Under the pieces are notes generated by a model. The model searched no databases and was not told the DNA's origin. It saw nothing but the letters and a program-made list of their open reading frames with translations. Shown in pieces: positions 1-55,309 of a stretch of 55,309 nucleotides of DNA. Source of the DNA: an uncultured Hyphomicrobiales bacterium. Its GTDB lineage: Bacteria > Pseudomonadota > Alphaproteobacteria > Rhizobiales > Devosiaceae. Numbering within the stretch: position 1 is the first letter of the stretch; every line of letters begins with the position of its first letter. A program made the translations under genes and the position numbers. The stretch is from NCBI GenBank assembly GCA_903828145.1, contig CAIKKY010000013.1:1-55309 (forward strand), written 5' to 3'.

Positions 1-51
1 GCCGAGGCGGATGCCGCCGGGTGGGCCGCCGGGGCCGGTAATATCGGTCAT
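1..51 (-). CDS. N-terminal fragment, possibly flagellar export protein FlhA
   Basis: Only the first 17 codons are inside the window: an ATG at 51-49 read leftward gives a Gly/Pro-rich start. It lies 11 bp downstream of flbD on the same strand. In Caulobacter-like flagellar clusters flhA (inner-membrane gate of the export apparatus) follows flbD, so FlhA is the first guess. The residues seen are too few and too low in complexity to identify the protein, so this rests on gene order alone. Confidence 0.4.
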   Translation of the reverse strand, partial: MTDITGPGGPPGGIRLG

Positions 52-62
52 TGCACTGGTCC

Positions 63-1424
63 TCAGGCGCTCTGGCGGTGTTCGCCGGGGGCGGGAATGG
101 TCAGGCCCTCATCGGCATACTGGTTGAGCTTGTTGCGCAGCGTGCGGATGGAAATGCCGAGGATATTGGCGGCATGGGTGCGGTTACCGAGCACATGATC
201 GAGCGTTTCAAGGATCAGGTCGCGTTCCACATCGGCCACGGTGCGCCCCACCATGACGCGCGTCGCGGTTTCGGCAGCGGCGGCGAGTCGTGTGGGCAGA
301 CTGGGCGCAGCATCGGCGAGGCTGGTGCCATCGGGCAGGGCAATGGCATCGAGCCCAACGGTTTCGCCGCCCGAGAGCAGCACGGCGCGGTGCAGCGTGT
401 TTTCCAGCTCGCGCACATTGCCGCGCCATTCGGCCCTGAGCAGCGCTGCCCGGGCATCTTCGGCCAGCACACGGCGCCCGAGGCCATTGGCCTTGGCGTA
501 TTTTTCAACAAAGTGGAGCGCCAGCACGGCAATATCGGCGGGACGGTCGCGCAGCGGCGGCAGGCGCAGATTGACCACGTTGAGCCGGAACAGCAGGTCT
601 TCGCGGAACGAGCCCTCGCGCACCGCCTCGGTGAGGTTGCGGTTTGAGGTGGCGATGATGCGGATATCCACCGGCACCGGCCGGGTGCCGCCCACGCGGT
701 CGATCAGCCGTTCCTGAATGGCGCGCAGCAGCTTGGCCTGGAGGCGCACATCCATTTCGGAAATTTCATCGAGCAGCAGCGTGCCGCCTGAGGCTTCCTC
801 AAACTTGCCGACGCGGCGGCCGATGGCGCCGGTGAAGGCCCCCTTTTCATGGCCGAACAGCTCGGATTCGAGGAGATGCTCGGGAATGGCCGCGCAGTTG
901 ATCGAGATGAACGCGCGCTGGGCCCGGCGCGATTTGGAATGCACATAGCGGGCCATGACTTCCTTGCCGGTGCCGCTTTCGCCGGTAATGAGCACCGAGG
1001 CCTCGGAGGGGGCGACCTGATCGGCCAGTCGCACCACGCGCTCCATCACCGGATCGCGGAACAGGAAGTCGGTCGCATCGCGCGCGACGGCGGCGATGAT
1101 GGCGGCGATGATGGCGGCATCGGGTGGCAGCGGGATATATTCCTTGGCCCCGGCCCGGATGGCATTGACCGCGGCGGCGGCATTGGCCTCGGTGCCGCAG
1201 GCCACGACCGGCACGGCGAAGCGTTCGGCTTCGAGCCCGGCGATCAGCGCGGCGATATCCATCATCACATCAACGAGCAGCAGATCGGCCCCGCGTCCGG
1301 CGCGCAGCGCGGCGAGCGCGATTTCAATCGAGGGGGCATGGGCGACTTTGGCGCCCGCCTCCATGGCCAGTTTGGTGGCGGTGGTCAGCTGGCCTTCCAG
1401 TGCACCAACGATCAGGAGACGCAT
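63..1424 (-). CDS. flbD: FlbD-type sigma-54 flagellar transcriptional activator
   Basis: A 453-residue enhancer-binding activator that would drive sigma-54-dependent middle and late flagellar genes. Residues 1-120 form a degenerate receiver-like domain (an Asp near 52, but not a full phospho-acceptor pocket). The AAA+ core has Walker A GESGTGKE at about 148-155 and the sigma-54 contact loop GAFTGA at about 195-200. A Fis-type helix-turn-helix lies at about 405-433. It is the last recognised gene of the fliF-fliG-fliH-fliN-flbD series, the order known from Caulobacter, which separates it from generic NtrC-family regulators. A sigma-54 promoter in front of fliK (8735-8750) is a likely target. 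Confidence 0.9.
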
Positions 1425-1439
1425 GGGTTGGTCCTTTCT

Positions 1440-1778
1440 TTAAACCGCCTTGATGATTTCGGTCATGGTGACGCCGAGGCGATCCTCGACCAGCACGATT
1501 TCGCCGCGCGCCACCGGGCGATCATTGACGTAGATTTCAACGGCCTCGCCCACCTGCCGGTCGAGTTCGAGCACGTTGCCGACCTGCAGCTTCAGCAGAT
1601 CGGCGATGGGCAGGCGCGTGCGGCCGAGCACCACGGAGATGCGCACCGGCACATCGAAGACCGCTTCGAGATCGGCGGCGCCCTTTTCGCCCGGCGCGCC
1701 CTCGGGCATGTCCGGCGTTGTGGCTTCCATTTCCTCGAACGTGCCATCGGGCAGATCGGGCTCATCGGGATCGGCCAT
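1440..1778 (-). CDS. fliN: Flagellar motor switch protein FliN
   Basis: A 112-residue protein of the cytoplasmic C-ring, which works with FliG and FliM to switch rotation and dock export substrates. The N-terminal third is acidic and probably disordered. The C-terminal SpoA-type domain (about residues 40-112) carries the typical run VPVRISVVLGRTRLPIADLL, then a DLQ-like linker and a closing segment on competing interests of position and activity typical of FliN. Two bases separate it from the fliH stop, indicating tight coupling. FliM is not in this cluster and must lie elsewhere. Confidence 0.93.
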   Translation of the reverse strand: MADPDEPDLPDGTFEEMEATTPDMPEGAPGEKGAADLEAVFDVPVRISVVLGRTRLPIADLLKLQVGNVLELDRQVGEAVEIYVNDRPVARGEIVLVEDRLGVTMTEIIKAV

Positions 1779-1780
1779 GG

Positions 1781-2416
1781 TCAGGCCTCCTTGGGTGTGG
1801 GTGCCGGGCTGTGCGCCGACAGAAATTCAGCAAGACGGGTGTCGAGTTCGGCATCGAGGCGGGCGCTGTCGCGGGTCACGCCGCCATCGGCCCATTCGAT
1901 GCGGGCATCGCCAACGCCGAGGGCCGGATCGCCCAACACCACGAGGCGGCCGGTAAAGCTGGACGTGGCGATTGCGGCGCTGGCGACATCGCGCACATCA
2001 TCGGCAAATTCGGGTGCGCAGCGGATTACGAGGTGCGGCGCGTTCACGAGGCTCGCCAGCGCGTCCTCCACCAGCCCGCCGATTTCGACGAGCGGAAACT
2101 GCGCGATCAGGCGGTGCGCCAGTTTACGGGCGATGGTGCTGGCAAGCTGCACGGCATCGGCGGTCATGGCCCCGCGTTCGGCATCGATCTGGCCCAGAAG
2201 CGTGCCGGCATGCGTTGCGATGGTGTGAGCTTCGCCCGCCAGCGTTTCGGCGGCGCGCACCAGCGCGCTCTGTTCGCCTTCGGCAAAGCCCGACGCGCGG
2301 CCCTCGGCCCGGGCGGCGGCAAGCTGCGCCTCGAATTCGGGCACGCTGAGCGTGATATTGACCTCATCGCGGCTGCCGAGATCGAGATCGAACGTGAAGC
2401 GGGCGGGTTCCGGCAT
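1781..2416 (-). CDS. fliH: FliH/FlbE-like flagellar export ATPase regulator
   Basis: A 211-residue protein placed between fliG and fliN, the position of fliH (called flbE in Caulobacter). FliH binds the export ATPase FliI and ties it to the C-ring. The middle (about residues 30-110) is helical and Ala/Glu-rich, as expected for the FliH stalk. The C-terminal half resembles the V-ATPase E-subunit-like domain, with a segment on RLVVLGDPALGVGDARIEW typical of FliH and YscL. Its start ATG overlaps the fliG stop by one base. Assignment uses position plus this domain pattern, since FliH sequences diverge strongly. Confidence 0.82.
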   Translation of the reverse strand: MPEPARFTFDLDLGSRDEVNITLSVPEFEAQLAAARAEGRASGFAEGEQSALVRAAETLAGEAHTIATHAGTLLGQIDAERGAMTADAVQLASTIARKLAHRLIAQFPLVEIGGLVEDALASLVNAPHLVIRCAPEFADDVRDVASAAIATSSFTGRLVVLGDPALGVGDARIEWADGGVTRDSARLDAELDTRLAEFLSAHSPAPTPKEA

Positions 2417-3525
2417 CAGGAGATCATCTCCTCATCGGACTTGCCCTTGTTGATGACGATTTCGCCCTTGGCCGCGAGGTCCTTGGCGGTGGCGATCATG
2501 CGGGTCTGGGATTCGTCGACTTCCTTCAGCCGCACCGACCCCATGGCGTCCATGTCGTCGCGCAGGTTCTTGGCGGCGCGGGCCGAGAGATTGGACAGGA
2601 AGAATTCTTTCAGCGTATCGTTGGCGCCCTTCATGGCGAGCGCCAGATCCTTCTTGTCCATCTTGTTGAGCAGGGCCTGGATGGCGCCGGAATCGAGACG
2701 GCCCAGGTCTTCGAAGGTGAACATCAGCGCCTTGATACGCTCGGCGGCGTCGCGGTCGCGTTCTTCGAGGCTCGTGAGGAAGCGGGCTTCGGTCTGGCGG
2801 TCGAAGGAGTTGAAGATTTCGGCCATCTGCTCGTGGCTGTCGCGGCGCTGGGTGTGGCTCAGCGTGGACATGAACTCGGTGCGCAGCGTGGTCTCGATCT
2901 TGTCGAGCACTTCCTTCTGCACCGGTTCGAGGGTGAGCATGCGGTGCACGACTTCGAGCGCCAGCGCCTCGGGCAGGGTGGCCAGCACGCGGCTGGCATA
3001 TTCGGTGTCAGTTTTCGACAGCACCACGGCGATGGTCTGCGGGTATTCATTCTTCAGATAATTGGCGAGCACGTCCTGCTGCACATTGCGCAGCTTTTCC
3101 CACACGGTGCGGCCTGCCGGGCCGCGGATTTCTTCCATGATGGCGTTCACCCGGTCCTGCGGCAGGAAGGAGAGCAGCAGGCGCTGCGTGGTCTGGCTGT
3201 TGCCGGTCAGCGCGCCGCCCGAGTTCATGTTGACCACGAACTCGGCCATCAGCCGTTCCATCATATCGGGCGTAATCGGGCCGAGGTTGACCATGGCGCG
3301 CGACAACTGCCGGATTTCAAGCTCATCGAGTTCTTCGAGGATCGGACGCCCGAATTCCGGGCCGAGCGCAAGAAGCAGCACGGCAGCTTTTTCGTCGCCA
3401 TTGAGGGTGCGCTGATCGGCATCCTCGCCGATGACCAGCGCCGGCCCCGTGCCGACGCTCTCGGGGGGTGTCGCCGAGGTCTTTGGGGCAGAGGATTTTG
3501 CGGCGGCGGTTGCGGCGGGGGCCAT
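2416..3525 (-). CDS. fliG: Flagellar motor switch protein FliG
   Basis: A 369-residue rotor protein that links the FliF ring to the C-ring and carries the torque-generating charges. An Ala/Pro-rich tail of about 35 residues precedes the FliG-N domain ([15 protein letters not shown] at about 38-52). The middle domain contains the EHPQTIA-type motif as [12 protein letters not shown] (about 160). The C-terminal domain has the charged helix region around [21 protein letters not shown], which interacts with the stator. Three bases separate it from fliF. Length is slightly above the usual 330-345 because of the N-terminal tail. Confidence 0.95.
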
Positions 3526-3528
3526 GGC

Positions 3529-5130
3529 TTACATCGACCCCGAGAGCCAGTCGCGCACGACGAGAGCAGCCTGGTGCGGGTTCTGGGTGACCAGTTCGCC
3601 CACGGTCTTGACGGCGGCGCTGTGCTTGGAACTTTCCTGCACGGCATCGGTGATCCAGGGCGGTGCAGGCTGCACCACACCGGCCTCATCGACGGTGGGC
3701 ACGGGCACCTGGGCCTGCGGGGGCAGGGCGAGCGGCTTGTCCTCCGGGGTCAGTACGCGGCGGAGCAGCGGCCGCAGCACGAAGAGCATCAGCGCCAGCG
3801 CGATGGCGAGGGTGACGACCATCTCGGCGATGTTCATCAGGTCTTCGCGGCTGAAATCGAAGAGCCCGGCTGCGGCCGTGCCGGGGCCGGTGGCCGGCTG
3901 ATCGGCAAACTGCAGGTTGGTGACCTGCACCAGATCGCCGCGGTTTTCGTCAAAGCCGACAGCCGATTTGACGAGCGCGGTTAACTGATCAAGCTCGGCC
4001 TGATCGCGCGCAGCATAGACCAGCTTGCCATCCGCATCGGTCGAATACGTGCCATCGACGACGACAGCGATCGACAGCCGCTTGATGCCGCCTGAATCCG
4101 TGCGCCGGGTCTCGGTGGTTTTCGAGATTTCGTAATTGGTGGTTTCTTCCTGCGTGCTGCCCTGTTCGGTCGATGCGCCATTGGCGGCGTCGGTCGGGGT
4201 GCCGGGCAATTGCGTCGAGACGCTCACCTGAGCATTGTCGGCGGGGGCCTTTGATGAATTGGCGAGTTCCCGGGTCTGGGTCGAGCGCACGACCTGCCCG
4301 TTGGGATCGTAGCTTTCCGAAGTCCAGGTGGTGTTCTGCAGATCGAGCTGGGCCGACACCTGCACGCGGGCGCGGCCGACACCCACGACATTGGAGAGGA
4401 GTTCCTCCACCCGATTGCGAAACCGCGTTTCAACATTGAGGGTCCGCTCTTCGGTTTCAGCCGACAGGATGTCGTCGGGGCCGTTGCCCGAGCCCGAGGC
4501 GAGGAGGCGGCCCGTATCATCGACAATGGCGACGCGGGCCGGGGTCAGACCCTCGATGGCGGCGGCGGTCAGGTGCTGGATGGCGCGGATTTCACCGCCG
4601 GACAATTCGCCGCGCACCGACACGACGATTGAGGCCGTCGGCTCTTTCTGCTCGCGGCTGAACAGGGCGCGCTCGGGCAGCACCAGATGCACACGGGCCG
4701 ATTTGATGCGGTTGAGCGACCCGATGGTCCGGGCCAGTTCGCCTTCCAGCGCGCGGACATTGTTGATGTTCTGCACAAAGCTGGTCGCCCCGAGGCTCGA
4801 CTGGCTGTCGAAGATTTCGTAGCCGACCTGCCCATGGTTCGGCAGGCCCGAGGAGGCGAGGCTCATGCGCAACTGGGTGATCTGCTCGCGCGGCACGAGA
4901 ATGGTGTCGCCGTCGCCGCGCAATTCATAGGGAATGTTCTGCTTTTGCAGTTCCTCGATGATGGCGGAAGAATCCTCCATGGCGAGGCCGCTGTAGAGCA
5001 GGGCGTAATTGGGCGTGCTGGTGCGGATGATGAGGAAGGCCAAAAAGCCGAGCGTCAGCAGGGCGACCACAGCCATCGCTGCGACCCGTGCCAGCCCGAG
5101 CCTGTTGAACAACTGCAAAAGCGCCTGCAT
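3529..5130 (-). CDS. fliF: Flagellar MS-ring protein FliF
   Basis: A 533-residue protein that forms the membrane-embedded MS ring, the base on which the flagellum is built. One membrane helix lies near residues 15-38 and a second near 435-455, enclosing the periplasmic YscJ/FliF ring domains. Ring-building motifs include YSGLAMEDSSAIIEEL and the segment around RVHLVLPERALFSREQ. The cytoplasmic C-terminal tail would bind FliG. It is the first gene of the minus-strand operon. A CtrA-type TTAA-N7-TTAA box is centred about 85 bp upstream at 5208-5222. Confidence 0.95.
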   Translation of the reverse strand: MQALLQLFNRLGLARVAAMAVVALLTLGFLAFLIIRTSTPNYALLYSGLAMEDSSAIIEELQKQNIPYELRGDGDTILVPREQITQLRMSLASSGLPNHGQVGYEIFDSQSSLGATSFVQNINNVRALEGELARTIGSLNRIKSARVHLVLPERALFSREQKEPTASIVVSVRGELSGGEIRAIQHLTAAAIEGLTPARVAIVDDTGRLLASGSGNGPDDILSAETEERTLNVETRFRNRVEELLSNVVGVGRARVQVSAQLDLQNTTWTSESYDPNGQVVRSTQTRELANSSKAPADNAQVSVSTQLPGTPTDAANGASTEQGSTQEETTNYEISKTTETRRTDSGGIKRLSIAVVVDGTYSTDADGKLVYAARDQAELDQLTALVKSAVGFDENRGDLVQVTNLQFADQPATGPGTAAAGLFDFSREDLMNIAEMVVTLAIALALMLFVLRPLLRRVLTPEDKPLALPPQAQVPVPTVDEAGVVQPAPPWITDAVQESSKHSAAVKTVGELVTQNPHQAALVVRDWLSGSM

Positions 5131-5207
5131 CCGACCTCGCCAGAATCCGTGTAAACGCGTGAATCACATCAGCGTTTTAACGTAGGCAAAATTTACCGGC
5201 TGGATGG

Positions 5208-5222
5208 TTAACAGGGTGTTAA
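5208..5222 (-). promoter_or_regulatory. Candidate CtrA-binding box upstream of fliF
   Basis: Seen directly: TTAA, seven bases, TTAA, inside a near-palindrome GGTTAAC...GTTAACC. This matches the consensus for the response regulator CtrA, which controls early flagellar operons in Caulobacter. It lies 78-92 bp upstream of the fliF ATG. Binding is inferred, but the adjacent sciP gene encodes the CtrA inhibitor, which fits. Confidence 0.65.
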
Positions 5223-5311
5223 CCGCAGGGGCTAAAGGGCGGACAGGTCGGCAAAAACCGCCCTTAACAGGGGAAAGACACGGCAAGGATGGGCGATTTG
5301 CAGGAACGGCG

Positions 5312-5344
5312 AAAAGCCCGCCTTCCTTTGAGGGAAGGCAGGCT
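5312..5344 (-). terminator. Intrinsic terminator after sciP
   Basis: On the minus strand a GC-rich stem (AGCCTGCCTTCC pairing with GGAAGGCGGGCT, about 12 bp, short loop) is followed by a T run. It begins about 27 bp after the sciP stop codon and would separate sciP transcription from the fliF operon. Confidence 0.7.
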
Positions 5345-5370
5345 CTCATGATCGATGCACGCTTTGGGCC

Positions 5371-5658
5371 TCAGCCCTCGCGGTAGTGCTGGATCCAGGT
5401 CGTGCGCAGACCGGCAAGGCCGTGCTTGTCGATGGCGGCCTGCCAGTTGAGGAACTCGTCAACGCTCAGCGTATAGCGCTGACAGGCCTCCTCGAGGCTT
5501 AACAGCCCCCCGCGAACGGCAGCGACAACTTCGGCCTTGCGGCGGATGACCCAACGGCGTGTATCCTTTGGGGGCAGGTCCGCGATGGTGAGTGGCGACC
5601 CGTCAGGGCCGATCACGTACTTCACGCGGGGACGCATTTGAACGGTCATTGTACTCAC
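5371..5658 (-). CDS. sciP: SciP, CtrA inhibitory protein (DUF1153)
   Basis: A 95-residue protein of the DUF1153 family. In Caulobacter SciP binds CtrA and blocks transcription of CtrA-activated genes, including flagellar genes. Hallmarks are RVKYVIGPDGSPLTIADLPP near the N-terminus and the helix-turn-helix segment WVIRRKAEVVAAVRGGLLS with EEACQRYTLSVDEFLNW after it. The start may be the GTG at 5658 or the in-frame ATG three codons later (5649). It sits immediately upstream of the fliF operon in the same direction, separated from it by its own terminator and the CtrA-type box. Confidence 0.93.
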   Translation of the reverse strand: MSTMTVQMRPRVKYVIGPDGSPLTIADLPPKDTRRWVIRRKAEVVAAVRGGLLSLEEACQRYTLSVDEFLNWQAAIDKHGLAGLRTTWIQHYREG

Positions 5659-5796
5659 TTACTCAACTGACCACTGAAACGCAGACTAACCAGCCGCGCT
5701 TAAAAATCGCCTAAGATGCGGAAACAAATCGGCTTTGGTTGAAAAAGGCCCGGTCCGGGTCCAGAACGCCGGAGCCAGGACAGCAGGGAGTGGGGC

Positions 5797-6372
5797 ATGG
5801 CCCAGGATTTTGATCGGCTCGAGCCCAAGCACATCGCGTTCATCAAACGCCAGCACCTGTTCTTCACCGCGAGTGCGGCGGCGAGCGGGCATATCAATAT
5901 TTCACCGCGCTCGACGGCGCTGTTTCGCGTCCTTGACCCTGAGACCGTGTGCTACCTCGATCTGACCGGCAGCGGCAACGAAACCGCAGCGCATCTTCTG
6001 GCCGACGGGCGGATGACGATCCTGTTCACAGCGCTCAGCGGCCCGCCGCTTATTCTCAGGCTCTATGGTCGTGGTGTGGTGCTGGGACGGGGTGAGCCGG
6101 GCTATGAGGCGCTCCGCGCCGACGCCTTCGCCGGGCCGGAGCCCCAGGGTGCCCGCCAGATCGTGCAGCTTCAGCTCAGCCATGTCAAAAGCTCGTGCGG
6201 CTATGGCGTGCCGCTGATGCAGTATGAGGGCGAGCGCGATACGCTCGAGCGCTGGACCGACAGCAAAGGCGAGGACGGTATCCGCACCTATTGGGAAAAG
6301 AAGAACCTCGAGAGCATGGACGGGTTCGATACCGGCATGCGGGCGCGGTTGAGCAAAACCCCTAAACCTTAG
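5797..6372 (+). CDS. Pyridoxamine 5'-phosphate oxidase-like (PPOX) family protein
   Basis: A 191-residue protein of the split-barrel flavin/F420-binding fold. The opening FIKRQHLFFTASAA, followed by GHINISPR and CYLDLTGSGNETAAHLL, matches the PPOX-like subfamily often annotated as general stress or pyridoxamine oxidase-related protein. Real PdxH residues for PLP binding are not evident, so the substrate is unknown. It stands alone on the plus strand between two flagellar groups. Its stop overlaps the convergent flgD 3' end by 11 bp. Confidence 0.8.
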   Translation: MAQDFDRLEPKHIAFIKRQHLFFTASAAASGHINISPRSTALFRVLDPETVCYLDLTGSGNETAAHLLADGRMTILFTALSGPPLILRLYGRGVVLGRGEPGYEALRADAFAGPEPQGARQIVQLQLSHVKSSCGYGVPLMQYEGERDTLERWTDSKGEDGIRTYWEKKNLESMDGFDTGMRARLSKTPKP

Positions 6373-7042
6373 GCGCCGGCGCCTGTTCTTCGCGGATGCT
6401 GCGGACGTTGTTGAGCAGCACGCGGGCGTTGTTCGACCCGATGAGCAGCACGGGCTCGGACCCGGTCATATCCACGCCCGAGACATCGCCGGTGAGCGTG
6501 GTACTGACCGGCACCGTGGTGCCATCGCTGTTCCGCGCCGTGATCGCGATGGTGTAATTGCCATCGGGCCGCAGCGAGTCATCGGACGCGATGCCGTTCC
6601 AATTGAACAGGTTGTCGCCCTTTTTCACGCTGCCCGATTTCGTCGCAACGACACTGCCCCGGTCATCCTTGATCGCGACTTCAATCTTGGCATCCTGATC
6701 GACGCTGAAATACCAGGTGGCATTGCCCTTGGTCAGCTGTGCCTTGTCGCCCGCCGCGGTGATGGTTTTGCCGACATAACTCGCGACCTGCGCATTGGCC
6801 GCCGTCTGCGAGGCGTTGACCATGGTCTTGAGGTAATCATTGGATTTGAGCTGCTGCTCGATACCAGCATATTGCACCAGCTGCTGGGTAAACTGGTTGG
6901 TGTCGGTCGGGTTCATCGGATTCTGGTTCTTCAACTGGGTCATCATGATGTTGAGGAACGTCTCGAAATTATCGGCCAGGGCCTTGCGGCCGGTGAGCGA
7001 GGTGCTGGCGCTGGAACTCGATGGGATTGCCGAAATGGCCAT
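6362..7042 (-). CDS. flgD: Flagellar hook-capping / assembly protein FlgD
   Basis: A 226-residue protein that caps the growing hook and is needed for FlgE subunit assembly. The conserved N-terminal segment NFETFLNIMMTQLKNQNP, followed by DTNQFTQQLVQYAGIEQQ (about residues 25-65), is diagnostic. The C-terminal half has FlgD Ig-like and Tudor-like character with a WNG motif (FNWNGIASDD). Only 9 bp separate it from fliK upstream, so the two form an operon transcribed from the sigma-54 promoter at 8735-8750. Confidence 0.92.
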   Translation of the reverse strand: MAISAIPSSSSASTSLTGRKALADNFETFLNIMMTQLKNQNPMNPTDTNQFTQQLVQYAGIEQQLKSNDYLKTMVNASQTAANAQVASYVGKTITAAGDKAQLTKGNATWYFSVDQDAKIEVAIKDDRGSVVATKSGSVKKGDNLFNWNGIASDDSLRPDGNYTIAITARNSDGTTVPVSTTLTGDVSGVDMTGSEPVLLIGSNNARVLLNNVRSIREEQAPAPKV

Positions 7043-7051
7043 GAGAGGCTC

Positions 7052-8698
7052 CTAGACCACAAGATTGATGCCGCCGAGGCGGATCGAGCCGCGGCGTTGC
7101 AGGACGGGAATCGCGGCACTGTCGTCTTCCGTGGCGGGACCTTCGGCCCGGGCGTCGCGGCGCCCACCGCCCGAGTTCTGGCCCTGTTGGCCAAAGCCCG
7201 ATGTGTCCCCAGCGAAGGGGTTCTGACGGAGCTGGAACTCCATGCTGGTCCGCCCGGCATCGACACCAGCCTGTTGCAGTGCCTGCTGCAACCCGCGCTG
7301 GTCGCGCTGCATCAGATCCAGCGTTTCAGGCCGTTCGACAATGAGATGCGCGTGAGTCCAGCCATCCTTGCCCACATGCAGGCTGACCTCGACGCGACCG
7401 AGATCGGGCGGATCGAGCCGCATTTCAAAGCGACTGTTGCCGAACTTGACCTGGTGGGCCATCTCGAAGGCGACCTGGACCTGAACCGGGGGCGCCTGCA
7501 CCTGTTGGTAGGCCTGCAGTTCGGTTCGCCGCTCAAGGGTCTGCGGGCCTGCCAATGCGGCGCCGGGCTGCAGCGGAAGGCCCGCCGATGCCGTGTCGGT
7601 GGGCTCAGCCCGGGTCGGGGGCAGGGCCACCAGATCATCGGCGGGCCTGACCACGCGCTGTTCGGGGTTGTCGAGCTGGATAAGGGTTTCGGCGTCCGCA
7701 GGCGCGGCTGTCCCAGAGGTGGCCTCGACCCTGCCGCGCGCGAGCGTTGCCTCAAACCGGGCCGGAGGCGCAGTGTCCGGGACCGTCTGGGCCATGTGGA
7801 TCGGCAGGTGGGTGAACGCTGGCCGCGTGGCTATGGCCACGGGGCTTTCGAGCGTGCGGATCATCCGCTCGAGCGGCACAGGCAGATCGCCCTCCGGGGT
7901 GACGGGCAGCTCGAAGGCAGCGAGTGCAGGGGATGCCGTAGCCGGGTCCGCGAGCGCTGTCCCCAGGGCCCTCAGCTTCTGGCCCAGGTCAGGCACTTCG
8001 CCACCAAGCCGCTCGCCGAGCGCCACCAGCGCCTGCCCGAGCTGCTGTGCCTTGGCCAGCCCGGCTGCGCTCAGTGGCGGGTTGGCCGGGGCGGCGTTTT
8101 CGGCTGGCGCGACGGGCGGAGCGGAAACGGGAACGGCGGGGGCAGGCAGGGTGAGCAGGGCAAGCTCGGCGGCGGTGACAGTTCGATCAAGGGCATCATC
8201 CTGGTCATCCTTTTCGGGTTCAGGCTCCGCCGCATCAGCGCTCGGGGTTGGTTTTGGCGTTTTGGCGGCCGGTTTGGCGCCCGACAGGGCCGCCTTCAGC
8301 GCGGCGAGGAGATCGGCGAGTGCCGGGTCCGGCGTTTGGGGAGGCGCGGTCGGGTCCGTCCTATCGGCGGCCGCAACGGGCACCGGCTTTTCAGGGTCGG
8401 GCAGGGCCGCGAGCCAGGCGGTGAGCGCCTCGATGCTCTGGGGCAGGCCGTCCGGAGCCTCGGTGGTCGCGGTCGGTTGCAGGGACGCAGCGCGTGCGGC
8501 AGGAAGCGACGCGGCGGCGGAATCGAGAGACGGTTCATCCGTCTGCGGACCTTGAGGCGATACCGCCGCCGCGCCTGAAAGGAGATCGAGAAGCTGGGCG
8601 AAGCTATCGGTTCCGCCTGCTTCTGCTGTCTCCTGAACTGCCGGTGCGACGGGTGTCGCCACAACCGGGTTGAACCCTGACAAACGCGTGTCTGACAC
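7052..8698 (-). CDS. fliK: Flagellar hook-length control protein FliK
   Basis: A 548-residue Ala/Pro-rich protein with a conserved C-terminal Flg_hook domain (segment on [20 protein letters not shown], near residue 440) that switches export specificity when the hook is complete. The long central part has the low complexity expected of the FliK ruler. I place the start at the GTG at 8698, preceded by a GAGG ribosome site. The open frame continues up to an ATG at 8773, but that would lie upstream of the sigma-54 promoter (8735-8750) and so would not be on the transcript. Confidence 0.85.
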
Positions 8699-8734
8699 TT
8701 GATCCTCGTGGGAACGAACTTTCCCCTTTTCTGA

Positions 8735-8750
8735 TGCAAGGGGCGTGCCG
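8735..8750 (-). promoter_or_regulatory. Sigma-54 (-24/-12) promoter of fliK-flgD
   Basis: On the minus strand the sequence reads GGCACG-CCCC-TTGCA, with the invariant GG and GC separated by 10 bases, as in RpoN promoters. Expected transcription start is near 8724, about 25 bases before the fliK GTG. The nearby flbD gene encodes the likely activator. Confidence 0.75.
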
Positions 8751-8919
8751 CACCAAGAGGCAAGCCAATTCAATAGGTTACGGGCATGGATTGGCGCGTT
8801 GCGGCAAAAGGGGCCGGGCGATGCGGCAGGTTTTGCCGGGCTGGCGGTGCTTTACCGGCGCGGGGAACGGGACTATAGGGAGCCATCCGCTGGCCCTTGA
8901 CCCCAACCGGATGAGAGAG

Positions 8920-10068
8920 ATGCTGAATTCACTGGACCTGCCCAAGGCCCCCAAAGACACGCGCGTGGTTGTGGCCATGTCCGGGGGCGTCGATAGCTCG
9001 GTTGTCGCCGGCCTTCTCGCCCGCGAGGGCTATGGTGTGGTGGGCGTCACCCTGCAGCTTTATGATCATGGGGCCGCCACGCACAGGAAAGGCGCCTGCT
9101 GCGCCGGGCAGGATATTGGCGATGCGCGCCGGGCTGCGCAGGTGCTCAACATCCCCCATTATGTGCTCGATTATGAGGACCGGTTCCGCAAAGCGGTGAT
9201 CGAACCCTTCGCCAATGCCTATCAGCAGGGCGAAACGCCGGTGCCCTGCATTGCCTGCAACCAGAGCGTCAAGTTCGTTGATCTGATGGAGGTCGCCAAA
9301 GACCTCGGGGCCGATGTGCTTGCGACGGGCCATTATGTCCAGACGCGGCTCAAGGACGGCCGGCGGCGGCTGTTCCGCCCGGTGGACCAAAACCGCGACC
9401 AGAGCTACTTCCTGTTTGCAACAACGCGCGACCAGCTCGATTTCCTGCGCTTTCCGCTCGGCGGCATGACCAAGCCGGAAGTCCGGGCGCTGGCGCGCGA
9501 TCTGGGGCTCGATATTGCCGAAAAGCCTGACAGTCAGGACATCTGCTTTGTGCCACAGGGCAAATATGCCGATGTGATCCGTAAAATTCATCCCGAGGCG
9601 GTGGCGGGCGGCGAGATCGTGCACCTCGATGGGCGCGTGCTTGGCCGCCATGAGGGCATCGTCAATTACACGGTGGGGCAGCGCAAGGGTCTTGGCGTTG
9701 CAGCCAGCGAGCCGCTCTATGTGGTCAAGCTCGACCATAAGGCTGGACGCGTGATCGTTGGTCCGCGCGAGGCGCTGATGACCAAGCGGGTTCGCCTCCG
9801 CGACGTGAACTGGCTGGGTGATGCGCCGATCGACACGCTGGTCGGCGGCAATGGTCTGCCGCTCGATGTGAAGGTACGCTCCACCCGGCCGCCGCAGGCC
9901 GGGGCGCTCGGCTTCGAAGATGGTGTGGCCGTCGTGACGCTCTTTACCGGCGAATATGGCCTGTCAGCCGGACAGGCCTGTGTGTTCTATGCCGATGACG
10001 GCGACGAGGCCGAAGTGCTCGGCGGCGGGTTCATTGCCGAAGCGGTGCCGATGGCGCTGAGCGCCTGA
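8920..10068 (+). CDS. mnmA: tRNA-specific 2-thiouridylase MnmA
   Basis: A 382-residue enzyme that makes 2-thiouridine at position 34 of Lys, Glu and Gln tRNAs, using ATP and a persulfide sulfur. The ATP pyrophosphatase P-loop SGGVDSS is near residue 20. The catalytic cysteines are in [11 protein letters not shown] (about residue 110) and [10 protein letters not shown] (about 210). The family's conserved opening SLDLPK places the start at the ATG at 8920. An ATG three codons earlier (8911) is possible. The frame is open up to 8734 but that stretch has no family similarity. Confidence 0.94.
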
Positions 10069-10070
10069 CG

Positions 10071-10244
10071 CTATTTGGAGGGCAAGGCGTCCTTGTACTG
10101 GGTCGCCGCGCCCTCTTTGAGCGTCTGATAATTGCTGAGGCCCCCGTTGAGCATGCCCAGGGCATAGATCAGCGTGAGGATGCCCAGAACGATGATCAGC
10201 ACGCGACCAGTGTTGAGGCGGGGCTTTTTCGGCTCTGTTTCCAT
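10071..10244 (-). CDS. Small single-pass membrane protein
   Basis: A 57-residue frame starting at the ATG at 10244. A basic N-terminus ([14 protein letters not shown]) precedes one hydrophobic helix, [18 protein letters not shown], at about residues 15-32, then a short polar tail. Topology is predicted inside-to-outside. It converges on mnmA with two bases between stop codons. No family is recognised. The clean helix flanked by polar ends and the coding-like base use support a real gene, but no strong ribosome site is visible. Confidence 0.6.
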
Positions 10245-10387
10245 ACTATCGGCTTAGCGCCGGTTCAGCGCCAAGGCAAGGGCGCGGTATTGTTCGGTTT
10301 TTGTTGACGATCCGTCTGGATTGGGTGGGCTGCGCAGCGAGCCACAAAGCCCTATCTGAGGGGCAACAGAACACTGGAGATCCCCTG

Positions 10388-11338
10388 ATGACGCTCGACC
10401 TCAAAGGCATTCACCACCTGACGGCTGTAACCGCGCAGGCCAAGGAGAATGTCGACTTCTATACCCGCGTCATGGGCATGCGGCTCATCAAAAAGACCGT
10501 CAATCAGGATGATGTGAGCGCCTATCATCTGTTTTACGGCGATGGGCTGGCGAGCCCCGGTTCGGACCTGACGTTTTTTGATTGGCCGGCCGCCCGCGAA
10601 AAGCGCGGCGTACATGCCATTTCGCGCACCGGTCTGCGGGTGAAAAGTGAAGCTGACCTTTTGTGGTGGAAGGCGCGGCTTGAGGGCGAAAACCTGCCTG
10701 TCAGCAGCATTGGCCTGCGTGCCGGGCACCTGTCTCTCGATTTCGAAGATCCGGAAGGGCAGCGTTTCCGCCTGGTGGTCGATCCGGCTCCCGAAGCCGG
10801 TCGCCCCTGGGACCGGAGCCCGGTTCCGGCACAATACCAGATCCTGGGTCTCGGCCCCATCACCATGAGCGTGCCTGAAATGGGCCATACCGAGGCCGTG
10901 CTGACCCGCGTGATGAACATGCGCAAGGCACGCGTGCACGAGGCCGAAGACGGCCGCGGGCTGACCACCGTGTTCGAAATGGGGGAGGGCGGCGCAGCGG
11001 CCGAACTTCACGTGGAAGAACTGCCGGGCCTGCCGCAGGCGCGCCAAGGCGCCGGCGGGGTGCACCATGTGGCCTTCCGCACGCCGAACATGGATGAATT
11101 CACCCAGTGGGTGGAGCGCGCGCAGAGCTTTGGCCTGCGCACCTCGGGCGAAGTCGAGCGGTTCTATTTCACCTCGCTCTATTTCCGCGAGCCGAACGGC
11201 ATCCTGTTCGAAATCGCCACCGATGGTCCGGGCTTTACCGCCGACGAACCGCTGGCCACGCTGGGGGAAAGCCTGTCATTGCCCCCGTTTCTCGCCCATC
11301 GCCGCGCCGAGATCGAAGCGGGGCTGAAGCCGCTCTGA
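10388..11338 (+). CDS. VOC-family ring-cleaving dioxygenase (MhqO/PcpA type)
   Basis: A 316-residue extradiol-type dioxygenase of the glyoxalase/VOC fold. Two repeats are visible: the first begins [20 protein letters not shown], the second [21 protein letters not shown]. Metal ligands are expected at the His of GIHH, the His of GVHHVAFR (about residue 223) and a late Glu ([10 protein letters not shown]). Relatives open hydroquinone-type rings or act on thiol-quinone adducts; the substrate here cannot be read. The ATG at 10388 follows a GGAG site. An open frame up to 10301 lacks similarity. A strong terminator follows. Confidence 0.85.
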
Positions 11339-11345
11339 GGACAAG

Positions 11346-11373
11346 AAAACGGGGCCGAAAGGCCCCGTTTTTT
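11346..11373 (+). terminator. Intrinsic terminator after dioxygenase gene
   Basis: An 11-bp stem AAAACGGGGCC / GGCCCCGTTTT with a GAAA tetraloop and a T6 tract, eight bases after the dioxygenase stop. The flanking A and T runs allow it to work in both directions. Confidence 0.85.
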
Positions 11374-11432
11374 GTTCGCGTGCGTTGCGAGTGGTCCGCC
11401 CTCCGGCCATAGGCCTACGGGCCTGACTTGCT

Positions 11433-11548
11433 AAAAACGCTCCACCGGAGCGTTTTTGCGGCGAAGCCGCACGCTGCCCTGCGAGCATAGCTCTCCGGGC
11501 CTGATCCCCTAAAATCGGTCCACCGGACCGATTTTGCCGCGTAGCGGC
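11433..11548. repeat. Pair of composite palindromic units
   Basis: Two units of identical design lie 53 bp apart. Each has a perfect 11-bp palindrome with an ACC loop (AAAAACGCTCC...GGAGCGTTTTT at 11433-11457; AAAATCGGTCC...GGACCGATTTT at 11511-11535). Each is followed directly by a second small GC hairpin (11458-11470 and 11536-11548). The first palindrome differs in stem sequence while keeping pairing. They lie between convergent dioxygenase and efp genes and may also terminate efp transcripts. Confidence 0.75.
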
Positions 11549-11554
11549 CGGGGA

Positions 11555-12124
11555 TCAGTCCTTCGCGCGTTCGACGTAGCTGCCGTCCGTGGTCATCACC
11601 ACCACGCGGGTGCCGTTGCCGATATGGGGCGGGACCATGGTCTTGACGCCGTTCGACAGGATGGCGGGCTTGAACGACGAGGTGGCGGTCTGACCTTTCA
11701 CAGCCGGTTCGGTCTCGACGATTTCGAGAGTCACGCGCTGCGGCAGTTCAATGGCAATCGCCACTTCGTTGAAGGTCTGCAGATAGACCTGCATGCCATC
11801 CGACAGATAGGCCTTCTGGTCGCCAACGATTTCGGGGGTGACGGTGATCTGCTCGTAGGTCTGCGGCTCCATGAAATGGAAGCCTTCGCTGTCTTCGTAC
11901 AGGTACTGGTAGGCGCGCTCGTCAACGTCGGCCTTTTCCACCATTTCCGTGGTGCGCCAGCGCTCGGCAATCTTCACGCCATCCGAGATGCGGCGCATAT
12001 CGACGTTGGTGACCGAGTTGCCCTTGCCCGGGTGCACGTTTTCAGCAACGAGGATCACATAGAGCTTGCTCTCGTGCTCGACGACATTGCCCTTGCGCAG
12101 CGAGGAGGCGATGACCTTGACCAT
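11555..12124 (-). CDS. efp: Translation elongation factor P
   Basis: A 189-residue factor that binds ribosomes stalled on polyproline stretches and promotes peptide bond formation. The three-domain EF-P length fits. The modified lysine is Lys34 in the loop HPGKGNS, the residue that receives beta-lysine from EpmA. The C-terminal signature region near GYKVETEP-type residues appears as [17 protein letters not shown]. The ATG at 12124 follows a GGAAG site. It is divergent from epmA-epmB, the enzymes that modify it. Confidence 0.95.
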
Positions 12125-12201
12125 TATTTCTTCCTTGTTCGAACGCCCCGGGCGGCCTAGAGGACGGGTATCCCGACCCGACCGGGCCCGGTGCCGGATA
12201 T

Positions 12202-13326
12202 TTGGTGCCGCCCGATAGCCTAATTTACACGAATCCGCCAGTCCTGACCGCACGAGCCCGCCAATTGTCCTTTGCTGATGCTGAAACGCCGTGGTGGCAA
12301 CCCGAGCGTCACGCTGACAGACGGCCCGCGCTGCTGACCCGGGCGCGGATCGAGCGTGCGGCCCGCCAGTATCTTGAGAACGAGGGCTTCCTGCTCGTCG
12401 ATGTGCCGGGGTTGCAGGTGTCGCCAGGCAATGAGACGCACCTGCATGCCTTCGCCACCGAGGCTATTGGCAATGATGGCGTGGGTCACCGGATGTATCT
12501 GCACACCTCGCCCGAGTTCACGCTGAAGAAGCTCCTGGCGGCGGGCGAAAGCCGGATCGCGAGCCTGCAGCATGTGTGGCGCAACCGCGAGCGAAGTGCG
12601 CTGCACCACCCCGAATTCACCATGCTGGAATGGTATCGCAAGGCCGAGCCCTATGAGGCGGTGATTGCCGATGTCATCGCGCTGTTGCGCCTTGCGGCAA
12701 AGACCGCCGGGACCCCGATGCTCCGGTATCGGGGTCGCGCGGCTGAGGTGGCGCTGGAGCCCGAGCGGGTGAGTGTCGTGGACGCGTTCCGCAAGCATGC
12801 CGGGATCGACCTGTTCGCCACCATGGATGAGCGCGGTGAAACGGATGCTGGGGCGCTGGCCGATGCGATGCGGCGGGTGGGCCTGAAAGTGCCAGCCACG
12901 TTCACCTGGAGCCTCCTCTTTTCGCTGATCCTTACCGAGCGGGTTGAGCCGCACCTCGGCATCGGGCGGATAACCGTGCTCGATCAGTATCCGGCAGCGG
13001 AAGCCGCGCTTGCCCGGCGCGTTGCCGGTGACCCCCGCGTTGCCGAACGGTTCGAGGTCTATGCCGCCGGTGTCGAGCTGGCGAATGGCTTCGGCGAATT
13101 GACCGACCCGGTGGAGCAGCGGCTGCGCTTTACCGCGGAGATGGATGAAAAAGCGCGGCTTTATGGTGAGCGCTATCCGATTGATGAGGCGCTGCTTGCC
13201 GCGCTGCCGCTGATTGGCGAGGCGAGCGGGGTGGCGCTCGGGTTTGATCGTGTGGTGATGCTGGCCGTGGGGGCGCCGCGCCTCACTGATGTGCTATGGG
13301 CGCCGGTGGCAGAGGTGGACCAATGA
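12202..13326 (+). CDS. epmA: EF-P--(R)-beta-lysine ligase EpmA
   Basis: A class II lysyl-tRNA-synthetase paralogue without the anticodon-binding domain that attaches beta-lysine to EF-P Lys34. Motif 2 is seen in [19 protein letters not shown] (about residue 130). Motif 3 is [14 protein letters not shown] near the C-terminus. The start is uncertain: TTG at 12202, GTG at 12205, or TTG at 12265, the last giving a start some eight residues before the conserved [12 protein letters not shown], close to the family norm. The stop overlaps the epmB ATG by four bases (ATGA). Confidence 0.9.
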
Positions 13327-14381
13327 CCCTCGACCGGACCCTGCGGACCGTCGACGCGCTGGTTGAGGCCGGGTTTGTGCCTGCGGCTGAGGCCGAGCCC
13401 ATTGGCCTTGTGGCGGCGCGCTATGCGGTGGGGGTCACGCCGGCCATGGCGGCGCTGATCGACCGGGCCGATCCGACCGATCCGATTGCGCGGCAGTTCA
13501 TTCCTGATGCGCGCGAACTCGAAACCCGCCCGGAGGAGCGTGACGACCCGATTGGCGACCACGCGCATTCGCCGGTTGCGGGGATTGTGCACCGCTATCC
13601 GGACCGCGTGCTTTTAAAGGCCGTGCATGTGTGCCCGGTCTATTGCCGGTTCTGCTTCCGGCGCGAAATGGTCGGGCCCGATGGCGACGGCACCCTGTCG
13701 GCTGAGGCGTTGGACGCGGCGTTTGCCTATATCGGGGCCCATGCGGAAATCCGCGAAGTGATTTTTACCGGCGGCGACCCGCTGGTGCTGTCGGCGCGGC
13801 GGCTTGCGGACCTTGTGGGCCAACTCAGCGCCATGGCGCATGTGCGCATGGTGCGCTTTCATACCCGCGTGCCGGTCGCCGATCCTGACCGGATCGACGC
13901 GGCGCTGCTCGCGGCCCTCAGCGCGAGCGGCAAGACCACCTATCTTGCGGTGCATGCCAACCATCCGCGTGAATTGACCGACGCTGCGGTGGCGGGGCTG
14001 GCACGGCTGCGCGGCGCGGGCATCGTGCTTTTGGGCCAATCGGTGCTGTTGAAGGGCGTCAATGATGATGTCGACACGCTCGCTGCGCTGATGCGCGGCT
14101 TTGTCGAGGCCGGCGTAATGCCCTATTACCTGCATCACCCGGACCTTGCGCCCGGTACGGCGCATTTCCGGCTGTCGATTGCCGAGGGGCAAAGACTGGT
14201 TGCGGCGTTGCGCGGGCAGATTTCGGGCCTCTGCCAGCCGCGCTATGTGCTGGATATTCCCGGTGGCTTCGGCAAGGCGCAGATCGGCCTGCCGGAGATT
14301 GAGGCGCTGGACGACGGCCATCGGGTGACGGATTTCAGGGGCGGACAGCATGTCTATCCGCCGCTTCAGGGAGATGAGTGA
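13323..14381 (+). CDS. epmB: EF-P lysine 2,3-aminomutase EpmB (radical SAM)
   Basis: A 352-residue radical SAM enzyme converting L-lysine to (R)-beta-lysine for EF-P. The 4Fe-4S motif CxxxCxxC is in CPVYCRFCFRR near residue 105. The following GGDPL box binds SAM. Late segments (PYYLHHPDLAPGTAHFR) match the PLP-binding region of KamA/EpmB. Catabolic lysine aminomutases look similar, but the four-base overlap with epmA and the divergent efp make the EF-P role the better call. Confidence 0.9.
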   Translation: MTLDRTLRTVDALVEAGFVPAAEAEPIGLVAARYAVGVTPAMAALIDRADPTDPIARQFIPDARELETRPEERDDPIGDHAHSPVAGIVHRYPDRVLLKAVHVCPVYCRFCFRREMVGPDGDGTLSAEALDAAFAYIGAHAEIREVIFTGGDPLVLSARRLADLVGQLSAMAHVRMVRFHTRVPVADPDRIDAALLAALSASGKTTYLAVHANHPRELTDAAVAGLARLRGAGIVLLGQSVLLKGVNDDVDTLAALMRGFVEAGVMPYYLHHPDLAPGTAHFRLSIAEGQRLVAALRGQISGLCQPRYVLDIPGGFGKAQIGLPEIEALDDGHRVTDFRGGQHVYPPLQGDE

Positions 14382-14382
14382 G

Positions 14383-15255
14383 ATGGTGAAGGTCGCGTTT
14401 TTGGGCTTGGGCGTTATGGGGTTCCCCATGGCGCGGCATCTGGCTGCACAGGGGCACGATGTCACCGTTTATAACCGGACGGCGGCAAAGGCCGAGGCCT
14501 GGGTGGCCGCCCATGGCGGACGCCGGGCCGCAACGCCGGCCGAAGCGGCGCACGGGCAGGATCTGGTCATGGCCTGCGTGGGCAATGATGATGATCTGCG
14601 GGCCGTGACCCTCGGGCCGGATGGCGCCTTCAGCGCCATGGCCCCGGGTGCCGTGTTTGTCGATCACACCACGGCCTCAGCCGAGGTAGCGCGCGACCTC
14701 TATCAGGCAGCGCAGCAGCTGGGCTTCGGCTTTGTCGATGCGCCGGTTTCGGGCGGGCAGGCCGGCGCGGAAAACGGTCAGTTGACGGTCATGGCTGGCG
14801 GCGATGCGGCTGCCTTCGCCAAGGCGGAACCCGTCATCATGGCCTATGCGAAAATGGCGCGGCTCCTCGGGCCCGCCGGGGCCGGGCAGGTGGCCAAGAT
14901 GATGAACCAGATCTGCATTGCCGGTGTCGTGCAGGGGCTCGCTGAGGCCATTCACTTTGGCCAACAGGCCGGCATGGATATCAATGCGGTGATCGAGGTG
15001 ATCTCGAAAGGCGCGGCGCAGAGCTGGCAGATGGAAAACCGGCACAAGACCATGACCGAGGGCAAGTTCGAGTTCGGCTTTGCCGTGGACTGGATGCGCA
15101 AGGACCTTGGCATTGTGCTCGATGCAGCGCGCGAAAACGGCGCCCGGCTGCCGCTGACGGCGCTGGTCGACCAGTTTTACGCCGATGTGCAGGCCATGGG
15201 CGGTAACCGCTGGGATACGTCGAGCCTGATCGCGCGGCTGGCGCAGAAGGGCTGA
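14383..15255 (+). CDS. NAD(P)-dependent 3-hydroxyisobutyrate dehydrogenase-family enzyme
   Basis: A 290-residue beta-hydroxyacid dehydrogenase. The Rossmann glycine motif is GLGVMGFPMA near residue 10. The family substrate-binding motif DAPVSGGQAGAENG is near 120, and the catalytic Lys lies in GQVAKMMNQ near 170. Substrates in this family include 3-hydroxyisobutyrate, tartronate semialdehyde and succinic semialdehyde; the sequence does not choose among them. The ATG at 14383 directly follows the epmB stop and an AGGGAG site; ATG 14374 is the alternative. Confidence 0.88.
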   Translation: MVKVAFLGLGVMGFPMARHLAAQGHDVTVYNRTAAKAEAWVAAHGGRRAATPAEAAHGQDLVMACVGNDDDLRAVTLGPDGAFSAMAPGAVFVDHTTASAEVARDLYQAAQQLGFGFVDAPVSGGQAGAENGQLTVMAGGDAAAFAKAEPVIMAYAKMARLLGPAGAGQVAKMMNQICIAGVVQGLAEAIHFGQQAGMDINAVIEVISKGAAQSWQMENRHKTMTEGKFEFGFAVDWMRKDLGIVLDAARENGARLPLTALVDQFYADVQAMGGNRWDTSSLIARLAQKG

Positions 15256-15278
15256 CCAGCCCCTCTTCAGCGAAAGGA

Positions 15279-16019
15279 CTAGAGTCCGGGCACGCGCGGC
15301 CGCCATTTGGCGATCATGGCTTCGGCCTCGCCTTCGGCGCCCTGCATATTGGCGCTGCGATAGACATCAACCGTTTGGCCCCTGGCGGCGAGGTCGGCCA
15401 CAGCGTCGGCAAGCAGCGCATTGATGAGAAACACCCCGATAATGGTCGAGGTCGGGCCCATGGCAATATCGCGGCCGGGAATGGGCAGGCTGGCGTCGCC
15501 ATAGACCCCGCCATTGTCGATGACGATATCGGTGACCTCGAACAGCCGCTTGCCGCTCATGTGCCGCGGCGTAGTCTCGCGGGCATGGGCCAAAGAGGTG
15601 AGGGCGATGGTGGTTGCGCCTTTTGCCTTGGCCGCAAGCGCCAGTTCGATGGGATAGGCATTGCGGCCTGAGTTTGAGACGACGATCACCACATCGCCCG
15701 GCGCTACCGGATAGCGCGCCAGCACCTGTTCGGCCCGGCCCGACTCACGCTCGAGCAGCGTTGAGCGCTCAGCGCCGAGGTGCAGCATGAGATCGGGGTC
15801 GAGAATCGCCTGCGCGGCGGCAATACCGCCCGCGCGGTAGAACACTTCCTCGGCGATCAGGTGCGAATGACCGCTGCCGGCGACATAGATCATGCGGTCT
15901 GCCGCGAGCGCCGCCGCTATCGTATCGCGGGCCTGGTCCAGCTCGGTGCTGTTCTGATCGAGCAGGCGGTCAAGAATGTCGACGATGGTCGTGCGGTAGC
16001 GGGTACGGAGCGACCCCAT
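15279..16019 (-). CDS. SIS-domain sugar-phosphate-binding protein (UPF0309 type)
   Basis: A 246-residue protein with one sugar isomerase (SIS) domain, resembling the UPF0309 group. The phosphosugar-binding features are YVAGSGHSHLIAEEVFYRAGG (near residue 45) and VVIVVSNSGRNAYPIELAL (near 110). SIS proteins isomerise sugar phosphates or sense them; no separate regulator domain is fused here. The ATG at 16019 follows AAAGGGG. Its location close to a sugar transport operon suggests a role in amino-sugar or sugar-phosphate metabolism, which is inference. Confidence 0.82.
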   Translation of the reverse strand: MGSLRTRYRTTIVDILDRLLDQNSTELDQARDTIAAALAADRMIYVAGSGHSHLIAEEVFYRAGGIAAAQAILDPDLMLHLGAERSTLLERESGRAEQVLARYPVAPGDVVIVVSNSGRNAYPIELALAAKAKGATTIALTSLAHARETTPRHMSGKRLFEVTDIVIDNGGVYGDASLPIPGRDIAMGPTSTIIGVFLINALLADAVADLAARGQTVDVYRSANMQGAEGEAEAMIAKWRPRVPGL

Positions 16020-16044
16020 AGCTGGCCCCTTTGGCGTGAACACT

Positions 16045-17855
<1,811 letters not shown>

Positions 17856-17859
<4 letters not shown>

Positions 17860-18851
17860 TTCAGCCTCTGGCGAATAGCGAGTTTCAGGGTGTCGAGCAG
17901 CACGGCAACGAGCACGAGCAGGCCGTGGATGACCTGGGTCGAGGTGGCGGGCAGGCCCATCAGGTTGATGGCGGTATTGATCGAGGCGAGCAGCAGCACA
18001 CCGGCATAAACGCCCGGCAGTTGTCCGACGCCGCCCTTAAGGCTGACCCCGCCAATCACCACTGCAGCGAACGCGTTGAACAGCATGCCGGTGCCGAGAT
18101 TGGCGGTAGCCCCCGAGGTGCGGATGGCGAGAAGCCACCCGGCGAGCCCGGCGACCGATCCGGCGATGATGAAGGAGAGCATGAGGATGCGGTTGACCTT
18201 GATCCCGGCGCGGAAGGTGGCGTTTTCATTGCCGCCGATCATGATGAGGTGGCGGCCAAAGGGCGTGCGGGCGAGCACGAAGGAAAACACTGCAAAACAG
18301 AGAATCGCGAGCCAGGCGGTGAGCGGCAGGCCCATGAGACGCTGCACGCCGAACCAGCGGATGGCGGGGGCGAGGTCCTGGGCCGAGCGTCCGCCCGAGA
18401 CCGCGAGCACCAGTCCGCGCACCCAGATGTAGGACGCGAGCGTGACGATGAACGCGTTCATCTTGGCTTTGACGATCAGGAAGCCGTTGAGCGCACCGAT
18501 CAGGCCGCCAACGAACAGCGCAGCGGCGAGCGAGGCGGGGACCGCCAGCCACTCGGGGGTCAACTGGATATTGAGGCCGATACCAGCCGAGCAGAACAGC
18601 ACGCCCACTGTCATGGCCGACAGCGCGGCGACGGATTCGACCGAGAGGTCCATGTGCCCGGCGATGATGACGAGCGCGAGACCGATCGACATGACGCCGA
18701 GGACCGACGAGGCCTCGATGATATTGGCGAAAATCCCGAGCTGGAAATAATTGGGCACGCCAGCCGAAAACAGCACAAGAACCGCGAGCAGGATGAACCA
18801 CACGAGGTTATCGAGGACGAATTCAAGGCTCTTGCGGCTGCGGGGCGTCAT
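17856..18851 (-). CDS. Sugar ABC transporter permease (RbsC/FrcC family)
   Basis: A 331-residue inner-membrane protein with about ten hydrophobic helices, of the branched BPD_transp_2 family that pairs with ribose- and fructose-type ATPases. The cytoplasmic coupling region is seen around RTPFGRHLIMIGGNENATFRAGI. It forms the channel for the sugar delivered by the binding protein encoded upstream. The ATG at 18851 lies 144 bp after the binding-protein stop, with stem-loops between, and the 3' end overlaps the SDR gene. Confidence 0.92.
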
Positions 18852-18880
18852 GGCGGTGCTCCAGAAGGGGCGTTGAGGGG

Positions 18881-18985
18881 CGCCGGCCCGGGTCAGGACC
18901 GGGAGCGCCGGGGTTGGGATGCCTCCCCCGGCGATGGGCCGGGAGAGACAGGTCGGGAGGATCGCCCCCGGCCTTGGGGCCGGGA
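18881..18985 (-). promoter_or_regulatory. Intercistronic stem-loops between binding protein and permease genes
   Basis: Three consecutive GC-rich inverted repeats lie at about 18881-18911, 18923-18945 and 18964-18985, for example CCCGGCC-TTG-GGGCCGGG. None has a T tract, so they are not classical terminators. In binding-protein operons such elements stabilise the upstream mRNA and raise binding-protein yield over permease; that role is inferred. Confidence 0.55.
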
Positions 18986-18994
18986 GCAGGGAGA

Positions 18995-20035
18995 TTATTC
19001 AACCGACTTTACGGTATCCGTCGGGGCCTTGAGATTGCCCCAGAACGCCGGATTATCGACATTGTCCTTGTCGATGGCCGCGCCCGGGATCTTGATGTTC
19101 GGGCCCCAGGCTTCGGTCGTGACCGTCGCCTTGAGACCGAGCACGTCGTAGTCGCCCGGTGCGATTTCGGCCTTGGCCACGATCTTGTCCATGAACATGG
19201 CAACGGCGGCCGCCTGGGCGTAGAGCGGCTGCTCCACTTCCACCTGCAACCAGCCCTTGCGGATCAGGTCGAGACCAACCGGCGCACCGTTCGAGCTCAT
19301 CATGAAGACATCGCCGGGCTTCTTGCCAGCGGCTTCGAGCGAGGCGACGGCAGCGACCGACAGATGCGCGGCGTGGCTGAAGACGAGATCGATATCGGGG
19401 TTCGACACGATCTGGTCAGCCACGATGGTGCCGGCATTGCTGGCTTCCCACTGCATGGCCGGAACCGAGATGATCTTCACATCCGGGAAGGCGGCCATTT
19501 TCTCTTCGAAACCCTTCTGGATATCGAGCGTGTAGGGGTCGCCCGGATCGCCGAGAACCTGGAGAATCTTGCCCTTCACGGCGCCGTATTTGCCGGTGAG
19601 GAGCTTCTGGGCCTGTTCGGCGGCGACATAGCCGATTTCAACCGTACCGGCCACCGACGTGAAGGCAGACGGGGTGCTGGTGATCTGGCGGTCGAACTCA
19701 ACCACCGGGATTCCGGCGGCCATGGCGGCTTCGATCGACGGCTTCAGCGCGTTGAAATCCACGGCAGCGAGAATGATCGCGGCGGGCTTCAGCGCAATGA
19801 CGTCGTTCATCTGCGACTGCTGGGTTTCAGTCTTGTTGTCGGCATTGAGGGTCTGCACCTCATAGCCAACCTGCTTCAGAAACATTTCGAGCGCCGAGAC
19901 CGAGCCGGTCTGGAATTCGTCGAGCAGGGTCGGCACGAGGTAATAGACTTTGCCCTTTGTCTGGGCGAAGGCGGGCGTCAGCATGGCAAGCGCCATGGCG
20001 AGAACGCCGAAGACGAAGGCGGTGATACGCTTCAT
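18995..20035 (-). CDS. Sugar ABC transporter periplasmic binding protein
   Basis: A 346-residue periplasmic-binding protein of the ribose/galactose (Peripla_BP_4) class. A Sec signal peptide covers residues 1-24 (MKRIT..., cleavage after PAFA). The family pattern [35 protein letters not shown] is near residue 85. It captures the substrate and hands it to the permease. The ligand is unknown; the ROK repressor and SDR enzyme in the operon suggest an aldose, ketose or sugar alcohol. Confidence 0.9.
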
Positions 20036-20070
20036 TGGTTTCGCTCCTTGAACCGGATTAGTCCCGTCCC

Positions 20071-20841
20071 TCAGCCTGCCGCTCCGGTGCTGGCAAGGCT
20101 TTCCCCGGTGATCATTCTGACCACCGCATCGGGGCTGGTTTTCGTCGTCTCCACATCGCCAGCAACAACGCCCTGGCGGATCACCACAATCCTGTCAGCC
20201 ACCTGGAAGGCCTGCTGCATGATGTGGGTGATGATCACCACGCCGATGCCCCTGTTGGCGACGGCGCGGATCATTTCGAGGCCGCGGCGGGTCTGTTCGA
20301 CCCCGAGCGCGGCAAAAGGTTCATCGAGCAGCACGAGCTTGCCGCCCCAATGCACGAAGCGGTTGAGTTCAATCGCCTGGCGCTGGCCGCCCGAGAGATG
20401 CTCAACATTGGTGCGCAGCGAGGGAATGCGCGTGCCGGCATTGGCCATGGCCTGTTCCACCTCGCGCTCCATGGCTTTTTCATCGAGCACGGGAATGCCC
20501 ATGATCCGCTTCGTCAGCTCGCGGCCCATGAAGAAATTGGCGACCACATCGACATTGGTGCACAGCGACAGGTCCTGGTAGACCGTCTCGATCCCGGCGG
20601 CCTTGGCCTCGGACGGGGAGCGCGCAAGGAATTTGCGTCCCTCGAACAGCATCGTGCCGCGCGAGGGATCAAGCCCGCCCGAAATGATTTTGACGAGCGT
20701 CGATTTGCCCGCGCCATTGTCGCCCAACAGGGCCACGACCTCGCCCTTGCCGATGGTGAAGGTGATGCCTTTCAGCGCTTCGATGGCACCGTAATTTTTA
20801 GCGATGTCATCGAGGACGAGCAGGGGTTCAAATCGGGTCAT
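20071..20841 (-). CDS. Sugar ABC transporter ATP-binding protein (single-domain, FrcA-like)
   Basis: A 256-residue ATPase powering sugar uptake. Walker A GDNGAGKS is near residue 39, signature LSGGQRQ near 150, and Walker [12 protein letters not shown] near 171. Unlike RbsA it has one nucleotide-binding domain, as in rhizobial FrcA. Its ATG overlaps the end of the ROK gene by four bases. The order here (repressor, ATPase, binding protein, permease, dehydrogenase) differs from frcBCAK. Confidence 0.93.
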
Positions 20842-22016
20842 GCCGCCAATCCTTTGAGGAGGTCACGGGCACCGGGCGCGGGCCCGGCACGCATCTGGTC
20901 GAAACGGGGCGAGAGTATGCCGCCCACGGCGAGCGCGGCAGCGCCCTTGAGCACTGTGTTCTTGCCGCCATCGGAGACGAGGAGCCGTGGCGCCTTGCGG
21001 TCGCGCCGCGCGGACACCGAGTTGCCAAGGCCTGCGGCCAGCGCGCCGAGCCCGGCCAGCAGATCCGCTGGGGCGACGCCGCCTAGAATAATGGTCTCGG
21101 GATCGTAGAGATTTTCAATGGTGGTCACCGCCGCGCGGAACACCGGCTTCACGCTCTCCAGCCACTCGTCGAGCGCCATGGCAGGGGGGCGGCGCGAGAA
21201 AGCTTCAAGCGAGACATAGCGTTCGAGACACCCGGCATTGCCGCAGGGGCAGGGTTCGCCGCCGGGGACGAGCGGCAGGTGCCCGATTTCACCGGCATTG
21301 CCCCAGGTGCCGCGCAGCACGGTGCCATCAGCGACCATGGCCCCGCCGAGACCGACGCCGAAATAGAGATAGTAGAACTGGCCGAAGTCGCCACCCTGGC
21401 CGTAGAGCCTTTCGCCATGAGCAGCGGCGGCCATATCGACCTCGATGAACGCGGGGAGGCCAGTGGCTTCGGCCAGCCGTCCAGCAAGGGGCACATCAGC
21501 CCAGCCGGATATGGTGGTGGGCCCGACAAAGCTCATCGAGTCGACATTGAACGGACCCGGCAGCGCCAGCCCGGCCCCCAGCATCCGGCCCTCGGGTCGG
21601 ATTAGCCGGAGTTCGGTCGCGCAATCGGCGATCATGCGGAAGCCGGCATCGGGGGCGAGGTTCGTGGCCGAGCGCGAGGTGGTTGCTATGACATCGCCCG
21701 CGAGATTGATGAGCCCGGCATCAACGCCCAGCGGGGTGACATGCAGCCCGATGGCATAGCCGCCCTCCGGATTGATGCGCAGCGCCGCCGGCGGATAGCC
21801 GCGCCCCTTGGGTTCAGCACGGACCGACAGAACGAGACCAAGGTCTTCGAGTTCGCGGATGATGGTGGAAACGGTTTGCACCGTAAGCCCGACGCGCGCG
21901 GCAATGCGGCCACGCGTCGTGGTGCCTTCCAGCCGGATGGCTTCGAGCACGATGCGGCGGTTATAGGGCCGCCCCCATTCCTGATTGGTGCCTTTAAGTC
22001 CCAATCCATCCTCCAT
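20838..22016 (-). CDS. ROK-family transcriptional regulator
   Basis: A 392-residue repressor-type ROK protein. An N-terminal winged helix-turn-helix (about residues 20-75, GRIAARVGLTVQTVSTIIREL) binds DNA. The ROK body carries the zinc-binding motif CPCGNAGCLERYVS near 255. ROK regulators sense sugars or sugar phosphates, so this probably controls the downstream transport operon. It is the first gene of that operon, consistent with autoregulation. A divergent dehydratase gene starts 126 bp away. Confidence 0.9.
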   Translation of the reverse strand: MEDGLGLKGTNQEWGRPYNRRIVLEAIRLEGTTTRGRIAARVGLTVQTVSTIIRELEDLGLVLSVRAEPKGRGYPPAALRINPEGGYAIGLHVTPLGVDAGLINLAGDVIATTSRSATNLAPDAGFRMIADCATELRLIRPEGRMLGAGLALPGPFNVDSMSFVGPTTISGWADVPLAGRLAEATGLPAFIEVDMAAAAHGERLYGQGGDFGQFYYLYFGVGLGGAMVADGTVLRGTWGNAGEIGHLPLVPGGEPCPCGNAGCLERYVSLEAFSRRPPAMALDEWLESVKPVFRAAVTTIENLYDPETIILGGVAPADLLAGLGALAAGLGNSVSARRDRKAPRLLVSDGGKNTVLKGAAALAVGGILSPRFDQMRAGPAPGARDLLKGLAA

Positions 22017-22141
22017 CCCCAGATGAGATTGCGGCGGGTTTTCGATTTAGTCAAATGGTTTTCGAAAATGGGTCGCAGGGCGTGGTTGACGGCGCTCTTT
22101 TAAGGCGCGACACCCGATGGGCCTGAACCCGAGGACCGTTG

Positions 22142-23080
22142 ATGCTGACTTTTGCCGATATCGAGGCCGCGCGCCTCAGGATTGAGCCCTATGTGCGGCG
22201 CACCCCGGTGATTGAAGCGAAGGCGCTCAGCGTACCGGTAACGGCGGCAAAGCTGACGCTGAAGCTTGAATCGTTGCAGGTGACGGGCTCGTTCAAGGGC
22301 CGGGGCGCGATCAACAAGCTGTTGAGCTTGCCGCCCGATGCGGTGGCGCGTGGCATCGTGACGGCCTCGGGCGGCAACCATGGGCTGGCGGTCGCCCGCG
22401 CGGCGCTGATTGCCGGGGTTCCGGCAACGATTTTCGTGCCCGAAACCATTACACCGACCAAGGTCGAAAAGCTGAAGCGCTATGGCGCCGAGGTGGTGAT
22501 TGGCGGCGCGATCTGGAACGAAAGCAATGAGCGGGCCCTCGCCTTTGCCGCCGAGCGGCAGGCGGCCTATTTCCACCCCTTCGCGGACCCCATGGTGATT
22601 GCCGGCAACGGCACTACGGCGCTCGAACTCCTTGCGGATGTGCCGGATCTCGATGTGGTGCTGGTGGCGATTGGCGGCGGCGGCCTGATTGCGGGCATGG
22701 GCGTGGCGCTCAAGGCGCTGAAGCCCCATGTACGGATCATCGGCATCGAGCCCGAAGGCTCGCCGACACTCAAGGCCTCGCTCGATGCGGGCCGGGTGGT
22801 GCGCCTGCCCGCCGTGACGAGCAAGGTCGCCACCATGAGCTGCGCCGAAACCGAGGCGGCCGTGTTCGATCTCGTGCGCCAGCATGTTGAAGACGTGGTG
22901 CTGATCAGCGATGCGGCGATGCTGGAGGCGAGCCGGTTGCTGTGGTTCGAAATGGGCATTGCCGCCGATCTCAGCGGGGCGGCCGCCATCGCGGCGCTGC
23001 AGACCGGCAAGGTCAGCTTTGGCGCTGGCGTGTCGGTGGGGGCGCTGGTGTGCGGGGCCGGTCCTGAGGGGATTGCGTAG
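22142..23080 (+). CDS. PLP-dependent threonine/serine dehydratase-like enzyme
   Basis: A 312-residue fold-type II PLP enzyme. The lysine that binds PLP is in GSFKGRGA near residue 50, the phosphate-binding glycine loop is IGGGGLIAGMG near 178, and SGGNHGLA near 78 contacts substrate. It lacks the ACT regulatory domain of biosynthetic IlvA, so it is a catabolic-type dehydratase or a racemase relative. The ATG at 22142 is preferred over the TTG just before it. Confidence 0.88.
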   Translation: MLTFADIEAARLRIEPYVRRTPVIEAKALSVPVTAAKLTLKLESLQVTGSFKGRGAINKLLSLPPDAVARGIVTASGGNHGLAVARAALIAGVPATIFVPETITPTKVEKLKRYGAEVVIGGAIWNESNERALAFAAERQAAYFHPFADPMVIAGNGTTALELLADVPDLDVVLVAIGGGGLIAGMGVALKALKPHVRIIGIEPEGSPTLKASLDAGRVVRLPAVTSKVATMSCAETEAAVFDLVRQHVEDVVLISDAAMLEASRLLWFEMGIAADLSGAAAIAALQTGKVSFGAGVSVGALVCGAGPEGIA

Positions 23081-23157
23081 GCCGGTGTCCGTACCGCGCT
23101 CATGCTTTACGCGAGCGACTGACGCTCCTAAGCTGCCCTTCTTGGTGGAGGGTCGGC

Positions 23158-26100
23158 ATGATGCGGCAATTGGGTCAATCTCTGCTGCGGGCCCTCGTGG
23201 TGCTCTCGGCCCTCTCGGGGGCGCTCTCCGGCGCTGCGCTTGCTGCCGAGGCGACCAGCACGGGCATGACGCTCTTGCCCGATACCGATCTGCCCGGCGC
23301 GGATTACCGCACGCTCACCAAAGCAACGCTCAAGACCTGCGAAGCGGCCTGTCTTGCCGATCGGCTCTGCGACGCCTTTACCTTCAACCAGAAATCGCGC
23401 TGGTGCTTTCTTAAGGCGGGTAACGCGTCTGCCGTGCCGTTCAAAGGGGCGGTGTCGGGCCGGATCGAGGGGAGCCCGAGCCGCGCGGAGACGCTGGCGC
23501 AGCGCGAAGGCGCGCTGCCTTTTGCCAATGGCGATCTTGTTTTCGCGGCCAAGACCATGGCCGAGCGGCTCAAGGATACTGCACCGCCCCCGGAAGGTGC
23601 GCATTATGATGATCTCGTGGCCGCCGGCGATGATGCCCGCGCGGGCGGAGACGCGGCGGGGGCCGAACTGTCCTACAGTCAGGCGCTGGCACTCCAGCCC
23701 AATGATCCGGTGCTCTGGTCGCGCCTTGCCGACGCGAGCCTCGCGCGGGCCGAGCTTCTCGAAGCGGGTTCGGGCGAGGCCTATAGTGCGGGAGACAGGG
23801 CGACCGCAGCGGCGATCAATGCGTTCCTCCGCGCTGAAACCCAGGCTGAAGAGGCGCGGGCCCTCGATGTGCTGGGCGACGGGCTCGGGCTCATGGGGCT
23901 TTGGCGCGAGGCGATCAGGAGCTATCGGGCCAGTGTCGCGATCGCGCCCGATCCCGGCGTTGTGGCGCGGCTCGAAAAGGCGGTTGCCGAGCATGGCTTC
24001 CGCATTATGGGCACCAGTGTTGATGCCGAGGCGGAGGAGCCGCGCTTTTGCGTGCAGTTTTCCGATCCGCTGCCCAGTGGCGAGACCGACCTTTCAGCCT
24101 ATCTGAGCGTTGCCGATGCGCCGCAGGCGGCGATTGAAAGCGACAGCACCGCGATCTGTGCGCGCGGCCTGCGCCACGGGACGCGCTATGCGGTGACCGT
24201 GCGCTCGGGCCTGCCGTCGGCGGATGGCGAAACCCTGCAGTCGGAGGTGCGGCTCGACATCTATGTGCCGGATCGGGCCCCGTTCGTGGGATTCCAGAGC
24301 GATGCCTATGTCATGCCCGCCACGCTCACCGGCGGAGTGCCCATCACCTCGATCAACGCGTCGAGCGCGCATATTGCGCTCTATCGCATTGGTGATCGGG
24401 GGCTGGCGGCCACGGTGCGCTCGGGCGTTTTTCTCAACGCGCTCAATGCCTATTCAGCCGCCGATGTGGCGGCGCAACAGGGCGAAAAACTGTTTGAAGG
24501 CGATGTGGACCTTGCGCCCGGTCCGCTGAATGATCTCGTCACGACGTCCATTCCCGTCACCGACATCATGGGTGCGCCCGAACCCGGTGCCTATGTGCTC
24601 ACGGCCCGGGCCCGCAGCACGGCCGGGGAGGAGTGGCGCGACCTCGCAACGCAGTGGTTCATCATCACCGATCTGGGCCTCTCGACCGTTTCGGGCACCG
24701 ATGGGCTTCATGCCATTGTCCGTCAGCTCAGCACCGCCGCGCCCGAGGCCGGGGTCAGCCTCAAGCTCGTGGCGGTCAATGCCGAGGTTTTGGGCGAAGC
24801 CACCACCGACGCGGCGGGCCTCGCGCTTTTTGACCCCGGGCTGCTGCGCGGGCGCGGTGGCCGGGCGCCGCAGATGCTGGTGGCGGAAACGGCATCGGGC
24901 GATTACGCCTTCATCGATATCAGCCGCGCGGCGTTTGATCTGGGCGACCGGGGTGTCGCCGGTCGGCCCGCGCCGGGCCCGCTCGATGTTTATGCAACGA
25001 CCGAACGCGGCGTATACCGGCCGGGCGAGACGGTGTTTTTCACGGCGCTGCTGCGCGATGCGCGGGCGAACGCGATGCCCGGTCTGCCCCTGACGCTCAG
25101 TGTAGAGCGGCCTGACGGCGTGCTGGCGGAAACCCATGTGCTGAAGGATCAGGGCGCAGGCAGCTATTTTCTGGCGCTGCCGCTCGGTGAGGGCGCGATG
25201 CGCGGGGCCTGGACGCTGAAGCTCGGGGCCGATGCCGAGGCGCCGCCGCTTGCGGCCTCGACGATCCTGGTCGAGGATTTCGAGCCCGAGCGGCTCGCCT
25301 TCGAGCTGGCCGCGGCGGAAGGGGCGCTGCAAGCCGATGGACCGACGACCCTGGCGGTGACGGCGCGCTATCTCTATGGCGCGGTGGCGCCCGATCTCAC
25401 GATTACCGGCGATGTGCTGGTGCGGCCGGTGAGCACGCTCAAGGCCTATCCGGGTTATGTTTTTGGTCGGCTCGACGATGGCGTGGAGCCCGATCTGCGC
25501 CCGCTCGGCACGCTGGGTGTCACCGATGCCGAGGGCAAGGTGCAACTCGCTCTTGATCCGGTGGAGCCGCCGGTAACGACGCGGCTTGTGGACGCGCGGA
25601 TTATCCTGCGGCTGGCCGATGCCTCGGGGCGAGTGGTTGAACGCAGCCTTGTCCGCCCTCTGCCGCTCAACGGCCAGCGCATTGGGCTGAAGCCGCAGTT
25701 TGACATGGCCGAAGGCGTGCCCAGCGGCAGCGCTGCCGGTTTTGATGTGATCGTGATTGGGCCCGATGGCGCCCAGAGCGCGTTGGCGGGCCTCACCTAT
25801 CGGCTCAGCCGCCTCGATACGACGTACCAATGGTATCGCACCGGCGACACGTGGCGGTGGGAGCCGGTCACCAATGCGCGCCTGGTGGCGAGCGGCACGC
25901 TGGATGCGCTCGTCGATGCGCCGGCCCTTGTATCAGTCCCGGTCGACTGGGGTCGCTACCGGCTGGAGGTGGATGGCGCGGACACATCGAGCAGTCTCGA
26001 GTTTGACGCCGGGTTCGTCTACGCGGCGGCCGGCGCAGATACGCCGGATACGCTGAACGTGGCGCTCGACAAAGCGAGCTATCAGGTGGGCGATGTGGCG

Positions 26101-28653
26101 CATCTGAAGCTTAGCCCGCAATTTGCCGGTGAAGCGCTCGTCATGGTGGTGGATGATCGCGTGATCACCCAACAGGCGGTACATGTTCCCGAAGGCGGTC
26201 TGACCGTCGACCTGCCCGTGACGGACGAGTGGGGCGCGGGGGCCTATGTAACGGCCACCCTGTTCCGGCCCGCCGATGCGGGCGCGAGCCGCATGCCGGC
26301 GCGGGCGCTGGGGCTCGATTATGCCGATATTGACCCGGGCGACCGGGTTTTGACGGTTGCCCTCACCGCCCCGCAACTGATGCGTCCGAAGGAGCGGCTC
26401 GATGTCCGCGTGGCCGTGCCCAATGCGCGGCCCGGCGAGCCGGTGCGGGTGGCTGTCGCCGTCGTTGATCTGGGTATTTTAAGCCTCACCCGTTTTTCCG
26501 ACTGGAACCCTGAGGGCTGGTATTTCGGCCAGCGGCAACTGGGCGTTGAACTGCGCGACGTCTATGGCCGCCTGATCGACCCCACATTGGGCAGCCCCGG
26601 GCAGATCCGCTCGGGTGGGGATGGTGGCGGGTCGCGGCTCATTGGCGCGCCGCCGCCGACGACCGTGCTGGTGGCGCAGCATTCGGGTGTGGTCGAGATC
26701 GGTCCCGATGGGACGGCCAGCGTTGCGTTCGATATGCCGGATTTCACCGGCACTGTGCGGCTCATGGCCATGGCCTGGACGCCTGACGCGGTGGGCCACG
26801 CGGTGGCCGATGTCGTACTGCGCGACCCGCTGGTGGCGACCCTGACGCCGCCGCGCTTCCTGCGCATGGGCGATGCGGCAGCCCTCGTGGTCGAATTGGC
26901 CAATGTCTCAGGCCCGGCAGGGGATTATGGCCTTGCGATCACGGGCGATGACGGGCTGTCGGTCGGCGCGTTGCCCGAGATGGTGACGCTGGAGCAGGAG
27001 GCAAGGCAGGTGCTGCGGGTGCCGCTTGAACCCCGGCTGATCGGCGACCACGACATCCGTCTTGTTGTCACGGGGCCGGATGGGACGCGCACCGAGAAAT
27101 CAGTGACGCTGGGTGTTGAACCGGTGGCGGGCGAAGTGCGCACCACGCGCCAGATTGTCGTCGCTGCGGGCGAGAGCCTCCGGCTCGATGCGGGTTTCGC
27201 CGATGGGCTGCTGCCCGGCACGGCCACGCTCACGGCCAGTATCGGCCCGCTGTCGAGCCTTCACCCGGCCGAACTGCTCGTGGCGCTTGATCGCTATCCT
27301 TATGGCTGCGCCGAGCAGATCGTGTCGCGCGCCATGCCGCTCATCGACCTCAAGGATGTGTCGGGGCTGTTGGGTCTGCCCGATGACGACGCGGTGATGG
27401 CGCGTGTGGCAGCGGCGGTGACCAGCCTCCTCGGCATGCAGAATGGCGGCGGCGGATTTGGGCTCTGGGGCCCGGACTCTGGCGGGTCATTGTGGCTTGA
27501 CGCGATGGCGACCGAGTTCCTGCTTCGGGCCCGCGACAGGGGGATCGCGGTGCCGGAACAGGCGCTCAGCCGCGCGCTCGATAGCCTCTCCAATCAGGTG
27601 GCTTATGCCAGCGATTTCTCCACGGGCGGCGAAGATATTGCCTATGCGCTCTACGATCTGGCGCGGGCCGGACGGGCGGCGCTGGGGGATCTGCGCTACT
27701 ATATGGAGGCGAAGCTGACCGCGTTCAGCACGCCTTTGGCACGGGCCCAGATCGGGGCGGCCCTTGCGCTCTATGGCGACCGGACCCGGGCGGCTGCGGC
27801 CTTTGTTTCGGCGGTGGATCTGCTGGCAGAGCCCGATGATCCGGCGCGGTTCCGCACGGATTATGGCAGCCCGCTGCGCGATGCGGCGGCGATCCTGGCG
27901 CTCGCCGCCGAGGCCCGGCCGGGGGGCGTTGATCTCGAGGCGCTGGCGGCGCGGGTTGCGGCGCTCAGCGACGCAGCCCCAGCGCTCTCCACGCAGGAAC
28001 AGGGCTGGCTGCTGATGGCAGTGGCGGCGCTGGATCGGAGCATTGCCGGGCTGGGGATCGAGCAGGATGGCACGGTCCTCACGCGGGGCATGATCCGGCT
28101 CGATGCGGCCCAACTCGCCAGCGGGGTGACGCTGACCAACACGGGGTCGGCACCGGTTTCGATCAGCATCGGGACGCTCGGGTGGCCGATCGTGCCGCCC
28201 GAGGCCGAAGCCGCCGGGTTTACCATCAGCCGCGACTATTACCTGCCGACGGGTGACGTGGCTGATCTTACGGCCCTCACGCAGAACGACCGGCTGGTGG
28301 TGGCGATCACCGTTTCGCCCGAGGCGCTTGGGTCGGGGGATTATCTCGTTGAAGACGCGCTGCCGGCCGGGTTCGAGATTGAAAACCCCAATCTGACGGC
28401 AGGCGGCGGGGCCGAAAACTTCGGCTGGCTCGGCGTGACCATGCCGATCCATGCGGAGGCGCGAACCGACCGCTTTGTCGGGGCCTACCGGTTCTCGAGT
28501 GCGGTACAATCCTTCACAGCGGCCTATCTGGTGCGCGTGACGAGCCCGGGCACATTCGCGCTGCCGGGCACGCGGGTTGAGGATATGTACAGGCCGCAAA
28601 ACCATGCGCTTCAGGCGGCGGGTACGATCAGCATCGCCCCGGCGGGGCCGTGA
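23158..28653 (+). CDS. Bacterial alpha-2-macroglobulin with N-terminal PAN/Apple domain
   Basis: A very large (1831-residue) periplasmic protein that would trap foreign proteases near the cell wall. A signal peptide covers about residues 1-30 and has no lipobox Cys, unlike E. coli YfhM, so it should be soluble. Residues about 45-105 have the Cys pattern of a PAN/Apple domain (CEAACLADRLCDAFTFN...WCFLK). TPR-like helices follow, then macroglobulin domains and the thioester motif CAEQ (about 1384-1387) within a helical thioester domain. It overlaps pbpC by four bases, the usual partner for cell-wall repair after attack. Confidence 0.93.
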   Translation: MMRQLGQSLLRALVVLSALSGALSGAALAAEATSTGMTLLPDTDLPGADYRTLTKATLKTCEAACLADRLCDAFTFNQKSRWCFLKAGNASAVPFKGAVSGRIEGSPSRAETLAQREGALPFANGDLVFAAKTMAERLKDTAPPPEGAHYDDLVAAGDDARAGGDAAGAELSYSQALALQPNDPVLWSRLADASLARAELLEAGSGEAYSAGDRATAAAINAFLRAETQAEEARALDVLGDGLGLMGLWREAIRSYRASVAIAPDPGVVARLEKAVAEHGFRIMGTSVDAEAEEPRFCVQFSDPLPSGETDLSAYLSVADAPQAAIESDSTAICARGLRHGTRYAVTVRSGLPSADGETLQSEVRLDIYVPDRAPFVGFQSDAYVMPATLTGGVPITSINASSAHIALYRIGDRGLAATVRSGVFLNALNAYSAADVAAQQGEKLFEGDVDLAPGPLNDLVTTSIPVTDIMGAPEPGAYVLTARARSTAGEEWRDLATQWFIITDLGLSTVSGTDGLHAIVRQLSTAAPEAGVSLKLVAVNAEVLGEATTDAAGLALFDPGLLRGRGGRAPQMLVAETASGDYAFIDISRAAFDLGDRGVAGRPAPGPLDVYATTERGVYRPGETVFFTALLRDARANAMPGLPLTLSVERPDGVLAETHVLKDQGAGSYFLALPLGEGAMRGAWTLKLGADAEAPPLAASTILVEDFEPERLAFELAAAEGALQADGPTTLAVTARYLYGAVAPDLTITGDVLVRPVSTLKAYPGYVFGRLDDGVEPDLRPLGTLGVTDAEGKVQLALDPVEPPVTTRLVDARIILRLADASGRVVERSLVRPLPLNGQRIGLKPQFDMAEGVPSGSAAGFDVIVIGPDGAQSALAGLTYRLSRLDTTYQWYRTGDTWRWEPVTNARLVASGTLDALVDAPALVSVPVDWGRYRLEVDGADTSSSLEFDAGFVYAAAGADTPDTLNVALDKASYQVGDVAHLKLSPQFAGEALVMVVDDRVITQQAVHVPEGGLTVDLPVTDEWGAGAYVTATLFRPADAGASRMPARALGLDYADIDPGDRVLTVALTAPQLMRPKERLDVRVAVPNARPGEPVRVAVAVVDLGILSLTRFSDWNPEGWYFGQRQLGVELRDVYGRLIDPTLGSPGQIRSGGDGGGSRLIGAPPPTTVLVAQHSGVVEIGPDGTASVAFDMPDFTGTVRLMAMAWTPDAVGHAVADVVLRDPLVATLTPPRFLRMGDAAALVVELANVSGPAGDYGLAITGDDGLSVGALPEMVTLEQEARQVLRVPLEPRLIGDHDIRLVVTGPDGTRTEKSVTLGVEPVAGEVRTTRQIVVAAGESLRLDAGFADGLLPGTATLTASIGPLSSLHPAELLVALDRYPYGCAEQIVSRAMPLIDLKDVSGLLGLPDDDAVMARVAAAVTSLLGMQNGGGGFGLWGPDSGGSLWLDAMATEFLLRARDRGIAVPEQALSRALDSLSNQVAYASDFSTGGEDIAYALYDLARAGRAALGDLRYYMEAKLTAFSTPLARAQIGAALALYGDRTRAAAAFVSAVDLLAEPDDPARFRTDYGSPLRDAAAILALAAEARPGGVDLEALAARVAALSDAAPALSTQEQGWLLMAVAALDRSIAGLGIEQDGTVLTRGMIRLDAAQLASGVTLTNTGSAPVSISIGTLGWPIVPPEAEAAGFTISRDYYLPTGDVADLTALTQNDRLVVAITVSPEALGSGDYLVEDALPAGFEIENPNLTAGGGAENFGWLGVTMPIHAEARTDRFVGAYRFSSAVQSFTAAYLVRVTSPGTFALPGTRVEDMYRPQNHALQAAGTISIAPAGP

Positions 28654-30752
28654 CGCGGAGGCGCGGCACGATCTGGCGGGGTCTTGCCGCGCTTGTCCTC
28701 GTCGGCGTTGTGGGGCTGGCAACCGGGCACGGGGTGGCGAACCGGATCCTCGCCGAGGTGAGCGCGGGCCTGCCGCCGGTCCCCGACCCGGCCCATGTGG
28801 CGGTATCGACTTTGGTGCGCGACCGGCATGGTGAACTGCTGCGCGCCTTCACCACGCCTTTGGGGCGGTGGCGTTTGCCGGTCGAGGTCGCCGATGTCGA
28901 TCCGCGCTTTCTGGCCATGTTGATTGGCTATGAGGACCGAGGCTTCTATGGACATCGGGGGGTTGATTGGGGCGCAATGGCGCGGGCCCTGTGGCAATAT
29001 CTGGCCGCCGGCGGCGAAATCGTTTCGGGGGGCTCGACCCTCAGCATGCAGGTGGCGCGGCTGGTCGATGGCGGCTCGACGCGGGCGCTCCCCGGCAAGC
29101 TGCGGCAGATGCTGCTGGCCGACCAGATCGACCACGCCCTGGGCAAAGACGCGCTCCTCAAACTCTACCTGACCCTTGCGCCCTATGGCGGCAATATCGA
29201 GGGGGTGCGGGCCGCAAGCCTCGCCTATTTCGGCAAGGAGCCCCGGCGGCTGACCGTCGCGGAAGCGGCGTTGCTCGTCGCGCTGCCGCAATCGCCCGAG
29301 GCGCGGCGGCCGGATCGGGACCCGGTGGCGGCGCTTGAGGCGCGCAACCTCGTGCTCGATCGGCTGGCCGGCCGGGGCGTGCTGACGCGGGACGAGGCCG
29401 ATGCCGCCAAGGCCGATCCGCTGCCGGGACGCCGCAGCCTCTTTCCGCTGCTTGCGGCGCATCTGAGCGAGCGGGCGCGCGCCAATGCGCCAGAGGCACC
29501 GGTGCTCGATTTAACGCTGGATGCCCGGTTGCAGCGCACGCTCGAAGCGCTGGCGCTGGCGCGGGCGGCCCGGCTTGGGCCCAAGCTTTCGGTCGCCATT
29601 GTGGTGGCTGATCTGCACAGCGGCGATATTCTCGCCTCGGTCGGGTCGGCTGATTATCTCGATCAGCAGAGCCGGGGCTTTGTCGATATGAGCGAGGCGG
29701 TCCGTTCGCCGGGCTCGACCCTCAAGCCGCTGATTTACGGTCTCGCGTTTGAATTGGGTCTCGCGCATCCTGAAAGCCTGATCGAAGATCGGCCCACCGG
29801 GTTCGGCACCTGGGTGCCGGAGAATTTCGATGGGCTCAGCCGGGGCACGGTGACGATCCGCGACGCGCTCACGCAATCGCTCAATGTGCCGGCCATGGTC
29901 GTGCTCGATGCCGTGGGTCTGCCGCGTTTCATGAGCCGGTTGCAACGGGCCGGAACACAGCCGCACCTGCCCAAGGGCATGGCGCCGGGGCTGGCCATCG
30001 GGCTTGGCGGGGTGGGTCTGACTCTGCGCGACCTTGTGGGGCTTTATGGCGCGCTGGCGCGGGGGGGTGTGCCGCTGGCACTCCATGATGGCAGCATGGC
30101 CAGCCCGCGTCTTGGGGCGGCCCCGGTGCTTGATCCGCTAGCGGCCTTCTATGTTACCGATGTGCTGGCGGGCGTTCCGCCGCCGATCAACGGCACGCCG
30201 GGACGTATCGCCTATAAGACCGGCACCTCCTACGGCTACCGCGATGGCTGGGCGATTGGCTATGATGGCGGCACAGTGATTGGCGTCTGGGTCGGGCGCG
30301 CCGACGGCAGTCCGGTGCCAGGGCTTTCGGGGATCAGCGCGGCCGCGCCGATCCTGTTTGAAAGCTTTGATCGGCTTGGCCACCCGCTTGTACCGCTGCC
30401 CAAGCCACCGAAGGGCGCCTTGTTTGCCGGAACGGCGGACCTGCCGGGGCCGCTGCAGCGCTTCCGTCACCCCGACGACAGCCGCGTGGCGCGGGACACG
30501 GGCCCGGAAATCGCGTTTCCGGCCGATGGAGTGGAGGTTGATCTCGGGCTGGCGCGCGGCGCGCCCCTGCCGCTCCGGATCAAGCTGCGCAACGGCTCGC
30601 CGCCCTTTACCTATCTCGCCAATGGCGCGCCGCTCGGCCCGCGCAGCTTTGCGCGCGACATGGCTTTTGTGCCCGATGGCGCAGGCTTTCAGACCCTCTC
30701 GGTGATCGATGCGGCCGGGCGGACGGCCGTGGTCACGGTGTTCGTCGACTAG
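28650..30752 (+). CDS. pbpC: Penicillin-binding protein 1C
   Basis: A 700-residue bifunctional peptidoglycan synthase. An N-terminal membrane anchor (about 8-30) precedes a GT51 transglycosylase domain with EDRGFYGHRGVDW near residue 92. The transpeptidase has SxxK in SPGSTLKP (near 353), SLN after it, and KTGTSYGYRDG near 523. A C-terminal BiPBP_C domain closes the protein. The GTG start overlaps the macroglobulin stop (GTGA), so the two are translated together. Its stop directly abuts the convergent GFA stop. Confidence 0.93.
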   Translation: MTRRRGTIWRGLAALVLVGVVGLATGHGVANRILAEVSAGLPPVPDPAHVAVSTLVRDRHGELLRAFTTPLGRWRLPVEVADVDPRFLAMLIGYEDRGFYGHRGVDWGAMARALWQYLAAGGEIVSGGSTLSMQVARLVDGGSTRALPGKLRQMLLADQIDHALGKDALLKLYLTLAPYGGNIEGVRAASLAYFGKEPRRLTVAEAALLVALPQSPEARRPDRDPVAALEARNLVLDRLAGRGVLTRDEADAAKADPLPGRRSLFPLLAAHLSERARANAPEAPVLDLTLDARLQRTLEALALARAARLGPKLSVAIVVADLHSGDILASVGSADYLDQQSRGFVDMSEAVRSPGSTLKPLIYGLAFELGLAHPESLIEDRPTGFGTWVPENFDGLSRGTVTIRDALTQSLNVPAMVVLDAVGLPRFMSRLQRAGTQPHLPKGMAPGLAIGLGGVGLTLRDLVGLYGALARGGVPLALHDGSMASPRLGAAPVLDPLAAFYVTDVLAGVPPPINGTPGRIAYKTGTSYGYRDGWAIGYDGGTVIGVWVGRADGSPVPGLSGISAAAPILFESFDRLGHPLVPLPKPPKGALFAGTADLPGPLQRFRHPDDSRVARDTGPEIAFPADGVEVDLGLARGAPLPLRIKLRNGSPPFTYLANGAPLGPRSFARDMAFVPDGAGFQTLSVIDAAGRTAVVTVFVD

Positions 30753-31157
30753 TCAGGATTGTTCGGGGAAGGCCTCGACCCCCTCGGGCTGGGCCAGCCA
30801 GTGGCGTCGGAAGCGGGTCCAGACCGATACTTTGGGCGCGGGGAAATCCAGCTCCTCAAATGCCCCTGCCGCGATGCCGATCTGGCCGGGCCGGAATTCC
30901 AGTCTCCACAGGAGCGACGTGCCGCAGGTAGGGCAAAACTGCGTGCGCGCCCAGCGCCCGGCGTCGGACCGGCGCTCGTAGACCGTCGATTGTCCGCTCA
31001 CCGTCACCTGGTCCTCAGCGAAATAGGCCGCAAGGCCGAAGGCGCTGCCGGTGCGCCGCTGGCAGGCGCGGCAATAGCACAGGGAATTGCGCAAGGGCTC
31101 GCCCGCACATCGGGCTGTCAATTGTCCGCAACTGCAGCGCGCGGTCCAGTGGCGCAT
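30753..31157 (-). CDS. GFA-family (glutathione-dependent formaldehyde-activating-like) protein
   Basis: A 134-residue zinc protein of the GFA/CENP-V fold. Cysteine pairs are visible in CSCGQL (near 9), CYCRACQ (near 28) and CPTCGTSLLW (near 96), the zinc ligands of the family. Most members have no proven enzyme activity, so formaldehyde activation should not be assumed. It stands alone, convergent with pbpC and divergent from glpD. Confidence 0.9.
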   Translation of the reverse strand: MRHWTARCSCGQLTARCAGEPLRNSLCYCRACQRRTGSAFGLAAYFAEDQVTVSGQSTVYERRSDAGRWARTQFCPTCGTSLLWRLEFRPGQIGIAAGAFEELDFPAPKVSVWTRFRRHWLAQPEGVEAFPEQS

Positions 31158-31290
31158 CGGGGTTCTCCGGGTTTTCTATAACCATAACGCGGCGGTTCGG
31201 TGCCGACTAGCGCTGCGGTGCGGAGGCAGGGGCTTGCGCGTTTTGTGTTAATGCGGCTTCGTGGGGAGAGAGCAATTAGGGGCAAACGGC

Positions 31291-32775
31291 GTGGACGCTG
31301 AGACCGATATTTTCGTGATTGGGGGGGGCGTCAATGGCACCGGCATTGCGCGCGATGCGGCGGGGCGGGGCTATTCCGTGCGCCTTGCTGAAATGGGCGA
31401 TCTGGCCTCAGGCACCTCACAGGCCGCGACCAAACTGATTCATGGCGGGCTGCGCTACCTCGAGCATTACGAGTTCCGGCTGGTGCGCGAAGCGCTGATC
31501 GAGCGCGAAGTGCTGTGGCGCTCGGCGCCGCACATCATCTGGCCGCTGCGCTTTGTGCTGCCCTATGAACAGGGCCTGCGGCCGGCCTGGCTGTTGCGGC
31601 TCGGGCTGTTTCTTTACGATCATATTGGCGGGCGGCGTCTGCTGCCGGGTACGCGGACGCTGGATCTCGCGACGGATGAAGCCGGCTCGCCGCTGCGCCC
31701 CGGACACAGCATCGGGTTTGAATATTCCGATGGCTGGGTCGATGACGCGCGGCTCGTGGTGCTGAACGCGCTGGATGCCAAGGCCTATGGCGCGGACATC
31801 CGCGTGCGGACCCGGGTGGTTTCGGCCGAGTTCAGTGCCGGGCGCTGGCGGATCACGCTGGAGCATAAGGGTGTGCACGAGACGGTGTTCGCGCGCGCGC
31901 TCGTTAATGCGGCAGGACCATGGGTCGATATTGTCACCAAGGCCGCGCTCAAGGCGGCAGGCCCGGCCAAGGTGCGGCTCGTCAAGGGCAGCCATATCGT
32001 GGTGAAACGGCTCTTCACCCATGATCGCTGCTATTTCTTCCAGAACCCTGATGGGCGAATCTTTTTTGCCATTCCCTATGAGCAGGATTTCACCCTGATC
32101 GGCACCACGGACCGCGATTTTACCGGCGATCCGGCGGACGCCCGGATTGCTGATGATGAGGTGGATTATCTGGTGGCGGCCGCAAACCATTATTTTAAAG
32201 AGCAGATTACGCCCGAGCGCATTGTCTGGCGCTTCAGCGGTGTGCGGCCCCTGTTTGATGACGGGCGGGGCAAGGCGCAGGAAGCGAGCCGCGATTACGT
32301 GCTGAAGCCCGATAGCGCCGAGCAGAGCCTGACGGTCTATGGCGGCAAGCTGACGACCTACCGCCGCTTGAGCGAGCAGGCGGTCGATATGCTCGGCCCG
32401 CTGATCGGGGTGCGTGGCCGACACTGGACAGCGACCGCCACGCTGCCGGGCGGGGCGTTCACGCCCACGGGGTTCGACGGGCTGGTTGGCGACCTGGCGG
32501 CGGACTATCCGCAGCTTGACCGGGCGCTGCTGCACCGGCTGGCGCGGCTTTACGGCACACGGACGCGTCTCGTTCTGGGCGATGCGGTGACGATGGCGGA
32601 CCTTGGCGAGCCGTTCGGTGGCGGCTTGACGGCCCGGGAGCTGGATTATCTTGTCACCGAGGAATGGGCGACGAGCGCGGAGGATGTGCTGTGGCGGCGC
32701 ACCAAGCTGGGGCTGCGACTGACAGCCGGGGAGGCCGAACGCGTGGCTGAGGTATTGGCGGGGAGACAGGGATGA
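31291..32775 (+). CDS. glpD: Aerobic glycerol-3-phosphate dehydrogenase GlpD
   Basis: A 494-residue membrane-associated FAD enzyme oxidising glycerol-3-phosphate to dihydroxyacetone phosphate and passing electrons to quinone. The FAD motif [17 protein letters not shown] is at the N-terminus. [18 protein letters not shown] and the C-terminal DAO domain follow the family. I choose the GTG at 31291, nine bases after AGGGG; the frame is open to a GTG at 31261. It overlaps glpK by four bases. Confidence 0.94.
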
Positions 32776-34256
32776 GCGGGTATATTCTGGCCATTGATCA
32801 GGGCACGACCTCGAGCCGGGCGCTGGTGTTTGACAGCATGCACCGGGTGGTCGGACTCGGGCAGGAGGAGTTTCCCCAATATTTCCCCGGCGACGGGCTG
32901 GTGGAGCATGACCCCGAGGAGATCTGGCGCTCGGTGCTCAACAGTGTCCGCACGGCCATTACGGCGGCCCGGATCGAGCCCGGGGCCGTGGCGGCGCTGG
33001 GCATCACCAACCAGCGTGAGACCGTGGTGGTGTGGGACCGGGCAACCGGCGTGCCGATCCACAAGGCCATTGTCTGGCAGGATCGGCGGACGCATGCGCT
33101 CTGCGCTCGGCTCAAGGCCGAGGGACACGAAAAGCTGGTGCGGGCGCGCACCGGGCTGTTGCTCGATCCTTATTTCAGCGCCACGAAACTCGCCTGGCTG
33201 TTAAAGCATGTCCCGGGGGCGAAGGCCCGGGCGGCGCGGGGCGAGCTGCTGTTTGGCACCATCGACAGTTTTCTCATCTGGCGGCTGACCGGGGGGCGCG
33301 TGCACGCGACCGATGCCACCAATGCCAGCCGCACGCTGATGTATAATATTGCGACCAATGACTGGGACGATGAGCTGTTGCGGCTGTTCGGCATTCCGCG
33401 CGCCATGTTGCCTCAGGTGCAGGATTCCGCCGCTGATTTCGGCAGCACGGACGCGGCCCTGTTTGGCGCGGCCATCGCCATTCGGGGCGTGGCGGGCGAC
33501 CAGCAGGCGGCCACCATCGGGCAGGCCTGTTTCCGGCCCGGCATGATGAAATCGACCTATGGCACGGGCTGCTTTGCCCTGCTCAATACCGGCAGCGATC
33601 TGGTCTTGAGCCGCAATCGGCTACTTACCACCATTGCCTATCGGCTCGATGGCGAGACGACCTATGCGCTCGAGGGCGCAATCTTCATGGCGGGGGCCAC
33701 GGTGCAGTGGCTGCGCGACAAGCTGCGGCTCTTTGCCAATGCGGCGGAGGCGGGCGCGCTGGCCGAACAGGCCGACCCGCATGAGTCGGTGTACCTCGTG
33801 CCCGGCTTTGTCGGCCTTGGGGCGCCGTGGTGGGATGCGAAGGCGCGCGGGCTGATTGCCGGGTTGACCCGCAATGCCGGCGCGCCGGAACTGGCGCGGG
33901 CGGCGCTCGAAGCGGTGGGTTACCAGACCGCCGATCTCCTGACGGCGATGCGGCGCGATTGGGCCGGGGCGGGCGACACGGTGCTGCGCGTCGATGGCGG
34001 CATGACCGCCTCGGATTTCACCATGCAGTTTTTGGCCGATATTCTCGATGCGCCGGTGGACCGGCCTTTGGTCCGCGAAACAACCGCGCTGGGTGCTGCC
34101 TGGCTTGCGGGCTGGAAATCGGGCCTCTGGCCCGACCAGGCGGGGTTTGCGGCCGCCTGGGCGCTCGACCGGCGCTTTGAGCCGACGATGGCCCAAGCCG
34201 AGCGGCGCAAAAAGCTGCGCGGCTGGCGCGATGCGGTGAAGCGGACATTGAGTTAG
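32772..34256 (+). CDS. glpK: Glycerol kinase GlpK
   Basis: A 494-residue FGGY-family kinase phosphorylating glycerol with ATP to supply GlpD. The N-terminal phosphate motif is [12 protein letters not shown]. The substrate region QNRE-type is seen as [12 protein letters not shown] near residue 80. The GTGC-F-LLNTG segment (near 260) and [18 protein letters not shown] (near 405) match the FGGY signatures. It is translationally coupled to glpD. No glycerol facilitator or GlpR regulator is next to them. Confidence 0.95.
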
Positions 34257-34280
34257 CGGGATGGGCCGGGCTGGGGCGGC

Positions 34281-36200
34281 TCAGGTCGCCTTGCCGACAT
34301 CGGCGCCCGGGTTGGTGCCGATGCCCGTCGGCAGATCATCGAAGCTTGAATAGTTCATGGTGTAGAGCTTGGCGTAGAGCCCGCCCTGCGCCATCAGCTC
34401 GGTATGGTTGCCGTTTTCGATGATTTCGCCGTTCTGCAGCACGATGATGCGGTCGGCGCCGCGAATGGTGGCCAGCCGATGGGCGATCACCAGCCCGGTG
34501 CGGCCTTCGAGCAGGCGTTTCAGCGCCTTCTGAATCAGCATTTCGGTATAGGAATCGATATTGGCCGTCGCCTCGTCGAGAACGAGGATTTTCGCGTCGG
34601 CGACGAGGGCGCGGGCAAAACTGATGAGCTGGCGCTGGCCGAGCGACAGGTTGCCGCCGCGCTGCTCGATGCGTGTGTCATAGCCATCTGCGAGGGTGAC
34701 AATGAACTCGTGCGCGCCCACGGCTTTTGCGGCGGCAATAACAGCCTCGCGCGTGGCGTCGGCCTTGGCGTAGCGGATGTTTTCAAACACGGTTCCAGTG
34801 AACAGGAACGGCTCCTGCAACACCATGGCGATGGACGTGCCGAGCGAGTTCCCCGTCACATCGCGCACATCGTGCCCGCCGACGCGCACTGCGCCTTCGG
34901 TCACATCGTAAAAGCGATGGACGAGCGCCATGCAGCTGGATTTGCCCGAGCCGGTGGGCCCGACCACGGCGACGGTCTCGCCAGGATTGACGCGGAAGCT
35001 GACGTTTTTGAGGACGGGAATATCCTTCCGGTAGCCGAAGGACACGTGATCGAACTCAACCGACCCATCCATATCCGCACCCAGCGCGACGGCGCCTGGT
35101 TTGTCGGTGATGGCGAGGGGCACATCGAGCACTTCGATGATGCGGGTGCCCGAACTCATGGCGCGCTGGAACACCGAATACTGCATGGTGAGCGAGCGGA
35201 TCGGATCAAAGAAGCGCTGAATGTAGAACAGGAACGCCACCATGATGCCCACATCGAGCTGGCGATGGAGCACCATCTGCCCGCCGACAACCACCACCGT
35301 GGCCATGGACATGCCGGTGAGGCTATCGACGATGGGCACCATCACCTGCGCGAACTTGGCCGCCCTGAGATGGGCGAGGAGATTGGTGCGGGACTTTTCC
35401 TCGTAGAGATCGAAATTGACCCGCTGCCGATCGAGGCTCTGCACGGTGCGCACGCCATTGATGCCCTCGGCGAGCGCGCCATTATTGGCCGAATTGGCGT
35501 GGTGGGCATCCATGAAGCTTTTTTTGGCGGGCGGCAGCCAGAACAGCCGGACGATGAACAGCACCGGCATGGTGGCCATGGTGATGAGCCCCAAGAGCGG
35601 ATCGAGCCAGAGCAGCACGCCGATAATGCCAAACAGCAGGATCAGGTCGCCGACCGACAGCACGGAGGTTTCGAGAAACTCCTGCATGGCGTTCACATCG
35701 CCCATAAGGCGCGACATGAGCCGACCGACTTCGGTCTTGTCCATGAAGCTGAGCGACACCTGCTGCAGCCTTGCGAACATCGCGCGGCGCATGTCGAACA
35801 GCACGTTTTCGGCGGCCTTGCCGACGACCAGTTCCTGCACATAGCTCGCGGCAAAATTCACGCCGATGATGAGCCCATAGCCGACAATGACCCAATAGAG
35901 CGTTGTGCGCGCGGTGGCGCTGGCGCTGCCGCCGCCCGGCACCATGCCATGGTCGATGGCATGGCGGATCACGAGCGGAATGGCGAGCTGGGTCAGGGTG
36001 AAGATGATGACTGCTGCCACCGAGACCAGCAGGTTTTTGCGGTAGGGCCCGACAAAGGCCCAGATGCGGCGCACGACGCGCGGATCATAGGCCTTGCCGA
36101 AGACTTCCTCCTCGCGGTCGAGACTGGAGCCAACCACGGCCTTGGGCGGGCGACGGGCCTTCTCTTCGGTGTCGATATCCTCGAGTGCGGAGTCAGTCAT
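34281..36200 (-). CDS. ABC exporter half-transporter with catalytic NBD
   Basis: A 639-residue type IV ABC exporter: six membrane helices (about residues 55-345) fused to an ATPase. Walker A is GPTGSGKSS near 417, Walker B ILVLDEAT keeps the catalytic Glu, but the signature is LSLGQ instead of LSGGQ. It overlaps the partner gene upstream by four bases. With the partner's altered Walker B this predicts a heterodimer with one working and one degenerate site. Substrate is unknown (lipid, drug or peptide). Confidence 0.9.
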   Translation of the reverse strand: MTDSALEDIDTEEKARRPPKAVVGSSLDREEEVFGKAYDPRVVRRIWAFVGPYRKNLLVSVAAVIIFTLTQLAIPLVIRHAIDHGMVPGGGSASATARTTLYWVIVGYGLIIGVNFAASYVQELVVGKAAENVLFDMRRAMFARLQQVSLSFMDKTEVGRLMSRLMGDVNAMQEFLETSVLSVGDLILLFGIIGVLLWLDPLLGLITMATMPVLFIVRLFWLPPAKKSFMDAHHANSANNGALAEGINGVRTVQSLDRQRVNFDLYEEKSRTNLLAHLRAAKFAQVMVPIVDSLTGMSMATVVVVGGQMVLHRQLDVGIMVAFLFYIQRFFDPIRSLTMQYSVFQRAMSSGTRIIEVLDVPLAITDKPGAVALGADMDGSVEFDHVSFGYRKDIPVLKNVSFRVNPGETVAVVGPTGSGKSSCMALVHRFYDVTEGAVRVGGHDVRDVTGNSLGTSIAMVLQEPFLFTGTVFENIRYAKADATREAVIAAAKAVGAHEFIVTLADGYDTRIEQRGGNLSLGQRQLISFARALVADAKILVLDEATANIDSYTEMLIQKALKRLLEGRTGLVIAHRLATIRGADRIIVLQNGEIIENGNHTELMAQGGLYAKLYTMNYSSFDDLPTGIGTNPGADVGKAT

Positions 36201-38056
36201 TCGGCGGCCTCGGACTGGTCTTCGCTGGCGCGGGACTGCAAATCATAAAGCGCACGGTAGCGTCCGCCGAGCGCCAGCAACTGCGCATGCGTGCCTTCTT
36301 CGGCAATGGCGCCGCCTTCAACGAACAGAATGCGGTTGGCGTGCATGAGCGAGGAGAGCCGATGCGAAATGATCAGCGTCACGCGGTTGGCGGCAAACTG
36401 CTTCATGCTCTGGCGGATGCGCTGCTCGGTGCCTGCATCGACGGCGGCGGTTGAATCGTCGAAGACCATCACGGCCGGATCGAGCATCAGCGCGCGGGCA
36501 ATGTTAAGCCGCTGCCGCTGCCCGCCCGAGAGCGAGACCCCGCGTTCGCCGACAATCGTCTGGTAGCCGGTGGGCAGGCCCATGACGTAATTGTGCAATT
36601 GCGCAAATTCGGCCGAGCGGGCGATCTGCTGCTCCTTGGCCCAGGGGTCGCCATAGGCGATGTTGTTTTCAATATTGGTGGTGAACAGGAAGCTGTCCTG
36701 CTGCACCACGGCGACGGCCTGGCGCAGCGTATCGAGGGTGAGGGTGCGCACATCCTGGCCGTCGATCAGCACCCGGCCACCGGTCACATCGTAAAAGCGC
36801 GGGATCAGGTGGGCGATGGAGGATTTGCCGCTGCCCGGCGGGCCGACAATGCCCACCGTCTCGCCGCGCCGGGCGGTGAAGCTGATGCCCGTCAGCACCG
36901 CGCGTTCCGGGGCGGAAGGATAGGCGAACTGCACGGCCTCGAAGGTCAGTGTGCCATCGGTTATGACCAGCGGCTTTGCGTCCGGTCTGTCGGCAATATC
37001 GAGATCGAGATCCAGAAAGTCGAAGAGGCGGTCGCCGCAGGTGGAGGCGCGGGCGAAGGAATTGACCATCAGCCCCAGTTGCCGAACCGGCATCTGCAGA
37101 ATGGTCATGAAGGTGAGAAAGCTGGTGAGCGTGCCGACGCTCATCGTGCCCGAGAGCACTTTTTCGCCGCCGAAGGCGAGGACCAGCCCCATAGAGATGA
37201 GGAACGAGAGGTTCATCGCCGCCGTGCTGTTGACCCGCAGATCGACGCGGGTGTGGGCGAGCGCCAGTGCCTTGTCGGAGACGGTATCGAACTTGTCGAG
37301 TTCATGCGCTTCGCCAGCAAAGGCGCGTACCACCCGAATGCCGCCAAGGTTTTCTTCCATGACGCGCGACAGGTTTTGCAGCATGTCCTGCAAGGTGAGC
37401 CAGGTGGAACGCAGTTCGAGCTGGCTCGTGGCCGAGCGCCACGCGACGAACGGGGCAAAGCTGAGCGCCAAGAGGCCCAGCAGCGGATCGGTGGTGAGCA
37501 GCATCACCGACCCCGCCCCAAGGAGAATTCCGAGCAGCACGACGCGCAGAATGCCGGTGGCAAAAAACATGCGCACGCCATCAAGATCGAGCATGCCCAC
37601 GGTGATCAGATCGCCGGTATGCACCTTGTCGTGGTAGCCAAAGCTGAGGCGCTGGATTTTCTCATAAACCGCCAGCCGCAATTCATAGGCGGTGTGGTGG
37701 CCGGTCGCCTCGCCGAAATAGTTGTGCAGCATGGTGAACAGCCCGCGCGCCACCGAGACCCCGAGCAGCACCAGCGCCGTCTGCCACAGCGCAGCGCTGG
37801 CGCCCGTGCCGCCAGCGAGCACCCCTTCGGCCTGGTCCACCGCCTCGCCGAGGAGACGCGGCACCGCCAGTTGCAGCCCCGAGGCGATGATAGTGGCGAC
37901 AATCGTGATGCCGGCCATAACCGGATGGCGCAGCGTGAGCCGGAAAATGCGCCACAGCGTGCCAAGCCCCTTGCCGCTTTCGACCGCGCGCACATGGGCC
38001 ATCGCCTCGCCGGGGCGGGGCGCCCGATGGGGCCAGCGGTCGAACATCTGAGGCAT
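36197..38056 (-). CDS. ABC exporter half-transporter with degenerate NBD
   Basis: A 619-residue partner of the next gene: membrane domain (about residues 40-325) and an ATPase with Walker A GPPGSGKSS near 408 and canonical LSGGQRQ. In Walker B the catalytic Glu is replaced by Asp (VMVFDDST). This is the hallmark of the non-hydrolysing site in heterodimeric exporters such as TM287/288 and LmrCD. It is the first gene of the pair. Confidence 0.9.
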   Translation of the reverse strand: MPQMFDRWPHRAPRPGEAMAHVRAVESGKGLGTLWRIFRLTLRHPVMAGITIVATIIASGLQLAVPRLLGEAVDQAEGVLAGGTGASAALWQTALVLLGVSVARGLFTMLHNYFGEATGHHTAYELRLAVYEKIQRLSFGYHDKVHTGDLITVGMLDLDGVRMFFATGILRVVLLGILLGAGSVMLLTTDPLLGLLALSFAPFVAWRSATSQLELRSTWLTLQDMLQNLSRVMEENLGGIRVVRAFAGEAHELDKFDTVSDKALALAHTRVDLRVNSTAAMNLSFLISMGLVLAFGGEKVLSGTMSVGTLTSFLTFMTILQMPVRQLGLMVNSFARASTCGDRLFDFLDLDLDIADRPDAKPLVITDGTLTFEAVQFAYPSAPERAVLTGISFTARRGETVGIVGPPGSGKSSIAHLIPRFYDVTGGRVLIDGQDVRTLTLDTLRQAVAVVQQDSFLFTTNIENNIAYGDPWAKEQQIARSAEFAQLHNYVMGLPTGYQTIVGERGVSLSGGQRQRLNIARALMLDPAVMVFDDSTAAVDAGTEQRIRQSMKQFAANRVTLIISHRLSSLMHANRILFVEGGAIAEEGTHAQLLALGGRYRALYDLQSRASEDQSEAAE

Positions 38057-38256
38057 GAGAAACGCTCGGACCCACCAGGTGCCGAGTCCACAAAGTTCAA
38101 GGAACGATCCTATCCCTGCGCCGGAATCGGGCGGGCTTCAAGGTGATTGCGCCGAATCTGACAGGGGAATCAGCATCCGTTCGGCGCGCGCGCCCTTGCC
38201 GCAACCGGGTCCCGGTTTTGACGTTCAGCCTGAAGAGGGCGGCCGGGCGAGGATGG

Positions 38257-38457
38257 ATGAGCGACACGCAAAAACCTGCCGAAGACGCGGCCTTTGAGGC
38301 GCGAGTGCGACGCACGGCCTATTTCCTGTGGGAGCAGGATGGCCGACCCGAGGGTCGCCATGAGGACTATTATCTGCGCGCGCTCGAAAAGCACCGGCGG
38401 GAGCGGACTTTCGACGATTGGCTGGCCGATAAGCCCGGGGGCAGGGCGGACGACTGA
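38257..38457 (+). CDS. DUF2934 small protein
   Basis: A 66-residue protein with the DUF2934 pattern RVRRTAYFLWEQDGRPEGRHEDYYLRA, a short family common in Hyphomicrobiales with no established function. The ATG at 38257 is preferred because the family match begins at once and a GAGG element precedes it. The frame is open to 38143 but that part has no similarity. Confidence 0.8.
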   Translation: MSDTQKPAEDAAFEARVRRTAYFLWEQDGRPEGRHEDYYLRALEKHRRERTFDDWLADKPGGRADD

Positions 38458-38470
38458 TCGGGCGGCCCGC

Positions 38471-38830
38471 TCAGCGGCGACGCCAGCGGAGCAGGGTATA
38501 GGCGGCGAGAAAGCCCGCAGCCGCGCCGCCGATTTTGATCAGCGCGTCTTCGGGACGCCCATGCCGATCAATGCCCCATTGCTGCGCCCATTCAAACAGC
38601 AGCGCGGCGGTGAAGATGAGGAGCGGCACGGCGAGCCGCCGCCGGGGATAGGCGAGCCCGAAGGCGAGGCCCAGCGCCATGAAGGCCAGGGCCCGCTCAA
38701 CCGGGGCACCAAGTCCGGTTTCGGGCCTCAGCCCCAGGGGCAGCAGCGTCGCCAGCCCCACCGTCAACAACAGGCCCCAGGCCGCAAGCCGGAGGGCCGC
38801 CGCGCGCCACCGGTTGGGGAAAGACCGGTC
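38471..38830 (-). CDS. VanZ-like small membrane protein
   Basis: About 105-120 residues with three to four hydrophobic helices: LAAWGLLLTVGLATLLPLGL, ALAFMALGLAFGLAY, LLIFTAALLFEWAQQW and AAAGFLAAYTLL. The loop RPETGLG and the late DRHGRPEDALIKIGG match VanZ-family proteins often found in polysaccharide loci. The start is not clear: no ATG lies near the domain, so a TTG near 38772 or initiation coupled to the overlapping end of the upstream sugar transferase is possible. The frame stays open to 38980 inside that gene. Confidence 0.65.
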   Translation of the reverse strand, partial: DRSFPNRWRAAALRLAAWGLLLTVGLATLLPLGLRPETGLGAPVERALAFMALGLAFGLAYPRRRLAVPLLIFTAALLFEWAQQWGIDRHGRPEDALIKIGGAAAGFLAAYTLLRWRRR

Positions 38831-40298
38831 AGAACGCGTTTTGCCGGACCTTCCGCGAAAACAGGGTGAGCACGATGATCCAGCAATCGAGCAGGATCGA
38901 CCAGTTGTCGATGTAATGGAGGTCGTGCCGGGTGCGGCCGGCCATCTGCTCATGCGTGCGGGTTTCGCCGCGAAAGCCATTGACCTGGGCCCAGCCGGTA
39001 ATGCCCGGCTTCAGCCGCTGGCGGTGCGCGTAATCGGCCAGTTGCGCTTCAAGTTCGGCATCGTGCTTGACGGCGTGGGGGCGGGGCCCGACGAGGCTCA
39101 TGTCGCCCTTCAGCACATTGAGCAATTGCGGCAGTTCATCAATCGAGGTGGCGCGGATGAAGCGGCCAACGCGGGTGATGCGATCATCGTCGCGCGCCGC
39201 CTGCCGCATGGCATGGCCGGATTCGGTCACGCGCATCGAGCGGAACTTGTAGATGAAGAACACTTCGCCGTTGAAGCCGCGGCGCTCCTGCCGGAACAGC
39301 ACCCGGCCGGGGCTATCGAGCATGATGGCGAGCGCGGTGAAACCAAGGAGCGGCGCGAGCAGCACCAGCCCAAACCCGGCCCCCAGCAGATCGAAGGCGC
39401 GCTTCAGCGCCACCGCGCTGTTGCTCATGGGCTTTTTCAGAACCTGCAGGGCCGTGGCGCGCCCGAGCGGCACCAGATCGAGCACCGGCAGCGCGTCATC
39501 CATGCCCACTGGCGCGCAGATCACATTGATAGCGAAGCGCTTGAGCCGCGCCGACATCTGGGTCAGGGCTTCGAGCCCGTCGCGATCACCCACCAGCACC
39601 ACGGTATCGACCCCGCGCCCGACCCAGAGCTTGGTGAACTCAACGAGCGCGCTGGCCGCCGCCTCATCGCTGCCGGGGGCATCGAGATCGAGATGGAGCC
39701 TGTCGGCAATGGCAAAGCCGCCGCTCCAGACCTGCCACGAGCCCACGAAGCGCTCGATATCGGCCTTGCGGCCGGCCAGCACCAGCCGCGAATGCTGCAG
39801 CCGCCCGGCGGCGATGCGGGCGTTGAGCCCCGAATAGAGCGTGGTCCGAACCCCAACCAGCACCAGAAGCCCGCTGACAAAGGCCAGCACCATGGAGGCG
39901 CGCGAGAGGAGCGGCAGCATATCGGCAAGGAACAGCACCGCTGTGGCGAGGGCAAAAGCCACGGTCCAGGTGCGCGCGGCGCGTCCGGCGGTCGCCGTGA
40001 TGGACCGGTCGCCCGCCACGAAACGTCCGGCATCCCAGGCAGCGGCAAGGCCCTGCATGCCGCCCACCAGCGCGATGAGCGCCGCATAGGCGCCGGAATC
40101 GTGCAAGGCGGCGGTATGCAGCACGAGCCCGTGGTAGGCGAGCGTGGGCACGAGCAGCGAGACCAGCGCCGCCATGGCCTCCAGCCCGCCCTGCCGAAGC
40201 GCCAGCATCACCGGCGATTCCGTGCGCCGGGCGCGCAAACGCCGATCGAGCGACAGGTTGGGGGTGGGCTTCAGCTGTGCAAACTCCGGCATCATCAT
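38829..40298 (-). CDS. Exopolysaccharide polyprenyl-phosphate sugar transferase (WcaJ/ExoY type)
   Basis: A 489-residue initiating glycosylphosphotransferase. It loads a sugar-1-phosphate onto undecaprenyl phosphate to begin polysaccharide assembly. Four N-terminal membrane helices (about 35-160) precede a nucleotide-binding-like cytosolic domain. The C-terminal transferase domain (about 290-489) has KRAFDLLGAGFGLVLLAPLL, FIYKFRSMR, RATSIDELPQLLNVL and SLVGPRPH. No other polysaccharide gene is next to it, apart from the VanZ-like gene downstream. Confidence 0.93.
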   Translation of the reverse strand: MMMPEFAQLKPTPNLSLDRRLRARRTESPVMLALRQGGLEAMAALVSLLVPTLAYHGLVLHTAALHDSGAYAALIALVGGMQGLAAAWDAGRFVAGDRSITATAGRAARTWTVAFALATAVLFLADMLPLLSRASMVLAFVSGLLVLVGVRTTLYSGLNARIAAGRLQHSRLVLAGRKADIERFVGSWQVWSGGFAIADRLHLDLDAPGSDEAAASALVEFTKLWVGRGVDTVVLVGDRDGLEALTQMSARLKRFAINVICAPVGMDDALPVLDLVPLGRATALQVLKKPMSNSAVALKRAFDLLGAGFGLVLLAPLLGFTALAIMLDSPGRVLFRQERRGFNGEVFFIYKFRSMRVTESGHAMRQAARDDDRITRVGRFIRATSIDELPQLLNVLKGDMSLVGPRPHAVKHDAELEAQLADYAHRQRLKPGITGWAQVNGFRGETRTHEQMAGRTRHDLHYIDNWSILLDCWIIVLTLFSRKVRQNAF

Positions 40299-40555
40299 GC
40301 GGTCCTTACCAGAAAACGCTATTGATGCCTATGTGTTTACACTTATTTAAGCCTGAGGGGTAGCAAAGCCACTCGACGGGGTTAACGACGGCGCGGTTGG
40401 TGGGCCATGACCCCGGCGTTCTGCGGGTCTTCGCCCCATGCGGCGCACAAGCCTGGGGGGCGGGCGGAGCGGGCGGGCGGCAAGGCCGCTTGACACCTGC
40501 GCCCCACCTTTCTAAGTAACGCGCGCGCCGAATGCGGGAAGCTCCCGCGGCCCGG

Positions 40556-40632
40556 GGCGGAGTAGCTCAGTTGGTTAGAGCAGCGGAATCATAATCCGTG
40601 TGTCGGGGGTTCAAATCCCTCCTCCGCTACCA
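40556..40632 (+). tRNA. tRNA-Met (anticodon CAT)
   Basis: A full cloverleaf: acceptor GGCGGAG pairing with CTCCGCT, D-loop AGCTCAGTTGGTTAGAGC, anticodon stem GCGGA...TCCGT with CAT in the loop, TTCAAAT in the T-loop, and an encoded CCA at 40630-40632. It looks like the elongator Met tRNA; a CAT-bearing Ile2 tRNA is less likely. It is the integration site of the island; the 3' 47 bases plus CCA are duplicated at 52360-52412. Confidence 0.93.
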
Positions 40633-40635
40633 AAA
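40583..40635 (+). repeat. attL core repeat within tRNA-Met
   Basis: This 53-bp stretch runs from the anticodon stem through CCA and three further A residues and is identical to 52360-52412. It divides island from chromosome on the left and keeps the tRNA intact. Confidence 0.92.
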
Positions 40636-40677
40636 AACTAACAAAGTCAACGACTTACAGAAACGCCACCAACTGGT

Positions 40678-40703
40678 TGTATGCAGCGATTTGGTTGCAT
40701 ACA
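40678..40703. promoter_or_regulatory. Inverted repeat upstream of integrase
   Basis: TGTATGCA at 40678-40685 and its exact complement TGCATACA at 40696-40703 are separated by 10 bp, ending eight bases before the integrase ATG. A third related half-site, CTGTATG, overlaps that ATG. The one-turn half-site spacing suggests a dimeric repressor or an integrase/excisionase arm site; no regulator is proven. Confidence 0.5.
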
Positions 40704-40711
40704 TTGGCTGT

Positions 40712-41914
40712 ATGTCACGACACTCGCCATATGACCTGCAAAGCGTCTCTGGTTATCCCGACTCGCTCCAGATTTATCGCATCCCTGCATCGTCGTTTTG
40801 GCAGGTGCGAATGTTCGTGGACCGCAAATATGTGCGTAAAAGCACTAAGACAGCGGACCGAAAGGAAGCACTGGCGTTTGCTAAGGCGTTCTATGATTCC
40901 ATTCGCATCAGTCAGCGGCTGGATATCAGCGTCCACACCGACACTTTCTTTGCGTGTGCTGAGCATCTCAGAAAGCGGCAGGAGATGCTGGTCGCAACAG
41001 GTCAGCGGGACAAACGCATCCTGAGCGAGGATGAACGCAAACTCAGGGCTGACATACTTCCGTTCTTTGGAACGAAAGGCGTGGCGGACATCACGGCTTC
41101 AACGCTGGATGAGTATGTCGCGTATCTGGCGAGTAAGAAGCAGATCAAGCCAACGACGATCTCAAAGCATCTGGTCGTGGTGCGGAAGGTGCTGGTGGAG
41201 GCTCAGCGGCGCAACTTCATCAAGGCGATACCACCGTTTCCGACCTTCAGGGTGAAGGACAATCCGCGTCCCTATTTCACGGAAGACGAGTACCGCAAAC
41301 TCAGGTCGGTAGCGAAACGGCTGGCTAAAGAGGGCGCTGTTGTTCGCGGCGTCCCGTTCACCGAAGAGATGTATGACTTCATCGTCTTTGCGATGAATGT
41401 GTTTGTGCGTCCAAGCGACCTGAAACTGCTGCGGCACAGGGACATTCAGGTCGTGACGGACAAGCGGGAGCGAGGCTCAGTGAGTTATCTGACCCTCATC
41501 CCGCAGAAGTCCAAGACAGTGGTGCGTGAAAGCATCTCTATGCCACGGGCTGCTGTCGCATATGAGCGCATCAGGCGTCGGGCAGAGGTAAAGGGCACAC
41601 TGAAGGCATCTGACTTCGTGTTCTTCGCGCAGTATCCCAATCGGTCCTATGCGCTACAGACCATACGGCGGCAGTTTGAGTTTCTGCTAGAACAGGCAGG
41701 GCTGCGCCAGGATCGTCTGGGGCGCAACAGAACGCTCTATTCGCTCAGACACTCAGCCCTGATGTACCGCTTTCTCCACGGCGACAATGTGGATATCTTC
41801 GTGCTGGCGAGGAACGCACTGACCAGCGTCGACCAGCTAGAGCGGTTTTATCTCTCGCATGCGGCTAGTCGGGACAAGATCGAGACGCTGCATTCGTTTG
41901 CAAGGCGGGGATAG
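40712..41914 (+). CDS. int: Tyrosine-type site-specific integrase
   Basis: A 400-residue phage-type integrase that would catalyse insertion and excision at the tRNA repeat. An N-terminal arm region and a SAM-like core-binding domain (about residues 70-175) precede the catalytic domain. Catalytic residues are visible in the first Arg box (NVFVRPSDLKLL), the HxxR box LRHSALMYR, and the Tyr of RFYLSHA near the C-terminus. The ATG at 40712 is preferred; the open frame upstream runs through the tRNA. Its last 204 bp are partly duplicated at 42720-42923. Confidence 0.92.
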   Translation: MSRHSPYDLQSVSGYPDSLQIYRIPASSFWQVRMFVDRKYVRKSTKTADRKEALAFAKAFYDSIRISQRLDISVHTDTFFACAEHLRKRQEMLVATGQRDKRILSEDERKLRADILPFFGTKGVADITASTLDEYVAYLASKKQIKPTTISKHLVVVRKVLVEAQRRNFIKAIPPFPTFRVKDNPRPYFTEDEYRKLRSVAKRLAKEGAVVRGVPFTEEMYDFIVFAMNVFVRPSDLKLLRHRDIQVVTDKRERGSVSYLTLIPQKSKTVVRESISMPRAAVAYERIRRRAEVKGTLKASDFVFFAQYPNRSYALQTIRRQFEFLLEQAGLRQDRLGRNRTLYSLRHSALMYRFLHGDNVDIFVLARNALTSVDQLERFYLSHAASRDKIETLHSFARRG

Positions 41915-42023
41915 TAGGTCACCGTCAACGCATCCACAGCGAAATCGGTGTCAAAGGGTGATCACAAGTCGACCGCACTTCGAGAGGGCGGGTATCCTTT
42001 CGAATAACGGGCGTTCAAAATCA

Positions 42024-42713
42024 ATGGTGGCGGAGGATCAAGTGCAGCAGTGGATTCTGGTCTTTCTTGAACGAACGAGCCATCGGCTTTTGGTAGCCGC
42101 GATGGTCTTGTGCCTCGCAGTCGAACCGTCGCTGGCTCAGGACTGCAACCTTGATCAGGAGTTGCGGAAATCAGGTCAGAGCGTTGACCAGATTCTAGAC
42201 CAGGAACCAATGACGCTTCTTGATAAGTGTCCGAAGCCAGCCGCCAAGGCGGCACCTCTGGTGCCAATAATTGACGCGCAATCGACCTGGAGCCTTGTGA
42301 AAAGAGACGATGGAGCAGACGCGGTTCAAGCTGAGATAAAAGTGCCTGCTTCAGACTTGAGCCTGTCACTGAGCATCTGGCGCAATACGGACACCAGTTT
42401 GCGAACAGAGGTTCTGCTTGAGGTCGCCACAGCCCTTACGGCGCAAGACAAACTGCGGGACATCAATGGGCTGGCTCTCGGGGAGGCTGGTCGCAGTGTG
42501 GTCGAGAAGGTCGATATCGCATCGGCGCCCATCATTCGCGGCGCCGCAATGGCTGCTGTGATGGGTTCGGACACGCGTCAGGAAGAGGTTATCAGTGCGC
42601 TGACGGCAGCGAAGTTTCTGGATCTCGATCTGCGGCTAGATAGTTCGACGATGAGGGTGCGTGTGCCCTTGGATGATCAGGCGCAATCGTTGTTGGCAGC
42701 ATTGTTTCGGTGA
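42024..42713 (+). CDS. Putative periplasmic protein of unknown function
   Basis: A 229-residue protein. A hydrophobic segment LLVAAMVLCLAVEPSLAQ (about residues 21-38) ending in a likely signal cleavage site, or an uncleaved anchor, points to export. The mature part has two cysteines (QDCNLDQELRKSG and LLDKCPKPAA) near its N-terminus, then a segment WSLVKRDDGADAVQAEIKVPASDLSLSLSIWRN that loosely recalls invasion-associated-locus-B-like beta proteins; this is weak. It sits between the integrase and an integrase remnant. Confidence 0.65.
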   Translation: MVAEDQVQQWILVFLERTSHRLLVAAMVLCLAVEPSLAQDCNLDQELRKSGQSVDQILDQEPMTLLDKCPKPAAKAAPLVPIIDAQSTWSLVKRDDGADAVQAEIKVPASDLSLSLSIWRNTDTSLRTEVLLEVATALTAQDKLRDINGLALGEAGRSVVEKVDIASAPIIRGAAMAAVMGSDTRQEEVISALTAAKFLDLDLRLDSSTMRVRVPLDDQAQSLLAALFR

Positions 42714-42719
42714 GCGGAA

Positions 42720-42923
42720 CGGCAGTTTGAGTTTCTGCTAGAACAGGCAGGGCTGCGCCAGGATCGTCTGGGGCGCAACAGAACGCTTTATTCGCTCAGA
42801 CACTCAGCAATGATGTACCGTTTTCTCCACGGCGATAATGTGGGCACTTTCGTGTTGGCGCGAAACGCATTGACGAGCGTTGACCAGTTGGAGCGGTACT
42901 ATCTGTCCCATGCAGCCAGTTGG
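42720..42923 (+). pseudogene. C-terminal remnant of a second integrase
   Basis: This 204-bp stretch aligns without gaps to the integrase 3' end (41669-41872). It encodes the last active-site boxes (LRHSAMMYR and the Tyr in RYYLSHA) but has no N-terminal part or start. The first 68 bp are identical, while the rest differs mostly at third codon positions. That pattern indicates a relic of a once-functional related integrase plus recent exchange in the identical part, not a simple copy. Confidence 0.88.
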
Positions 42924-43367
42924 TTAATAATTGAACTCGCTCTCATTAAATGCTTTATCCAAATCTCGATGATTATTCTCCAAAATTAATGTGAGTCCAC
43001 ATACTCGAGCCATATCCTGATAAGCGCTCTTTATTCTTTCGCCCATTTGACTTGCAGATATTTTAGTGCAATTATAAGCATTTTGAGTTTTCTGCATGCT
43101 TTTTACTATATTTTTCAGCTCGTCATAGCTTGCCTGTTCTCTGGCAATGCATTCCCTGAACAGATCGCTTTGGTGCGAAGCTCTGTTCGGATTATAAGCG
43201 TTTTGATAGTCAACGTCATTGACCATATTCAAGCAGTACCTTTTTACATCTAGTTTGGGAATTACAGATATTTCTGCGCAAATTGCATTGGAAATAGGAA
43301 AAATCAATATCATTGCGGTAAAAAATACTGCATTTTTATAGCGAATTTGCGAATAGATACTTACCAT
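42924..43367 (-). CDS. AT-rich putative secreted protein
   Basis: A 147-residue protein with a signal peptide (residues 1-31, KNAVFFTAMILIFPISNAICA) and four Cys in the mature part, suggesting disulfides in the periplasm. The remainder is polar and helical. Base composition is far more AT-rich than the chromosome, so it is recently acquired. Its stop codon directly abuts the integrase remnant. No family is recognised. Confidence 0.65.
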   Translation of the reverse strand: MVSIYSQIRYKNAVFFTAMILIFPISNAICAEISVIPKLDVKRYCLNMVNDVDYQNAYNPNRASHQSDLFRECIAREQASYDELKNIVKSMQKTQNAYNCTKISASQMGERIKSAYQDMARVCGLTLILENNHRDLDKAFNESEFNY

Positions 43368-43630
43368 TCGAAAAGCCCCCTCTTTTCGTTAGCGCTTTGA
43401 GATGCGGCTGCGTCGTTTTGAGCTTTGAGAGTCCTGGAAGCGATTCCCCATCGAGCTGTGATTCACTAATATGGTGAACTCTTGAAGTTGCGATGGTGAT
43501 TAACGTCCGCCGAGCAGTGTGACTCGAAAAGCCGTTGAATCCAAGAGCTGCGAACTCGTTTGCTGGCAGGCGGACGATTGCATTTTTGCCGAAATCGTTT
43601 GACCTTTCTCCTGCTGAGACGGAGGCTGAC

Positions 43631-44185
43631 ATGACTGAGATAGGAGCAGAAATTTCGACGTCGAAAAAATCTGTAGCAGATTACACGTTAGAAATACGTG
43701 GTGCATGGCAACGTGCAGCGCAGAGCATCATCGAGGTGGGGCAGCTTCTGGTTTCGGCTGAGGCTGAACTGACACCCAATGAGTTCCGTTCACTTCGGCG
43801 TGGTCTGGAAGACGAAGGTGTCCTGTCGCAGTCGACCATCACGAAGCTGATGGGGATCGCGAGGAACAACGTCCTCGTCGATCCTGAACGGGTGCCGCTG
43901 CTGCCACCTTCATATGAGGCGCTCTACAATCTGAGCCGCTGGGATAGTGGCGAGTTACAGTCAGCGTTTTCAGAAGGGCGCATTCATCCCGAGTTGCAGG
44001 TCAAAGAATGTCGCCCACCGCTTTCGGCGGCGCCTGCGGCTGTGGCTGGAATAGCGCGGACGGTTCTGTTTCAGGTTGAAGCCACTGACACTCTGAAGCC
44101 AGCAACCCTGAAAAAACTCAAAGAGGTCGTGAGTTCCCTTTCTGAGTTGCAGGGCATCAAGGTCACGATAAAGACGGACTTCTGA
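43631..44185 (+). CDS. DUF3102-like protein
   Basis: A 184-residue protein. The segment YTLEIRGAWQRAAQSIIEVGQLLVSAEAEL, followed by a helical region ending STITKLMGIARN (residues about 20-75), resembles DUF3102, a family found on phages and plasmids with an HTH-like part. The rest, including VLFQVEATDTLKPATLKKL, is unassigned. The ATG at 43631 follows a GGAGG site. One base separates its stop from the next gene, so they form a unit. Confidence 0.65.
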   Translation: MTEIGAEISTSKKSVADYTLEIRGAWQRAAQSIIEVGQLLVSAEAELTPNEFRSLRRGLEDEGVLSQSTITKLMGIARNNVLVDPERVPLLPPSYEALYNLSRWDSGELQSAFSEGRIHPELQVKECRPPLSAAPAAVAGIARTVLFQVEATDTLKPATLKKLKEVVSSLSELQGIKVTIKTDF

Positions 44186-44186
44186 G

Positions 44187-44924
44187 ATGCGGCTGTCAAA
44201 GCGAAGTCTGGCAGTGCTTGGTCGCTTCAAGAGCCTCAACGACGAGTTGATCTTGTTGGCGCCAAGACGGTTCTTCGTCTTTGGTGAAGGCAAAGATGGC
44301 ATTCACCGTGGTCTGGTCGTGGAAGGGTCTTTGCCAGACCGCTTTGCAGATTCAGGTGTCTACAAGGTTGGCAGCGGCGAGCTTCAGCCCGTTCAGGCAA
44401 AGTACGATTTTAAGCGCAAGCTTCAGTTCTTCGACGATCTCTATGCCAATGCAGCCAGGATTGCTCAGTTCACGCTAGCGGCGGATACGCTGAAGGCGCT
44501 GATTGCTGCGACAAAAGACGCGAACGGCACACACGTCAGAATCTATCGACGTCACGGCGAAGCTATCAAGGCAAGAGCATTCGATGCTCGGAAGTACTTC
44601 GATGAGCTAATTGCCGAGCATAGCCCAGCCGAGAACATCGGTGAGCATGAGCTGGCAGGGCAAGCGGATCGAGACTTTTTTGTCTACCTGAAGTTGTCGA
44701 CACTGAAACGCATCCCTTTGCAGGGCTACTCAGTCACAGTGTTCGATAATGGTCTTCTCGAACTCGCAGGTACCGATATCGATGTAGTCTGCCATATGCG
44801 CGACCAACGGCTTGGGCAGGCTTTCGAGCAGCAGTTGGAGCAACTCAGAACGTTAGGTAGCGTTCTTTCGCTTGATCCCAGGAGAGCCCAAGAAGCCCGT
44901 CGTAAAATGAAGGCTCTTGGCTAA
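44187..44924 (+). CDS. Unknown protein resembling T4-type sliding clamps
   Basis: A 245-residue protein. The start MRLSKRSLAVLGRFKSLNDEL resembles the opening of phage T4 gp45 (MKLSKDTTALLKNFATIN). The C-terminal run FFVYLKLSTLKRIPLQGYSV through GLLELAGTDIDVVCHM parallels the last gp45 strands in spacing of hydrophobic, Pro, Gly and Tyr positions. The middle cannot be aligned by eye. If right, it would be a DNA-clamp-like ring protein without a nearby polymerase. Function is otherwise unknown. It starts one base after the DUF3102-like gene and its 3' end overlaps the opposite-strand gene by 80 bp. Confidence 0.6.
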   Translation: MRLSKRSLAVLGRFKSLNDELILLAPRRFFVFGEGKDGIHRGLVVEGSLPDRFADSGVYKVGSGELQPVQAKYDFKRKLQFFDDLYANAARIAQFTLAADTLKALIAATKDANGTHVRIYRRHGEAIKARAFDARKYFDELIAEHSPAENIGEHELAGQADRDFFVYLKLSTLKRIPLQGYSVTVFDNGLLELAGTDIDVVCHMRDQRLGQAFEQQLEQLRTLGSVLSLDPRRAQEARRKMKALG

Positions 44925-46113
44925 ACACGCCCTTTTCAGCGAGCCCTTTTACGCGCCAAGCCGCATATTTGTCGCGCCAAAGTTGAACAAGTGCCGCCTC
45001 GGAGTTGTCGAAAAGCGGTCGCAGTTTTTCGGCTGGTGTACGACCCTGAAGGAACTCGTAGGTGCGGTCATAGAGACGCGCAAAATAGATACCGCGGCTA
45101 TGCTGGGATCTGGTCTCGGCGCTTGTGAAACCCAGTTGTCGATAAACGTAGTTCATGGAGACCGTGGTGGCATTACGCGTGAGCGGGAGACCGTTGGGTC
45201 GCAACGCTTCATGCAAACGCCAATAGGCTTCGGGATGATGTGCCCTTAACCAGTCGCGCATAGCTTTCTGGGTCGCAGCAGCAGGCTTCAGTGGCGCTTG
45301 CCCAGGTGTAAAGCCGCATGCTTTCCAGTGCTTGAGGTCGTCATATTGGCTCTTGCCTTTGGTTTCGCCGTAAAGCGACGTGGTCGTGACGCCAACCAAC
45401 CGATAACCGTAAATCTCTTCCCACATATCGGCGACAGTCTTGGACAGGCACAAAAGGGCGAGCAGCTTGCCGCCGACATAGTTGAAGCCGAACGGCTGGG
45501 TGGGGACGATCACTGAGCCGATGGCGGTGTGGTTGATCATTCCCCGCTTGGTGCGAATCTCATTTGACCAGCCGATCAGCTTGTCACGCCCTGCCAGATC
45601 GAAAAAATCACTCGAGATGCAGATCACGCCTAGGTACTTCTTGGTCACACGGTCGCGCACCAGAAAACGCAGGGATCGACCAACGTTTCCGCCATGTGGC
45701 ATCGTTGAGACAAAGAGACGGAGTATCTCCCAGTCATGGGCTAACGGATCTGGGTTGGTGACGAACTCAAAACGCTCGTGCCCCCATATGCTGACTGAGG
45801 TTACAGGGAACTGGGTCTTGATGAAGACAAGTTCGGGCTCAAGCTTCAGGTAGTCATCCAACGCCGCGGGCTGCCAGATTTTGTCGGCGACACCAGAGAT
45901 GCGCTTGTGCTCTTTAGTCGAGATGTCAGCGAACTCGCAACGTAGTTCGTCCCATTTTTGCCAAAGCGTGTACTCTTTGACGGACATCTTGCGGGCAAGG
46001 TCGAGATCCTGCTTAACTCTTTGCCGCAAGTCAGCCGTGTCGGGCTTCTCGGTTTGCTGCTGCTGAGAAGCCCAAGCTTCGAATTGAGGGCGCAGTTCGT
46101 CTGGAATCTTCAT
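44845..46113 (-). CDS. DruA/DUF4338-like protein
   Basis: A 422-residue protein. Residues about 148-270 follow the DUF4338 pattern of the Druantia protein DruA and its transposon-linked relatives: LRFLVRD, GRDKLIGWSNEIR, a VP...N segment, WEEIYGYRLV, then LYGETKGKSQYDDLKHW and a closing Gly-Phe-Thr. The N-terminal 110 residues are helical and unique. DruA's biochemistry is unknown; Druantia defends against phage. Here no helicase DruE is next to it, so a standalone or different system is likely. Confidence 0.6.
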   Translation of the reverse strand: MKIPDELRPQFEAWASQQQQTEKPDTADLRQRVKQDLDLARKMSVKEYTLWQKWDELRCEFADISTKEHKRISGVADKIWQPAALDDYLKLEPELVFIKTQFPVTSVSIWGHERFEFVTNPDPLAHDWEILRLFVSTMPHGGNVGRSLRFLVRDRVTKKYLGVICISSDFFDLAGRDKLIGWSNEIRTKRGMINHTAIGSVIVPTQPFGFNYVGGKLLALLCLSKTVADMWEEIYGYRLVGVTTTSLYGETKGKSQYDDLKHWKACGFTPGQAPLKPAAATQKAMRDWLRAHHPEAYWRLHEALRPNGLPLTRNATTVSMNYVYRQLGFTSAETRSQHSRGIYFARLYDRTYEFLQGRTPAEKLRPLFDNSEAALVQLWRDKYAAWRVKGLAEKGVFSQEPSFYDGLLGLSWDQAKERYLTF

Positions 46114-46137
46114 TGGAAAGCTTCGTTCGGAGACTCG

Positions 46138-46497
46138 ATGGGAAAGCGCAATCCACCTTTGCTGGAATACACAGACGCCAATCTCGAGGCTGTGACAACT
46201 GCGATTCTGAAGAATTTGACCCCTGACCTGCTACCCAAGAAATGGCGTGAGACGAACAAGACCAATCCGCTCTATGGGCATTGTCATACGGCGTCAGGCT
46301 GTCTCTATCGGATCTTCGGGTCGGAGAATCTGTCGCTGTATCGCGCAGTGGACCCGTATGGTGTTTATCACTGGTGGTGCGTCGACCGCGCTGGGCGGGT
46401 CATTGATCTGACTGCGGGGCAGTACGAAGACGGAGTAGCAGAGGAACTTCATCGGCAGGGGATTCGGCAGCCTGGAATGCTAGGGTTTGACTATTAA
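46138..46497 (+). CDS. Small protein with papain/YunG-like fold signature
   Basis: A 119-residue protein. Cys49 in GHCHTASGCLYRIFG, His78 in VYHWWC and Asp90 in VIDLTAGQY are spaced like a papain-type Cys-His-Asp triad, as in YunG-like and phage families. A role as peptidase, deamidase or toxin is possible but unproven. The ATG at 46138 follows GGAG. It is divergent from the DruA-like gene with only 24 bp between start codons, so the two probably share a control region. Confidence 0.65.
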   Translation: MGKRNPPLLEYTDANLEAVTTAILKNLTPDLLPKKWRETNKTNPLYGHCHTASGCLYRIFGSENLSLYRAVDPYGVYHWWCVDRAGRVIDLTAGQYEDGVAEELHRQGIRQPGMLGFDY

Positions 46498-46596
46498 AAA
46501 CGATTGATGGAACTTGTTACGAGGTTGGGTTCGGTTCATTGGATAATGGCAGAAAAAACTTAAGTCGCAGCACAATCAACATCGGGCAGAAGAAAA

Positions 46597-47265
46597 ATGA
46601 ATGAATGTTTCGTCATTAATAATAACGATAAAGTTAAATTCACACATAGTGATCGAATATTCCACTATAAAATAAGCCATAAATATATACAAATAATACA
46701 TGTAGCGACAATTATGTTAAGTTCTATATTTATTAGCTTATTTCTGTGTAACATCGGATCTGCCGAAGAAGCAGTAAATATAACGTGTCAAACAGATAAA
46801 TTTTTTAATTTCATTGGCATTGAGGCGGGGATAGTAAAGTCGCCTGAAAATGTCGTCGCTTCCGCATCACTCGGCAGTAACGCGAAATGTACATTCAAAT
46901 TTTCAATTGACAAATGCGTATTTAACACCGTGGATAAATTAAATCAGTATACCAAAATTTTTAATGATAAAAATGTTTCGCAAGAATTGATCAATATTAA
47001 TGAAACATTATTCGCGTGGTCGACTACGAATATTTCATATAATGTCTCTGGAGAAAACATAGATAAAATTTATTCTTATAACCAGATTATTGGCTTGTCG
47101 CCAGAATTAAAAACAGAAAAAGACCGTCGAGCGTTACATGGAATTTTTGAATACTTTTCCTATCTATGTGATCTTGATTCGATCACAGAGGACGAATTGA
47201 CAGAAAAACTTGCAGGTGGATCCCTCTTATCATACGAATATTTTATTGTTAAAAATACGAGATAA
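46597..47265 (+). CDS. AT-rich putative exported protein
   Basis: A 222-residue protein with a hydrophobic segment IIHVATIMLSSIFISLFLCNIGSA (about residues 33-56) that may be a signal peptide or anchor; an ATG at 46714 would make it a plain signal peptide. The mature part contains Cys pairs (NITCQ, NAKCTF, DKCVF, YLCDL). Composition is extremely AT-rich, similar to the gene at 42924-43367, so both may share an origin. No family is recognised. Confidence 0.6.
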   Translation: MNECFVINNNDKVKFTHSDRIFHYKISHKYIQIIHVATIMLSSIFISLFLCNIGSAEEAVNITCQTDKFFNFIGIEAGIVKSPENVVASASLGSNAKCTFKFSIDKCVFNTVDKLNQYTKIFNDKNVSQELININETLFAWSTTNISYNVSGENIDKIYSYNQIIGLSPELKTEKDRRALHGIFEYFSYLCDLDSITEDELTEKLAGGSLLSYEYFIVKNTR

Positions 47266-47337
47266 AGAGAATTAGTTATAGTATACTATGACTTAGAGCC
47301 GCAATTGATACGAGTTAAGGCAGATTTAATATTATAA

Positions 47338-47553
47338 CTAAGTTCTGAGGAGATATGCAGGGTTTATATGCGTGATCAGATCCTCTGGCTCCAGCACGTC
47401 TGCGAACTCCCGCTTAAGTGCTTTCAAGCGCGCGTCATCGTCCAACGGCTCATCAAACTCAGCACCAGAGCGAATGAGGTCATCCAGAATCTCCAGCAGT
47501 TCAAGGCGGCGGCGGAGCAGGTTGGCTTCTTGGTCGTGTTTACGAATGATCAT
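47338..47553 (-). CDS. Small acidic protein, last gene of four-gene micro-operon
   Basis: A 71-residue acidic, helical protein with a coiled-coil-like N-terminal half (EANLLRRRLELLEILDDLI). No family is recognised. Its ATG overlaps the preceding gene's stop by four bases, making it the end of a tightly coupled set starting at 48156. Confidence 0.6.
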   Translation of the reverse strand: MIIRKHDQEANLLRRRLELLEILDDLIRSGAEFDEPLDDDARLKALKREFADVLEPEDLITHINPAYLLRT

Positions 47554-47807
47554 GGGGCAATCCGTTTCAGTATGGTCTTAGCCTGTTCGGTCAGGGCTGG
47601 TCGTTCTGTGAGATAGGCGAGGGTCAGTACAGCAATGGCTGCGCTGCTGAGTGTCATCTGGCTGACAATGTCTTGGCGTTCTTGAGTGTCAGTGCTGGTC
47701 ATCAGACTGGTCTGAAGGCTGACAAGGCGACTGACAGCGAACTCAGCGAGCGGCACGAGTTGGTTCAGTCGCTCATTCTCAAAGTCAGGCAGCAAAAAGT
47801 CATTCAT
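47550..47807 (-). CDS. Small helical protein, third gene of micro-operon
   Basis: An 85-residue protein beginning MNDFLLPDFENE, with helices including LSSAAIAVLTLAYLTERPAL that is amphipathic rather than a clear membrane span. The ATG at 47807 overlaps the upstream TGA (TGATG); a GTG one codon earlier is possible. No family is recognised. Confidence 0.6.
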   Translation of the reverse strand: MNDFLLPDFENERLNQLVPLAEFAVSRLVSLQTSLMTSTDTQERQDIVSQMTLSSAAIAVLTLAYLTERPALTEQAKTILKRIAP

Positions 47808-47980
47808 CACGGCTTGAGCACGATGATGGTCACAGGCTGACGGCGCTGGAGAGTGCGCTTAGCCTCGCGGAATGCTTCATCCAGCTGCTGCTTCTGGATG
47901 GTGTCTTTGTGGTCAGGGTTGATGCTGAAGACCTGGCTGGTGCTGGTCGCTATCAGTTTGCGGATCTCTGCATCATTCAT
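47807..47980 (-). CDS. Tiny basic protein, second gene of micro-operon
   Basis: A 57-residue frame, MNDAEIRKLIATSTSQVF..., ending RRQPVTIIVLKP. It starts with an ATGA overlap on the ribbon-helix-helix gene and ends overlapping the next start. The overlaps on both sides support it despite its size. No family is recognised. Confidence 0.6.
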   Translation of the reverse strand: MNDAEIRKLIATSTSQVFSINPDHKDTIQKQQLDEAFREAKRTLQRRQPVTIIVLKP

Positions 47981-48156
47981 CTCAGACGCTCATAAGCATT
48001 GAGATTGCGCTTCACCGCTTGGCGGATGAAGGCTGACACGCTGAGTTGGTTCTCGGCGGCAACAGAGCGAGCCTCGGTGAGCAGGTCAGTGCTGCACTTG
48101 AACAGGAACACGCTGTCGTTTCGTGCCGGGCGCATTCGGGTCGGTGACTGGGTCAT
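47977..48156 (-). CDS. Ribbon-helix-helix (CopG-like) DNA-binding protein
   Basis: A 59-residue protein. The segment NDSVFLFKCSTDLLTEARSVAAENQLSVSAFIRQAVKRNL fits a short beta strand and two helices ending in the SxSAFIRxAV pattern of MetJ/Arc/CopG repressors. It heads the four-gene micro-operon and would be its autoregulator, as in small mobile-element or toxin-antitoxin operons. Confidence 0.7.
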   Translation of the reverse strand: MTQSPTRMRPARNDSVFLFKCSTDLLTEARSVAAENQLSVSAFIRQAVKRNLNAYERLR

Positions 48157-48276
48157 CGGGTATTTCCTTTAAAAAATTGTTGGGGCTGAAAATCGCTGGA
48201 ATGACGCTGGCTAAGGGCTTTCTGGCGTCAATGCAGTGTCTATGGGGTATTTATATAACTCGGAGGCTGACACGGG

Positions 48277-48648
48277 ATGGAACTGGCGGAGCGGCTTTGG
48301 CTGGTCAGCAGAATAAAGGAAAGGCTTGGCTGGGTTGGTGACAGCGAGACCGTGGTGGGTCTGGCAGAGGCTGGTCAGGGTCTAGTTGTGGAGGAGATAG
48401 CGGTTCGGATGGAGACTGCGGATTTGGATTATGGCTCAATAGATGAGGCTGTGGATGCGGTCGGATCTCTACGGGAAGACCTTAGCCTGATACGGAAAAG
48501 GTTTATGGATTTTTTCGAGCTCGAAATCGCAGTAGCAGTTTCCAGAAGCCATTTTCTCATTTGCCTCAGCGGTTTGGATCAAGACCAAGGCTTGAGGTTG
48601 AAGGAGTTAAGGTTGGAACTGGAAGGGTTTGAATCAGCCTTGGCTTAA
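48277..48648 (+). CDS. Hypothetical helical protein
   Basis: A 123-residue acidic, mostly helical protein divergent from the micro-operon. A CGGAGG element lies about 10 bases before the ATG at 48277. Segments LSLIRKRFMDFFELEIAVAVS and the Leu/Glu-rich end suggest a coiled coil or helical bundle. No family is recognised and the gene could be questioned, but codon use is consistent across its length. Confidence 0.5.
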   Translation: MELAERLWLVSRIKERLGWVGDSETVVGLAEAGQGLVVEEIAVRMETADLDYGSIDEAVDAVGSLREDLSLIRKRFMDFFELEIAVAVSRSHFLICLSGLDQDQGLRLKELRLELEGFESALA

Positions 48649-48788
48649 TCGCTTCGCGATGTTCGTTCGCTGTCGCTCACTCACCAATCTTGAAGGGGAT
48701 TGGAATGAGGAAGGGATTAGGTCTGAAACGGCTATAGAATATGAAAATCAATAGGTTATGGATAAAACCATATTGCGGTCGTGATTGG

Positions 48789-48821
48789 AGATACACTTCC
48801 GCCAGCGGCGGAAATGCATCT
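48789..48821. other. Strong imperfect hairpin
   Basis: Arms AGATACACTTCCGCC and GGCGGAAATGCATCT pair at 13 of 15 positions around an AGC loop. No T tract follows, so it is not a standard terminator. It could be part of a non-coding RNA, an operator or a recombination site. Confidence 0.45.
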
Positions 48822-49167
48822 CTGGGTTTTGCGTATAGTGACCCTCGACACAGTGAATAAGAGCAACCTGTCGTGACAGGAAGGGGCGGCTATGGGGTCT
48901 CCCTTTAAGCTCAGAACACACCAGCGCAACAATCCGATAGCACATTCACCAACAGTCGGGTCGTTTGAGGGTCGCGAAGTGGCGGAGCCCTCTCGTGTTC
49001 GTTCTGCCAGTGTAAGATCAATGATCAGGCGGCAGGGAACTTCTTAGTCAAGTCTGCTCCCACCGAGTTAGTGCGCAAGTGGGTGCTTTGTGTGCCCCTT
49101 TGCGAGTGCCGAGTTTGACCGCACCAAGTCATATTGTGGGTGTATATGATCTATTTATATAACAACG

Positions 49168-49262
49168 GGACCGAAACGATAGAAAATCATTCCGGTCCGC
49201 GCAGAAAGGAGTTATTTTATGCTTGCATATATATGTAACTAGCGGCGAAGATCGTCGCTAGT
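49168..49262 (+). promoter_or_regulatory. Leader-like block with seven-codon ORF between two stems
   Basis: GGACCGAA pairs with TTCCGGTCC (49168-49198). An AAAGGAG ribosome site (49205-49211) then sits seven bases before ATG CTT GCA TAT ATA TGT, AAC and a TAG stop (49219-49242). The stop lies inside a second hairpin, ACTAGCGGCGA/TCGTCGCTAGT (49238-49262), followed by AATTTT. The form resembles an attenuator or small RNA, but no plus-strand gene follows directly. Confidence 0.4.
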
Positions 49263-49284
49263 AATTTTGCAGATCGGCACTTTA

Positions 49285-49473
49285 TCAGAATGCATACTCT
49301 TCGGGCAGCTCAAAGTGCTCGTAGCCAAGGCTCACGAGGTTGTCGCGGAAGCGCGGCAGGAACTGGCTGTCGTTCTGCATGACCTCATCAAAGTAGTCCA
49401 ACATCTGCGCAAGCGCGGTGTCGTGATCGGTCTTCAGCAGGTCGGCGAAGAGGTTAATAAGCTCATGATTCAT
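49285..49473 (-). CDS. Small acidic hypothetical protein
   Basis: A 62-residue acidic protein (MNHELINLFADLLKTDHDTAL...), helical throughout, with a Tyr/Phe/Glu-rich C-terminus. I use the ATG at 49473 with a weak AGAGA site; the frame is open to 49533 but the extra residues are basic and unlike the rest. No family is recognised. Confidence 0.5.
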   Translation of the reverse strand: MNHELINLFADLLKTDHDTALAQMLDYFDEVMQNDSQFLPRFRDNLVSLGYEHFELPEEYAF

Positions 49474-49607
49474 TTTAGTTCTCTTTCTTTTAAAATAGGA
49501 AAAGCTTAATTGCTTTTGTTGCCGTAGCATCAACGCTACATTTACAATATAACACGTCTATTCTGTATATATAGTTGACAATAAGCTTCAGTAAATTTCG
49601 GTGTATT

Positions 49608-50135
49608 TCATGGAAAGTGACCAGTTCTCACGGACTGTAGGTGGTTACTTGCTGCCGAAATATAACGGTTCACTACCCGTATCATCGTCTGGCTGTCTGC
49701 AGAACTTAAAGATGCGGAAGCCGTGCCCTTTCCTTTCTCAATCTCTAGGATGCGGGCAGCGATTTCGCGGTACTTTAGCTTCACGTTCTTCCGCTGCTGG
49801 TAGACGAGCAGGGCGATTCTGTAGGCGTTCGCCTTTGGCTGGGCTGTGCTGAGGGGATGAAGCGGCGTTCCTAATCGCTCGGTCATACCGAAGCAGACTT
49901 TCCAATGGGCTTCCCACCAGTCGTCAAAGCGGCTGTTCATGACAGCGTCACGACCACCCCAGGCTTCGTACTTGGACCAGTCTACCGTGTGGGTGGTCGA
50001 TCGTTCAGCCTCTTGCAGGAACTTGAACCAGTAGAGGTAGACCCGTTTACGGCTCTGGATCCAAAGCCCGTCGCGGTACCGCACATATGCACTGGCAGGA
50101 TAGAACTGCTTGGGTCTCTTGGTTCGGGAAGCCAT
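49608..50135 (-). CDS. Hypothetical protein, possibly DNA-binding
   Basis: A 175-residue basic protein rich in aromatic residues at the N-terminus (KQFYPASAYVRYRDGLWIQSRKRVYLYWFKFLQ). The C-terminal part (KLKYREIAARILEIEKGKGTASASLSSADSQTMIRVVNRYI) looks like a helical DNA-binding segment. An AAAGGAG site precedes the ATG at 50135. It is divergent from the resolvase gene with about 200 bp between. No family is recognised. Confidence 0.6.
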   Translation of the reverse strand: MASRTKRPKQFYPASAYVRYRDGLWIQSRKRVYLYWFKFLQEAERSTTHTVDWSKYEAWGGRDAVMNSRFDDWWEAHWKVCFGMTERLGTPLHPLSTAQPKANAYRIALLVYQQRKNVKLKYREIAARILEIEKGKGTASASLSSADSQTMIRVVNRYISAASNHLQSVRTGHFP

Positions 50136-50343
50136 TTTGGGCTCCTTTGTCCATCGGCATTTTTGTGATGCTCAGCCACGCCGCTGGCTTCTGCAAGACC
50201 CCACCGTCTCTCTGGTGTGTAAGTCAAACGCAGATGGCGCTGACACAGCGATCATTGGGTTTTTTGCGTCTCAAATGGGTGGTTGACCGCTTTAGGAGAC
50301 ACACTACCTGGCAGGTCTAGAACTCACTGAGACAGGAGTGGCT

Positions 50344-50877
50344 ATGGCGAAGGTCGGGTATCGGCGGGTCAGCACGACAGAGCAGAACTTTGACAGGCAG
50401 GCTCTGGACGGGTGCGACAAGGTCTTTGAGGAGAAGGCTTCTGGCGCAACTCGGGAACGAGCAGCACTCAATGACTTGATTGCATGGGTGCGGGACGGTG
50501 ATGAGGTCGTGGTCTGGAGCATTGATCGGCTGGCGCGTGACCTGCGGGACTTGCAGGAAGTGGTGTCAACGCTGACGGCTAAAGGAGCATCAGTGACATT
50601 CGTCTCGGAGCGGCTAAGTTTTTCAGGCTCGCAGGATGATGCGCTGTCTCGGCTGCAACTTCAGATGATGGGGGCGTTTGCAGAGTTTGAGCGCAACATC
50701 ATTCGGCGGCGTCAGGCGGAAGGCATCGCCAAAGCCAAGGAGCGGGGCGTCTACAAGGGTCGGAAAGCGAAGGTGGATGCAGCGGCTATTCGGCAGTTGC
50801 GGTCAGATGGGCTGGGGGCAACAGCGATTGCGGATATGCTCGGGATTGCGCGGGCTACGGTGTATCGGGTGGGGTAG
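50344..50877 (+). CDS. Serine recombinase (resolvase/invertase family)
   Basis: A 177-residue small serine recombinase. The catalytic Ser is in GYRRVSTTEQNFDRQ near residue 12. The Arg cluster lies in WSIDRLARDLRDL near 66, and the dimer helix FAEFERNIIRRRQAEGIAKAKERG follows. A C-terminal HTH (GATAIADMLGIARATVYR) binds DNA. The ATG at 50344 follows an AGGAG site; a GTG two codons earlier is possible. It could resolve cointegrates or invert a segment; no obvious crossover repeats were found beside it. Confidence 0.92.
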   Translation: MAKVGYRRVSTTEQNFDRQALDGCDKVFEEKASGATRERAALNDLIAWVRDGDEVVVWSIDRLARDLRDLQEVVSTLTAKGASVTFVSERLSFSGSQDDALSRLQLQMMGAFAEFERNIIRRRQAEGIAKAKERGVYKGRKAKVDAAAIRQLRSDGLGATAIADMLGIARATVYRVG

Positions 50878-51261
50878 CTGTTGCAAAAGGTCGCAATCAA
50901 CAACGACATGCACGTGTCGCAGATCGTTCGTCGAGCATGTGTCGAGTTCCTAAAGCGATTGGTCGTGTAGGTGGGGCAAATGCCTAGCTGAACTGCTAGC
51001 ATCCAATGCTGCATTCATCTCGTGGCACGACTGCGAAAACGTTAGCGCTTACGCATAAGCAGGCAAAATAGAATGGGTTGCGTGGGAAGAGACGGTTACC
51101 GTAACTGTTTGAGGGGCTATGGTTTTATCCACCTCATGTGGATACTCCGCAACAACTGACAAAAAACTCGCAGCGAACTCCTGTCTCCGATACAAGCATT
51201 CTTGACAGATTCCACCGACTTGAATTTTGTGGAGACAGTTAACCTAGAAAAGGGGCTTGAG
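50878..51261. other. Intergenic region upstream of outer-membrane protein gene
   Basis: About 380 bases with no supported gene. A TTGACA hexamer at 51202-51207 could be the -35 of the porin-like gene; the region 17 bases on is TTTTGT, a poor -10. No inverted repeats of note were seen. Confidence 0.4.
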
Positions 51262-51984
51262 ATGAAGGTTTCTCTGATCGCCGTTGTGACCGCGGCGCTT
51301 GTGACGATGGGTTCGGCGCACGCTGCTGACCTGCTTGTAGATAACGCAGCTGATGCGTCGCCCGCAGCTTCGTCGATCGATTGGAGCGGTGCGTACATTG
51401 GTGCGCATGCAGGGTATGTTTCTGCGACCGCCACCGGTGAGGAAGGTGACCTGTTTGACGAGACGATCGACCTTACGGGTTGGAACGGCGGCGTTTATGG
51501 TGGCGTGAATGTTGTTAATGGCAACATTCTGTTCGGTGTCGAAGGTGATGTCGGCACGGGTACAGTTGAGGGTACTGCTGACTTCACGTCGATCGAAGGT
51601 TCGGGCGTGGACGGTTCTCTGACTGCGAACATCGATTGGAACGCCCATCTGCGTGGTCGTCTCGGTGTAGTTGCAGATCAGATGCTGTTCTACGTTTCGG
51701 GCGGTCTTGCTGTAGCGAGCACGTCTGCTGTGGCATCGTTGGACGCGCCTGTTGATGATATTACTTCGTCGGCTTTGCACACTGGCTACACTGTTGGCGC
51801 GGGCATTGAAGTTGCACTGACGGACAACATCACTCTGCGTGGTGAGTACCTGTATGACGATTATGGGTCGCAGTCGTATGAATACGATCTTACTGACCTT
51901 CCTGACCCGTACGACGTTGTCGTGACCAATGATGTTGGTCTGACTGCTCAGACCGTGCGCGTGGGTCTCAGCTTCAGCTTCTAA
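51262..51984 (+). CDS. Omp25/Omp31-like outer membrane beta-barrel protein
   Basis: A 240-residue protein of the alphaproteobacterial OmpA-like/porin beta-barrel family. Its signal peptide (residues 1-21, cut after SAHA) is followed by a short linker and WSGAYIGAHAGYV, the hallmark first strand of Omp25-type proteins. GYTVGAGIEVALTDNITLRGEYLYDDYG and a terminal VRVGLSFSF (C-terminal Phe for BAM insertion) agree. The ATG at 51262 follows AAAAGGGG. It is cargo of the island, not core genome, and is followed by a strong terminator. Confidence 0.9.
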   Translation: MKVSLIAVVTAALVTMGSAHAADLLVDNAADASPAASSIDWSGAYIGAHAGYVSATATGEEGDLFDETIDLTGWNGGVYGGVNVVNGNILFGVEGDVGTGTVEGTADFTSIEGSGVDGSLTANIDWNAHLRGRLGVVADQMLFYVSGGLAVASTSAVASLDAPVDDITSSALHTGYTVGAGIEVALTDNITLRGEYLYDDYGSQSYEYDLTDLPDPYDVVVTNDVGLTAQTVRVGLSFSF

Positions 51985-52009
51985 TCTGACGCTAATAAAT
52001 CAGTTCGAG

Positions 52010-52037
52010 AAGGGCAGCAGAAATGCTGCCCTTTTTT
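52010..52037 (+). terminator. Intrinsic terminator after outer-membrane protein gene
   Basis: Stem AAGGGCAGCA / TGCTGCCCTT with a GAAA loop and a T6 tract, 25 bases after the stop codon. It precedes the stop of the convergent small gene at 52042. Confidence 0.88.
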
Positions 52038-52041
52038 GTGA

Positions 52042-52218
52042 TCATCCGCGCATGTCGATCAAAGCACCCGTCTGTCGATCCCTTGCGCCAATGCGTTTTT
52101 TCATCGACGCATGATACGCATCGAGTTGCATTTTGACGACCATATGCGATCCCCCAATGATCGCAATCTGCTTCCACATGCCCGATGCATCCTGAAACTC
52201 AACGATCACTTCGATCAT
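52042..52218 (-). CDS. Small hypothetical protein at island right end
   Basis: A 58-residue frame, MIEVIVEFQDASGMWKQIAII..., with a near-perfect AAGGAGG site seven bases before the ATG at 52218. It looks like a strand-rich N-terminal half and a basic helix (HASMKKRIGARDRQ), similar in layout to small phage proteins. It converges on the porin-like gene. No family is recognised, but the ribosome site makes it credible. Confidence 0.65.
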   Translation of the reverse strand: MIEVIVEFQDASGMWKQIAIIGGSHMVVKMQLDAYHASMKKRIGARDRQTGALIDMRG

Positions 52219-52359
52219 AGCGAATCCTCCTTCTCAGCGATTTAATGTCCATACCGCAGAATGCGCAATTGGTAACAGAAAGTGCGTTGTGTATGTTTCA
52301 CACATACTTGCATATCGTGTCGATAAAATATTGAAAAATATTAGCTTTTTAGAAAAATC

Positions 52360-52412
52360 GCGGAATCATAATCCGTGTGTCGGGGGTTCAAATCCCTCCT
52401 CCGCTACCAAAA
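52360..52412 (+). repeat. attR core repeat (3' tRNA-Met fragment)
   Basis: A perfect 53-bp copy of 40583-40635, lacking the tRNA 5' half. It marks the right border of the island. Chromosome-like GC content resumes right after it. Confidence 0.92.
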
Positions 52413-52554
52413 CAGGTTTTGTGAACGTCTGATGGCTTGGCGCAGCGCCGTCTCGACGGCGTCCAGACACATTCAGATGCAAAACATTACGCGCCAATAC
52501 GTATTAAACTTGATCTGATATGATTAGCTCCTCCCCGCCAGAGGGGAGAGCGGC

Positions 52555-54792
52555 GTGCTGACGAGACGTGAGATCGAGGCCCGGGCGGCGTCCTTTGCCG
52601 TGGAGTGGAAAGACGCCAAAGACGAGCGCGCCGAAAGCCAGAGCTTCTGGGATGCGCTGTTTCGCGTTTACGGCACGCCCCGGCGTAATGTGGCGCGCTT
52701 CGAGCGTAAGGTCCGGCGGCCTGATGGCACCCTGGGCAAGATTGACCTGTTCTGGAAAAAGAAGCTCCTCGTGGAGCATAAATCGCGCGGGCTTTCGCTC
52801 ATCGAGGCGCGGGCGCAGGCGCAGGAATATATCCTCGGCCTCGCCCCGGCGGATCGACCGAAGTGGCTGGTGGTCAGCGATTTCCAGCGCTTTGAGGTTA
52901 TTGATCAGGAAACCGGCGAGGAACAGCGTTTCGAGCTGCCGCAATTGCCGGCGCGGCTCGATGCGCTCGGCTTTATTGGCGGCTTCCAGCCGCGCAAGCC
53001 TTCGCTGTCGGCACCGGTCAACATCAAGGCTGTCGAACTGCTGGGCGAGGTGTTCGATACCTTGCGGCTCGGCGGCTACCCGGCCGACGCGCTGCCCGGT
53101 TTTCTGGTGCGGCTGGTCTTTGCGCTGTTTGCCGAAGACACCGCGATTTTCGAGCCGGAGCAGTTCCGCAGCCTGATCCTCGAGAATTCCGTGCCGGATG
53201 GCAGCGACCTTGGCCGCTTGCTCGATGATTTCTTTCAGGTGCTGAACACCCCGCCTGACGCGCGCCAGCACAATTTGGCTCCCGAACTGCGTGCCTTTCC
53301 CTATGTGAACGGGGCCCTGTTCGATCTCCGGCTCCCCAATGCCGCCATGACGCGGGTGATGCGCGATGTGCTGCTGCGCGCCACCGAATTTGACTGGACG
53401 CAGATTTCGCCCGCCATTTTCGGCTCGCTGTTCCAATCAGTGATGGAGGGGGCAGAGCGCCGGGCGCTTGGGGCGGACTACACATCGGAAGACGACATTC
53501 TCAAGCTGATCCGCCCCCTGTTCCTCGAAGAGCTTGAGGCGGAGCTGGAGGGCATTCTCCGCGACCTGAGCACTGCGCGCAACGGCAGGCTGGATCGGTT
53601 TCACGATAAGCTGGCGGGCCTCAGGGTTCTCGATCCGGCCTGTGGCTGCGGCAATTTTCTCATCATTGCCTATCGCGAATTGCGGCGGCTTGAGACGCGG
53701 CTGCTGATCGAGCGCTATCGCGGCAATCTCTCTGGCTTTCTGGATGTGGGGTTATTTGCGCGGCTCAATGTCGATGCGTTTTTTGGCATCGAGATTGAAG
53801 AGTTTCCCGCCGAAATCGCGCGCGTTGGCCTGTGGCTCATGGACCATATCTGCAACCGCGAACTGGCCGCGGCCTTTGGTGAAAGTTTTGTGCGGCTGCC
53901 GCTGAAGAAATCCGCCACCATCCGCTGCGCCAACGCGCTGGCGACAGATTGGGCCGATGTACTGCCACCGGACCAATGCAGTTATGTCATTGGCAACCCG
54001 CCCTTTGTGGGGGCGAAGTTCATGACACCAACCCAGCGCGACGAGTTGCAGCGCGTGGCCCATGGTGTGCGCAACAGCGGGCTCCTGGACTACGTGACCG
54101 CGTGGTATTTCAAGGCTGCCGACTATATCGCGCGCTCGCCCATCCGCTGCGCCTTCGTATCCACCAATTCCATCACGCAGGGCGAACAGGTGGGCGTGCT
54201 CTGGCCGCCGCTTCTGGGGCGCGGGATCAGAATTCAGTTCGCGCATCGCACCTTCGCCTGGCGCAGCGAGGCGCGCGGCGCGGCGCATGTGCATGTGGTC
54301 ATCATCGGTTTTGGCCATGGCGATGTGCCGGTGAAGCGGATTTTCGACCATACTGACTTGGCCAATACGCGCGAAATCCGGGCGGGGAATATCTCGCCCT
54401 ATCTTCTCGACAGCCCGAACACTGTGGCGGTCAACCGCTCCACGCCGATCTGCGACGTGCCCGAAATGGGCATTGGCAACAAGCCAATTGACGGGGGGCA
54501 TTACATTTTCACCGAGGCGGAGAGAATTGAGTTTCTGGTCCGGGAACCGGGGGCCGCGCCCTATCTGCGCCGCTTCATCGGGGCCGAGGAATTTCTCAAC
54601 GGCAATGACCGCTGGATATTGGTGCTCAAAGACGTGCCGCCCTCAGTGATCCGGGCCATGCCGCAGGTCTATGCCCGGGTGGAGGCCGTGCGGGCGTTCC
54701 GGAAGGCGAGCAAGAGCCCCCCGACCCAAGCGCTGGGGGATACCCCAACCGGGAGTGTCGGGATTTCCGTGTTTGGCAGGCATAATGGGTAA
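52555..54792 (+). CDS. MmeI-like type IIL restriction-modification enzyme, truncated by IS
   Basis: A single-chain nuclease-methyltransferase, broken at its 3' end. The N-terminal PD-(D/E)XK nuclease shows Asp64, then Glu74 and Lys76 (D-x9-ExK, the spacing of MmeI). The methyltransferase has motif I DPACGCGNF near residue 360 and the adenine-N6 motif IV NPPF near 481. Similarity ends after ASKSPPTQALGDTPT (about 732), where the IS256 inverted repeat begins; the last 13 residues are IS sequence. MmeI-type proteins exceed 900 residues, so the target-recognition domain is lost. The GTG start follows GGGGAG. Confidence 0.85.
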   Translation: MLTRREIEARAASFAVEWKDAKDERAESQSFWDALFRVYGTPRRNVARFERKVRRPDGTLGKIDLFWKKKLLVEHKSRGLSLIEARAQAQEYILGLAPADRPKWLVVSDFQRFEVIDQETGEEQRFELPQLPARLDALGFIGGFQPRKPSLSAPVNIKAVELLGEVFDTLRLGGYPADALPGFLVRLVFALFAEDTAIFEPEQFRSLILENSVPDGSDLGRLLDDFFQVLNTPPDARQHNLAPELRAFPYVNGALFDLRLPNAAMTRVMRDVLLRATEFDWTQISPAIFGSLFQSVMEGAERRALGADYTSEDDILKLIRPLFLEELEAELEGILRDLSTARNGRLDRFHDKLAGLRVLDPACGCGNFLIIAYRELRRLETRLLIERYRGNLSGFLDVGLFARLNVDAFFGIEIEEFPAEIARVGLWLMDHICNRELAAAFGESFVRLPLKKSATIRCANALATDWADVLPPDQCSYVIGNPPFVGAKFMTPTQRDELQRVAHGVRNSGLLDYVTAWYFKAADYIARSPIRCAFVSTNSITQGEQVGVLWPPLLGRGIRIQFAHRTFAWRSEARGAAHVHVVIIGFGHGDVPVKRIFDHTDLANTREIRAGNISPYLLDSPNTVAVNRSTPICDVPEMGIGNKPIDGGHYIFTEAERIEFLVREPGAAPYLRRFIGAEEFLNGNDRWILVLKDVPPSVIRAMPQVYARVEAVRAFRKASKSPPTQALGDTPTGSVGISVFGRHNG

Positions 54793-55309
54793 ACAAGGAG
54801 CCCGATATGTCTCGACGCAAAGAGCCTTCGATCCCGAATGAACTTCTCGATCAACTCCTGGCTGGCGGCGCTGCCAGTGCGGCCTTTGAACAAGGCGGCC
54901 TGCTCGACGCGCTGAAAAAGGCGCTGACCGAGCGGGCCTTGAACGCGGAGATGGACCACCATCTTTCCGGTGACGATGGGGTCGGCAACACGCGCAACGG
55001 CTATGGCCGCAAGACGGTGACGACCGAGACGGGCACGCTCGAGATTGAGGTGCCACGCGATCGGCAGTCGAGCTTTGACCCGCAACTGATTGCCAAGTAT
55101 CAGCGCCGCTTTCCGGGCTTCGACGACAAGATTGTGTCGATGTATGCCCGCGGCATGAGCACCCGGGAGATCGCCGGGCATCTGCGCGACCTGTACGGCC
55201 TCGAAGTCTCGGCGGACCTGATCAGCACCGTGACGGACGCGGTCCTCGATGAAGTTGCCACCTGGCAGCAGCGGCCGCTGGACCCGGTCTATCCCTTGGT
55301 CTTCTTTGA
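54751..55309 (+). mobile_element. IS256-family insertion sequence (left part)
   Basis: Begins GGGAGTGTCGGGATTTCCGT, a typical IS256-family terminal repeat, inserted into the methyltransferase gene. The transposase starts 56 bp inside. The right end and the target duplication are beyond the window. Confidence 0.85.
54807..55309 (+). CDS. IS256-family transposase, 3' end beyond window
   Basis: The first 167 residues of an IS256/MULE-type transposase. The segment MSRRKEPSIPNELLDQLLAG, then NTRNGYGRKTVTTETGTLEIEVPRDR and MYARGMSTREIAGHL, is characteristic. The visible end PVYPLVFF stops two bases into the codon of the first catalytic Asp of the DDE triad. An AAGGAG site precedes the ATG. The frame is open at the window edge. 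Confidence 0.93.
   Translation, partial: MSRRKEPSIPNELLDQLLAGGAASAAFEQGGLLDALKKALTERALNAEMDHHLSGDDGVGNTRNGYGRKTVTTETGTLEIEVPRDRQSSFDPQLIAKYQRRFPGFDDKIVSMYARGMSTREIAGHLRDLYGLEVSADLISTVTDAVLDEVATWQQRPLDPVYPLVFF

Follow-up and report, generated by a model that had tools for sequence, protein, structure and literature searches.

In a 55,309-nucleotide stretch of DNA from an uncultured Hyphomicrobiales bacterium (hereafter, the window), two divergent genes encode a phage-type DruA (DUF4338) protein, P0001, and a protein of the YunG family, P0002. As the two are often found together in T4-like phages and the adjacent gene encodes a probable sliding clamp, P0004, of the gp45 type, we tentatively read the pair as captured T4-like-phage machinery for replication-linked DNA modification rather than as standard defence, a reading that we hold with somewhat less than even confidence. 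Along with a fourth gene, P0003, they lie between two copies of a tRNA-derived repeat, in the following order:

40556–40632, plus strand: tRNA-Met (cat), the integration target, found with ARAGORN.
40583–40635, plus strand: left copy of the att repeat (53 bp, perfect), the 3' part of the tRNA-Met gene.
40712–41914, plus strand: tyrosine-type integrase (PHROG integrase, 1e-27; Pfam SAM-like domain, 9.5e-5).
42720–42923, plus strand: duplicate of the integrase 3' end (204 bp, 88% identical to 41669–41872).
43631–44185, plus strand: P0003, 184 aa, ending 1 bp before P0004.
44187–44924, plus strand: P0004, 245 aa, probable T4 gp45-type sliding clamp (PHROG, hhalign, gp45 profile).
44845–46113, minus strand: P0001, 422 aa, phage-type DruA (DUF4338) with a GNAT-like predicted fold (Pfam, PHROG, alignment, model).
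46114–46137: gap of 24 bp between the divergent starts of P0001 and P0002.
46138–46497, plus strand: P0002, 119 aa, YunG family (Pfam), with Cys49, His78 and Asp90 and a C-terminus shorter than in phage relatives.
46498–46530, plus strand: in-frame stretch past the P0002 stop, still homologous to phage YunG (profile match over 46150–46530, with one stop inside).
47338–48156, minus strand: four small overlapping ORFs, the first of which (47977–48156) weakly matches a ribbon-helix-helix repressor.
50338–50877, plus strand: serine resolvase/invertase (Pfam Resolvase, 1.7e-33).
52360–52412, plus strand: right copy of the att repeat (53 bp, perfect), at a start-to-start spacing of 11,777 bp.

An integrase gene, together with directly repeated copies of the tRNA 3' end at the two boundaries, marks a tRNA-targeting integrative element, and thus the P0001–P0004 block is cargo of such an element, of 11.8 kb, across which the GC content ranges from 0.45 to 0.58, versus 0.60 to 0.69 in the flank. 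For the integrase, whose ORF is listed from 40598, an internal ATG was taken as the start (the piece scanned was 40715–41911), and the duplicate of its tail is perhaps the scar of an older insertion or a trace of two successive insertions at tRNA-Met. No packaging, capsid or primase genes were recognised with Pfam and PHROG among the element proteins scanned. Just beyond the element, at 52555–55307, an MmeI-like type IIG restriction-modification gene was observed, whose match breaks off in the target-recognition domain; a Mutator-family transposase follows directly and takes up the end of the contig.

Both ORFs of the pair were found where a preliminary description of this DNA had placed them, with their start codons separated by 24 bp. 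The shared control region that it had proposed for this gap gained no support: a scan of 43300–47400 gave no promoter-like (sigma-70-like) site within it, and 24 bp are too short for two complete divergent promoters.

The assignment of the 422-residue protein to DUF4338/DruA, also proposed there, was confirmed by its match to the Pfam DruA profile PF14236 (E 3.8e-19), which scored 69.4 bits against a curated cut-off of 27, and P0001 also matched the DruA profile of PADLOC (E 8.2e-17) and PHROG 19197 (E 2.4e-29), while none of P0001 to P0004 had an NCBIfam match over the cut-off. Once aligned, P0001 showed 42–47% identity to 18 Pelagibacter-type rows, 22–25% to six cyanophage-type rows and 21–22% to three classic DruA proteins, and in one alignment the GGKL and T-x-S-x-x-G positions were invariant in phage and classic members (alignment A2 uses 27 of the 31 DruA rows of a set without incomplete and identical proteins; the 27 phage rows of alignment A3 were picked by hand, one of them, L092, being partial).

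The structure model of P0001 (pLDDT 85.6, pTM 0.83) has a GNAT-like predicted fold, in line with the GNAT fold assigned to DUF4338 in the part of the source available (PMC10853773): the 50 PDB matches listed by Foldseek were mostly GNAT acyltransferases, at modest E values of 0.012 and weaker, with none as good as 0.001. At the sequence level, P0001 and its alignment gave chance-level rows against PDB sequences (E of 0.69 or more). Among viral models, proteins from one uncultured phage and from three giant viruses matched with E below 1e-8, the latter being Faunusvirus, Yasminevirus and Dasosvirus (BFVD; E 9e-18 to 4e-9).

The Mom family carries out the acyl modification of adenine in DNA. A further match to the model of P0001 was a Mom protein, that of Salmonella phage FSL SP-031 (E 3.1e-3 and probability 1.00; TM-score normalised to the query length, 0.31), and Mom is described as a GNAT base modifier in the available part of PMC7824862. 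Comparison of DruA and Mom profiles gave no significant match, either with seven Mom proteins or with Mu Mom alone, and one of 60 column shuffles outscored the real pair, so a similar way of working is put forward as a hypothesis and not as membership of the Mom family.

Full-length relatives of P0001 were T4-like phage proteins with 37–47% identity, including those of Pelagibacter T4-like phages (43% and 37% over 96–97% of the length) and those on six viral contigs (40–45%). DruA relatives were present in 31 annotated phage records and in at least 592 viral stretches, and YunG relatives in 39 and 148, respectively. For the analysis of neighbourhoods, the best 80 of the at least 592 confirmed DruA relatives and the best 80 of the 148 YunG loci were used, so that neither set was sampled at random, and the counts of DruA neighbourhoods and YunG–DruA pairs include near-identical contigs.

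In four annotated cyanophages, DruA lay between the clamp-loader genes gp44 and gp62 (names that are our own), with at most three small genes intervening, and in two Pelagibacter phages it followed recombination endonuclease genes, the clamp gene lying 6 to 7 kb further on. A replication gene (for the clamp, gp44, gp62 or the polymerase) was found within the contig sequence covered at 66 of the 80 viral DruA loci recovered with a cyanophage-type alignment as query; the other 14 include short contigs, and seven had UvsW instead. Within these 80 loci, gp44 was found up to 400 bp upstream of DruA in 14, gp62 downstream in 20 and the polymerase upstream in 14. The DruA gene of T4-like phages is located mostly within the replication gene cluster. 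In one viral contig (L112:1565–3997), DruA genes of the two phage types stood in tandem upstream of a clamp gene. In Synechococcus phage S-T4, an S-adenosylmethionine decarboxylase is annotated between clamp and clamp loader (L011:5198–5545), near DruA, and may hint at a polyamine link to base modification.

DruA-like proteins recognised through structural similarity in six Synechococcus phages have already been published (Phold paper, PMC12774648), with no mention of the replication cluster, YunG or a fixed C-terminus in the available part of that article; in the portions of the literature accessible to our search, nothing was found that connects phage replication genes with DUF4338 or YunG.

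The partner protein, P0002, matched the Pfam family YunG (PF24585; E 2e-6, 28.4 bits, curated cut-off 27) and PHROG 12251 (E 3.6e-10). Cys49, His78 and Asp90, in the order found in papain/transglutaminase-like enzymes, were invariant in the 28 proteins of one alignment. In its AF2 model (pLDDT 86.9; means of the five models from 86.9 to 66.6), a helix is predicted to begin at Cys49 and a strand to carry His78, an order of elements that would suit a papain-like fold. No sequence match was found in the PDB, and no fold match below E 1 was obtained with Foldseek, a negative that still leaves room for such a fold; papain-like and transglutaminase-like are thus used here as readings of the motif and not of the fold. 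Of the earlier label of papain-like gene, the conserved Cys-His-Asp set was confirmed and the fold was not.

YunG recurs as a companion of DruA in phages. DruA was present at 36 of the best 80 of 148 YunG loci, and this fraction rose to 28 of 29 where at least 5 kb were available downstream, and to 25 of 25 with at least 5.5 kb. The DruA match started 3.5–5.2 kb downstream of YunG at 34 of the 36 paired loci, a uniformity that could reflect a single phage lineage, some of the contigs being near-identical. Abutting or overlapping pairs were also found, with DruA followed by YunG in L092, L113, L117 and L120 and with YunG followed by DruA in L097 (start codons checked for L092 and L097), and in Synechococcus phage S-T4 the two genes were far apart. 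Most phage DruA loci lack YunG, which was present at 6 of the 80 cyanophage-type loci and at none of the eight loci L002–L009, within the contig sequence covered. Pelagibacter phage Mosig has DruA with no match to YunG, and Synechococcus phages S-PRM1 and S-CAM9 have both. In another group, Caulobacter phage CcrBL10 carries YunG after the DNA polymerase gene, with methyltransferase genes nearby, among them one for a DNA-cytosine methyltransferase ahead of it, and the Caulobacter phages with YunG gave no DruA match in the search of annotated phages.

The ends of the phage DruA proteins are under constraint. All 106 distinct proteins with a complete end finished in -IIR (83) or -VGR (23), in a set (L002–L013, L026–L105 and L112–L191) that leaves aside the four classic DruA loci, the two of the window, ORFs cut by contig ends and identical proteins. 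Their terminal arginine was encoded by all six codons and followed by all three stops, and 67 of the 106 had no overlapping ATGA start; thus, the constraint acts on the protein. P0001 lacks this terminus and ends about three residues short, and P0002 stops before the homology ends. For the residues that are invariant among relatives, proteins at least 80% identical to one already kept were dropped (from 23 to 11 for DruA and from 55 to 25 for YunG). P0001 keeps 80 of the 93 residues invariant in the 11 phage DruA proteins, while the most divergent of them, L002, keeps 93 of 106; P0002 keeps 14 of 17, whereas each of the 25 other YunG proteins keeps all or all but one. Judged by these sequences, the core of P0001 looks constrained, while its end, the end of P0002 and P0002 itself look changed or decaying.

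The altered ends may mean that the copies in the window are decaying. This would fit a single capture of phage DNA whose genes are slowly lost as passengers, with no use to the element, and the fact that the arrangement of four genes was seen once, along with the residues lost and the early stop in P0002, agrees with this possibility. Nevertheless, neither frame is interrupted where the catalytic regions are likely to lie, and GGKL as well as the conserved Cys-His-Asp set is retained. We regard passengers as an unlikely explanation.

Regarding the neighbours, P0003 and P0004 are likely one operon, given their 1-bp spacing. No Pfam family was found for P0003 even at E up to 10, which leaves the former DUF3102-like label of 43631–44185 unsupported; its weak relatives occurred in three other genomes of 289, with no DruA, YunG or clamp in their neighbourhoods (L194–L197). 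The 3' end of P0004, which seemingly has an extra tail, overlaps that of P0001 in antisense by 80 bp. P0004 matched the PHROG DNA polymerase processivity factor over residues 93–202 (E 1.8e-5) and a clamp in hhalign over residues 1 to 186 (E 0.022), and had the top score, 10.5 bits, against a gp45 profile of 28 clamps (E 0.043), whereas the best of 2000 shuffles reached 6.4. It is probably a T4 gp45-type clamp, on a weak match from one sequence; the clamp-like label given earlier to 44187–44924 accordingly stands with moderate support, backed by PHROG and less so by the gp45 profile and hhalign. P0004 gave no result against annotated phages or PDB sequences, and neither P0003 nor P0004 gave any in viral contig scans.

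Relatives of P0001 in the bacterial genomes searched were few and partial. They were detected in 7 of 385 genomes of the class, the six besides its own being partial (28–44% identity), and in 4 of 398 of the phylum, again with the three besides its own partial; a match over most of the protein was limited, in both sets, to its own genome. Scans of bacterial contigs found no relative, whether the query was the DruA alignment (two patterns) or P0001 (six patterns of short peptides), these being weak negatives, and among plasmids a partial DruA (28%) appeared in 2 of 72,556 records. P0004 was found in its own genome only (1 of 297 of the order), as was the phage-type YunG (1 of 270 of the class), while the broader Pfam YunG family was found in 5 of 289 genomes by a search that missed P0002 itself.

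These distributions bear on the proposal, made in the preliminary description, that the four genes at 43631–46497 form an undescribed bacterial anti-phage module. DruA belongs to a known defence system, the element is flanked by a restriction-modification gene, and PADLOC matches P0004 very weakly to PbeC (E 0.0057), all of which would suit such a module. The four genes, each searched separately, were nevertheless not found together in other bacterial genomes, and the pair has its relatives in phages, mostly within the replication cluster. In addition, PADLOC had no match for the nine element proteins among ten further proteins compared, a set that leaves aside the integrase, the resolvase and some small ORFs. 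The module thus finds no support, and we consider it very unlikely; of the conserved neighbourhood that had been expected for it, only the DruA–YunG part recurs, and it does so in T4-like phages.

Returning to capture from T4-like phages as the preferred reading, a mechanism can be outlined. In these phages, DruA, whose gene mostly neighbours those of clamp, clamp loader and polymerase, would be an enzyme of GNAT fold, with YunG as an optional partner. Recruited to the replisome, DruA could acyl-modify a base of newly replicated DNA in the manner of Mom, and a transglutaminase-like YunG would perform or trim an amide step. The 11.8-kb element at tRNA-Met would then have acquired the pair, beside a gp45-type clamp, and the trio would most likely be active upon infection by a related T4-like phage, when either the DNA of the element would be marked or the phage replisome disturbed.

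A rival explanation is that the altered copies of clamp, DruA and YunG act as decoys that block a related T4-like phage in defence of the host. The core of P0001 is kept, yet its -IIR/-VGR terminus is missing and YunG is shortened, and the probable phage-type clamp adjoins the pair; small satellites that protect their hosts from other phages are also reported in the available part of PMC10803314. But decay explains the altered ends equally well, no T4-like phage has been identified for this host, and the block was not seen in the other genomes searched. Decoys seem to us unlikely, slightly more so than passengers.

Beyond the captured genes, the more informative result lies outside the window, in the recurring DruA–YunG pair of T4-like phages and in the location of DruA mostly within their replication cluster, which, together with the recurring partner, points to replicating DNA as the substrate, a question testable in cultured phages. 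In its broadest form, marine T4-like phages would carry out an unrecognised replication-coupled DNA hypermodification by a DruA GNAT enzyme, encoded within the clamp and clamp-loader cluster and bearing the free C-terminal arginine found in all 106 proteins, and, in some lineages, by a transglutaminase-like YunG, the DruA of Druantia would be a relative of this enzyme, and the element would have captured the pair and a clamp against T4-like phages; taken as a whole, we see this as possible but doubtful. It also follows that a DruA match alone does not make a defence gene, as here it corresponds to a phage-type gene on a mobile element.

Compared with known systems, the first reference is Druantia, a defence system of which DruA is a component, together with the large helicase DruE, a protein much larger than 438 aa, and other partners. 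Membership of Druantia was rejected, as the longest ORF listed within the element has 438 aa and no gene of DruE size is present, which agrees with the preliminary description, where the remaining Druantia genes were noted as missing. P0001 shares with the classic DruA the PF14236 domain and the GGKL and T-x-S-x-x-G positions, but differs in its low identity, in lacking Druantia genes around it and in having relatives in a phage-type neighbourhood. Our literature search, in the portions accessible, found no statement on the biochemical role of DruA in Druantia.

Phage satellites are mobilised by a helper phage and often carry genes for packaging or for redirecting capsids. The element resembles those of virulent phages (PICMI, PLE) in being small (about 10 kb), integrative and provided with an integrase, and differs from them in that it has no known helper phage. 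As for Mom, that of phage Mu has a GNAT-like fold, as predicted for P0001, and one Mom appears among the structural matches of P0001; P0001 is, in contrast, a longer protein with no significant profile match to it. In phage FSL SP-031, the gene for Mom adjoins a DNA polymerase gene, a setting comparable to that of phage DruA.

The phage-type DruA proteins of Pelagibacter and Synechococcus T4-like phages (PHROG 19197) differ from P0001 in their setting and ending, since P0001 is encoded in a bacterial integrative element with no adjacent polymerase or clamp-loader genes and lacks the -IIR/-VGR terminus, and resemble it in a similarity that extends over the full length. Finally, P0002 shares with the YunG family (PF24585), of which B. 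subtilis has one member, the profile match and the conserved Cys-His-Asp residues, and within this family it is nearest to the phage branch, with 50–59% identity to the best 80 of 148 viral loci.
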